A stretch of DNA of 40,811 nt from Polyangiaceae bacterium. Its GTDB lineage: Bacteria > Myxococcota_A > Polyangia > Polyangiales > Polyangiaceae. The translations under genes and the position numbers were made by a program. The stretch lies in the NCBI GenBank assembly GCA_029261965.1, contig JAJDAH010000066.1, forward strand, positions 1 to 40,811, in the 5' to 3' direction. The notes beneath the pieces are model-generated. The model saw only the letters and a program-made list of their open reading frames with translations, had not been told where the DNA came from and did not search any database. Below are positions 1 to 40,811 of this stretch, piece after piece (position 1 is the first letter of the stretch; each line of letters starts with the position of its first letter).

Positions 1-414
1 TCGCGCGGCGGATGGATGGTGCTCGCGGGGGCTGCAGCGCTCGCAGCGGCAATCGCCTTGCTCTTGCTCTGGCCCCGCGCCGATGGTTCGGGAGACTCCG
101 CGGCCGCTCCGCCAACGGGTGAATCTTTTGCCCCGGCCACCACCGTCTCGTCGGCGTCGTCGGCCGCGCCAGCGGAAGAAGCCCCGACGGAAAAAGAGCC
201 ACCGTCGAGTGCTGCTGCGAAACCCGACGGTGGAACCGACGCGGCCGCTGCCGAAGCGAAGTCACCGCCGCTCCAGCCGACGCCGCGGGTCCGGGCCAAG
301 CCAAAGCCGAGCGTTGCGCCCAAGGCCGCCCCGAAGCCCGCTCCCAAGACGACGTCGAAGCCCGATCCGGAAGAGAAGCCGCCCCCCGTCGACATCTTCG
401 AGCGGCGGAAATAG
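1..414 (+). CDS. C-terminal part of a membrane-anchored protein, possibly a Ser/Thr protein kinase tail (5' end outside window)
   Basis: The reading frame is open from the first base, so the gene starts upstream. The visible part is one hydrophobic segment (about 18 residues, rich in Leu and Ala, ending in LLLLWPR), then about 100 residues rich in Pro, Ala, Lys and Ser, ending in DIFERRK. Many myxobacterial Ser/Thr kinases have this layout after the kinase domain: one transmembrane helix, a Pro/Ala/Lys linker and a short charged end. No kinase motif lies inside the window, so the kinase assignment is inference only. A TonB-like or other single-pass envelope protein is equally compatible with the sequence. 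It converges with the AAA+ operon, with only 8 bases between the two stops. Confidence 0.5.
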   Translation, partial: SRGGWMVLAGAAALAAAIALLLLWPRADGSGDSAAAPPTGESFAPATTVSSASSAAPAEEAPTEKEPPSSAAAKPDGGTDAAAAEAKSPPLQPTPRVRAKPKPSVAPKAAPKPAPKTTSKPDPEEKPPPVDIFERRK

Positions 415-422
415 TGGCTGCG

Positions 423-2702
423 CTACATCAGCACGCGCAAGCCAGTCTCTGAAGTCGTCACCCTTATGGTTCGATCCGCGAGCTTCGGTTGCCGCGAAAG
501 CTCGATGGCGATGGGAGTGATGACGTGCTCTTCGATGGCGCGTTTCAGGGGGCGAGCGCCATACTCGGGATCGTAGCCGAGCTCCGCGAGACGACTCTTG
601 GCGGCGTCGTCCACCTCGACCGTCAGGTTACGGCGCCGCAGCCCCTCGCGCTCACGGACCTTCTCCAGCTCGAGCTCGACGATGAGGCGGAGGGCATCGG
701 CCGAAATCTCGAGAAATGGAACGACGTCGTCGATGCGGTTGAAAAACTCGGGGCGAAAATGCTGCTTCACTGCCCGAAGCGATTGCTCGGGATCGCGGCT
801 TTGTTGTCCGAAGCCAGCGCGAGAAGCCCCTGACCCCAGGTTGCTCGTCATGACGATGAGCGCCATGCGAAAGTCCACGAGCCGACCTCCGAGAGAGGTC
901 ATCCTGCCCTCGCCGAGAACTCCGAGGAGCAAATCGAAGACCGCCGGGTGAGCCTTTTCGATTTCGTCGAGCAGAACGAGGCTCAGAGGGTTTCGCGAAA
1001 CTCGTTGAGCCAAGCTCGAGGATCCCTTTTCGTCGGCGAGCAGCCGTCCGGTCGAGTCAGCGAGCATGTACTCGCTCATGTCGAGCCGGATGAGGCGCTC
1101 GTCGCTCCCGAACATGAACCGAGCGAGCTGTTTTGCGAGCTCAGTCTTGCCGACTCCCGTCGGCCCGACGAAGAGCAGGCTACCGATCGGCTTTTCGGGA
1201 TCGTTCACGCCCGCCTTGAAGCGCGCCAGGACCTGCGCGGCGAGTCGGCAGGCCGAGTCTTGTCCGACCACTCCGGCTTGCAGCTCCACGCTCAGTGAAT
1301 CAGCGTCGCCGGTTTCGTCGTCGCTCAGCAGCTTTTCGGGCAACCCCGAATAACGTGAAAACAAGTGATCGGCGTCTCTGCCGCTGACCGTCCTGGTGCG
1401 CGCCGGCGTGGCTCTGCTCGTCGGGGCTTGTTTCTCGAGCCAGTCGAGGAACAGAAGCGCCTTGCCCGGAAATGCGACGTCCTTGCGAAAAAACGCCAGG
1501 TATCGAAGCAGCCGTCTCGTGGCATCGGGATGGAGGCGTGAGGGCGAGTGGTGTCGCTCTTGATACTCCGTGACGAGCGCCGCGGTCGCCTCCGGCGTCG
1601 TGGGTTCGAGCCGCACGACTCGGAAGCAGGCAAGGAGCGCCGGCGCGACGACCTGCAGACGTTGATATTCTTCGAACGTCGACTCCGCGATGAGTGCAAT
1701 CTCCCCGTTCCGAACGGCCGGCAGCATCAGATCCGCGATGGACGAAGCTCCGGATCTCTCTCGAGCCAACGCGCTCAGCCGGTCGACGTAGAGGAAGTGG
1801 CCTTCGTCGCGCAGCTCTTCGACGACGTTGAGGCAGCGCTCCTCCCACATGCCGAGGTAGGTCATGCCCGCCATGATGCGTTCGGCCGATGTCGCCCAAA
1901 CCTGCACGCCATCGAACGCCCCGCCTTCGCTGGTCCTGGCGGCCCGTCGGGCGAGCTCTCGCACCCACTCGGTTTTTCCGACCCCGGAAGGACCGACGAG
2001 CAGGACCGAGGTTTTTCGCTCCGGGGTCAGCACGGCGTCGTACGAGGCAGAGTCGGTGGTGCCGAAGTGCCGACCGAGCTTGCCCGCACGCGAGAGCACG
2101 CCCCAGTTTTCGGCGATTTGTCGAAGATGCGGGAACTCGTCGTACAGCTCGTCTTCCGCATGGAGCTTCCGCTTGCGATGGGCTTTCGGTGTCCACGTCG
2201 AGACGTACTCCCGAGTCGCTTCGCGGAACCCGAAGAGTGAGCCGCTGCTCTCCCCGGTCAGATCCGTCCCGATCGCCTGCCGCAGCACTTCCGGAGCCAT
2301 GCCGAGCTCCTCGAGTACGAACGTCCAGCCGAAGCGAGGCACCATCACCCGATAGCCTGCGGGGTCACCCCGTTTGCCGTCGGAGACCGCTGCCCACGCG
2401 TAGGTCACTTCGATCGGGATCTTGTTCTTTCCTATGATCCGACGTTTGCCCACGGTCGTCTGTGGTCGCACTTCGACGGTGACGTTCGCCGTGCGAACGT
2501 CAGCGAGCCAGAGGAATGACTCGAACGCTTCGAGGTCGTCGCCGATCCGTGTCGATAGCTCGGCATCGAGCTGCTCCAGAACGCTTTCTTCACTCGGACC
2601 GGTGGCTGAAATTCGAAGCCGCGTGCTCGTTCGAGGCATGAGCAACCCGGTCAAGAGGCCGCCGGCATCTCGGATGAAATAAACGCGGCACGAGCGCTTC
2701 AT
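423..2702 (-). CDS. ClpB-like double-AAA+ ATPase, third gene of the trio (no C-terminal extension)
   Basis: 759 residues. The ATG at 2702 overlaps the stop of the upstream ATPase gene (ATGA), which fixes the start; the frame stays open further upstream but reads as low-complexity Arg-rich shadow. Layout: unique N-terminal alpha/beta region (1-170); AAA-1 with Walker A GPSGVGKT (237-244), pore-loop motif GMTYLGMWEER (Tyr282) and Walker-B-like FLYVDR (303-308), with Arg where the catalytic Glu belongs; AAA-2 with GPTGVGKT (513-520), LLDEIEK (577-583), arginine finger Arg656 and sensor-2 GAR (715-717). The AAA-1 arginine-finger pair is absent (APALLACF). The AAA-2 GYVG pore loop is missing near 553-565, as are the Clp-N domain, coiled-coil middle domain and any ClpP-docking IGF/IGL loop. 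It ends just after AAA-2. Probably a cytoplasmic remodelling ATPase or a subunit of a mixed ring with the two upstream paralogues; the substrate is unknown. Confidence 0.88.
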   Translation of the reverse strand: MKRSCRVYFIRDAGGLLTGLLMPRTSTRLRISATGPSEESVLEQLDAELSTRIGDDLEAFESFLWLADVRTANVTVEVRPQTTVGKRRIIGKNKIPIEVTYAWAAVSDGKRGDPAGYRVMVPRFGWTFVLEELGMAPEVLRQAIGTDLTGESSGSLFGFREATREYVSTWTPKAHRKRKLHAEDELYDEFPHLRQIAENWGVLSRAGKLGRHFGTTDSASYDAVLTPERKTSVLLVGPSGVGKTEWVRELARRAARTSEGGAFDGVQVWATSAERIMAGMTYLGMWEERCLNVVEELRDEGHFLYVDRLSALARERSGASSIADLMLPAVRNGEIALIAESTFEEYQRLQVVAPALLACFRVVRLEPTTPEATAALVTEYQERHHSPSRLHPDATRRLLRYLAFFRKDVAFPGKALLFLDWLEKQAPTSRATPARTRTVSGRDADHLFSRYSGLPEKLLSDDETGDADSLSVELQAGVVGQDSACRLAAQVLARFKAGVNDPEKPIGSLLFVGPTGVGKTELAKQLARFMFGSDERLIRLDMSEYMLADSTGRLLADEKGSSSLAQRVSRNPLSLVLLDEIEKAHPAVFDLLLGVLGEGRMTSLGGRLVDFRMALIVMTSNLGSGASRAGFGQQSRDPEQSLRAVKQHFRPEFFNRIDDVVPFLEISADALRLIVELELEKVREREGLRRRNLTVEVDDAAKSRLAELGYDPEYGARPLKRAIEEHVITPIAIELSRQPKLADRTIRVTTSETGLRVLM

Positions 2703-5700
2703 GGCGTGGACCTGCGAGTCGTCGATCGGCCGGCATCGAGCAACCAGAAATCGCGAAGCAGCTCCCCGAGGTCGCGCACGCGACGACTTGCCGCGTGCGC
2801 GAGTCGGTAGTCCTCGATGGACGCCGTGGCGGGCCCACCCTCGGCCGGGTCGAAAATGATGGTCCGCACGATCGGTAGGAGCGCGGCCGGATTCGGGGGC
2901 AGGGATCCGGAGGCTTCGAGTGCTCGTTCGAACGCCCGACGCGCGCGTTTGTGTTCTTCCAGGATACCTCTCGGGTCGTGGCTGCCTGCGAGTACTCGCA
3001 CCCGAACGATTTCCGGCCCGACGCCGACTGCGCGGCGAACGTGGCAACCATGTTCCCCCGCCAAGAGCGCCGTGACGCCGGGGCCTAGCAGTCGCAAAGC
3101 GAGCTGCCGGGGGCGCGCTTCCAAGAGATCGGAGAGCTCACCCATCGTGCTCGCGGTTTCCTGCCGTCCGTCGCCGAGGGTTGCGGCGGCGCCGTCGAGT
3201 CGCCCTCGGCTCGAGGCGTAGGCACGTGCCAACCACTCGAGTAGTCCTGGGTTGCCGCGCGAGAAGCGTCGGGACTCGTGCTGGGCGGCAAGCCGGAGAA
3301 GCTCGAGTGAGCAGACGTGTTGGTCCTGCTGCTCGACTCGATCGAGCATGCCGGCGAGCAGGCGAACTTCGGCGAGATCGCCGAGCAGGCGCTGCTGCTT
3401 TTTGCCGGGACGCACTCGCTCGGCCTCGCCAACGAGACGGCTCGGACGTTGCTCGCTTCGGTCGCGACGTTTCCCGAAGCTGGCGCCGAGAGTCGAATAG
3501 TCGTCGGCGGCTACCGCCTCGCCCGCTCGGCGCTTTCGCTGGCGTTCGACGGCTTGTAGCCGAGCGTCGCGTGTCGCGTGCGATTCGAGTCGTCGCCGAA
3601 GACGAGAAATGTGAGCGACGACGGCGTCGAGCGAGAACAATCGGTCGGCAGCCCCCTCGTCGCCGAGCCGGAACCCGGCGAGCTCGCGACTCAGCTGAGC
3701 CCCGAGGTCCTCGAATCGGCCGTCGGTTTCTATCTGCCGGAGCTCTTCGAGCGCGTCGGGAACGAACCGTTCGAGCTCGAAAGGGTCCGCCGAGAGAAGC
3801 GGCTCCACGTCGCCCGCGCCGGACACCGTCTCGGCTTCGGCGAGTGCCTCGGCGTAGACGCCGACGCCGTCCTCTCGCTGATGTAGCCACAAGAGCTTCA
3901 TCGCCGCCGCACCGTCGCTGACCAGGGTGCGCGCCAAGACATCGCCCACATTCCGGTCGATGTGTCGCTTGACGGCCCGCGCCCCGTACTCGTGGCTGTA
4001 CCCATCCTCGACGACACGGTCGACGACGGCGTCGGTCACCCGCACGAAGACGTTGCGCTCGGTGAGCCCAGGCCTCGCTGCCAACTTGGCGAGCTCCTTG
4101 CGGGCGATGTCGCGCGCCGTCGATCTCTCGAGCGGTCGGAAAGCGACGACGCGATCGATTCGATTGAAGAGCTCCGGTGCGAAAAATTCGCGCACCGCCT
4201 TGCTCACGTCTTGACTGACGCTGTCGGGATCCGAAGCGAAGCCGCGGATTCTACGCTCGCCGCTTCCGAGGTTGCTCGTCATGATGATGACGGTGTGGGT
4301 GAAGTCGGCCACGGTGCCGGTTGCGTCGGTCAGGCGCGCGTCGTCGAACAGCTGCAGCATGAGATTGAGAACCGAGGGGTGCGCTTTTTCGATTTCGTCG
4401 AACAAAAGCACGCTGAAAGGTTGCGCGCGCACGGCGCGGGTCAGCTTTCCTTCGGGGTTGGCTCGATCGCCGATGAGCTGGCCCGGAGCGTCCAGGGTAT
4501 TGAGCTCTCCCATGTCGAAGCGCACGAGGCGGTTCGACTGCCCGTACAGATATTCCGCGATGCACTTGGCGAGCTCGGTTTTTCCGGTACCGGTGGGGCC
4601 GGTGAACAGGAAAACACCGTAAGGGCGCCCCGGCTCGGAGGTCTTGGCTCTGACGCCCAAAACGAGGTCCGCGGCGGCGTCGAGCGCGGTCGGTTGACCC
4701 ATGATCTGTTGGCCGAGCTCGCGAACTAGAGTGCTCGGCTCGAGCGGGTGCGCGGCCACGAGCAGTGTCTCGGGTAGCCCCGTCTGGCGAGAGAAGTACC
4801 CAATGACGTCGCGAGGCTCGATCGCGGGCTCGTCGTCTTCGTCGTCGTTGCGTCGCTCGCCAGCGCGCTCCCTGGCTAGCGCGTCGAGGGGGCCAAGAGC
4901 CTTGCCTGGAAACGCCGATCCTGTTGTCAGCGTGCTCGCGGCGCTCGCGATCGAACGAAAGCAACGAGAGTCGAACGCGACGTCGAGCTCGCGTTCGAGC
5001 CGACGGCTACCGTGCAGCATCACGCCGAGGGTTTGAGGTTCCGTCGTCGGCTCGACGCGGACCCGTGCGAAGGTGGCGGCGAAACCCGGCGCGTCGTGTT
5101 CGAGCACCGAGAGCTGTTCCGGCGTGCATTCGCCGATGAGCAGGAGGTCCCGGCGGGCCAAGGGCCCCCGGAAAAAATCCGCCAGCGAGCGTTCGCTGAC
5201 GGTCGTTCGCCCGATGCTGCCCCAAGCGTGCACGTCGTCCGCCCACAGGACGAGCTTCTTCTTTCGCGCTCGTTGGAGCAGTGCCATGCACCGGGCTTCC
5301 CATTGGCCCACGTAGGACATGCCGGCGATGATGTGGCGACCACGCAGGCTGAGCACGTTGTGTACTCGGTCGAGGTTTTGATGCGCCGCAAAGTCGTCAG
5401 AGTGGAGCAGATCGCTGACCGCTCGAGCGATGACCGTGGACTTGCCGCTGCCCGGCGGGCCCACGACGAGAACCGGCGCCTTCAGGGTGCCGCACAACAA
5501 CTGCTGTAGCCGGCTCCGGTAGGGTTCACGCGCCAAGCCGGTCGGCAGCTTGCCTTCCGCCGCCCGCGCGGTCTGGTTGACCGCGACGCGCAACAGCTCG
5601 TCCAGGCGTGCCGAGTGCCCGGCGGTCGTCTGCTCCACATCGGGTTTGTCGTTCAAGAGGTCGAGCAAGCTCGGCGGATCGACGTCGAAACGAATGGTGA

Positions 5701-6169
5701 CGAGCTTGTCGCTCGGCTCGGCTTTTAGAAAATCGAGGTCCTCTTCGGGGTCGAGCGTCCGGCCGTAGGCCCGCCGCACCTGTTCGGAGAGCGGGGTGTC
5801 CTCGCGCACCTCGAACCAGCGGGTGGGGTGTAGCGGGTGATAACCCACCTCGAGCAGCCGTTCGGCTCCAGCAGCGCGCCGCTCGAGCACGACGGGGAAT
5901 ACGCCAGCGGTCCGCCGCTTTTCGGGGCCATCGCGTAACGTGAGCTCGACGTGCACGCGCTCTAGACGCCGCCCAGGGGGCACGACGAGTCGGCAGAGGT
6001 GCTTTCGATCGAGTTTTTTCACCTCTCGGCGAATTCGCTCGATGGTTCGCAAACGGGCCTTTCCGGGATCTCTCGACCCGGTTGCCCAGCCGAACAGACC
6101 AGGCACGACCGGGGCGAGGCGCCAAGTGGACGACCGCTTGCATTGGTAGAGGCTGACGGCGATTTGCAT
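2699..6169 (-). CDS. ClpB-like double-AAA+ ATPase with release-factor-like C-terminal extension, second gene of the trio
   Basis: 1156 residues. The ATG at 6169 lies 3 bases after the stop of the first ATPase gene, with only a weak Shine-Dalgarno, so translational coupling is likely. Residues 1-220 are a unique N-terminal region. AAA-1 has GPPGSGKS (237-244), GMSYVGQWEAR with pore Tyr286, and VLWADDVH where the Walker-B pair is Asp-Asp instead of Asp-Glu; its arginine fingers are replaced (APGFAATF). AAA-2 is canonical: GPTGTGKT (524-531), FDEIEK (590-595), arginine finger Arg670 and sensor-2 GAR (729-731). The GYVG pore loop is replaced by a stretch around GDRANPEG (567-574). Residues 800-1143 form an extension whose order of features resembles RF2: N-terminal helices, a PCRF-like strand with GEHGCHV (1038-1044), then an RF-like end beginning VRTIIFDP (1101-1108). 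GGQ is absent. The extension reading is inference from pattern. The stop overlaps the next ATPase start. Confidence 0.88.
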   Translation of the reverse strand: MQIAVSLYQCKRSSTWRLAPVVPGLFGWATGSRDPGKARLRTIERIRREVKKLDRKHLCRLVVPPGRRLERVHVELTLRDGPEKRRTAGVFPVVLERRAAGAERLLEVGYHPLHPTRWFEVREDTPLSEQVRRAYGRTLDPEEDLDFLKAEPSDKLVTIRFDVDPPSLLDLLNDKPDVEQTTAGHSARLDELLRVAVNQTARAAEGKLPTGLAREPYRSRLQQLLCGTLKAPVLVVGPPGSGKSTVIARAVSDLLHSDDFAAHQNLDRVHNVLSLRGRHIIAGMSYVGQWEARCMALLQRARKKKLVLWADDVHAWGSIGRTTVSERSLADFFRGPLARRDLLLIGECTPEQLSVLEHDAPGFAATFARVRVEPTTEPQTLGVMLHGSRRLERELDVAFDSRCFRSIASAASTLTTGSAFPGKALGPLDALARERAGERRNDDEDDEPAIEPRDVIGYFSRQTGLPETLLVAAHPLEPSTLVRELGQQIMGQPTALDAAADLVLGVRAKTSEPGRPYGVFLFTGPTGTGKTELAKCIAEYLYGQSNRLVRFDMGELNTLDAPGQLIGDRANPEGKLTRAVRAQPFSVLLFDEIEKAHPSVLNLMLQLFDDARLTDATGTVADFTHTVIIMTSNLGSGERRIRGFASDPDSVSQDVSKAVREFFAPELFNRIDRVVAFRPLERSTARDIARKELAKLAARPGLTERNVFVRVTDAVVDRVVEDGYSHEYGARAVKRHIDRNVGDVLARTLVSDGAAAMKLLWLHQREDGVGVYAEALAEAETVSGAGDVEPLLSADPFELERFVPDALEELRQIETDGRFEDLGAQLSRELAGFRLGDEGAADRLFSLDAVVAHISRLRRRLESHATRDARLQAVERQRKRRAGEAVAADDYSTLGASFGKRRDRSEQRPSRLVGEAERVRPGKKQQRLLGDLAEVRLLAGMLDRVEQQDQHVCSLELLRLAAQHESRRFSRGNPGLLEWLARAYASSRGRLDGAAATLGDGRQETASTMGELSDLLEARPRQLALRLLGPGVTALLAGEHGCHVRRAVGVGPEIVRVRVLAGSHDPRGILEEHKRARRAFERALEASGSLPPNPAALLPIVRTIIFDPAEGGPATASIEDYRLAHAASRRVRDLGELLRDFWLLDAGRSTTRRSTP

Positions 6170-6172
6170 GGC

Positions 6173-9100
6173 TCAGCCCGGCGGCAAGTACGGATCGCCG
6201 CCCTCGGCCACGTCAACCACCCAATCGAACACCAACTCCTCCCAGCGCCGAAACAGATCTCCGGCTACGAGGCCGTCGAGGAACAGGTCGGCGTCGTCGG
6301 TGCGCGCCTTTCCCGGATCCTCGCCGAACGAAACGCGTAGCGGTTGACGCACCCCGACTTCGCGGTCGAACGTCGGCGCCAGCGCGGGCGTTTTCCAGTC
6401 TTCCTCGTCGATCTGCCAGCGCGGGCGTGCGAGACGAACCCACAGCTCTTCGTGATCTTGCTCGGAGTGGTAGCGATATCTTCCGACGGCGAAGGAAAGC
6501 AACGCGCCGGCGGCGGGCCCCTTGACGCGCACCATGAGGCTGGAAAACGGCCGCTCGGAATTGGGGCCCCCATGACGCTCGACGAACTCGTTGGGGGTGA
6601 GCGGCGGACCCCACCGTCGCTTTTTCATCGTGGGCCAAACCTGCTCGGGTTTTCGTTCGCCGCGATCCACGTGGACGAGGCCTTGCCAGCCCCGAGCGTC
6701 GAGCGAGGCCAGAAGGGCGTCGGTCCAAGAGCGGAGTGCTCCGCCTTCGTCGAGGTCGTGGGCGATGAGAGCGATCTCGTTTTCTTGGCTCGTTGCCAAG
6801 AGAGCGGCGACGAGATGTCGACGAAACCGCTGGAACGCGGCGTCGGCTTCCGTCTCGAAAAACTTGGGTTCGTCGTTGTCGTAGACCGATCCGACAACTA
6901 GCTCCTCGATGGATTCGAGCTCCTGGTGAGCCTCGTCGAGCGGCCTCAGGATTTCCTGCAGGCTCCCGTGCTCGATCGAGAGGCGGCCGAGCAGTGTGTC
7001 CATTCCGCTCGTCTGGCGTCGCGCTCGACGGCGGGAGCCGCGATTGAGTTCGACCGCGATTTCTCCCAAACGTTCGCGAAGTGCGGTGATAGGTGGGAGC
7101 CTCGACCACCGCATCGTCTGCCGACGTTTGGCGCTGATGGCGACGACTCCGGTCAAGTCTGTGAGCTCGCGTCGACGCTTGCGGCGCATGACACGAAAGC
7201 TGAGGCCGCCGCGCTCGAGTCGGAGGAGCTCTTCCGAGAGCGCTGGCTCGCCGGATTCTTGGCAGAGCTCCTTGTTTTCGAGCTCTCGGCTCGCGCTGTG
7301 CACCGCGATCAGCTGACCGGACGCTGACGCGCCGAGCTGGGCGACGAGGTGCGAGATGGGCGCCGTCAGCGCCTGTTCCAGGTGGCGCCGCAGTCCGCGC
7401 GCTCCATAGTCGGGCGAAAACCCGTCATCGGAGAGTGCGGCGATCGCGTCGTCGGCGACCCAGACGCGAATGCCTTGCTCTTCGAAGCCGACCCGGCGAG
7501 CAATCCGGTCGGTGGACAGTTTGGCTACATCGTGAATCTGCTCGCGGGTCAAGCTCGAGAAACAGACGATTGTGTCGAGTCGGTTGAGGAACTCCGGGCG
7601 GAAGTGCTCTCGAACCTGCTGCATGTAGTAGTTGGCATCGTCGACTTCCGCGCCGCCGAAGCCCAATACGGAGCCGCGGTGTTGCGCCCCCAGATTGCTC
7701 GTCATCACGATGATGGAGTTCTTGAAGTACGCTACGCGCCCTTCGGCGTCGCTCAGCCGGCCCTCGCCACACACTTGCAGCAGTAGGTCGAACACGGCGG
7801 GGCTCGCCTTCTCGATCTCGTCCAGCAACAGCACGCTGAACGGCTGCTCGCGGATCCGACGGGTGAGCACGCCATCGGCGTGGTCGGTTCCCCGGATGAG
7901 GCGATCGGCGGCGTACGCGTCCGAGTACTCGCTCATGTCGAAGCGCGCGAGGCGTTCGGCAGAACCGAACAAGAACCGCGCGAGCGCCTTGGCGAGCTCG
8001 GTCTTACCGACACCGGTCGGACCGACGAACAGGAACGTGCTGAGCGGCTTCGCGCCGGGCTGCAGCCCCGCTTTGACCGCGCACAGGGTCTCGGCGACGC
8101 GACGAACGGCGCTCTCCTGTCCGACCAGTCCTCGGCGGAATGTCTCCTCCACACGTTCGAGCAACAGGCTGCGTTCATCCCGCAGTAGGAACTCCGGCAC
8201 GCCGGTCTTCACGCTGACGTGGCGCAGCACGTCGTCCGTGCGGAGCTCGAGCGGCCCGTCGGTCTGGCCCTCCGCTCGGCGAGCGGCAACGAGCTCTTCG
8301 ACGAGTGCTACGGCCTTGCCAGGGAGAGACCGGTAGGGCTCGTAGCGCTCGACGAGGTCCACCACCAGCGGAATGGCCGCTGGCTCGAGCGCCGGGTGCT
8401 CTCGGCGTCTCGCGGCTTGCCCGCGGGCTTCGAGCACATCGATGGTTTGGGCGCGGTCGAGCGCCTCGGCACTGATGCGGTGCAAATGGCTGAAGAATCC
8501 GACGTGCCGATGTTGAAGGCGGTCGTACTGCTCCGGATCGAGCTCGCCGACGATGCGCACACGGCCGCGTTCGATGTAGCGCTGCATGGCTCCGGCGATG
8601 TCCTCGTACCCGCCGGACTGGCCAGCAAAGAGGTCGTCGAACGCCTCGAAGTACAGCACCACGTCGAGAAGCTCGACGGCTTTCATGACGTCGTCGACTC
8701 GCTGTTCGAGTTGGCCGACGAATGACTGCCCGGCCACGAGCTCGGCCCCGCTGGTGCGGTGAACCTCGCGCCCGAGCCCTCGGGACGCCGCTCGCATGAG
8801 CGCGGACTTGCCGCCGCCGGCGGGACCGACGAGCGCTACGCTCGAGCGAGACGGAGACTCTAGCAGCGAACGCAATCCCGCGATGTCGCGGTGGAGGACC
8901 TCGTCGTCCCCGGGTTTCAAGAGTTGTGCGACGGAGGCGAGGAGCTTCCTCGCGGCGCGGAGCTTCTGCCGCTCGGCCCTCGCCCGGCGAGTGCTTTCTC
9001 GCTCCTTGCCCGCCTCGCGGTCGACTTCTACCCCGAGGCGCTCGAGCTCGAACGACGTCGTGGGCAGCAGGTCGAAGTAGTCGGCGCCGCCGATGTCACT

Positions 9101-9526
9101 CGCAGCGGCGAGCCGGACGATTTCCTTCGAGAGCAGCGCGTCCGGATCTGCAGCATGCTCTTCGGGCACGTAGCAAACCTGGTTGAGCACGGGGATCAAC
9201 ATCCACCGCGCCCCCCGCGCCCCTTCGAGCTCGACGACCGTGATGGAGATCGGCGTCCTCACCCGCTCGTCGCGAGCGGCGTCCGCTCGTGGGAGCATGA
9301 CCGAAACTTCGCGTGTGCTCGCGGGCTCCGGCACGACGAATTCGAGCACGTCGTCGGGGTCGATTCGTGAGAAGTGCTCGCTCAGAAACAATCGCAGCTC
9401 GTCGAGCGCTTGCTCTGGCTCGTCGCCGTAGCTGATCAGGGCCGGGTCCACCGCGGGGAACGCCGAGAAGAACCCGCCCGAATGCTCCCGAACGACGACG
9501 AGCGGCCGCACCACGACTGACGACAT
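6173..9526 (-). CDS. ClpB-like double-AAA+ ATPase with release-factor-like C-terminal extension, first gene of the trio
   Basis: 1117 residues. The ATG at 9526 has a good Shine-Dalgarno (GAGGGAG, about 4 bases upstream). Residues 1-65 resemble a HicB-like fold: a strand with GGFFSAFP, then YGDEPEQALDELR leading into a helix. AAA-1 has GPAGGGKS (234-241), GQSFVGQLEQR (pore Phe269) and a strongly altered Walker B (LYFEAFDD, 291-298), with no arginine-finger pair near HVGFFSHLH. AAA-2 is intact: GPTGVGKT (502-509), LLDEIEK (567-573), arginine finger Arg648 and sensor-2 GAR (708-710). Its pore loop is replaced by RGTDHADG (545-552). Residues 805-1100 resemble RF2: a helical N-part, then DLDEGGALRSWTDALL (924-939) in the place of the PCRF motif GAGGTEAQDWA, VKGPAAGALL (1001-1010), and an RF-like C-terminal piece (1060-1098); no GGQ is present. 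Heads the operon and diverges from the TPR gene. Confidence 0.88.
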   Translation of the reverse strand: MSSVVVRPLVVVREHSGGFFSAFPAVDPALISYGDEPEQALDELRLFLSEHFSRIDPDDVLEFVVPEPASTREVSVMLPRADAARDERVRTPISITVVELEGARGARWMLIPVLNQVCYVPEEHAADPDALLSKEIVRLAAASDIGGADYFDLLPTTSFELERLGVEVDREAGKERESTRRARAERQKLRAARKLLASVAQLLKPGDDEVLHRDIAGLRSLLESPSRSSVALVGPAGGGKSALMRAASRGLGREVHRTSGAELVAGQSFVGQLEQRVDDVMKAVELLDVVLYFEAFDDLFAGQSGGYEDIAGAMQRYIERGRVRIVGELDPEQYDRLQHRHVGFFSHLHRISAEALDRAQTIDVLEARGQAARRREHPALEPAAIPLVVDLVERYEPYRSLPGKAVALVEELVAARRAEGQTDGPLELRTDDVLRHVSVKTGVPEFLLRDERSLLLERVEETFRRGLVGQESAVRRVAETLCAVKAGLQPGAKPLSTFLFVGPTGVGKTELAKALARFLFGSAERLARFDMSEYSDAYAADRLIRGTDHADGVLTRRIREQPFSVLLLDEIEKASPAVFDLLLQVCGEGRLSDAEGRVAYFKNSIIVMTSNLGAQHRGSVLGFGGAEVDDANYYMQQVREHFRPEFLNRLDTIVCFSSLTREQIHDVAKLSTDRIARRVGFEEQGIRVWVADDAIAALSDDGFSPDYGARGLRRHLEQALTAPISHLVAQLGASASGQLIAVHSASRELENKELCQESGEPALSEELLRLERGGLSFRVMRRKRRRELTDLTGVVAISAKRRQTMRWSRLPPITALRERLGEIAVELNRGSRRRARRQTSGMDTLLGRLSIEHGSLQEILRPLDEAHQELESIEELVVGSVYDNDEPKFFETEADAAFQRFRRHLVAALLATSQENEIALIAHDLDEGGALRSWTDALLASLDARGWQGLVHVDRGERKPEQVWPTMKKRRWGPPLTPNEFVERHGGPNSERPFSSLMVRVKGPAAGALLSFAVGRYRYHSEQDHEELWVRLARPRWQIDEEDWKTPALAPTFDREVGVRQPLRVSFGEDPGKARTDDADLFLDGLVAGDLFRRWEELVFDWVVDVAEGGDPYLPPG

Positions 9527-9563
9527 CGACTCCCTCTCGCGGTTCAGTGGCGGCGCCGCGGCT

Positions 9564-9623
9564 CGGGCGACGCGGTCCCGGGTGATGCGGTCCCGGGTGA
9601 TGCGGTCCCGGGCGACGCCGTCG
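9564..9623. repeat. Four tandem copies of a 15-bp unit upstream of the ATPase operon
   Basis: Four adjacent 15-base units start at 9564, 9579, 9594 and 9609. The two central units are identical (CGGGTGATGCGGTCC); the outer ones differ by one to three bases. CCCGGG forms at unit junctions. The array lies 38-97 bases upstream of the first ATPase start and about 165 bases upstream of the TPR protein start, so it falls in the promoter or leader of the ATPase operon. Copy-number change would shift spacing by 15 bases. It could also be a chance minisatellite. Confidence 0.85.
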
Positions 9624-9788
9624 CGGACAGCAAGCCCCGGTGCGGAATTTCAAGTCTTTCCATCGGCGAGCGACGGAAAGTACCACTGCCTCGGGCAGGT
9701 GACACCGCAGCTTTTCGAGGCAGGGAGCGCCCCCGGTCTGCGGACGCGGCGCGCACAAGACTCCGGTGCGCGGGTATCATCTCGCTCG

Positions 9789-10772
9789 TTGTCCCGCACG
9801 CATCGAATCGCCGGTTTCGGCCTGCTCGCTCTCGGGCTTTCTCTCGCGGATCCCTGCTTGGCCCAGAAGCGCGATGCCGCCGCGGCCGAGCTCTTGTTTC
9901 AGGAAGGACGCAAAGCGTCTGAGGCTGGAGACTTCGAAAGTGCTTGCCCGAAGTTCGAGGAGAGCCAGCGGCTCGATCCCGGCGCGGGGACCCTGGTCAA
10001 CCTCGCGCGCTGCTACGAGCAGCTCGGCCGGATCGCCAGCGCGTGGGATCGTTGGTCCCAGGCATTGCGTTTGCTTCGCTCGGGGGACGAGCGTCGACCC
10101 GCCGTTCAACGGCACCTCGACGCCGCCGCGGCGCGCCTGCCCCGGCTGACGATTCGTTTGTCCTCCGATGCGGCCCCGGGCGCACGGGTCGTGCGCGACG
10201 GTATTGAGCTTCGCGGTGCGTCGCTCGGTCTACCGCTTCCTGTCGACCCGGGAGCGCGCATCATCGAGGTCCTTGCCCCGGGTCATGAGCCAAAGACGTT
10301 CACCTTCGAGGCCGAGGAAGGAAAAACGGGCGAGATCGTCGTGACGACCGGGGACAAGACCGAGGCCGCCCCCGCCGAGCCCGAGCCCGTGTCGACGACA
10401 AAACCCGCAAAGCGTCGACCGCAGAAAAGCTCGCCGCCCGTTTTTGGTTACGTCGTCGGTGGTTTCGGGCTCGCCAGCCTCGGCGTGGGCTCGGCGACGG
10501 GCATCGTCGCCATCAAGAAAAAGAACGACGTCAATGCCGACTGCGATCGCGATCCGGGTGGAGCACTGCTGTGCGGGTCCGCGGGGCTTGCCGCCGCGGA
10601 CAAGGGGAACACGATGTCAACGGTGAGCACGATTGGGTTTGCGGTCGGAGCCGTCGGCGTGGGACTCGGGCTCTATCTGGTGCTCACCAACCGCGGCGAC
10701 GAAGGCCTGACGGCCATCGGGCCGAGCTTCGCGCCGGGCGCGGCCGGTGCCCGGGTGCTGCGCACGTTCTGA
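9789..10772 (+). CDS. TPR-containing membrane protein with signal peptide
   Basis: 327 residues from a TTG start at 9789. That start puts a clean signal peptide at the N-terminus (hydrophobic GLLALGLSLA, cleavage after CLAQ). No ATG or GTG gives a signal peptide, and the longer in-frame extension runs through the 15-bp repeats and looks non-coding. The mature part starts with a TPR-like helical pair (FQEGRKASEAGDFESACPKF, then LVNLARCYEQLGR), followed by a beta-rich PEGA-like stretch (PGARIIEVLAPGHEP) and a Lys/Pro linker. Two hydrophobic segments follow (FGYVVGGFGLASLGVGSATG and TIGFAVGAVGVGLGLYLVL). This is a family common in Polyangia, often several copies per genome, with no established function. 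Convergent with the sirtuin gene, 9 bases apart. Confidence 0.75.
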   Translation: MSRTHRIAGFGLLALGLSLADPCLAQKRDAAAAELLFQEGRKASEAGDFESACPKFEESQRLDPGAGTLVNLARCYEQLGRIASAWDRWSQALRLLRSGDERRPAVQRHLDAAAARLPRLTIRLSSDAAPGARVVRDGIELRGASLGLPLPVDPGARIIEVLAPGHEPKTFTFEAEEGKTGEIVVTTGDKTEAAPAEPEPVSTTKPAKRRPQKSSPPVFGYVVGGFGLASLGVGSATGIVAIKKKNDVNADCDRDPGGALLCGSAGLAAADKGNTMSTVSTIGFAVGAVGVGLGLYLVLTNRGDEGLTAIGPSFAPGAAGARVLRTF

Positions 10773-10781
10773 CCGATGGTT

Positions 10782-11543
10782 TCAGCCGCCGAGACATGCT
10801 GCGATTTCGGGGATTAACGCGCCGGCTTTTCCTTCGAGCCAATAGTCGACGACGTCGCTCAAGTGGGTAGTCTCGGGGTTCACTTCCACCGTGAGTTTTC
10901 CGGCGGTCTTCGCGCTGAACACCGGCTGCGCGATGTAGGGGAAGAGCGCCGAGGTTCCGGCGAGGAGCACCAGATCCGGCGGGTCGGCCACCAATTCGTC
11001 GTGCATTTGCCGGACCTTCTTTTCTGAAAGCACTTCTCCAAAGAGCACGGCGTTGGGTCGGCGGATCCCACCGCACGTGCACCTCGGCGCGGCGTCCAGC
11101 TTCGCGAGCTCTTCTCTGGCGTCGAACGCGGCTTCGCGCCCGCAGGTCATGCACGTCGTCTCGGCGACCGTGCCGTGAATGTCGATGATGTTGCGGCTCC
11201 CCGCCGTCTGGTGGAGGCCGTCGACGTTCTGGGTGAGCAGCACGAAACGCTCGACGCGACGTTCGATGCTCGCGATGGCGAGGTGACCGGCATTCGGTTC
11301 GGCCCCCGCCGACTCTCGGGCGACTTTGGCAATCGCTCGCCAAGTCCGGTCAGGATCCGACTTCAGGGTGGACGCGGTGAGCGCTTCGATCGTTCGGTCC
11401 CCCTCTTCGGGGTCGTCGTAGACACCGCCTTTGCCGCGGTAGGTGGCGATTCCGGACTCTGCCGACACCCCGGCACCGGTGATGACACCGACCGAGCGCA
11501 CGTTCGACAGGGCATCGACGAGAGTTGGCGGAAGAACGCTCAT
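10782..11543 (-). CDS. Sir2-family NAD-dependent protein deacylase (sirtuin)
   Basis: 253 residues; the start at 11543 overlaps the stop of the upstream esterase gene (ATGA). It removes acyl groups from lysines using NAD+, in the cytoplasm. Seen: the NAD-binding motif GAGVSAESGI (23-32), TQNVDGLH (104-111), catalytic His123 in DIHG, zinc ligands Cys131, Cys134, Cys155 and Cys157, GTSAL (196-200) and VNPE (221-224). Length is normal for a bacterial sirtuin. The Tyr-x-x-Arg pair that marks CobB/SIRT5-type desuccinylases is not evident after the YRGKGG loop (the equivalent region reads TWRAIAKVAR), so a deacetylase preference is inferred. Upstream in-frame codons (MQKSGSLE) would be an alternative start but lie inside the esterase gene. 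Confidence 0.93.
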   Translation of the reverse strand: MSVLPPTLVDALSNVRSVGVITGAGVSAESGIATYRGKGGVYDDPEEGDRTIEALTASTLKSDPDRTWRAIAKVARESAGAEPNAGHLAIASIERRVERFVLLTQNVDGLHQTAGSRNIIDIHGTVAETTCMTCGREAAFDAREELAKLDAAPRCTCGGIRRPNAVLFGEVLSEKKVRQMHDELVADPPDLVLLAGTSALFPYIAQPVFSAKTAGKLTVEVNPETTHLSDVVDYWLEGKAGALIPEIAACLGG

Positions 11544-12376
11544 TTCGAGGCTTCCGCTTTTCTGCACGCCTCGGCCAAGAGCGAAAAGAGCTCTTTTTGC
11601 ACCTCCGGCGGGATGCTGTGTCGAACCCCGGGAAACTCTCGCAGCGTCGCCGAGACGCCGAGCTTCTTCAGAGCGGCGACGGTTCGGCGGGTCGGTGCGA
11701 TCGGGACGCGCGCGTCAGCGCCACCATGCAACGCGATGATCGGCACCGGCTGCTTGGGCATTTCGAGGGGGACGAGTGAGCTCGGGAGCGCGCCGCCGAT
11801 CGGCAGGGCCGCCGAGAGCTCTTCGGTATGCCGGACGGCTAGAGCGAAGCTCAGCATGCCGCCCTGAGAGAAGCCGGTGACGATCGGCTTTCCGACGATG
11901 GGTTTGGTGGCACGTAACTCCGCGATGGCTTCGGCGACCCGATCGGCGGCGGCAGCGATGTTGTCCGCACGTTTTTTTTCGTCGTTCTTCGAACCGAGAA
12001 AATCGAACCACGAGAAACCTCCACCGAACTTTTCTGGGGCCCGCAGCGCGACGATGCGCGCCTTTTTGTCGAAGCCCTCGAAAAGCCGGAGGAACGGTCC
12101 TGCGCTGTCTCCGAGGCCGTGCAGGGCGACCACCAACGGCAAGCGCTCTTGAAGGCTCGCTCCACCCGTGGCGCGCTCCAGATAGTAGAGCCCACCGGCT
12201 TTCGGCGGAGCGATGGGTTTCGCCTGTAGGCCGCGCCGGGGTCCGGCGGAAGCTGGCGTCGGCGTTCGCGGCGTGGCGGCCGGATCCGGCGCGGTCTTGC
12301 TCGGAGCCGGCGCAGATTCACATCCGAGTAAAGTGAGCGCGAGCACGAGCGACAGGCACCGCATGCGCGTGAGCAT
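11540..12376 (-). CDS. Alpha/beta hydrolase lipoprotein (carboxylesterase/phospholipase family)
   Basis: 278 residues from ATG 12376; a second ATG four codons on (12364) is possible. A lipoprotein signal peptide is visible (MRCLSLVLALTLLGC, lipidated Cys19), followed by a Pro/Ala/Thr linker to about residue 60. The catalytic domain shows the oxyanion-hole motif ALHGLGD (84-90), nucleophile elbow GFSQGG (Ser170), Asp221 in GGADARVP and His253 in VRHS, as in the YpfH/EstB-type carboxylesterases and acyl-protein thioesterases. Likely anchored in the envelope, hydrolysing small esters or lipids; the substrate cannot be read. It overlaps the sirtuin gene by 4 bases, so the two are probably co-transcribed, although their products should act in different compartments. 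Confidence 0.88.
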   Translation of the reverse strand: MLTRMRCLSLVLALTLLGCESAPAPSKTAPDPAATPRTPTPASAGPRRGLQAKPIAPPKAGGLYYLERATGGASLQERLPLVVALHGLGDSAGPFLRLFEGFDKKARIVALRAPEKFGGGFSWFDFLGSKNDEKKRADNIAAAADRVAEAIAELRATKPIVGKPIVTGFSQGGMLSFALAVRHTEELSAALPIGGALPSSLVPLEMPKQPVPIIALHGGADARVPIAPTRRTVAALKKLGVSATLREFPGVRHSIPPEVQKELFSLLAEACRKAEASK

Positions 12377-12402
12377 ACGCCGACACGCGCCCCCGCGCGA
12401 CG

Positions 12403-13230
12403 TCAGCGTGAGGCCGCGCGCTCGTCTAGGTCCTTCGGATCCTCCGTGACCTCCATCCACGCCAGCGCTCCCTCGAGCCAGCTGTCCATGTCGCGGGCAA
12501 ACCAATGCCCGACGTCGCCCATGCCCATGAACGTCGACGTCACGCCGCGGCGGGAGAGTCTTCGTGCCTGGTCGAACATGTGCCACCGCATCATGTCACG
12601 GTCTCCGGAAGCCATGAGCACCCGCTCGACGCCATTCTTTTTCAACTGCCATCCCCAAGGCATCACCTTCGCCCCGATGAGCACGACGGTTTGCCACTTG
12701 CCGTTGCCCCAGTGAGCCAGATCCATCGCAGCGAGAGCTCCGAGGGAGAAGCCCATCAGCGTGCGGTTCTCATCGCGTACGCGGCCGGGGTATCGATTCT
12801 TGACGCGGTCGACCGCCGCTTCCACCGTGTCGTACTTTTTCGTGTAGCTCCAAATCGGGCCCCCGCCTTCGCAAGTGAGTGACGCTCGCGGGCACACGAG
12901 CCACCCGCGTTTTGTCATCACGTTGGCAAAGTACGGGCACTCGTGTTCGGGGGCGTGGCACATGCCGTGGAGCATGACGGCCACGGGCTTCGGCCCGTCG
13001 CTGTCGTCTCGGGGTGGAAATACGATCACCTCGGGTTTGTCGCCGTCCGCGGCCAGCCAGACCGGCTCGGTGGAAAACGTAGGTGGCGATTGGGTTCTCG
13101 TCTCGACGCCTTGAGAGGCCGTCGTCGCTGCACGGCCCGACGCGGAGAACGCAAGGGTCGCGAGTCCGAGCGCCAGGCAGATCCGTCCGTTCGCGCGCCG
13201 CAGTCGGCGCACGCTTCGATGAAAAAGCAT
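12403..13230 (-). CDS. Secreted alpha/beta hydrolase-fold protein
   Basis: 275 residues from ATG 13230, preceded by a strong Shine-Dalgarno (AGGAGGG). A basic N-terminus and hydrophobic stretch (ICLALGLATLAFSASGRA) form a signal peptide. Motifs: HGMCHAPEHECPY (88-100, oxyanion-hole side with two Cys), nucleophile elbow GFSLGA (Ser162), Asp210 or Asp212 in SGDRD, and His242 in GHWF. Six cysteines lie in or near the catalytic domain, consistent with an exported enzyme with disulfides, though one is in the signal region. It resembles the dienelactone hydrolase/poly-hydroxybutyrate depolymerase-like class only in general fold; the substrate is unknown. The esterase lipoprotein start lies 26 bases downstream, so the two hydrolases and the sirtuin may form one transcription unit. 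Confidence 0.83.
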   Translation of the reverse strand: MLFHRSVRRLRRANGRICLALGLATLAFSASGRAATTASQGVETRTQSPPTFSTEPVWLAADGDKPEVIVFPPRDDSDGPKPVAVMLHGMCHAPEHECPYFANVMTKRGWLVCPRASLTCEGGGPIWSYTKKYDTVEAAVDRVKNRYPGRVRDENRTLMGFSLGALAAMDLAHWGNGKWQTVVLIGAKVMPWGWQLKKNGVERVLMASGDRDMMRWHMFDQARRLSRRGVTSTFMGMGDVGHWFARDMDSWLEGALAWMEVTEDPKDLDERAASR

Positions 13231-13243
13231 GATCGTCCCTCCT

Positions 13244-13259
13244 GCCCGCGATGGCGGGC
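13244..13259 (-). promoter_or_regulatory. Hairpin directly upstream of the hydrolase ribosome binding site
   Basis: GCCCGC, 4-base loop, GCGGGC: a perfect 6-bp stem in the 5' leader of the secreted hydrolase, ending about one base before its AGGAGGG Shine-Dalgarno. It could influence ribosome access, or be the end of a terminator for the sigma gene upstream. There is no T-tract, so the role is uncertain. Confidence 0.3.
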
Positions 13260-13403
13260 GGCTATTGAGGACGAACGGGTTCTTGGCTGGTGGCTTCTCG
13301 CACCGAGCGAGTCAACGACCCGTGGTTCCGTTCGCTTCGATCAATGCATCGGACGAGCGGCGCGTTTTGTGACGCCAGCTCGCGAGATTCTTGGTGCTGG
13401 CCG

Positions 13404-14513
13404 CTACTTGAGCGTGGGTTGGGGGTTCAACTTCCGGTATTGCTCAGGTGGGTCCGCCGTCGGTTGTGAGCGAGGATTCGGAAGGGCGCCCTTCTTTTTG
13501 GGAGCGAGCTGCTGTTGGATGTTCGTCTTCTTCGGGGCCTCGGCCTTCGTGTCCTTTTGACTCGGCGGCTGCGATGGCTCGATGGAGTCGCTGTTCAGAT
13601 CCGAGGGATCCGATTTTCCCCGAGGTGGTGGCGGGGTCTCGGATTCTGGTTCCGGTGCTGATTTCTGCTGCGGTTTCGGGGCCAGGCCTTTCGCCGCCGC
13701 CCGGCGCGCGCCGCCGACGCGCGCGGCTTCATCGCCGCGGGGATCGATCTGCTTGGCCGCGTCGAGGCCGTCGAGGCAGTCCTGCCACCTCGCGTCGTCG
13801 CAATGCTCGTAAGCGGCGTGCCGTAGTCGTTCGGCACGCTCCTCGGGCGTCGGTTCGACCGGCGGCTCTCGAACGATTTCCGGCTTCGGGTCGATGTCAC
13901 GCTTGGCGAGCCAGAGGATGCCGCCGACGAGGATGGCGAGAAGCGCGACCGCTGCGATCTGCGCAGCCCACTTCGATCGGAAGTGCTTTCGCATGCGAGT
14001 GACCCGCTGACGAACGCGCGGCGCGGGAACGCCTTCTTCCTTCGCAATTGTTTCGAGCTTTTCACCCGAGCCTTCGCGGAGCATCCACTCGAGCGTGCTC
14101 TCGGCGTTTTCTCCTTCGGGCAGCTCTTTTTCGGCCCACCTCAGCAGATCTCGCGCGCTGATGGGCGCGCTGTCGGCCGGCACGTCGCCGCCCGGATCGG
14201 AGTCCGGCATCGGTTCACGACCGCGTTTTCGGTAGAGGTCGACTATCTTGTTCTTCGCGATGCCGTGGATCCACCGGCGGAGCTCTTCCGCATCGCTCGG
14301 GGCGTGCGCCGAGGCAAGAGCGTCCGTCAGGGTCGATTGCACCACGTCCTCGGCTTCGCTCTCGGGCACTCGGGTCCGAACGAACCGCTCGAGGGCGGTG
14401 CGCAGCGCCGGATCGCCGAGAAGCTCGGATCTCACCGAGTCGGATGACGGGTGTGTCTCCTCCACATGCCGATCATCGTCGACGGGGATGAAAGTGTGAC
14501 CGGTTTGGCTCAC
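13404..14513 (-). CDS. ECF-type RNA polymerase sigma factor with C-terminal transmembrane helix and extracytoplasmic tail
   Basis: 369 residues from a GTG start at 14513; no clear Shine-Dalgarno, so the start is uncertain (an internal GTG near residue 17 is possible). Residues 30-100 are sigma region 2 (VRTRVPESEAEDVVQSTL, then WIHGIAKNKIVDLYRKRGRE). Residues 118-178 are region-4-like (LETIAKEEGVPAPRVRQRVT, a helix-turn-helix). One transmembrane helix follows (183-203), then a periplasmic part with a TPR-like pair (AAYEHCDDARWQDCLDGLDAAKQIDP) and about 100 residues rich in Pro, Lys and Ser. Inference: the factor is tethered to the membrane and may be regulated by its own outer domain rather than by a separate anti-sigma factor. 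It is divergent from the M13 peptidase gene, a possible target. Confidence 0.82.
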   Translation of the reverse strand: MSQTGHTFIPVDDDRHVEETHPSSDSVRSELLGDPALRTALERFVRTRVPESEAEDVVQSTLTDALASAHAPSDAEELRRWIHGIAKNKIVDLYRKRGREPMPDSDPGGDVPADSAPISARDLLRWAEKELPEGENAESTLEWMLREGSGEKLETIAKEEGVPAPRVRQRVTRMRKHFRSKWAAQIAAVALLAILVGGILWLAKRDIDPKPEIVREPPVEPTPEERAERLRHAAYEHCDDARWQDCLDGLDAAKQIDPRGDEAARVGGARRAAAKGLAPKPQQKSAPEPESETPPPPRGKSDPSDLNSDSIEPSQPPSQKDTKAEAPKKTNIQQQLAPKKKGALPNPRSQPTADPPEQYRKLNPQPTLK

Positions 14514-14691
14514 TTTTTTGCGACACCAATGATCTCGCTGGCTTGGGTCAGATTCGACCGGAGGGGGCGTGAGACGACGGCCGAGGAGCCCGCGATCCGG
14601 CTAACCGGCCAAGTTGCTCGGGCGCCGAGGCTCGGGTTAGGCCGTGGGCCGCTTCGGCCGACGAACGGTCGAAATTTCGGAGGGTCCTCGA

Positions 14692-16818
14692 ATGAATCGC
14701 TATCTCGCCATTCTCGCCGGTTCGAGCTTTTTTGCGTGCACTGCGGCCCAGCCGCCGCCTGCGGCGCCCGCTGCGCCTGTGACCGAGAACAAGCAGAAGA
14801 CGGTCGAAACGACCCTCGCCTCGGCCGGTCTCGATGGGGCAGCCCTCGACCGCGGCGTGGACCCTTGCACGGACTTCTATCAATTCGCGTGCGGCGGCTG
14901 GCTCCAGAAGACCGAGATCCCCAGCGACAAGTCCCGCTGGATGCGGAGCTTCAACGAAATCCACAAGTCGAACGAAGAGGAGCTTCGCCGCATCCTGGAC
15001 GAATCGACGAAGGGCACGGCGAAGGACCCGGCGTCGAAAAAGATCGGTGCTTTCCACAAGGCCTGCATGGACGAAGCCGGCATCGAAAAAGCCGGGGTGG
15101 CGCCGCTCGAACCGTTGCTCGAGTTGGTCAAGAAGGTTCGAGACCCGAAGACCCTGTCCGCGGCGGTCACCGAGCTCCACAAACACTCGATTTGGCCCAT
15201 CTTCGACGTCGACGACGCCCAGGACTTCAAAGACGCGACGAAGGTCATCGCGATGCTCGATCAGAACGGTCTCGGGCTGCCGGATCGTGACTACTACGAG
15301 ACCGGCGACCAAGACCTCGACAAGAAAAAGCCCGCCGAGCTCAGCGACGACGACAAGGCGCAAATCGAGAAATCGAAAAAGATTCGGGACCAATACGTCG
15401 CTCACGTCGAGCGCATGATGAAACTCGCGGGCCTTCCCGAATGGCAGGCCAAGATCGCGGCGAGCGACGTGATGAAAGTCGAGACGGCGCTCGCGAAGAT
15501 CAGCCGCACTCGAGTCGAGCGGCGTGACCCGCACAAGCTCTACAACAAGATCGACCGAGAGGGCGTCGAGAAGGCCGCGCCGCACTTCGCGTGGTCGCGG
15601 TACTTCGAGGGGCTCGGCATCGGGTCGATTCGTGACATCAACGTCACAAACGTCGCCTACTTCGAGGGCATCGACGGCCTGATGGGGAGCTTCAAGCCTC
15701 TCCAGTGGCAATACTACCTGTCTTGGCACGTCGTTCGGGCGATGGCGCCGAGCTTGAGCAAGGCTTTCGTCGACGAGGCCTTCGCGATGAAGAAGGTGCT
15801 CACGGGGCAGCCCGAGCAGCGACCTCGCTGGAAGCGCTGTGTGGAAGCAGCGGACGACGCGCTCGGCGAGCTCGTGGCCCAGCCGTACATTTCGACCAAG
15901 TTCGCTGGTGAGAGCAAGGCCGCGGCGGAAAAGATGGTCAAGGAGATCGGGAACGCGTTCTCCGTCGAAGTGCGCAAGCTCGACTGGATGGACAAGGAAA
16001 CTCAAGACCGCGCGATCGCGAAGCTCACGGCAATGGAGTACCTCATCGGCTATCCCGAGAAATGGAAGAGCTACGACTGGGAGGTCGATCCGGCGTACGC
16101 GACCAACGTTCTCCGATCGAGGGCGTTCGAGCTACAGCGAGCGCTGAAGAAGATCGGCAAGCCCGTCGATCGAAAGGAGTGGTTCATGAGCCCTCCGACC
16201 GTGAACGCCTACTATCACCCGCTGATGAACCACATGGTTTTCCCCGCGGGCATCTTGCAGCCACCTTTCTACAGCGTGAAGGCGGCCATCCCCGTCAACC
16301 TCGGTGCGATGGGCATGGTGGTCGGTCACGAGATCACGCATGGGTTCGACGACCAGGGCTCGAAATTCGACAAGGACGGCAACTTGAAGGACTGGTGGGG
16401 AGACGCCGTCCGGCCCAAGTTCGATGCCAAGACGAAATGCGTCGATGACCTCTATTCGTCCTTCGAGCCACTGCCCGGCCTCAAGGTCAACGGCAAGCTG
16501 ACCCTGGGTGAGAACATCGCCGACCTCGGAGGCATCAAGCTGGCGTTCGCCGCGTATCGCGCCATGCAGAAGGATGCTCCCGAAGTCGCTGTAGCCGAGG
16601 GGTTCACGGAGGATCAGCAGTTTTTTCTCGGCACCGCCCAGGCGTGGTGCGGCAAGTACCGTGACGAAGCATTGACGATGCGGGTCAAAACCGATCCCCA
16701 TTCCCCGCCGCAGTATCGAGTCAACGGCCCCTTGTCGAACCTGACCGAGTTCGCTGAGGCGTTTTCTTGCGCCGAAGGCACGCCGATGAGCCCGAAAAAC
16801 AAGTGCGACGTGTGGTGA
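14692..16818 (+). CDS. M13-family zinc metallopeptidase lipoprotein (PepO/neprilysin type)
   Basis: 708 residues. ATG 14692 has GGAGGG 7 bases upstream. The signal peptide ends in SSFFAC (lipidated Cys16), so the enzyme is probably anchored outside the cytoplasm. M13 hallmarks: the N-terminal DPCTDFYQFACGGW (57-70); substrate-binding NAYY (505-508); zinc motif HEITH (His546, Glu547, His550); third ligand Glu607 and Asp611 in ENIADLGG; and the C-terminal HSPPQYRVNGPLSN stretch close to CDVW. M13 enzymes cleave oligopeptides at hydrophobic residues; length and all catalytic residues are normal. It is divergent from the membrane-anchored sigma factor gene (178 bases between starts) and convergent with the Gly-rich lipoprotein gene. 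Confidence 0.96.
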   Translation: MNRYLAILAGSSFFACTAAQPPPAAPAAPVTENKQKTVETTLASAGLDGAALDRGVDPCTDFYQFACGGWLQKTEIPSDKSRWMRSFNEIHKSNEEELRRILDESTKGTAKDPASKKIGAFHKACMDEAGIEKAGVAPLEPLLELVKKVRDPKTLSAAVTELHKHSIWPIFDVDDAQDFKDATKVIAMLDQNGLGLPDRDYYETGDQDLDKKKPAELSDDDKAQIEKSKKIRDQYVAHVERMMKLAGLPEWQAKIAASDVMKVETALAKISRTRVERRDPHKLYNKIDREGVEKAAPHFAWSRYFEGLGIGSIRDINVTNVAYFEGIDGLMGSFKPLQWQYYLSWHVVRAMAPSLSKAFVDEAFAMKKVLTGQPEQRPRWKRCVEAADDALGELVAQPYISTKFAGESKAAAEKMVKEIGNAFSVEVRKLDWMDKETQDRAIAKLTAMEYLIGYPEKWKSYDWEVDPAYATNVLRSRAFELQRALKKIGKPVDRKEWFMSPPTVNAYYHPLMNHMVFPAGILQPPFYSVKAAIPVNLGAMGMVVGHEITHGFDDQGSKFDKDGNLKDWWGDAVRPKFDAKTKCVDDLYSSFEPLPGLKVNGKLTLGENIADLGGIKLAFAAYRAMQKDAPEVAVAEGFTEDQQFFLGTAQAWCGKYRDEALTMRVKTDPHSPPQYRVNGPLSNLTEFAEAFSCAEGTPMSPKNKCDVW

Positions 16819-16980
16819 CCCCGCTCCGGTAGGGTGCTCAGGTTGTTTCAGGTGTCCTGGCACCGCCGAGCGGATATGTCGGCCGCAGGGGCCTTGGGTA
16901 ACGACGTCGTCGTATATCCGAACGGGACGTTCTCGCTGTCTCGTTTTTCGATGAAGAGGACTAGTCTCCTGGATCTGGAT

Positions 16981-17010
16981 TCGGCGGGCCCTCGGGGGCG
17001 AGGCCGCCGA
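16981..17010. terminator. Strong hairpin between convergent genes
   Basis: TCGGCGG pairs with CCGCCGA and CCTCG with CGAGG: 12 base pairs in all, with a 2-base bulge and a GGGG loop. It lies directly after the stop of the minus-strand Gly/Cys-rich lipoprotein and about 160 bases after the plus-strand peptidase stop. There is no T-tract on either side, so it may stop transcription inefficiently or act with Rho. Confidence 0.45.
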
Positions 17011-17012
17011 GT

Positions 17013-17789
17013 CTAGCAGCTCGTTGCGTCGCAGTTGCCGGTGCAGGTGGCCGTGCCGCCGTCGGCGCAGGTGATCGTGCAGGGCGTAGTACCGCCACAA
17101 GTCACGCTGCACGTCGTGCCCGGTTCTTCGCACGCCAGTGTGCATCCGCCCCCCGAGCAGTTCAGGTTGCAAGTCGCGGCTTCGTCGCAAGCCACGTCGC
17201 ATCCGCCGCCCTCGCAGTCGAAACCACAAGTCGCCGCGGTATCGCATTCGAGCATGCAGCTACCCGCGGCGCACCCCGCTGTGCAAGCGCCACCTGCGCA
17301 ACCCACGTCGCTGCACGTGGGGGGGTCATTGCACTGACAACTACCCGTGCAGGCACCGCTCGCGCCTCCGGAGCCGGCGGCACCGCTCGCGCCCGCCGCG
17401 CCTCCTGCACTCATGCCACCGGTTCCGGCCCCAGCGCCACCGCCAGTTCCAGCTCCCGCGCTTCCACCGGTTCCAGCTCCGCCGGCGCCGCCGGTTGCAG
17501 CACCTCCGGTGCCCGCGCCACCGGTGCCCACGCCTCCCGTTCCCGCGGCACCGGTTCCTCCAGTGCCCGCGCCTCCCGTGCCACCGGTTGAAGATCCCGC
17601 GGATCCGCCGGTCGAGCCCGTCGAGCCCCCCGTCGCGGCGCCCCCGGCGGCGGAGCCCGCAGTCCCGTCCGAGCTTCCGTCGCTGGTCGACGAGCTCCCG
17701 CACCCGGGGGTCATCGCCGAGGCGCAAATCATCAACAAAGCCGCACCACCAACGCCCACGAACCTCAAATTGCCACTGCTGCGTTTCAT
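17013..17789 (-). CDS. Gly/Thr/Ala-repeat lipoprotein with Cys-rich C-terminal domain
   Basis: 258 residues from ATG 17789 (MKRSSGN); an upstream ATG at 17822 would add 11 residues and spoil the signal peptide. Hydrophobic signal ending in TPGC (Cys30), then about 130 residues of degenerate GGAGTGGAG-like repeats acting as a flexible linker. The last 100 residues contain about 25 cysteines in short repeats (CxxxCxxxxxxC), with elements such as CDTAATCGFDCEGGGCDVACDE repeated three times. The Cys domain resembles secreted disulfide-rich domains of Myxococcota; its function is unknown. The Gly/Thr linker is common in Polyangia lipoproteins. Probably surface-exposed. Confidence 0.8.
   Translation of the reverse strand: MKRSSGNLRFVGVGGAALLMICASAMTPGCGSSSTSDGSSDGTAGSAAGGAATGGSTGSTGGSAGSSTGGTGGAGTGGTGAAGTGGVGTGGAGTGGAATGGAGGAGTGGSAGAGTGGGAGAGTGGMSAGGAAGASGAAGSGGASGACTGSCQCNDPPTCSDVGCAGGACTAGCAAGSCMLECDTAATCGFDCEGGGCDVACDEAATCNLNCSGGGCTLACEEPGTTCSVTCGGTTPCTITCADGGTATCTGNCDATSC
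17390..17660. repeat. Degenerate short GC-rich tandem repeats within the lipoprotein linker
   Basis: Repeated GCACCGGTTCC/GCGCCACCGGT-like units of 9-18 bases encode the Gly/Thr/Ala linker of the overlapping minus-strand lipoprotein. Unit edges drift, which is typical of slippage-generated low-complexity coding DNA. Not an independent element. Confidence 0.6.
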
Positions 17790-17920
17790 TTTACCCACCG
17801 TCCCTGATGTATGCCGTCCCACCGTGGAGTGCCGGCAGGCTTGGGTGACGGCTCACAATTCGGCGCCACCGGCCGGCCGCGCCGCGATGGGGGCTCGAGG
17901 TCACTCGCCTCCGGGGGTAG

Positions 17921-19129
17921 CTACTTGGGCACGACGATCGTTCGACAGCCGAAGAGCACGTCCACCTTGGCATTCAGGTCCGACTGAATGTTGGCGCACG
18001 TTTGTGGGCAAACCTGCACTTTGGTGGGAGCGGCTTCGTTGTCGTAGTACCAGCCGCCTTCTTGCACGACCGCGCAGTCGAGGCCGGAATCGCCGACTTT
18101 CTTCAGCTCGGTGAGCACGCCAGCGCCCGACGTCACGTTCACGTTGACGAGATCCGGCGCGAAGGTTTCCCCCGGCGGGGTCGGCGGGATCTCCCATTCG
18201 CAGTCGAGTGTCGTGCTGTCGGTGATCGTCGTGGCGAGGTTGGTGAAAACGTTGCTCCAACCGGCGACGTCCGACAGATCCGCCCACGTGCCGCCGGTCA
18301 TGTCGGCGAGCATCTTGTAGGCGGTGCCACTCGGCATTCGGAGGATGCCGAAGAACTTCCACGAGTCGAAGTACGTCTGGTCGAGCATGCCGAGACGGTT
18401 CATGAACGCGTCGACCGCAGTCTGGTAGTTGTGGGTGTCGTCCGCCGTGTCGTCGGTGACGGCTCCGAAATACTTCACCGAGTTCGGTCGAATGACGTCC
18501 TTGTAGTACGGGAAGGCTCCGGTCAACCGACCGAGGGCGTTGTGGCTGCCGACCCAGCAGTTGTCCGGGCACGCCGTGAGGTAGGTGTACTGCGGGGCGT
18601 TCGACGTGCACCCGGGCCCGCCGACTGGCGGCTGCACGCAAACCCGTCCGCCCTCGGCGATCATGACGATGCGCACGTCGATGCCTGCGCTCGTCACGGT
18701 GTTGGCCATGTCGTTCATTCGCTGGTTCACGGTGTTGATGACGCCGCCCATGCTCGGCGATCCATCAACCGCCCAGATGATGTCGACGGGACGAACCGTG
18801 TTCTCGGCTTGTTGAGCGAGGCCGAAGCACTCGCCACCGTCGGCGAGGGGGTTGCCACCAGTTCCCGAGTCGGTACCGATCGCGCCGCCACCGACTCCGC
18901 CGCCAGCGCCGCCGACAGAGGGACCGCCGCCGAGCGAGCCACCAGCACCGATGACGGTGCCGCCGGTTCCCATCATCGTGCCACCGCCGCCCCCGAAGCC
19001 ACCGAACGCACGGTTGCCGCCGCCGGCGCTCGAGCAAGCGCTGATTGCCGCTGCAGCGACGATGGCGCTGAGCACCGTCACGCCGAGGCCGGTGTTGCTT
19101 CGTTTCGCGGAGGCTGTGACGTAGTTCAT
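17921..19129 (-). CDS. von Willebrand factor A-domain lipoprotein
   Basis: 402 residues. ATG 19129 has an AGGAAC Shine-Dalgarno about 6 bases upstream; longer in-frame codons lack a signal peptide. Lipobox AISAC (Cys32), then a Gly-rich linker (35-95). The vWA domain begins near 112: VDIIWAVDGSPSMGG contains the metal-site signature DxSxS (Asp122, Ser124, Ser126), followed by NTVNQRMNDMANTV, IVMIAEGG and FGAVTDDTADDTHNYQTAV (the MIDAS Asp region). Cysteines in GPGC, ACPDNC and CPQTC suggest disulfides. vWA domains bind protein ligands through a divalent metal. Likely an outer-membrane or surface lipoprotein. The gap of 131 bases to the Gly/Cys-rich gene downstream suggests separate transcripts. 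Confidence 0.88.
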   Translation of the reverse strand: MNYVTASAKRSNTGLGVTVLSAIVAAAAISACSSAGGGNRAFGGFGGGGGTMMGTGGTVIGAGGSLGGGPSVGGAGGGVGGGAIGTDSGTGGNPLADGGECFGLAQQAENTVRPVDIIWAVDGSPSMGGVINTVNQRMNDMANTVTSAGIDVRIVMIAEGGRVCVQPPVGGPGCTSNAPQYTYLTACPDNCWVGSHNALGRLTGAFPYYKDVIRPNSVKYFGAVTDDTADDTHNYQTAVDAFMNRLGMLDQTYFDSWKFFGILRMPSGTAYKMLADMTGGTWADLSDVAGWSNVFTNLATTITDSTTLDCEWEIPPTPPGETFAPDLVNVNVTSGAGVLTELKKVGDSGLDCAVVQEGGWYYDNEAAPTKVQVCPQTCANIQSDLNAKVDVLFGCRTIVVPK

Positions 19130-19198
19130 GGGACCGTTCCTCGTTTTTCTCGCGACCGCATTGGCCGAGCATCGCAAAAACCTACAGATCTGCATGTC

Positions 19199-19216
19199 AC
19201 CTGCAGTCCTGCAGGT
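19199..19216. promoter_or_regulatory. Perfect inverted repeat, candidate operator upstream of the vWA lipoprotein gene
   Basis: ACCTGCAG, TC, CTGCAGGT: an 8-bp perfect inverted repeat with a 2-base centre, 70 bases upstream of the vWA start. The size and symmetry suit a dimeric repressor or activator site. No regulator gene is adjacent. Confidence 0.35.
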
Positions 19217-19323
19217 CAAAGTGCAAGCAGTTGTAATTCAATGGGTTTTCGGCGCTGCTTCAAGATTGCGGCTCCGGTGGCAAGTGCCCGCTCACCAACC
19301 ACTGGATTGTTTCGCGCGGACTG

Positions 19324-19347
19324 AAAAACGCCCGGATCTGCCGGGCG
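19324..19347 (-). terminator. Intrinsic terminator-like hairpin reading leftward
   Basis: On the minus strand CGCCCGG, 5-base loop, CCGGGCG is followed by TTTTT: a 7-bp GC stem plus T-tract. It lies in a 352-base stretch without genes (19130-19481). No intact minus-strand gene precedes it, so it may be a relic of a lost gene or stop antisense transcription from the right. Confidence 0.5.
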
Positions 19348-19391
19348 AGCCTGCGCGGACAAAGTCACACGGACTCCTGGCAGGGTGCCGA

Positions 19392-19424
19392 CGAAGGCCG
19401 CCGACTACACGGCGGCGGCCTTCG
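19392..19424. other. Long perfect hairpin (12-bp stem) in a gene-poor stretch
   Basis: CGAAGGCCGCCG and CGGCGGCCTTCG are perfect reverse complements around a 9-base loop. No T-tract follows on either strand. It sits between the leftward terminator and the decayed mutase fragment. The rest of 19130-19481 holds only the inverted repeat at 19199 and nothing else recognisable. Confidence 0.5.
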
Positions 19425-19481
19425 ACGTGAACTACCCTTCGGGTTCCTCAGCCACGCGCGAGACCATCGTGCAGCCGCTCG

Positions 19482-19727
19482 GTGGCGCGCGCCAGCTCGA
19501 CGGTGAGCCACATGGCGGTGTTCGAGGACTTGATGGCTGGTCTCCAGAAATCCGGAGCCGACGACGTGCTCGTGCTCGGCGGAGGAGTCATTCCCGACGA
19601 CGACGCCGCCGAGCTCGGCAAGCTCGGGGTCGAGTCGGTTTTTGGACCAGGTACCGGTCCGGACGAAGTCATCGCGCTCGCCACTGAGAAGCTCGACGCG
19701 CGAAAGAAGGAGCAACGAACGACATGA
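19482..19727 (+). pseudogene. C-terminal fragment of a cobalamin-dependent acyl-CoA mutase (B12-binding domain)
   Basis: About 80 residues match the end of the B12-binding domain of methylmalonyl-CoA or isobutyryl-CoA mutase: VSHMAVFEDLMAGLQKSGAD, VLVLGGGVIPDDDAAELGKL, GVESVFGPGTGPDEVI. The first half of the domain with the cobalamin-ligand His (DxHxxG) and the whole catalytic barrel are absent. The GTG at 19482 is merely the first start codon in frame. Its stop overlaps the start of the dehydrogenase remnant (ATGA), so the two were once a coupled operon for branched or short acyl-CoA metabolism. A functional small B12-binding protein is unlikely without the His motif. Confidence 0.8.
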
Positions 19728-20102
19728 AAAAAATCGCCATTCTCGGGGGAGGCGGCCTCATGGGGTCACGGGCTCGCGCTCGCTTTTCTGCAGGGCACCG
19801 AGTGCGAGGTCACGATCAATCCCCGAAGTCGTCGAGCCCAAGAGGGAAGTTTTGCGAAGGGCCGAAGAGCTGGCGAACCCCGGCGCCGTGCTCGCGACGG
19901 GAACATCCGGCATCATGATCTCCGAGCTGTCGGGGCAGCTGCAAGATCCCGGTCGCCTCGTCGGTACACATTGGTTCTATCCCGCCAACGTGATGCCGCT
20001 GGTCGAAGTGGCGAGGAGTGAAATCACGGATGACGACGCGGTCGAGCAAACGATCGCGTTGCTGCGGCTCATCGGCAATAAGCCGGTCGTCGTGAAGGGT
20101 GA
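19724..20102 (+). pseudogene. Decayed 3-hydroxyacyl-CoA dehydrogenase gene
   Basis: It begins normally with MKKIAILGGGGLMG (NAD-binding Rossmann loop), but then needs a one-base shift at GGGG (about 19760) to continue as HGLALAFLQGTECEVTI. A second break near 19818, with loss of the next roughly 45-60 residues, leads into a third frame reading IPEVVEPKREVLRRAEELAN, VLATGTSGIMISEL, GTHWFYPANVMPLVEV and KPVVVKG. These are the family's IPE..., NTSS-like and HFFNP-like motifs. The C-terminal dimerisation domain is missing; homology stops where the convergent outer-membrane protein gene ends at 20103. The first shift alone could be a sequencing error in a G run, but the internal deletion and 3' truncation could not. 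Confidence 0.85.
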
Positions 20103-20798
20103 TCAGAAAGTCGCTGTCGCGGCTATCTTGAACATCGGCCCGCGCAGGCTCAGCGAGCCGAGCTCGAGCGGTGCCACCCGTTCTGGACCGAACGGATCGG
20201 TGGACCTGAGCATGAGCTCGGCGTCCCCAGCCCAGCCGTAGCCGGCCTCGCCGGACAACCAGAACCGCGGCGCGTGCGAGCGTGCGCTGTCTTTGCTCAC
20301 GATCGCGTAGGCGATGCCCAGAGCGCCATCTGCCGCCGGTACCCACTGCCCGCGTTCGAGCTGGGTACGGGTCGCGCCGTCGTCCAGCGTCGTCTGGGCG
20401 CGCAAGGCGCCCGGCGACGCGCGGACGAAAGCATAGAGACGCGGGAGCAAATGGTACCGGAGCTCTGGGCCGGCCGTCAGGCGGTGAACGCCGAGCTTGG
20501 TTTCCTCGCCACGGAGATCGCTCTGGCGCGCGCCAAAGTCGTAGAACCCGACGATGGCGAGGGACAACGGTCCATCCGCCACGACCGTTCGGCCGACGCC
20601 GAGGCTCAGCTGAACGAGCTGGTCGCTGTCTGCGAAGGGGTCCAGTCCGCCATCGCTGACGTAGGCCGTGCGCACTCCTACCTGGGTGTTCCAGAACGAT
20701 TGATGCGTGCCGAGTGGTTTCGCGGCGTGTCCGGCGCTCCCGTAGAGTGCCGATGCAAGGAACACGGCAACAGGAGCTGAAACGAGTCGAGTTTTCAT
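20103..20798 (-). CDS. Predicted outer-membrane beta-barrel protein
   Basis: 231 residues. ATG 20798 has GGGAGGA 5-6 bases upstream and overlaps the stop of the upstream lipoprotein gene (ATGA). Signal peptide MKTRLVSAPVAVFLASALYG with cleavage near GHAA. The mature protein has alternating hydrophobic/polar strands (NTQVGVRTAYVSDGG, LSLAIVGFYDFGAR, PELRYHLLPRLYAFVRASPG, FWLSGEAGYGWAG) and ends in a C-terminal Phe (KIAATATF), the outer-membrane barrel signature. It is the last gene of the propeller lipoprotein operon and may be the membrane partner of those lipoproteins; this is inference from operon position. No specific family recognised. Confidence 0.78.
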   Translation of the reverse strand: MKTRLVSAPVAVFLASALYGSAGHAAKPLGTHQSFWNTQVGVRTAYVSDGGLDPFADSDQLVQLSLGVGRTVVADGPLSLAIVGFYDFGARQSDLRGEETKLGVHRLTAGPELRYHLLPRLYAFVRASPGALRAQTTLDDGATRTQLERGQWVPAADGALGIAYAIVSKDSARSHAPRFWLSGEAGYGWAGDAELMLRSTDPFGPERVAPLELGSLSLRGPMFKIAATATF

Positions 20799-22399
20799 CG
20801 CAATCCTCCCAGCAGAAAGCCGGTGTGAAACTTCGTGAATGCGGTGTCGGGCGCCTCGGCATCCATCACGGTGGCGGCTGTCGACCCCGCATTGTGAACG
20901 GCGATCACCGAACGTCCTCCGCCTATGCGTTCGATGTCGAACACGTCCAGCACTTCTCGTTCGATGACGAGCGACGTCGGGTGGAGAGTTTCGAGGTTCA
21001 CGCTGCCGAGCTTCGGGCTGCCCGGCCGATAGGCCCACGCCCTGAGCCCGTCCGGCGAAACTCGGACGTCGAATCCGACCTCGCCGGGCGTCTCCATCGG
21101 AAACGTCGTGCGCTCGTTCAGGTCGAGCACGAAGAACTGCTGCACGCCGCTGCCCTGCAGGATCTTGCGACGCGCGGTGCTCTCGGGGCCCGGCACGTTC
21201 TTGACGTTGGTGATCCGAACGTCCGTATCGAAGCCCTCGACGCTCCGGAACGGCGTGCCGGTCGTCCTGCCCAGCGACCAGAACGCGATCCCGTCACCCG
21301 CGTTTCCGAACCAAAGAAGAGCCACGTCTCCTTCGTCCGGGGGAGCAGCGACGTCGTCGGTGACCCGAGCGATCCGGGCATAGGCGCCGGGCAGATTCAC
21401 GACATCGGTGACCCCGGTTCGGGGGTCGATGAGCGCGGCGATGCGATTGTTGGGTACGAGCGCGGCGAGTCTCAATCCGCCGTCGGTGGCGACGAAGTCG
21501 ATCGCCGACGGGATCCCGACGACGTCGTTTTCGTTGACGGTGAGCTTGAACGGTCGGTCGGTTTCGTCCTCTGGAGGCGGGCCGAGCTCGAGTAGGACCA
21601 CGTTGGGGTCGTTCTCTAGACGGATGGCGATCCTCGCGTCGCTCGGATCCGCCGGATCTCCGTCGTGGAACGCGATTTCGGCTGGTTTTGCGGTTTGTCC
21701 CGATGCTGTCTTTGGCAGTACGACCGTGATGGGATCTCGCTCGAGGGTCTGCAGATCCACCAGATGCACGTCGCGGTCGGTTTCGACGACGAGCATGCGG
21801 CGCGGCGCGCCATTCGGCACGACGAGCTCGCTCGTGAACGTCAGGCGCTGAGGTCGGCCTCCGAAGCTGCGAATCGTTTTGGTGAGCGGAACGAAGCCGG
21901 GTTCGTCGATCTTGATGAGGATGAGCTCGTTCGGGTTCACGACGACCCCGCCGGCGTCGAAAACCACGACCCATTCGCCCTCGGGATCGACCGCGAGACC
22001 GCCGAGGGGGTCGTCCAGCTCGTAGGTCCGCACCAGCTCGGGCTCGGTGCTCCCGCCGAGAACCATCAGGCTGGGGAGCTCGTCGTCGGGGTTGCGGCGC
22101 GGCTGAATCCCATTGGAGAGTACGAATAGACGTGTTTGGTCATGCGATTGCGCCGTCGCCACGACGTTTTTGCCCACGTCGAACGCGACCGAGTCCAGGC
22201 CAAGATTGTCCGTCGCCGTGAGCATCACCACTCGGTCTAGATTCTCGTCGACGAGCGCGACCGATCCGGTGAGGCCGACCGCCGTCGTGACCTCTCCTAT
22301 CGGGGCGTCGAAGGACTCGGGGCGCCCGCCGCAGGCGAAGGCGAGCAGGCTAGCCGTGCCAAGCACGGCCGCGTCGCGTTTTGTTTTTCTTCGTTTCAT
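20795..22399 (-). CDS. Beta-propeller-like lipoprotein (third in the operon)
   Basis: 534 residues. The ATG at 22399 overlaps the previous stop by one base (TGATG). Lipobox SLLAFAC (Cys23). The rest is a series of four-stranded repeats of WD40/YVTN-like character: GSVALVDENLDRVVML, LFVLSNGIQPRR, GGLAVDPEGEWVVVFD, MLVVETDRDVHLVDLQTL, LAALVPNNRIAALIDPRTG, GFDVRVSPDGLRAWAYRPG. It is more diverged than the two upstream paralogues and lacks their Gly-rich linker and NPESG motif. Likely a surface or periplasmic binding scaffold; no catalytic residues seen. The overlap with the outer-membrane protein gene suggests they work together. Confidence 0.8.
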   Translation of the reverse strand: MKRRKTKRDAAVLGTASLLAFACGGRPESFDAPIGEVTTAVGLTGSVALVDENLDRVVMLTATDNLGLDSVAFDVGKNVVATAQSHDQTRLFVLSNGIQPRRNPDDELPSLMVLGGSTEPELVRTYELDDPLGGLAVDPEGEWVVVFDAGGVVVNPNELILIKIDEPGFVPLTKTIRSFGGRPQRLTFTSELVVPNGAPRRMLVVETDRDVHLVDLQTLERDPITVVLPKTASGQTAKPAEIAFHDGDPADPSDARIAIRLENDPNVVLLELGPPPEDETDRPFKLTVNENDVVGIPSAIDFVATDGGLRLAALVPNNRIAALIDPRTGVTDVVNLPGAYARIARVTDDVAAPPDEGDVALLWFGNAGDGIAFWSLGRTTGTPFRSVEGFDTDVRITNVKNVPGPESTARRKILQGSGVQQFFVLDLNERTTFPMETPGEVGFDVRVSPDGLRAWAYRPGSPKLGSVNLETLHPTSLVIEREVLDVFDIERIGGGRSVIAVHNAGSTAATVMDAEAPDTAFTKFHTGFLLGGLR

Positions 22400-24132
22400 C
22401 AATCCACCACCTTCGATCCAAGCTCGAAACCCGTGAGTGTGCGCGCCGACCCGTCGTCGAGATCCACGAACGTGATCCGTCCTTCCGGGTGAAGCTGCGA
22501 GACGAACGCGCGCCGCGCCTCGGCCACGATGCCCGCGGCGAGCGGTGCGCTCGCCAGGGGAATGAAGTCCACCTGCAACGTCGGCATGCGCACGAGGTAC
22601 GCTCCGAAAATTCTTGCGTCGTCGTCGCGAATCGTGACGAGGGCCCGATCGCTCGACGGTGCGGGGTCGATGGCGACCGAGAAGGGTCGAGCGTCGGTGC
22701 CGACGATTTTTGGACTGCGGACCGCGCGGGTCGGCACGACGCTGAAGGCTCCTTTCTTGCTCGAGGAGCCTGCCAGCTGGAACGCAATCGCGTGCTCGGC
22801 GTCTGGTGCCGCGAACACGGCGCTCACCGGGGACTTCAGCGACACCGTGCGGTGAGTCAGGAAATCCGGCGAGAGCGCAGTTTTCACGATCGTGAGGCGA
22901 TCGTTTGGCAAGGCGTTCGTGAACAAGAGGGCGACGCCGGCCTGGGGCGGAAGCGCCACGCTGCCGAAGAGCTCGCCATCGACCACCTGGGTTTGAACCG
23001 TGCTGGGATCGGTGGCGGCCTCTGGGATCGGCAGAACCGAGACTTCCGAGTTCTCTCGGACGACGGCGATCGCTCGCGTGCCGTCTTCGCTCAAGTCCAG
23101 ATCGGTGACTTCGCCGGAGAGCTGTATCGGTGAGATTTCGCCCGTGCGCAGGTCGACGAGTCCCACCGCGGAGCTCAAGTCTCGGCGGACGAGGGCAAAG
23201 TTGCCGTCGGGAGTGATGGTGACGTCGCGCGAGGCGGGATTTTCGAGCGGGTCGAGCGATACTTCGACCAAGTCCACGATGCGCGGGCCGAGCTCGTCGA
23301 GCGCGATGATCGAAACGCCCGGCTCCGTCACCGCGAAAGCGCGAGTTTCGGCAGCGTCGAACACGAGGCGACGCGGGCGAAAGCCGACGTTGAGTCGAAT
23401 CGAGCTTTCGCTCCCCGGTTCGAGCCCGAGCACCGTGACGTCCTGAAAACCGTCGGTCGGATCGGGCTGCACGATTTCTTCGGCGTTGCTCCAGGCTACA
23501 GCCCATGCCCCGGTGGGACTCACGGCCCAAGAATTGGCGTCTTCGTGAGTCTCGAAGCTGCTTGCAGCGACGGCATCATCGGTCGCGCGAAGAAGGGTCG
23601 CGTCTCGGCTTCGAACGTTGAGCACGATCGCGAGGTTGTCGTCAGCTGACGGTACGGCGGCGATGTGGGTCGGCGCAAAACCCGCCTCCACGGTGCGCAC
23701 CTCGAGAGAAACCGCGTCGACGATGGCCACTTGTCCGCTTTCCGGATTGGCCGTCCACACCAAGTTTCCGGTAGAGACCGGCGACAGGAACGACGCTTCG
23801 ACCTCGGCTTCGGGTGGCGGAGGCGGCAGGCCACCGCCGTCCGTCGCGGCTCCGCCGCCTGTGCCAGTGGCCGGGGGGCCGCCCGGGGCACATCGCGCGC
23901 TACAGTTCACGGCGTCGCCGGATTGACAAAGGCACGCCTCGAAGCACGTGAGACAACCCCCGCAGTCGGGGAAGCTGGAGCAGCTGCCATTCGAGCTCGC
24001 GCCGGCACTGCCGCTGCCATCGGCGCGGAATCCCTGGCTGTCGGATGAAGATGCGCCGCAGTGGGCGAGCGCGACGGCGCCGGCGACGAACGCCACCTTG
24101 GCCATCCAACCTCGATCGACTTTAGTTTTCAT
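22399..24132 (-). CDS. Beta-propeller-like lipoprotein, tandem paralogue (second in the operon)
   Basis: 577 residues from ATG 24132, overlapping the upstream gene by 11 bases. Lipobox ALAHC (Cys25), then a Cys-rich insert (CSSFPDCGGCLTCFEACLC, about residues 50-68) and a Gly/Pro linker. The main domain is closely related to the upstream protein: NLVWTANPESGQVAIVD, LEVRTVEAGFAPTHIAAVP, NVRSRDATLLR, WAVSPTGAWAVAWS, NPASRDVTITPDGNFALVRR, LTHRTVSLKSPVSAVFAAPD, HPEGRITFVDLDDGSARTLT. Repeats of about 40-60 residues with an NxxxxxVxxxD pattern indicate a beta-propeller. The Cys insert is absent from the paralogue and may add a disulfide-stabilised contact site. Function unknown. Confidence 0.83.
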   Translation of the reverse strand: MKTKVDRGWMAKVAFVAGAVALAHCGASSSDSQGFRADGSGSAGASSNGSCSSFPDCGGCLTCFEACLCQSGDAVNCSARCAPGGPPATGTGGGAATDGGGLPPPPPEAEVEASFLSPVSTGNLVWTANPESGQVAIVDAVSLEVRTVEAGFAPTHIAAVPSADDNLAIVLNVRSRDATLLRATDDAVAASSFETHEDANSWAVSPTGAWAVAWSNAEEIVQPDPTDGFQDVTVLGLEPGSESSIRLNVGFRPRRLVFDAAETRAFAVTEPGVSIIALDELGPRIVDLVEVSLDPLENPASRDVTITPDGNFALVRRDLSSAVGLVDLRTGEISPIQLSGEVTDLDLSEDGTRAIAVVRENSEVSVLPIPEAATDPSTVQTQVVDGELFGSVALPPQAGVALLFTNALPNDRLTIVKTALSPDFLTHRTVSLKSPVSAVFAAPDAEHAIAFQLAGSSSKKGAFSVVPTRAVRSPKIVGTDARPFSVAIDPAPSSDRALVTIRDDDARIFGAYLVRMPTLQVDFIPLASAPLAAGIVAEARRAFVSQLHPEGRITFVDLDDGSARTLTGFELGSKVVD

Positions 24133-25747
24133 CCACCACCTGTGAGTCCAATTCGAAACCCGTGAGCGTGCGGATCTTGCCCGCGTCGAGCTCGACGAAA
24201 GTGATGCGCCCTTCGGGATGGCGCTGGGCGACGAAGCCCACGCCGGTCCGGCTCATGATCCCCGTCGCCAAGGGCGGGCTCGGCAAGAGCACACGATCGA
24301 CCCTCAGCTCGGGCATGCGGACGAGGTAGGCCTCGTGGATGTTGCGCCCGTCGTCGCGGGTCGTGACGATGGCGCGAGTGCTGTCTGGAGACATGGCCAC
24401 GGCCCTAGGGGGCGCGTCGGTCCCTTGGATTTTCGGCGGTAGCTCGGGTCCGATGGGGACCACACTGAACGCTCCCAAGCGCGAGCTGCCGAGCGCCGGC
24501 TGAAGTAGCGCGACCGCGTGGGAATCGTCGGCGGTCGGAAACACCGCTTGCACCGGGGCTTTGAGCGCGATGGTGCGTTCGGCGAGAAAGCTCTGGCCGA
24601 GCACGGTGTCTATGATCGTCAGCCGGTCGTTCGGAATCGCGTTCGTGAACAGCGTGGCCCGAGCCCCGGACGGACCGAGGACGACACTGCCGAACACTTC
24701 CCCATCGATGCTCTTCGTGACGAACGACGTCGGGTCGTCGAAGATTGCCGGGATCTGAAGCAGAACGACCTCGGCGTTGTCGCGCACCGCCGCCACCGCG
24801 AATCTACCCGTGGAAGAGAGGTCTAGGTCCGTCACGAGCCCCGAGAGCGTCACCGTGCTGATTTCGCCCATCGGTAGCGAAACGACGTTGATGTCGGCGC
24901 TCGTGTCCCGCCGGACCAGCGCAAAGGAGCCGTCGGCGGTGATCGACACGTCTCGAGATGCTGGATCGTCGAGGGGGTCGCGGGTGAGAGCGACATCGTG
25001 CGTCACCTCGGGACCCGCCTCGAGCTCGACCACGCTGACGCCGGGCTCGGTGGTCGCGTAGGCGCGCGCCTCGTCCGCCGTGATCACCACGTCAGTCGGG
25101 CGATACCCGACACTGAGGCGGGTGGCGCCGGGAGGGCTGACCGAAAGGTCGATGACCGTGATGTCCTGGAAACCTTCGGTAGGGTCGGGACTCTCGAATC
25201 CACTTGCATCCGACCACGCGATGGCCCATCGACCGCTCGGGCTGATGGTCCAGCGGTTGGCGCGCTCGTGAACGGGTACCGTGTCGGTGACGAGCACCCC
25301 GTCCTCGAAGCGCAGATAGGTCGCGTCGTGGCTGCGAACGTTGATGACGATGGCTCGATCCGCGTCGGGGTTCTCCGAATCGGGCACCGCGGCGAGGTGA
25401 GTCGGCTCGAACCCGGCTTCGACGGTCATGACCTCGAGGCTCTGCACGTCGACCAAAGCGATCCGCCCGCTCTCGGGGTTCGCGGTCCAGACGAACCGAC
25501 TCGTCGCCACCGGAGACTGAAACGAGCTTTCGATCTCCATTTCGGGGGGAAGGGGAGGCCCGCCGACTGCACCACCGGTTCCGGGCGACGCTGCCGCGGA
25601 GCCACCCGCGCCCACGGCGCCGGATCCGCCGAACCCTGTGGGGGCTTCACCGTCGCTCGTGCCGTCGCTGCCGCTGCCGCTGTCCGCGCAAGCATAGACA
25701 CCCAGGACGAAACAAACAGTTACCCCCGCGACCACGAGGTTCTGCAT
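24122..25747 (-). CDS. Beta-propeller-like lipoprotein (first in the operon)
   Basis: 541 residues. ATG 25747 has AGGGGA about 4 bases upstream. Lipobox GVYAC (Cys20), followed by a Gly/Ser/Ala linker to about residue 65. Propeller repeats include FVWTANPESGRIALVD, LEVMTVEAGFEPTHLAAVP, INVRSHDATYLR, WTISPSGRWAIAWSD, NPASRDVS-like (DDPASRDVSITADGSFALVR), TLSGLVTDLDLSSTGRFAVA and HPEGRITFVELDAGKIRTLT. It aligns along its whole length with the next gene, so the pair arose by tandem duplication. Exported and lipidated; probably an extracytoplasmic scaffold or ligand-binding protein. The 285 bases upstream carry the operon promoter; no consensus promoter could be fixed. Confidence 0.83.
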   Translation of the reverse strand: MQNLVVAGVTVCFVLGVYACADSGSGSDGTSDGEAPTGFGGSGAVGAGGSAAASPGTGGAVGGPPLPPEMEIESSFQSPVATSRFVWTANPESGRIALVDVQSLEVMTVEAGFEPTHLAAVPDSENPDADRAIVINVRSHDATYLRFEDGVLVTDTVPVHERANRWTISPSGRWAIAWSDASGFESPDPTEGFQDITVIDLSVSPPGATRLSVGYRPTDVVITADEARAYATTEPGVSVVELEAGPEVTHDVALTRDPLDDPASRDVSITADGSFALVRRDTSADINVVSLPMGEISTVTLSGLVTDLDLSSTGRFAVAAVRDNAEVVLLQIPAIFDDPTSFVTKSIDGEVFGSVVLGPSGARATLFTNAIPNDRLTIIDTVLGQSFLAERTIALKAPVQAVFPTADDSHAVALLQPALGSSRLGAFSVVPIGPELPPKIQGTDAPPRAVAMSPDSTRAIVTTRDDGRNIHEAYLVRMPELRVDRVLLPSPPLATGIMSRTGVGFVAQRHPEGRITFVELDAGKIRTLTGFELDSQVVDEN

Positions 25748-26017
25748 CGGTCCCCTGTTCGAGCGATGGGTTCGCTCGGGTAAAAGAAGTGGCGCGCCGC
25801 GTGCTGCGGCGCCGCGTAAGATCAGACGTTCAAAGTCGTCGCCACCGCGATTGCAAGCAACGGGCCACTGGCGCGCGGTCGCTTCGACGCCCAGTTTTGT
25901 GGTGTTTCGTGCTGCAGCGGCACGTCTGTCACTGTGCCACCCGTGACAATCGTGTCAGGCGCAGTCCACCTCTCCGAGTTTGGACGCGCGCAGGGAGGAT
26001 TTCATTCGAACACTCGG

Positions 26018-26031
26018 GCGGCGAAGGCCGC
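26018..26031 (-). terminator. Small hairpin just after the GT-C-like gene
   Basis: On the minus strand GCGGC, CTTC, GCCGC lies one base after the stop of the membrane glycosyltransferase-like gene. Stable tetraloop-type stem but no T-tract. Candidate terminator separating it from the propeller operon. Confidence 0.3.
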
Positions 26032-26032
26032 G

Positions 26033-27991
26033 TCATCCGTCGGGTGGAGCGACGGTCTGAAGCCGGTTCAGGCTGACGACGACCTCGTTGGTGTCGTACG
26101 TGTAGTCGCTCCGACTCGGCACGGCCGGGAGCACCCATCGACCGACCTCTTCGAGGTCGAACCGCTTTTCGTACTTGGCGCAGACCGGACGACCCTCCTC
26201 CGTCGAGCAGAGGGTCGAGCGGTAGTAGTAGACCGGGCCGCGGAGCTCGGTGAGATCGGGCGGCCGCGACGCGGCGAAGGGGTGCGACCGAATTCCGCCG
26301 ACGACGCCGCGACCGTACAGGGGGAGGCGCACGACTCGATATCGAGTCCGGGACAGGTAGACGACGGTCGACTCTCGCGGCAGTCGAGTCCTCCACTCGA
26401 GGGCACGGGTCGCTTCACGCGCGTCGCTGCTCAGCCAAGGTCCGAGCCCGGGGGAGGCCAGGGCAACAATGGCCGCTGAAATCGTCGGGGCCAACGCCCA
26501 CCGCTGGATCCCCGCGGCCACCGTCCAAGCCACGATCGATGCCACCCAAAGGCCCAGGGCCTGACGGTAGTACGCGGCGTGAATCCAGTCGTCGTCGACG
26601 GCGGCGAGGTTGGCCAAACCCAGGCACGAAAGCCCTACGGCGGCGACGACGAGCGGGAGCCAGGCGCGCCGGCGTCGCAAGACGAGCGCCGTCGCCGCGG
26701 ACGGCAGCAGCACCGCCGCGGTTCGCCAATCGGCGAACACGGTGACGACGGCAGCCACCGTCGGTGACCATTCGGCAGCCACGCGTCGCGAGATGTCGCC
26801 GTGGAGCACCTCGAACAGGACCGACCCGGAGGCCGCTGCGGCGACGAGAGCGGTGACCGCGTAAGCCACGCCGAGCACGCGTAGGCGAGTCAGAAGTCGG
26901 CCGCGCTGCAAGACGACGACGAGCGGGGTCAGGCCGCCGGCCACCCAAGCCAGCGGATGCACACGCAGCGCTTGGGCGATGAGACAGCCAGCCGCGAGGG
27001 CTCCGAGCAGCGTTCCGCTCATGCGGGGGCGACGAGCCGCCATCGAGAGGATTGCGGCGGCCGCGAGCAAAAGCACGGTCGACAACGTGAAGTGGGATTC
27101 GCTCTGCGCCGTTCGGGCGAGGACCGGGTCCAGCGCGACGATGGCCGCCAAGGCACTGGCGAAGACGGGGCGCGCGCCGACGGCCCGAGCCAAGAGCCAG
27201 CAAAGCGGCACGGCGGCGCCACCGACTACGGCGTTGGCGATGAAGAGCGCTCTGTCGGGGTCGTCGAGGTCGGCGGCAGCCGCCCAGGCATACAACGCGC
27301 CATAGCCACCGCCATAGAGCGAGCGGTCCACGCCGCCCTCGAGGGCCGACTCGATCCAGATGGGAGCTTGGCCGTTTTGATGAAAAAACGACCAGGGGTA
27401 AACGAGAGCGCGAAACCCGACGCCTGCCGCCCACGCACCGACGAGCGCGACCCACGAGAGGACGCGCTTCTGCGATGGGTCGCGCCGGGCTCGGAAGCAA
27501 AGCGCGCTCGTGGCGAGAAACGCTGCGAGCACGAGCCAAGGTGGTCGGGGCGCCGGCCGAGGCGCGGAGACTTCGCCGCCCGAACCATCGAGGAGGATTT
27601 GTGGGCGCTCCTCTGCGCAGGCGGTCACGCCGTCGAGAATCGCCCTCACGCCGTCCGGCTCCGACGACCAATCGGCAAACTCTCCAACCGGCGAGACGCC
27701 GAGCGGGCCTGCTCGGCGGAAACTGTGCGGCCGTGCTCGGGTGATCTCGAGCTCGAGGCGTGCCCCGTCTCGGGCGGTGAACGTCAACACCACGGCGCCG
27801 GGCGGGCAGAGCGTGTCCGTCAGCTTGGCGGGGGAAAGCGCGGGACAAGCGTCCACCCATCGAGCCGCGTGCACACCACACGCCGTGTCGGTTCCGGCGG
27901 TGGCCGGTGTCGCGAGCAGAGTGAGCAGTGCGGCGACCGTCCAAGCGATGAGTCCCTGGGGAGTGCTCCAGGCGGGAAGCGGAGTCGACAT
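26033..27991 (-). CDS. Multi-pass membrane protein, GT-C (family 39)-like glycosyltransferase candidate
   Basis: 652 residues from ATG 27991. A first hydrophobic segment or signal (16-32) is followed by an extracytoplasmic region to about 148 with Cys pairs (TACG, DACP, TLCPP, TACAEE). About ten transmembrane helices follow (from WLVLAAFLATSALCF to WALAPTISAAIVALASPG), then a soluble C-terminal domain of about 120 residues with Arg/Tyr-rich strands (VVYLSRTRYRVVRLPLYGRG). The pattern of many Ala/Leu helices, with a loop FRALVYPWSFFHQNGQAPIW after an early helix, resembles dolichyl-phosphate-mannose-type (PMT/ArnT) enzymes. The diagnostic acidic pair in the first loop is not clear, so the activity is inferred weakly. 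Downstream of, and 12 bases from, the CPBP protease gene; likely one operon. Confidence 0.62.
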   Translation of the reverse strand: MSTPLPAWSTPQGLIAWTVAALLTLLATPATAGTDTACGVHAARWVDACPALSPAKLTDTLCPPGAVVLTFTARDGARLELEITRARPHSFRRAGPLGVSPVGEFADWSSEPDGVRAILDGVTACAEERPQILLDGSGGEVSAPRPAPRPPWLVLAAFLATSALCFRARRDPSQKRVLSWVALVGAWAAGVGFRALVYPWSFFHQNGQAPIWIESALEGGVDRSLYGGGYGALYAWAAAADLDDPDRALFIANAVVGGAAVPLCWLLARAVGARPVFASALAAIVALDPVLARTAQSESHFTLSTVLLLAAAAILSMAARRPRMSGTLLGALAAGCLIAQALRVHPLAWVAGGLTPLVVVLQRGRLLTRLRVLGVAYAVTALVAAAASGSVLFEVLHGDISRRVAAEWSPTVAAVVTVFADWRTAAVLLPSAATALVLRRRRAWLPLVVAAVGLSCLGLANLAAVDDDWIHAAYYRQALGLWVASIVAWTVAAGIQRWALAPTISAAIVALASPGLGPWLSSDAREATRALEWRTRLPRESTVVYLSRTRYRVVRLPLYGRGVVGGIRSHPFAASRPPDLTELRGPVYYYRSTLCSTEEGRPVCAKYEKRFDLEEVGRWVLPAVPSRSDYTYDTNEVVVSLNRLQTVAPPDG

Positions 27992-28003
27992 GGGGCTATC
28001 GAG

Positions 28004-28882
28004 TCAGGAACCGTTCCCTGGAAGCTCGGCAATCGGATCGAGCGGTGCCCGGGCAGATCTCTTCGCCAACAGCAGGATGGCCCCGACGCAGACGACGCAA
28101 CCAATGCCGATGGCCAGAACGTTGCCCGCGTCGGTTGGTGTCGACGGCACCAGCCACATCAACGAGAACGCGAGAGCATTGTTGAGAATGTGCGTCGCGA
28201 TTCCGAGCACGATCGTGTCGAAACGAGCGGCGAGCCAGCCGAGAAAGATCCCCAGCAGAAGGGCGTAAGCCATGTGAAGCGGGGCGAAGTGGATGAGTCC
28301 AAAAGCGGTGGCGGCGACGCCGACGCCTGCGACACGCCCAAAGCGCCGGGTCAATCGGGTTTCCATGTAGCCTCGAAAGAACAGCTCCTCTCCGATGCCA
28401 GGTCCGAGGGCGCCGAGGATGGCGATCGGGATGATCGCCGTGCCGGACATCGCTGCTACCGCCTTCTCGATTTCCTCGAGGGTCGAACCCTCACGTAGCC
28501 CGAGCATCATCGAGGCCGCTCCGAACACCGTGCCCAGCGCCATGGCGGTAAGCGTGGCCAAAAAAACGTCCAACGCTCCGAACCGTCCGCGGGTGAGGCG
28601 AAGCCGCTCCTTGATTGCGACCGGACTGAGTCGCGCGCCCAAGAGCGAGGCCGCGGCCAGGATCGACGAGCTCAACGCGAAGCTCACGAGCAGACCAATC
28701 GGGTGGAAACCGACGCTCTCGAGGGCTTTGGGATCCGTCACCGACGACGCTCCGTGCAAGACGACGGTTAGCCCCACCACCAGGATGGTCGACGAGACGA
28801 GCAGCACGACGAGCACCGTCGCGAAGGCGACGAACACCGGCCAGACCCGCGGGGCTCCCTCCATGGGCAACGCGCTCATCAT
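28004..28882 (-). CDS. CPBP-family intramembrane metalloprotease (Abi/CAAX-type)
   Basis: 292 residues from ATG 28882 (the next codon is also ATG). About seven to eight transmembrane helices. The conserved CPBP motifs are present in order: EELFFRG (Glu165, Glu166, Arg170), FxxxHF with His198, and HxxNN (His231, Asn234, Asn235). These residues form the intramembrane glutamate-protease site. Members process prenylated proteins or bacteriocin-related peptides, or act as membrane regulators; the target here cannot be read. Divergent from the glutathione S-transferase gene with 103 bases between, and followed closely by the GT-C-like gene. Confidence 0.92.
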   Translation of the reverse strand: MMSALPMEGAPRVWPVFVAFATVLVVLLVSSTILVVGLTVVLHGASSVTDPKALESVGFHPIGLLVSFALSSSILAAASLLGARLSPVAIKERLRLTRGRFGALDVFLATLTAMALGTVFGAASMMLGLREGSTLEEIEKAVAAMSGTAIIPIAILGALGPGIGEELFFRGYMETRLTRRFGRVAGVGVAATAFGLIHFAPLHMAYALLLGIFLGWLAARFDTIVLGIATHILNNALAFSLMWLVPSTPTDAGNVLAIGIGCVVCVGAILLLAKRSARAPLDPIAELPGNGS

Positions 28883-28926
28883 GGATGAGATGTGTCTGAG
28901 AACAAAACGCAGCAGTTTCAGAGCTT

Positions 28927-28941
28927 TGGCACCTTACCCGC
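28927..28941 (+). promoter_or_regulatory. Possible sigma-54 promoter for the glutathione S-transferase gene
   Basis: TGGCAC at 28927-28932 is a perfect -24 element and GC at 28940-28941 stands at the required 10-base spacing from the GG. The -12 box is otherwise weak (CCGCG instead of TTGCA). A start site about 12 bases on would leave a leader of about 33 bases before the ATG at 28986. Confidence 0.33.
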
Positions 28942-28985
28942 GCCGAAACGTCCAAGCCGATGAACCGCAAACCCCGGGAGGCAAC

Positions 28986-29558
28986 ATGCCCAGCTTGAAG
29001 ATTCACGGATTCCCGCCGAGTACCTACACTCAGACGGCCCTCATGGTAGCCGCCGAAGCCGGAGCCGAAACGGCGCTTCAGCCCCTCGACTTCAAGAACC
29101 CCTCTCACTTCGCGCTGCACCCTTACGGGAAGATGCCCGTGCTCGAGCACGACGAAGTGACCCTGTTCGAAACCCTCGCGATCGTGATCTACATCGACTC
29201 GGCGATTGGGGGTGCTCGGCTCCAGCCCACCGAAACCATCGGCCGCGCTCGAATGTTCCAGTGGATCAGCGTGGCGATTGACTACGCGTACGAAGATCTC
29301 GTCGACGGGCTACACGACGAGACACCCTCCGCCGAGGCGGTGACGCGCGCCGCCGAGCAACTTCGACTGCTCGACGCGCGGCTGGCGGACGTGACGAACT
29401 TCGCGGGGGATTCGTTCACTCTCGCGGATCTTTTCCTGTTCCCGATGGTCGAGCACGCGGTAAGAAAACTCGGTGAACAGAGCGTGCGCGCGCTGCCGCA
29501 CCTGGTGCGATGGCGGAGCGCCGTGTCGAATCGACCGAGCGCAACGCGAGCAGCCTGA
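28986..29558 (+). CDS. Glutathione S-transferase family protein
   Basis: 190 residues. ATG 28986 is preceded by GGGAGG 4-5 bases upstream; the frame is open upstream but that part is antisense to the protease gene. N-terminal thioredoxin-like domain: MPSLKIHGFPPSTYTQ (Ser12/Thr13/Tyr14 near the catalytic position), ALHPYGKMPVLEHDEVTLFE with the cis-Pro of the glutathione site, then TLAIVIYID. The C-terminal helical domain contains FAGDSFTLADLFLFPMV, the N-capping box motif of the GST family. Slightly short (usual 200-220). Likely cytoplasmic, conjugating or reducing electrophiles with glutathione. The truncated sigma gene begins 2 bases after its stop. Confidence 0.9.
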   Translation: MPSLKIHGFPPSTYTQTALMVAAEAGAETALQPLDFKNPSHFALHPYGKMPVLEHDEVTLFETLAIVIYIDSAIGGARLQPTETIGRARMFQWISVAIDYAYEDLVDGLHDETPSAEAVTRAAEQLRLLDARLADVTNFAGDSFTLADLFLFPMVEHAVRKLGEQSVRALPHLVRWRSAVSNRPSATRAA

Positions 29559-29560
29559 AC

Positions 29561-29965
29561 ATGGCCGACGCCCCCAGCTCCGAAGTGCTCAGTGCTGCGA
29601 AGGCCGGAGATCGAGATGCGTTCGATCGTTTGTTCAGCGAGCAGGTGCCGAAGCTCCGTGGTGTTCTTCATCGCATGGTGGGGCACCCGGACGACGTGGA
29701 CGACCTCGCGCAGCAGGCACTGCTGAAGGCCTACCAGGGGCTGGGGGCGTTCCGCGGAGATTCGAGCCCGGGCACTTGGCTCTGCGGCATCGGGGTACGA
29801 TTGGCGATCGATCATCTTCGGGCCCGAAAGCGCTGGCGCGAGCGGGCACAATCCATCTTTGCCGCGGCGTGTCTCGAGTCCGACGCGTTGGGTGCCGAGG
29901 TCGGCGAAGCGCTCTCCAATCCGAGCTTCGCCTTCGACGTGAACGAGCACATTGCTTATTGTTTC
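29561..29965 (+). pseudogene. ECF RNA polymerase sigma factor, 3'-truncated (region 2 only)
   Basis: From ATG 29561, 2 bases after the GST stop. About 135 residues are sigma-like: AAKAGDRDAFDRLF, DVDDLAQQALLKAYQGLGAF, TWLCGIGVRLAIDHLRARKR (region 2). A linker follows, with NPSFAFDVNEHIAYCF, the phrase that in one myxobacterial ECF group leads into region 4. Here region 4 is missing: at about 29965 the DNA continues into the middle of an outer-membrane protein gene in another frame. The sigma frame itself stays open to 30373, giving a chimeric, probably non-functional 270-residue product with a random Ser/Arg-rich tail. A deletion joining two genes is the simplest explanation. Confidence 0.82.
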
Positions 29966-30465
29966 AGCATGACGGCTTCTATATGCAGATGTCCGGTGGC
30001 TTCGGATATCTCCGTACCAAGGTCGATCCGGGCGGCGGCAAGATCAAAGGGCCGAGCATCCCGCACGCGTTTCTCTTGGGCGGGACGCCGGTGCCCGGCC
30101 TCGTCATCGGCGGCGGTTACATCGGCGACTACGTGTTCTCCCCTAGCCCCGATCCGCTCAAGTGGGTTCTGCTCATCGGGCTCGGTGGTTTCGTCGACTA
30201 TTACCTCGACCCGGCCGGCGGACTGCATTTTCAGGCCTTCATCGGGTGGGGTGGGCTCGAGAGCAAGATCGAAGGCTTCGGTGCCGGCGCCACGAATGAT
30301 CCGACCGGCGTGGTGCTCGCGCTCGGCGGCGGGTACGACTTTTTCATCAGCGACGAGTGGAGCTTCGGTGTGATGGGCCGACTCGGCTACGCCGCGCTCA
30401 AGAATGGTCCGGTCAAGGGCAAGACCCTGACGCCGGCAGTGCTCGCCACGTTGACCTGGCACTGA
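29965..30465 (+). pseudogene. Outer-membrane beta-barrel protein, 5'-truncated
   Basis: The frame from the junction encodes QHDGFYMQMSGGFGYL, a typical start of the mature barrel in myxobacterial outer-membrane proteins, where a signal peptide should precede it. Barrel-like strands follow (VIGGGYIGDYVF, LLIGLGGFVDYYLDP, LHFQAFIGWGGLESK, VVLALGGGYDFFISDEWSFG, VMGRLGYAAL) with an aromatic-ended C-terminus (LATLTWH). The signal peptide and 5' end are absent; upstream is the broken sigma gene. An internal ATG (MQMSGG) could still start translation, but the product could not be exported. Its stop lies 8 bases before the GTG of the first Cys-repeat lipoprotein. Confidence 0.78.
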
Positions 30466-30473
30466 GCCGACTC

Positions 30474-31811
30474 GTGAGAGCGCTCGGAACCGTTACCGCT
30501 GTCGCCCTTGCCGTGAGCTTGCCGTTGGCACTCGTGGTGAGCTGCGGTGGCGGTGGCGGGTCCGATTCGTCGGGCGGCGCCGGGGGCGCAACCGGGGCCG
30601 ATGGCGGGACGCCCGACGGGTTCTTCCCTCCGGCAGAACCCACGGATCCGTGCGAGGTCGCGGGGTACTTCTTCGACGGCGCGAGCGACTGCAACGTCGT
30701 GCGCTGCCCCGAGCTCACCTGCGAGTGTCCGGTCGAGAGCGACACGGACTCTGGTGTTCCGCCTCCGCCAGACGTCATCACGCTGAGCGCTTGTGTGCCG
30801 GGTGTCGGGTGCCTGAACCTGGCCGATTGCAATCGCATCTGTGACGCTTCTTTCGAGCTGACCAAACAGGCTTGCGAGGGGCGGATCGCCGCAGCGTCTT
30901 CGCAGTCGTGCGAGAGCAACGCCGAGTGCGTGGTCGGCGAATGCCGGGACGAGAGTGTCGGAAAGATCTGCGTCGACACGATGCAGTGCAGCGAGGATGG
31001 TCACTGCGGCGGTGGGTCGGCGTGTCTGTTCAACCCCGCGTCGCTCGATCCCGATACCTCGTTGCCGACGGCTCTCGGGACCTGCGCCGACGGGTTGGCC
31101 GACAGCCCTTGCTTCGAAGATGATGACTGTGCCTTTGGTCGATGCTCGAGTAGCCGATGCTCGGCTGGTCTGCCCGGCGATTCGTGCTCGTTCAACAGCC
31201 AATGTGCGTCGGGCTTCTGTCGCATCAGCGACCCGACGTCCCAATCCGGCGCCTGCGTCACCGGCGAGCAAGGCGGCTCGTGTGCGGACGACGGGGACTG
31301 CGGGATGGGCCTGCATTGCAGCGGTGGTGCGTGCTTCTCCAATGAAGTCGGACAGAACTGCGACTCCGACGAGCAATGTGCGAGCGGTGTTTGTGTGTCC
31401 GGCCGCTGCCGCGGGGGCGAGATCGGCTCCTTTTGTGAGGATGATCCCGATTGCACCGGCGGATTCTGCGTTGGCTTCCGCTGCGCTTCCGGCGGCTTCC
31501 TCGCGCCCTGTGCGGAGGCGGCTGATTGTCAGAGTGGGCTCGCATGCGCCCGTCAGAAGTGTACCGATGGAGCCGTGGGCTCGCCCTGCGCGACGGCCGC
31601 CGACTGCAACGTGCACGCTTGTGTTCGAAGCGCGTGTTCCGACGGTTCGACAGGCACACTCTGCGATTCGGACGACGATTGCACGAGCAACCGGTGCGCG
31701 AACCCTGCCGGCGTCGAGCCAGGTGAGTGCACCCCGGGAACGCCGGGTTCGGCGTGCGTCTCGGGCTCCGACTGTGTATCGATGAGTTGCGCCGGCAACG
31801 TCTGCAATTGA
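30474..31811 (+). CDS. Cys-repeat (Dickkopf-N-like) lipoprotein, first of a pair
   Basis: 445 residues from a GTG at 30474 (MRALGTVTAV...), which gives a proper lipoprotein signal with lipobox LVVSC (Cys24); no ATG does so. A Gly-rich linker and a unique region (about 50-150, with CNVVRCPELTCECP) lead to about eight repeats of roughly 35-40 residues built as GxxC-x5-DC-x4-C-x4-C (e.g. GSPCATAADCNVHACVRSAC, GTLCDSDDDCTSNRC). These match the Dickkopf N-terminal Cys-rich pattern common in Myxococcota. Each repeat probably forms two disulfides; the whole is likely a surface-exposed rod or binding array. No catalytic motif. Followed 11 bases later by a larger paralogue. Confidence 0.85.
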   Translation: MRALGTVTAVALAVSLPLALVVSCGGGGGSDSSGGAGGATGADGGTPDGFFPPAEPTDPCEVAGYFFDGASDCNVVRCPELTCECPVESDTDSGVPPPPDVITLSACVPGVGCLNLADCNRICDASFELTKQACEGRIAAASSQSCESNAECVVGECRDESVGKICVDTMQCSEDGHCGGGSACLFNPASLDPDTSLPTALGTCADGLADSPCFEDDDCAFGRCSSSRCSAGLPGDSCSFNSQCASGFCRISDPTSQSGACVTGEQGGSCADDGDCGMGLHCSGGACFSNEVGQNCDSDEQCASGVCVSGRCRGGEIGSFCEDDPDCTGGFCVGFRCASGGFLAPCAEAADCQSGLACARQKCTDGAVGSPCATAADCNVHACVRSACSDGSTGTLCDSDDDCTSNRCANPAGVEPGECTPGTPGSACVSGSDCVSMSCAGNVCN

Positions 31812-31822
31812 GAAGAGGTTGC

Positions 31823-34504
31823 ATGTTGGCAAAAAAGTTCTCCCGTCGTCTCGCGCTCCGCGGAGCCCGCGCGGCGGGGTTCGCGCTGGCGAGCGCGCTC
31901 GTCGTTACTGCTTGCGGTGACGGTGCGAAAGATGATGACGGTCTCGGTCCCGACGGGCGCGCCGCCAGCTCGAGCGCGGACGCCGTCGATCCGTGCGAAG
32001 GGCTGCGCATTCAGTTCGACGGTGACGAGACTTGCGACCTTCTCACGCCGTGCCCTCCGCACGACTGCGAGGACGTTTGTCCAGGTGTGGATTTGGTGAT
32101 CACGACCCAGATCGGCAAGAACCTCGCTAGTACCGGACTCTGCGTCCCGGGTCGGGGGTGCGTGAGTCGGTTGGACTGCTCGTCACTGTGCGATGGCTCG
32201 CTCCTGAGCATGACGGACGGTGGTGCCGCGGACGTCGTCATCGACGAGGACCGAGTCGACGACTTCGAGGAACGCGTGACTCAGTGCGTGCAGCGCGCCG
32301 AGGAAGCCATTGGTCACGACTGCAAGAATGACGACGAGTGCACGCTCGGGCTTTGCCGGAGCGAAGAGCTCGGCAAACTCTGCGTCGACGAGGTGCCATG
32401 TCGGGACGACGGGCATTGCTCGCTCGGTTTCTGCGCCCTTCCGACCGATCGCCTCGTTGCGTTCGAAGAAGGTGGCCGCTGCACGGACGGAATCGCGGGA
32501 TCGGCGTGCTTCAGCGATGCCGATTGCCGCTGGGGCTGCAACGGCGCGCTCGACGAGCGGTCGGGCGCCTGCACCGACGGCCAACCTGGTAGCCCTTGCT
32601 CGTCCGCGTCGGCCTGTCTGTCGCTCCGCTGCGAAGACACCGGCCTCTGCGCGGTAGCCGAGTACGGTGACGGTTGCAGTAGCGATGCCGAATGCGCTTC
32701 GGGCCTGTGCGTCTACTGGGGGTTCCAAGACCAGCGCTGCTCCGACGGCGCGCACGACGACCCTTGTCGAAGCGACGCCGATTGTCGCGGTGGTGCGTGC
32801 ATCCACATCAGCGGAGCAGGCGTCAACAGCACTCAGAGGTGCCAGGACGGCTCCGTTGGGGCGCGCTGCGACGAGGACAGCCAGTGCCAAGACGGCGCGT
32901 GCGTCAATGGCAATTGCGGCGCTCCGGGGCAGATCGGTGACAGTTGTGGGTCGGCCTCGCACTGCTCGAGTGGCTTCTGCGGAGCTGGCGATTGCACCAA
33001 CGGTGCCGTGGGTGATCGATGCCAGTCCACCGCTCCGGTCGCCGGACAATGTCAGCTCGGGTTCAAGTGTGTCTCCAGCGTCTGCAGCGACGGCGCCGGT
33101 GGCAGCCCTTGTGACACCATTGCGGACTGCAACACCCAGTGGTGCATCGACTCCGAGTGCACCGATGGCCAGGCCGGGCAGACGTGCCTCGAGCCGTCGA
33201 ACTGCGCGACCGGTTTGAAATGTGGCCGCGGGACCTGCAACGTCGGCGACATCGGCGACCCGTGCGAACTCGGCATCGACTGCATCAATTTGACTTGCGA
33301 CGATCCGGCGGGAGCGTCACCCGGATTCTGTGGCCCAGCTCCCGGCGGTCGCCCGTGCACCGACAATGCCCAGTGCGCAACGCAGTTGTGCATGACGGCA
33401 ATGTGCACCAGCGGCAATCCCGGCGCGCCATGTCAAGTCGATGCCAACTGCGACATGGGTTCGTGTCAAGGAGGGGCGTGTGTGCAAGACGGCATCGGTG
33501 CGCCGTGCACGGTGAACTCGGAATGCGCCTCGATGATCTGCGCTCGCTCGCGGTGCGCCGACGGCATGGTCGGCTCTCCGTGCGACGACGCGGCGGACTG
33601 CAATGGAACTGCCCAATGTTTCGTCGGCGAGTGCTCCGACGGCTCGATTGGCACGACTTGCAGCCAGGGCTCGGATTGCGCGTCGACGTTCTGCGGTCGC
33701 TCGCGGTGCACCGACGGAGCTCTCGGCAGCGACTGTGACGACCCGGCGGATTGCGCCGTCGGGACGTGTGATCCGGTGTCCGACACCTGCGTCGGCAGCG
33801 GCAAGGCCATCGGGGAAGCCTGTGCGACGGGTGTGGAGTGCGCATCGACCATCTGCTTCATGAGCGTCTGCGCCACGGGAGCCCTAGGCAATGCGTGCAC
33901 CAGCGATTCGCATTGCCTCAGCAACATCTGCGTCGGGAATCTGTGCGTGGACGGTGCGATAGGGTCGGCGTGCAACGGTGTCGGTGATTGCGCCATACCG
34001 AACTGCATCGGGGGGTTCTGCGCCGGAAGCATTGGGGACGCTTGCACTGGCGACGCCGCGTGCGAGCTCGGACATTGTTTCATGAACATGTGCACGAGCG
34101 GCGCCACGGGCGTGGGTTGCACCAACGGTGCCGACTGCGAATCGGCGATTTGCGTTTCGAACATCTGTCGAGATGGCACTCTGGGCTCGCCCTGCACGCT
34201 GGACACTCACTGCGTCGGTCTCGTCTGCGGTGCCGGGGCTTGCACCGACGGGGCAGTCGGGTCGACCTGCGACGACGATACCGAGTGCGCGTCGACTCAC
34301 TGCTACGAGCCAACGCCGGGCAATGGCTTATGCTCCTCGGGCGCTGTCGGTCAGCTTTGCGCGAACAATGCCGATTGCGCTGCGGGCCACTGCCCGGTCG
34401 ACACGCCGCAGGTGTGCACCGCGGGGGTCCAGGGTGATCCCTGCCAGAACGACACGCACTGCGAGACCACGTGCAACACGGGCAACAACCGCTGCCGCAA
34501 CTGA
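31823..34504 (+). CDS. Large Cys-repeat (Dickkopf-N-like) lipoprotein, second of the pair
   Basis: 893 residues from ATG 31823, with AGAGG about 5 bases upstream. Signal with lipobox VVTAC (Cys31). The N-terminal 150 residues match the first paralogue in order (DPCEGLRIQFDGDETCDLL, HDCEDVCPGVD, CVPGRGCVSRLDCSSLC). The rest is about 18 repeats of 35-40 residues with the pattern GxxCxxxxDCxSxxCxxxxCxDGxxG (e.g. GSPCDDAADCNGTAQC, GALGNACTSDSHCLSN). More than 100 cysteines. Very acidic and Ser/Gly-rich between cysteines, as expected of a secreted protein. Near-identical repeats suggest expansion by unequal recombination. Probably co-transcribed with the upstream paralogue and displayed on the outer surface. 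Confidence 0.87.
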   Translation: MLAKKFSRRLALRGARAAGFALASALVVTACGDGAKDDDGLGPDGRAASSSADAVDPCEGLRIQFDGDETCDLLTPCPPHDCEDVCPGVDLVITTQIGKNLASTGLCVPGRGCVSRLDCSSLCDGSLLSMTDGGAADVVIDEDRVDDFEERVTQCVQRAEEAIGHDCKNDDECTLGLCRSEELGKLCVDEVPCRDDGHCSLGFCALPTDRLVAFEEGGRCTDGIAGSACFSDADCRWGCNGALDERSGACTDGQPGSPCSSASACLSLRCEDTGLCAVAEYGDGCSSDAECASGLCVYWGFQDQRCSDGAHDDPCRSDADCRGGACIHISGAGVNSTQRCQDGSVGARCDEDSQCQDGACVNGNCGAPGQIGDSCGSASHCSSGFCGAGDCTNGAVGDRCQSTAPVAGQCQLGFKCVSSVCSDGAGGSPCDTIADCNTQWCIDSECTDGQAGQTCLEPSNCATGLKCGRGTCNVGDIGDPCELGIDCINLTCDDPAGASPGFCGPAPGGRPCTDNAQCATQLCMTAMCTSGNPGAPCQVDANCDMGSCQGGACVQDGIGAPCTVNSECASMICARSRCADGMVGSPCDDAADCNGTAQCFVGECSDGSIGTTCSQGSDCASTFCGRSRCTDGALGSDCDDPADCAVGTCDPVSDTCVGSGKAIGEACATGVECASTICFMSVCATGALGNACTSDSHCLSNICVGNLCVDGAIGSACNGVGDCAIPNCIGGFCAGSIGDACTGDAACELGHCFMNMCTSGATGVGCTNGADCESAICVSNICRDGTLGSPCTLDTHCVGLVCGAGACTDGAVGSTCDDDTECASTHCYEPTPGNGLCSSGAVGQLCANNADCAAGHCPVDTPQVCTAGVQGDPCQNDTHCETTCNTGNNRCRN

Positions 34505-34558
34505 CCCGAATCCCCAGCGACGAATTCGGCTGCTTCGACGTTTCCTACGGTCCGTGAT

Positions 34559-36745
34559 CTAAGGAGTCACCCAAATCGGGTTGGTGAACGCAAACGGCTG
34601 CATGAAGTCGCGCGAGGTATTGGGTAGCCCGCGCTGACCGCTCACGGTGACGATGACGAAGGTCGCTTTTTCGATGGGCACTCTCAGCGTCTTGTCGAGG
34701 CGCAGGACCTTCTTGCTTCGTGAGATCTTGACCCACTCGACCTGTTTGGCGTTCCCGCCGACGAGGACCTTCAAGCTGGTGACGTCGATCCACGGCGCGG
34801 CGCGCACCACGACCCGCAGCTCGGGTTTTCGGCCCACGCCGGTAGCGGTCTCTCCCGGCCCCTTGCCGGCGATGGTGGCTTCGATCATCGGTCCGCTCGT
34901 CACGAACGAGCGCCCGGCCTTGATGGCGTCGATGATCCTGCCGGCGGGCGCCGCCACGTCGGTATCGTCGCTCTTTCCGGCCCCGTGCCGGATCATCGTG
35001 CGCGGCAGTCCCGGGTCGAGAAACGCGAGCTTGTGCGAGTCGCTGCTGCCCGTCGCGGCGTAGCGATGCCCTCGACCGAGTTGGTGGATCCAGTCGAGCA
35101 GCACCCGTTGCACCATCTTCAAGTCGCGCGCTTCATCCCCGTTGTAGACCTCGACGGTGTCGAACGCGGGGTTGTAGCCCTTGCGAGCCATCGAGCCGTC
35201 GTTGTCGTCGATGCCGTAGTAGGACCAATAGGAAATTGCGGGGGCCATTCTCGGGTGGTTGACCTGGAGCACCCCACCCGGAGACTGTTTTCGTGCGTCT
35301 CGGAAGAGCTCGTCGACTGTCGTGTCCTCGTAGACGATGTTTTTTCCAGTGGCCAACGGGAAGACGTTGAAGTGCCCGAATCGATTTCCGACTGTGCTGA
35401 CTTCGGAGCCGACCATCGTTTGTAGCGGCACGGTCAGCGCACCGCGCTTGCGCAACCATTCGACTTCCGGTGCGAGATCCGTCGTCACGTAGTGGTCGGT
35501 GGCCACCGCGAATTCGACGCCCTCGGCGGCGACGGAGACGATGCGTTCGAGTATCGAAATGTCGGCGTCGACGCTCGGGGCCTGGTGAAGGTGCAGGTCC
35601 GCCGCGATCCATCCTGGCGTCGGGACCACCCGGGGAAGCTTGGCGTCGACACGCGTCACGCGGTTTTTCTTTACCTCGATCGACTGTCGGTGGGCATCGC
35701 GTTCGATGCCGCTGGTGACGAAAAACTGGTAGCGCCCTACGGCCAGATCGCGGCTCAGGTTTCCGTTCCCCGTCCACATGAAGCGATCCGCTCCGTAGAG
35801 ATCGCCGTCGGCTTCGAACAGCGGTCTCTTGCTGCCGGGACGGTCGACTCGAATCTTCGCCGGGATCCCACGCCCGTTCTCGTCGACGATTCTCAGCTCG
35901 ACAGTTCCGGTGGTCTTGGGCTCGGCCGGTGGCGGGGTCGGAAGCGGCTCGAAGGCCAACTGGCGGCGTACCTCGACGCTGCCGCCCTTGGGGATGCCGC
36001 CCTTGTGATAGACGGCGTCGATCGTCCCCTGAAAGCCCTGGATTCTCGCGCTGTACTTGACCCACATGGGCCTGTCGATTGGGCGAAGCACCAAATCGCC
36101 GCCGGCGCCCCGACGCCCGACCCACTTGGTCCGTCCCTGAAATTTCATGGGCGGGCGGGGCAAGCCACCCACCCAATAGCTGACGTTGCCCCATTTGACG
36201 GAGTCGCCGAGCTTGATGCCGCCGCTGGCTTTCCCACCCACGACGGAGAAGCGCGAGATGATCTCCACCCGCGCTCGTCTTCGGTCCATCTTGTAGGTCG
36301 TGACGGCGCGATACACCGATGAGCCGGTGTCCGCGGTGCCGTCGGTCTCGATGCCGTCCGGCACCATGGCGACTCGACTCGCGACCACCGGAAAGGTGCG
36401 CTTGCCGAGCTGCACCATCGGAAAGAAGCGCCAAAGGGCATCGATGTCGGTGGTGACACCGAGCTGCTTGGCCGTGGGCAGCGTCGCGCGGTTGGACCAC
36501 AGCTCGGTGAGCCAGCCGTCCTTCTTGCGGACGACGGCCGTGGCGAGCTCGTTTTCGAGCTTGAAATCGCCGGGGGCCGCAAACACTCGGAGTTTGTGAC
36601 CGATGTCCTCGGCCGTGAGCCTCGAGGGGGAGACGGTTAGGGGGGCCGAGTTGCCACGGAGCATGCTCGGGGCTCTGGTGAGGAGCGCTGCGAGCGCGGA
36701 GAACGCGAGTAGGGCCTTTGCTCGCCCCCGGAATCTCGGATTCAC
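34559..36745 (-). CDS. PHP-domain metallohydrolase, exported (CehA/McbA-like)
   Basis: 728 residues from ATG 36745. N-terminal hydrophobic signal or anchor (ALLAFSALAALL), then about 280 residues of beta-rich sequence, then a carboxypeptidase-regulatory-like beta domain (TVELRIVDENGRGIPAKIRV). The PHP domain follows: metal motif DLHLHQ (His385, His387), ATDHYVTTDL (Asp417, His418), QVNHPR, and TGSSDSH with the distal His. A C-terminal beta domain begins with RSFVTSGPMIEATI. This order is that of CehA/McbA-type PHP hydrolases. Exported; reaction likely phosphoester or carbamate/ester hydrolysis, substrate unknown. Its stop is 54 bases from the Cys-repeat gene (convergent), and the next lipoprotein stop lies 9 bases upstream. 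Confidence 0.86.
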   Translation of the reverse strand: MNPRFRGRAKALLAFSALAALLTRAPSMLRGNSAPLTVSPSRLTAEDIGHKLRVFAAPGDFKLENELATAVVRKKDGWLTELWSNRATLPTAKQLGVTTDIDALWRFFPMVQLGKRTFPVVASRVAMVPDGIETDGTADTGSSVYRAVTTYKMDRRRARVEIISRFSVVGGKASGGIKLGDSVKWGNVSYWVGGLPRPPMKFQGRTKWVGRRGAGGDLVLRPIDRPMWVKYSARIQGFQGTIDAVYHKGGIPKGGSVEVRRQLAFEPLPTPPPAEPKTTGTVELRIVDENGRGIPAKIRVDRPGSKRPLFEADGDLYGADRFMWTGNGNLSRDLAVGRYQFFVTSGIERDAHRQSIEVKKNRVTRVDAKLPRVVPTPGWIAADLHLHQAPSVDADISILERIVSVAAEGVEFAVATDHYVTTDLAPEVEWLRKRGALTVPLQTMVGSEVSTVGNRFGHFNVFPLATGKNIVYEDTTVDELFRDARKQSPGGVLQVNHPRMAPAISYWSYYGIDDNDGSMARKGYNPAFDTVEVYNGDEARDLKMVQRVLLDWIHQLGRGHRYAATGSSDSHKLAFLDPGLPRTMIRHGAGKSDDTDVAAPAGRIIDAIKAGRSFVTSGPMIEATIAGKGPGETATGVGRKPELRVVVRAAPWIDVTSLKVLVGGNAKQVEWVKISRSKKVLRLDKTLRVPIEKATFVIVTVSGQRGLPNTSRDFMQPFAFTNPIWVTP

Positions 36746-36754
36746 GAAAGTGCC

Positions 36755-38167
36755 CTACTCGGCAGGTGGTTCGACGACGTCGATGCGAAAAATCGCCGAC
36801 GATTCGACGAAGCCACCGAGCATGTAGATCTTGTCGTCGGGACCGATGGTGAACCCCGTAATCCACTTGCCGTGGTGCACGACGTGGCGATCGGCGATCG
36901 GGGTGCCTTCCTCGTTGAACAAGATGCCGCGGATCCAACCCTGGATCAGGTCCCCGTAGAGCACGACGTCGTCGAAGTAGCCATCGTAGGCACCACCCGA
37001 ATACGCCGGTCCGAGAATGATCGCCGAGCGATTGACGGTCCCGGGGGCAGGAACTCCGGTTTCGGGATCTTCGTCGAGATAGGTCGAGTCGTCCTTGCGG
37101 TAGCCATGAAGCGGCTCGACGTACTGCGAGCAATCGAGAGGAACCCCAGTCCACGCGAGCGAGGCGTCCCAACACGGGCCCGGAGCTGCCGGCCAACCGT
37201 AGTCCGGCACGGTGCTCGGCGTTGCGGGATCGACGACGATGCGGTTGATTTCCTCCCAGTGGTCGCCGTCCGTTGCGCCGACGTCTCCCCAGAACACCTC
37301 GTCGCCGCGCCAAGTGTGCGTGAAGGGGTTGCGCAGTCCCTTGGCCACGATTTCGGGGGCGTCGATCCCTTCGGGATCGATTCGCACCAGCTTTCCCCAA
37401 AAACTGTTGAGCTTGGGCGACTGGTTTTCACTCCACGGGAGTCCGCCGCCAATCGCCCCGTCCCCCATGGCGACATAAAGCTTGCCGTCAGGGCCGAAGG
37501 ATGGGTTGCCACCGTTGTGGTTGAACAGAAAATCCGGATTCGTGGCGATTTGCGGTTTGTCGTTGCGGAAGATGAGCTTGGCGCTGTCCCAAAGGGAATC
37601 GACCAAATGGGGCTTCCAGCGCAGTCGCCAGATGTCGACGCCGCCACGTGGCTCGCTGACGATGTGTAGATAGAAGTACCCGTTCTCGGCGAAGTCCGGA
37701 TGGAATGTCAGCCCGAGGACGCCTTCGTTGTCTCGGAAGGTGTCGCCGGGTCCGAGCTTGCTCAGGCTGCTCGACGATGGGACGGGAAAGCTCGAGACCA
37801 CCGACATGTTTCGGTCGAGCCAAACGATGAGCCCGGTGCTGAGAACCAGAAGCGCGTCGCCCGAGTCGTTCGGGAAAAACTCGATGTCCGAGGGCGCCAG
37901 AATGGGGTGGGGGGTCGGAGTGCCCAGGCTCAGGTCGGGCAGATCCTCCGGAGTGAATTCCGCGAGCTTGGTCAGGACGAGCTCTGGACCCGGCGTCGAA
38001 AGAAAGTCGAACTGCGGCAGTTGCGTCGGGGCGCGCGCCGGCGGGGTCGCCGGGGAATCAGCGCGCGCGGCGGCCGACGGCTCGACGATGTCCCGCGGTG
38101 CCTCCGACGAGCACGCGAGCGCACTCAGAAGCACACCGCCGGCCAAAAGAGCGGCGCGGTCAGCCAC
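36755..38167 (-). CDS. PQQ-type sugar dehydrogenase-like lipoprotein (soluble glucose/sorbosone dehydrogenase fold)
   Basis: 470 residues from ATG 38167, overlapping the upstream gene by 8 bases. Lipobox LLSALAC (Cys19). The beta-propeller of the PQQ glucose/sorbosone dehydrogenase family is recognised by EGVLGLTFHPDFAENGYFYL, FNHNGGNPSFGPDGKLYVAMGDG (the conserved HNGG...GPDGKLY...GD block), WGKLVRIDPEG, KGLRNPFTHTW and GDVGATDGDHWEEIN. The family oxidises sugars using PQQ on the outside of the cytoplasmic membrane, but many members are of unproven activity. An insert with a Cys pair (PCWDASLAWTGVPLDC) may close a disulfide. Probably co-transcribed with the upstream lipoprotein and perhaps the PHP hydrolase. 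Confidence 0.87.
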   Translation of the reverse strand: MADRAALLAGGVLLSALACSSEAPRDIVEPSAAARADSPATPPARAPTQLPQFDFLSTPGPELVLTKLAEFTPEDLPDLSLGTPTPHPILAPSDIEFFPNDSGDALLVLSTGLIVWLDRNMSVVSSFPVPSSSSLSKLGPGDTFRDNEGVLGLTFHPDFAENGYFYLHIVSEPRGGVDIWRLRWKPHLVDSLWDSAKLIFRNDKPQIATNPDFLFNHNGGNPSFGPDGKLYVAMGDGAIGGGLPWSENQSPKLNSFWGKLVRIDPEGIDAPEIVAKGLRNPFTHTWRGDEVFWGDVGATDGDHWEEINRIVVDPATPSTVPDYGWPAAPGPCWDASLAWTGVPLDCSQYVEPLHGYRKDDSTYLDEDPETGVPAPGTVNRSAIILGPAYSGGAYDGYFDDVVLYGDLIQGWIRGILFNEEGTPIADRHVVHHGKWITGFTIGPDDKIYMLGGFVESSAIFRIDVVEPPAE

Positions 38168-39281
38168 TCGAGCTCACTTGGAGCGTGTAGGCGCCGGCGT
38201 CGGGAACTCCCCAACCTTCCACGATGACAAAAACCGATTCGTTGGCCGTCAGTGACACGTCTCGGGTTTCTGGATCCGCGTCGAACCCGGCGTCCGCGCA
38301 TTCTTCCAACGCCGCATCGGCGCATGCGGGGCGCACGGCGAGTACGAAGTCGGTATCCCCAGCCGGCGTCACGATGAACTGGTAGTTGCCGCTCGTCGGA
38401 GCGATGAACTGGTAGACGTCCTCCGGTCCGCTCAGCGAGTTCGCACAACTCGTGTGCATCACCGAGGGGCTGCTCGTCGTATCCCCGTTGATGGTGTCCG
38501 TCAGCACCCGAGGGGTCGTGCACGCCTCGACGGCGCAACTGCCGCTGCAACCGTCGCCGGGGTCGATGCCGCCATCGTCGCATTCCTCGCCACCGTCGAG
38601 GGCATCGTCGCCGCACATCGCGGTTTTTACTGTCACGTCGAGAGTATACGCGCCAGATTGGGTGCTGCTAAAGCCGTCGACGACGACAAAAACCGTCTGA
38701 CCCGAGCTGACCGGCGTGCTCAGCACCTCCCCGCCGATGCGGGTGTCGGCGCAGCCGATCTCGCTCGTGGCGTCGCGACAGTCTCGCCGGACGGAGACGC
38801 CGAGATCGGGGCTGCTTTGCAGAGCAAGCTCGATTCGTCCGTTCTCGGTGGCCGTGATTTCGTAGACGATCTCGTTGCCGCTTCCCTGGGGGGACGCACA
38901 AGTCGGATCCAAGTCGTTCGGCATCGCCGAGGTATCGCCACTCACGAGCCCCACACCGGTGAGGGGCTGCTCGCAGCTCCCCAAAAGCCCGGCGCCGTCG
39001 GGGCTCGCGCTGTCACCGGCGTCGGTCGCGGCGTCTGGGCCGCCGTCAGTCCGCGCGTCGGCGCCGGAGTCGACGGCGCTGCCGGCAGCTCCGCCTTGGC
39101 CGATGCCAGCTTGGTTGCCATTTCCGCCGATCGCCGAGTCCGTTCCGACGCCGCCGGATGAGCTGCCGACGAACGCGCCGCCGTCCCCACTGCCGGACAA
39201 GAAGCGCTCGTCGGCACCGCACGCCCCGATGCCTGCGCTCAGCAAGATCCCCGTGAGGGCTGAACGCCGAGGCCACTTCAT
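38160..39281 (-). CDS. Lipoprotein with two PPC-like domains and a Myxococcus Cys-rich (DUF4215-like) repeat
   Basis: 373 residues from ATG 39281. Lipobox AGIGAC (Cys21), then a Gly/Asp linker. Two similar beta-sandwich units (about 100-215 and 255-373), each with SGDTSAMPNDLDPTCASP/GDTTSSPSVMHTSCANS, an internal YEITATENGRIELAL/YQFIAPTSGNYQFIV strand and a FVVVDGFSSTQSGAYTLDV/FVIVEGWGVPDAGAYTLQV end: the bacterial pre-peptidase C-terminal (PPC) pattern, duplicated. Between them is CGDDALDGGEECDDGG, with DPGDGCSGSC: one DUF4215-like Cys-rich repeat. PPC domains are usually surface adhesion or protease-accessory modules; none is catalytic. First gene of the sugar dehydrogenase cluster. Confidence 0.85.
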   Translation of the reverse strand: MKWPRRSALTGILLSAGIGACGADERFLSGSGDGGAFVGSSSGGVGTDSAIGGNGNQAGIGQGGAAGSAVDSGADARTDGGPDAATDAGDSASPDGAGLLGSCEQPLTGVGLVSGDTSAMPNDLDPTCASPQGSGNEIVYEITATENGRIELALQSSPDLGVSVRRDCRDATSEIGCADTRIGGEVLSTPVSSGQTVFVVVDGFSSTQSGAYTLDVTVKTAMCGDDALDGGEECDDGGIDPGDGCSGSCAVEACTTPRVLTDTINGDTTSSPSVMHTSCANSLSGPEDVYQFIAPTSGNYQFIVTPAGDTDFVLAVRPACADAALEECADAGFDADPETRDVSLTANESVFVIVEGWGVPDAGAYTLQVSSSG

Positions 39282-39425
39282 TCCCGGTCAATGCTAGTGC
39301 CGGGTGGCGAGAGTCGCAATAAAGCGAGAGAGCCTTCGACCTTCGATCAACCTGGCGTCATGTGGTTCACGCGGACGGCGCCACGGTTCGGGTGGTCGCC
39401 ACAACGGTGTGAGCGAGGCTCGCTG

Positions 39426-40811
39426 TCAGTCTCTTGTGGCTTGCGTTTCGGTGGCGAATAGTTGCCGCAGGTTCCAGGCCTGAAGAAACAACTTGCGCTC
39501 GGCCTTCTTCAGCGAATCCCGCCCCATGCCGATGAAAAATGCGGGTAGAGCGGCGAAAGAAAGCGCGACCCAGGCAAACGCGATGATCGTGCCCTGTTCC
39601 GGGAGGTTGAGCGCGCGAGGGTGGAGGATGAGCTGCCCGGCTTCGAAGGTCCACGCCGGCGGATACAGCGCGAGGTATTCGAGCCCGAAGGGGAGGAGCA
39701 CACCGGTAGTGACGAATGCGGCGTACACTCGGCGCTCGCTCTTCGTCGTCCCGGTGGCGTGCAAAGCGACTGCGGCGGAAGCCAAGGTCGGGACGATCAC
39801 GAATGGTCCCGCCCAGGCGCTGGCGACGACGAGCAACGCGGCGGTCAGCAGACCAAGGATGCTCGTCTCCAAGATGCGGCGTTCGTAGCTTTGCCCCATC
39901 CGATACGCCTGCGCGATGCACAGCAGGCACAGCACGGTGATTATCGAAATTGCCCACCAGTCGCGAATCCCCACGGCTAGGGCGAAGGGCCAGCCGGCGA
40001 GAAGCGTGGAGTACCCGAACGCTCCGAGACGGGCGTTCTTGCGGAAAACGCGTCTCTCCTCCGCTCGGTATTCGGCCGCGGCCTCCGGTGGCATCTCCCC
40101 ACCTTCGACGACGAGCTCCACCAGTAGCTTCTGCGCCTCGTGGCTCTCCGGGTCGAGCGCCATGGCTCTGACGACTTCGCGCATCGTTTCGACTTGACCA
40201 CCCTCTCGAGAATCATCCTGCTGCAGACGACGGCGCACGGTCTTGACGTGCTCGGCGGCGAGCGAGCGGCGAAGATCTCGGTCTCGATCGCCGGCCAGGT
40301 AGCTCTCGACGGCCTCGGCGAGCTCGCTAGCGGACTGGAACCGTTTGGCGGGATCGGCTGCGGTCGCTCGAACGCAGATTTCATCGAGCTCTGGCGGCAC
40401 GTCGGAGGCCACGTCGGACGGTCGCCGCTCGGGGCATTCTGCGGCGAGCGCCAGGATTTCCATCGAGTTCTGTCCGTCGCGGAACCGATCCCGAGTCAGT
40501 ATCTCGTAGAGTGTCGCGCCGAGCGAAAACACGTCGGCCCGCGCATCGACCTCGGACTGTCGCCCTCGGACCTGCTCGGGTGGCATGTAGACGGCCGTGC
40601 CTACGTACTCACCTTGAGCGGTCAACATCACGTCAGATCCCGGATCGATTTGAGACTGACCCAGGGCGTCCGCTCCGAGGGGCGCGCCGTCATCGGCGGT
40701 GGTATCCACCGGAGGGGCGTCGAGCACTTTGGCGATGCCCCAGTCGAGCAAATGAACTTCGCCGAAGCGACCGAGCATGATGTTTGCCGGTTTGATGTCG
40801 CGGTGAATCAC
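39426..40811 (-). CDS. Ser/Thr protein kinase with C-terminal multi-pass membrane domain (5' end outside window)
   Basis: The fragment enters the window at the catalytic loop, so the N-lobe and ATP loop lie beyond the edge. In the fragment: HRDIKPAN (3-10, with catalytic Asp5, Lys7 and Asn10), DWG at 23-25 in place of DFG, the activation end VGTAVYMPPEQ (70-80) and ADVFSLGATLYE (92-103). A Glu/Arg-rich linker with helical repeats follows (about 170-245), then about six transmembrane helices (from GAFGYSTLLAGWPFALAVG to WVALSFAALPAFFIG) and a short cytoplasmic end. DWG is common in this kinase subfamily and does not by itself mean inactivity. An acidic 30-residue insert lies in the activation loop. 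Hanks-type kinase signalling at the membrane; partner unknown. Confidence 0.93.
   Translation of the reverse strand: MIHRDIKPANIMLGRFGEVHLLDWGIAKVLDAPPVDTTADDGAPLGADALGQSQIDPGSDVMLTAQGEYVGTAVYMPPEQVRGRQSEVDARADVFSLGATLYEILTRDRFRDGQNSMEILALAAECPERRPSDVASDVPPELDEICVRATAADPAKRFQSASELAEAVESYLAGDRDRDLRRSLAAEHVKTVRRRLQQDDSREGGQVETMREVVRAMALDPESHEAQKLLVELVVEGGEMPPEAAAEYRAEERRVFRKNARLGAFGYSTLLAGWPFALAVGIRDWWAISIITVLCLLCIAQAYRMGQSYERRILETSILGLLTAALLVVASAWAGPFVIVPTLASAAVALHATGTTKSERRVYAAFVTTGVLLPFGLEYLALYPPAWTFEAGQLILHPRALNLPEQGTIIAFAWVALSFAALPAFFIGMGRDSLKKAERKLFLQAWNLRQLFATETQATRD

Follow-up and report, generated by a model that had tools for sequence, protein, structure and literature searches.

What does a bacterium do with three diverged double-ATPase genes kept head to tail, and are their products three enzymes or the parts of one? 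The question is raised by a window of 40,811 nucleotides (the whole stretch of DNA analysed, contig JAJDAH010000066.1) from a member of the Polyangiaceae. On its minus strand, to which all coordinates below refer, genes A (6173..9526, 1117 aa) and B (2699..6169, 1156 aa) are 3 bases apart, and B and C (423..2702, 759 aa) overlap by an ATGA, the start codon of C lying within it at the end of B, just as an earlier, sequence-only reading of this DNA had described. Matches to the AAA, AAA_2 and ClpB_D2-small models bear out its proposal of two AAA+ modules in each protein. The three are indeed related while each remains distinct, being very diverged, with a mutual identity over the D1-D2 region of 32-34% that is hardly higher than the 27-33% between them and three of the genome's ordinary Clp proteins. 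That all three share one architecture has to be abandoned: behind the second ATPase module A and B carry extensions of 379 and 397 aa, while C ends there. Two motifs thought to be common to the trio, GMxYxGxWExR and FPGKAL, hold for B and C, but A has GQSFVGQLEQR and LPGKAV. Overlooked at that stage were the degeneracy of the first module, the loss of the pore loop from the second and the release-factor origin of the extensions; the release-factor modules and the inactive first module change the likely function.

In A the N-terminal domain (8936..9526) is followed by AAA-1, or D1 (8150..8917), and AAA-2, or D2 (7313..8149); the corresponding stretches are 5591..6169, 4727..5560 and 3893..4726 in B, and 2121..2702, 1293..2090 and 426..1292 in C. 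D1 of A has a Walker A motif, and the catalytic glutamate of Walker B is absent from A (VVLYFEAFDDL, 8630-8662), B (LVLWADDVHAW, 5222-5254) and C (HFLYVDRLSAL, 1767-1799) alike. D2 looks active in all three, with Walker A, DEIEKA, sensor 1, arginine finger and GAR in A and the active-site motifs likewise present in B and C; its GYVG pore loop is deleted (7853-7918 in A, 4430-4495 in B, 999-1061 in C). These features are those of the family. Among 120 collected relatives (41 A, 40 B and 39 C) the D1 catalytic glutamate occurs in none, compared with 4 of 5 ordinary Clp proteins, and D2 keeps Walker A, the DE pair of Walker B and sensor 1 in 120/120 and the arginine finger and sensor 2 in 113/120 each. 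Relative to the 5 ordinary Clp proteins the D2 pore loop is reduced by 4 residues or more in 118/120; a glycine-tyrosine pair survives there in 3/120, and one further member has GF where the stretch ends or begins. A degenerate D1, intact D2 active-site motifs and a lost D2 pore loop thus go together, and to judge from the motifs D1 would be enzymatically inactive and D2 active. The aromatic pore loop of D1 has had opposite fates, being present in all 39 C proteins (in the window at 1836-1877, IMAGMTYLGMWEER) versus 5 of 41 A proteins, a pattern that speaks for a probable division of labour.

Some labels behind these counts merit explanation. Four loci have frames that stand outside the 120: a 752-aa B-like frame (L128), a B and an A each broken into two frames (L042 and L078, respectively) and an incomplete B (L087). 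‘C’ means tail-less, by length, and for 7 of the 39 so labelled (L046, L080, L090, L138, L141, L147 and L156) the A profile has a slight edge over the C profile; in L130 the gene in the middle counts as B because of its position, despite a better score with the A profile. The motif group ‘X 7’ contains two ordinary Clp proteins (L148_8531 and L152), both absent from the alignment (A8) of the lone-gene sister type considered below, whose six sequences include L088; the tree was made without L152.

To which Clp proteins is the trio closest? All three are diverged members of the double-AAA+ Clp/Hsp100 group, with a layout nearer to ClpA/ClpC than to ClpB. ClpB models match D2 and the small domain behind it, but the original label ‘ClpB-like’ is loose: for each protein the NCBIfam ClpA model gives a match in a single stretch and the ClpB model one in two separate stretches, all far under cut-off. 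ClpB equivalog scores of 300-355 bits compare with a cut-off of 1232, and a co-linear match through the ClpB middle domain is absent. When the complete A model was run through Foldseek, its best structural matches were in ClpC complexes; only Clp chains were among the 50 matches listed, so that search did not probe the tail. ClpV, the type VI ATPase, was rejected, its model scoring far under cut-off. The absence of a Clp-N domain stands, no Pfam Clp N-domain being found in 31 family N-terminal domains, which gave no meaningful match to Pfam at all. A profile of 33 C-type N-domains had as its best PDB matches 2yzt and 9svk, with E-values (0.014 and 0.033) too weak for naming; 9svk is a HicB-family antitoxin and 2yzt, in the PDB only a putative protein, we take to be HicB-like, so that the likeness of the C domain to a HicB-like fold is a weak one. 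The supposed absence of a ClpP-docking loop does not hold as stated, since LGF (A, within VLGF at 7658-7669), RGF (B) and AGF (C) occur at the position of the ClpA/ClpC loop. By a simple pattern, [LIVM]G[FLM] is present there in 66/120 family members (20/41 A, 22/40 B and 24/39 C, a manual count of the pattern matches); it is not conserved, and in the members having it could point to a protease partner.

The trio is conserved as a set. Planctomycetota, Bacteroidota and Gammaproteobacteria have the family, as do the window's phylum and a fifth group, and its distribution is patchy inside each group searched. Exactly three matches occur in 59 of the 95 positive genomes of the five searched groups, the remainder being mostly of the lone sister type. 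The window's own class has the family in 25 of 116 genomes, 21 of these 25 with exactly three, and in 19 of the 21 the three lie on a single contig within about 8 kb. Of 198 genomes in the order to which the Saprospiraceae relative belongs, 6 are positive and all 6 have exactly three, even though the genes there are unlinked in every case, lying on different contigs or separated by 100 kb or more. A third group has exactly three in 3 of 4 positive genomes, and two groups with many single matches have three in 21/42 and 8/18; their single-match genomes number 16 and 10, which the lone-gene sister type explains at least in part. (The SZAS-1 phylum's only strong single match, L118, was scored with the three profiles.) In all of the complete linked triads that were labelled, the window included, the gene order is A-B-C (27/27, with labels partly by length). 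Three conserved paralogues, in fixed order where linked and commonly with a copy number of three, are a property of the family, and homologues of the trio do not occur mostly as lone genes, a lone-gene sister type nonetheless existing. The earlier view of a set, rather than of three general disaggregases, gains accordingly from the 21/25, the 6/6 and the 27/27. In 35 complete sets the distances for A, B and C rise and fall together (r = 0.95), as expected for genes inherited together, and with mean same-genome distances among paralogues of 2.85-3.06 the three are about equally diverged.

Might they nevertheless be three separate homo-oligomeric Clp unfoldases, merely co-transcribed and working in parallel or feeding ClpP? 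Each has a full D2 active site, A has the ClpA/ClpC-type tripeptide with similar ones elsewhere in the family, and the lone-gene relatives imply that a single product can suffice in that sister type. The recurrence of exactly three genes, also where they are unlinked, is at odds with this, as are the opposite fates of the D1 pore loops of A and C, the near-complete loss of the D2 GYVG loop and the lack of conservation of the tripeptide, and we regard it as improbable. Somewhat more improbable still is that the set is heteromeric and ribosome-directed, in the sense developed below, but consists of stacked or sequential homo-rings in place of one mixed ring. Sequences do not fix ring stoichiometry and the equal divergence of the paralogues is compatible with homo-rings, but the D2 arginine finger and sensor 2 are retained so widely that mixed interfaces are possible, and complementary loss of features would be typical of mixed rings. 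A mixed A/B/C ring is what we infer, with the ribosome as its target and rescue or remodelling as its job.

The extensions of A (6176..7312, with a PCRF-type core at 6464-6541) and B (2702..3892), neither with a GGQ motif, belong to families of RF2 ancestry that have no GGQ. The clearest witness is the lone type, which is a whole pseudo-RF2 fused to an ATPase in one gene: a profile of its tails from 6 relatives matches RF2 over the whole length (2.8e-41), the RF2 body being co-linear and full-length, PCRF is found in 6/6 tails, and 5 of the 6 as whole reading frames have both AAA_2 and PCRF above the Pfam cut-off. A profile of 20 A tails meets RF2 chains in the PDB at 2e-9. Profile-profile comparison with the lone-type tails gives 6e-13 for A tails and 1.1e-12 for B tails, with 0.27 for an N-domain control. 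Pfam PCRF itself is matched by 3/20 A tails and 0/18 B tails. An 18-sequence B-tail profile had no release factor among its matches, and with 39 sequences (the over-long frame of the L080 B having been dropped from 40) RF1 at 0.015 and RF2 at 0.02 appear amid coiled-coil and other noise, the top match being slightly better. The identity of the B tail being uncertain by sequence alone, it was decided by the profile-profile result and by comparison of folds. An AlphaFold model of the B tail (pTM 0.67) has RF1, RF2 or mitochondrial RF1 at Foldseek ranks 1-19 (best 4.9e-6), with poor whole-chain superposition for the same matches (TM-scores 0.19-0.37); with VIA-align Z reaches 12.7, rows 1-44 are exclusively release factors and the good fit covers about 139 residues at 3.0 Å. 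The predicted A-tail model is poor beyond residue 955 or so. The A and B tails encoded in the window rank among the family's most diverged. Taken alone against the lone-type profile they score 1.6 and 1.1 bits, the best of 800 shuffled sequences reaching 6.8, a value exceeded by 28/41 A and 15/39 B tails; their putative assignment to release factors comes by way of their orthologues and the predicted B model.

The letters GGQ occur in 4 of 81 A and B tails, by eye in a release-factor context in none, and the lone type has no GGQ at the aligned place; the SPF tripeptide, judged by eye, is absent both from the lone-type aligned stretch and from the consensus of A and B tails. Two ordinary full-length RF1/RF2-type genes are present elsewhere in the window's genome, so the trio does not serve as the cell's termination factor. 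Having a release-factor fold is no proof that ribosomes are bound, and the tails may have been repurposed for another partner (RNA, a tRNA-like structure or a protein); the trio would then be a heteromeric machine that remodels a different complex, perhaps under stress or during phage conflict. Loss of GGQ and stop-codon motifs would suit such a change, as would the high divergence of the tails, with B barely recognisable by sequence, and the patchy distribution of the family. But the lone sister type retains its RF2 body and the fold persists in the B model, as it should if what counts is shape and docking surface. No conserved defence neighbour is found among the loci examined, and the PADLOC matches (such as DolB and PDC-M37B) fall in the AAA+ modules, for which reason the reading as an anti-phage system was set aside. 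A partner other than the ribosome accordingly strikes us as rather unlikely.

Neither does the neighbourhood of the examined loci contain a conserved gene linking the trio to translation, and an all-against-all comparison of flanking reading frames at 63 loci (26 in an earlier round) found no conserved partner gene. Flanking frames resembling serine/threonine kinases, a family common in such bacteria, were rejected as partners because their places vary (the one within the window matches Pfam Pkinase), and the remaining shared neighbours because they reflect whole-neighbourhood similarity of close relatives.

We consider it an evenly balanced proposition that the trio is a hetero-oligomeric, ribosome-directed remodelling ATPase docking through pseudo-release factors. 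On this proposal A, B and C would be three specialised subunits of a single ATP-driven machine derived from a ClpA/ClpC-type double-ring ATPase, with ATP hydrolysis in the second tier only, the first having a structural role, as a ring able at most to bind ATP. The modules behind D2 of A and B, by descent RF2, would neither read stop codons, lacking SPF, nor cleave peptidyl-tRNA, lacking GGQ; instead they may put the ring on ribosomes whose A site is empty or blocked, be these stalled, hibernating or damaged. Hydrolysis in D2 would then pull on material bound at the A site, with the D1 loops of C as the grip, and cargo would be dislodged or dismantled. Loss of the gripping loop from D2 argues against full threading and for short-stroke remodelling.

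How does such a machine compare with those already known? With ClpA/ClpC it shares the double AAA+ layout, the D2 active site, the GAR of sensor 2 and, in part of the family, the loop with xGF; unlike them it has a D1 without catalytic glutamate, a D2 without GYVG loop, no Clp N-domain, a release-factor tail and sets of three paralogues, and it scores far under the NCBIfam cut-offs. ClpB/Hsp104 models recognise its D2 and D2-small, but in two stretches, and the degenerate D1, missing D2 pore loop and RF2 tail set it apart. The tails of A, B and the lone type have the helical domain and PCRF-type fold of RF2 (PrfB), from which they differ in the loss of GGQ and SPF and in their placement behind an ATPase. 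Torsins and other AAA+ proteins without pore loops remodel without classic threading, and MCM2-7 and Rpt1-6 are hetero-hexameric AAA+ rings with several fixed paralogues per ring; these belong to other AAA+ subfamilies and, unlike the trio, have no release-factor modules. If our reading is right, the trio would to our knowledge be the first Clp/Hsp100 family whose three paralogues form a set with divided functions, and even without a ribosome target an Hsp100 that combines one degenerate with one live tier and lacks the D2 gripping loop offers a useful test case for AAA+ action without pore loops. The claim that this composition is undescribed agrees with a search of the open-access literature, in which no description was found.

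The nearest functional parallel is eukaryotic. Vms1, a release-factor-type protein, and the AAA+ chaperone Cdc48 act together on stalled ribosomes (PMC6514570); the main text of that survey of release factors does not contain ‘Clp’ and has AAA+ three times, each for CDC48. Vms1 and Cdc48 are separate proteins, the former of the release-factor superfamily aeRF-1 and the latter of another AAA+ family, and the likeness is one of analogy only. A bolder version of our proposal, tentative and with the balance leaning against it, is that the trio is a bacterial Cdc48-Vms1 counterpart fused in one machine: a mixed Hsp100 ring that would reach with its catalytically dead release-factor arms into the A site of ribosomes that are stalled, hibernating or damaged, and would use its one active ATPase tier to strip off or split whatever is present at that site. 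It would have originated by fusion of RF2 with a ClpA-type ATPase, with triplication to A, B and C preceding the spread through the five groups. If true, bacteria possess a hitherto unknown class of ribosome-remodelling motor, unfoldase and release factor in one, paralleling the partnership of AAA+ protein and release factor in eukaryotic ribosome quality control.

Genes A (9526-6173, minus strand, 1117 aa), B (6169-2699, minus, 1156 aa) and C (2702-423, minus, 759 aa) lie head to tail, A and B separated by 3 bases and B and C overlapping by ATGA; these coordinates bear out the close-set trio of the sequence-only reading. That reading had also given the three one architecture, which holds for the two AAA+ modules, D1 and D2, present in each (Pfam AAA, AAA_2 and ClpB_D2-small), but not for what follows D2, A and B having a C-terminal extension, or tail, that C lacks. 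All three score far under the cut-offs of the NCBIfam models for ClpA, ClpB, ClpG, ClpK and ClpV. The same genes occur in another Polyangiaceae metagenome assembly (L041; C identity 56%). The window is one complete contig of 40,811 bases from a 9.6-Mb genome in 480 contigs; between 14548 and 36745, seven long frames of 371-925 aa had no Pfam match at 1e-5, and some are possibly not genes. A protein kinase domain (Pfam Pkinase) lies at 39426-40811 on the minus strand, and frames similar to it stand near other trio copies in varying positions.

The tails measure 310-426 residues in A and 257-423 in B, one over-long B frame (898 residues) being set aside, while behind D2 of C there are under 25 residues in 38/39 proteins and 95 in the remaining one. 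A profile of 20 A tails matched release factor 2 (RF2) in the PDB at 2e-9, and the Pfam domain PCRF was found in three of these 20 tails and in none of 18 B tails. Profile-profile comparison with the tails of a single-gene sister family, the lone type, gave 6e-13 for A tails and 1.1e-12 for B tails, the control with C-type N-domains giving 0.27. With an AlphaFold model of the B tail (397 aa, 7 sequences, mean pLDDT 68, pTM 0.67) the best 19 Foldseek matches were all release factors (top 4.9e-6), as were rows 1-44 from VIA-align (Z at most 12.7, 139 residues at 3.0 A); since whole-chain superpositions on them were poor (Foldseek TM 0.19-0.37), the model does not settle how the parts are arranged. 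The A-tail model is poor over its last ~160 residues and, scored singly, the window's A and B tails reach 1.6 and 1.1 bits, where the top score among 800 shuffles is 6.8. The release-factor motif GGQ and the SPF codon-recognition tripeptide were absent from the tails in the motif comparison and the alignments. The window's genome also encodes, at other sites, a pair of ordinary full-length PCRF proteins (364 aa each), as expected for RF1 and RF2. The A proteins of three loci (L083, L085, L091) end in segments resembling the ribosomal L7/L12 C-terminal domain, which fits a link to translation; the Pfam Ribosomal_L12 matches in three A tails (9.2e-6 to 1.7e-4) are short, two of them below cut-off. 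An L7/L12-like stretch was also seen, by eye only, inside gene B of L042.

The lone type, retrieved by a D1 profile (A1), was sampled at six loci (L150, L151, L153, L154, L155 and L088), three from the Planctomycetaceae-relative phylum, with the gammaproteobacterial class, the SZAS-1 phylum (isolate SZAS-1 is a melainabacterium) and the window's order supplying one apiece. Its six tails, as a profile, match RF2 end to end at 2.8e-41, and all six have PCRF; AAA_2 and PCRF are above cut-off in one reading frame in each of the five whole proteins scanned, with HEAT repeats in front, as N-domain, in four. To judge from these matches the lone type is a Clp-type double AAA+ protein fused to a full-length pseudo-RF2, a subject deserving separate study. 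The trio proteins lack defining features of both parent families and so are strict members of neither.

Counted per genome with A1 at thresholds of 1e-50 to 1e-52, 59 of the 95 positive genomes in five groups have exactly three matches. In the window's class 25/116 genomes are positive, 21 with exactly three (in 19 all on one contig within ~8 kb) and the remaining four with 1, 2, 2 and 4. The gammaproteobacterial class has 4/274; in three of them three copies are linked, and the fourth has a lone copy. All six positive genomes among 198 of the Saprospiraceae-relative order have exactly three, on separate contigs or, in one genome, spaced by at least 100 kb along an 8.4-Mb contig that carries all three; in this order an ordinary Clp ATPase gene (L148:8531-11152) lies ~1.6 kb from an unlinked A. 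The Planctomycetaceae-relative phylum has 42/294 (three matches in 21, four in 1, two in 4, one in 16) and the SZAS-1 phylum 18/149 (three in 8, one in 10). Bar one per phylum, the single matches in these two phyla are weak (209 bits or less); among those examined, four (L150, L151, L153 and L154) are RF2 fusions of the lone type and one, L152, is an ordinary Clp protein, so the 1e-50 threshold lets some ordinary proteins through. The strong single match of the SZAS-1 phylum (L118 in G1242; 270 bits, 1174-aa frame) comes from a genome without the other two genes, and scores similarly with A and B profiles. A looser phylum search of 377 genomes was excluded from the counts; in it G317 and G288 each gave six strong D1 matches, four of them in two linked pairs and the others single, which would fit two complete sets in each.

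Conserved same-order trios among relatives, the check proposed at the outset, were found: order is A-B-C in 27/27 complete labelled triads (C called by its missing tail, one B by place), with five further pairs, A-B or B-C. Within flanks of mostly 3-10 kb the sets share no further gene, apart from what close relatives have in common and kinase-like frames whose position varies, so the unit is the three genes alone, which argues for a self-sufficient machine and gives no contextual hints to function.

A tree built from 132 D1-D2 sequences sets the trio, together with the four main lone proteins, apart from ordinary Clp as a single group (support 0.994); a trio clade excluding the lone type has hardly any support (0.22). 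B is one clade (40/40, 0.92), C nearly so (36/39, 0.96) and A weakly (38/41, 0.32). Since all five groups are represented in each main clade, triplication predates the present distribution. A, B and C distances are highly correlated across 35 complete sets (r 0.951, 0.953 and 0.958, against a maximum of 0.21 in 1000 permutations), which is what co-inherited genes of any kind would show. We infer that an RF2 gene was fused to a ClpA-type ATPase, that the fusion's catalytic motifs were then lost before triplication, and that copy C afterward lost its tail. L080, L090 and L156/L157 belong to another, diverged lineage, in which A and C fall outside the main A and C clades; one genome, G017, carries both lineages, its main set spread over three contigs.

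The motif comparison covered 59 loci (41 A, 40 B and 39 C proteins) and took five ordinary Clp proteins as reference. D1 retains the Walker A lysine (A 40/41, B 37/40, C 39/39), but the Walker B catalytic glutamate is present in 0/120 and the RRF arginine-finger motif in 6/120, versus 4/5 ordinary Clp for each. D2 has Walker A, the Walker B DE pair and sensor 1 in 120/120, and the NR arginine-finger motif and sensor 2 GAR each in 113/120; its GYVG loop is at least four residues shorter than in ordinary Clp in 118/120, with a glycine-tyrosine pair in only three. The double ring thus looks, from its motifs, to have one ATP-dead tier, D1, and one live tier, D2, lacking a gripping loop. An aromatic D1 pore loop is found in all 39 C proteins, in 24/40 B (Y or F, with H in five more) and in 5/41 A, a division that would be expected of three cooperating proteins.

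An RF2-derived module has a single well-known workplace, the ribosomal A site, and tails without SPF and GGQ could dock at the ribosome but not terminate. Joined to an ATPase, such a module makes a ribosome-remodelling machine a natural guess: it may recognise ribosomes whose A site is accessible, remodelling these or their ligands, a mechanism for and against which we find ourselves evenly divided. Attached at the D2 end, which in Clp rings is the exit face, the tails do not readily suggest a simple pull of the nascent chain into the entry side; with no gripping loop in D2, remodelling or splitting by short strokes is the likelier action. No description of such a system was found in the open-access literature, in keeping with the initial impression that none of this composition had been described. 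There is a precedent for pairing the two activities: in eukaryotic quality control, according to PMC6514570, Vms1, of release-factor type, is paired with the AAA+ protein Cdc48.
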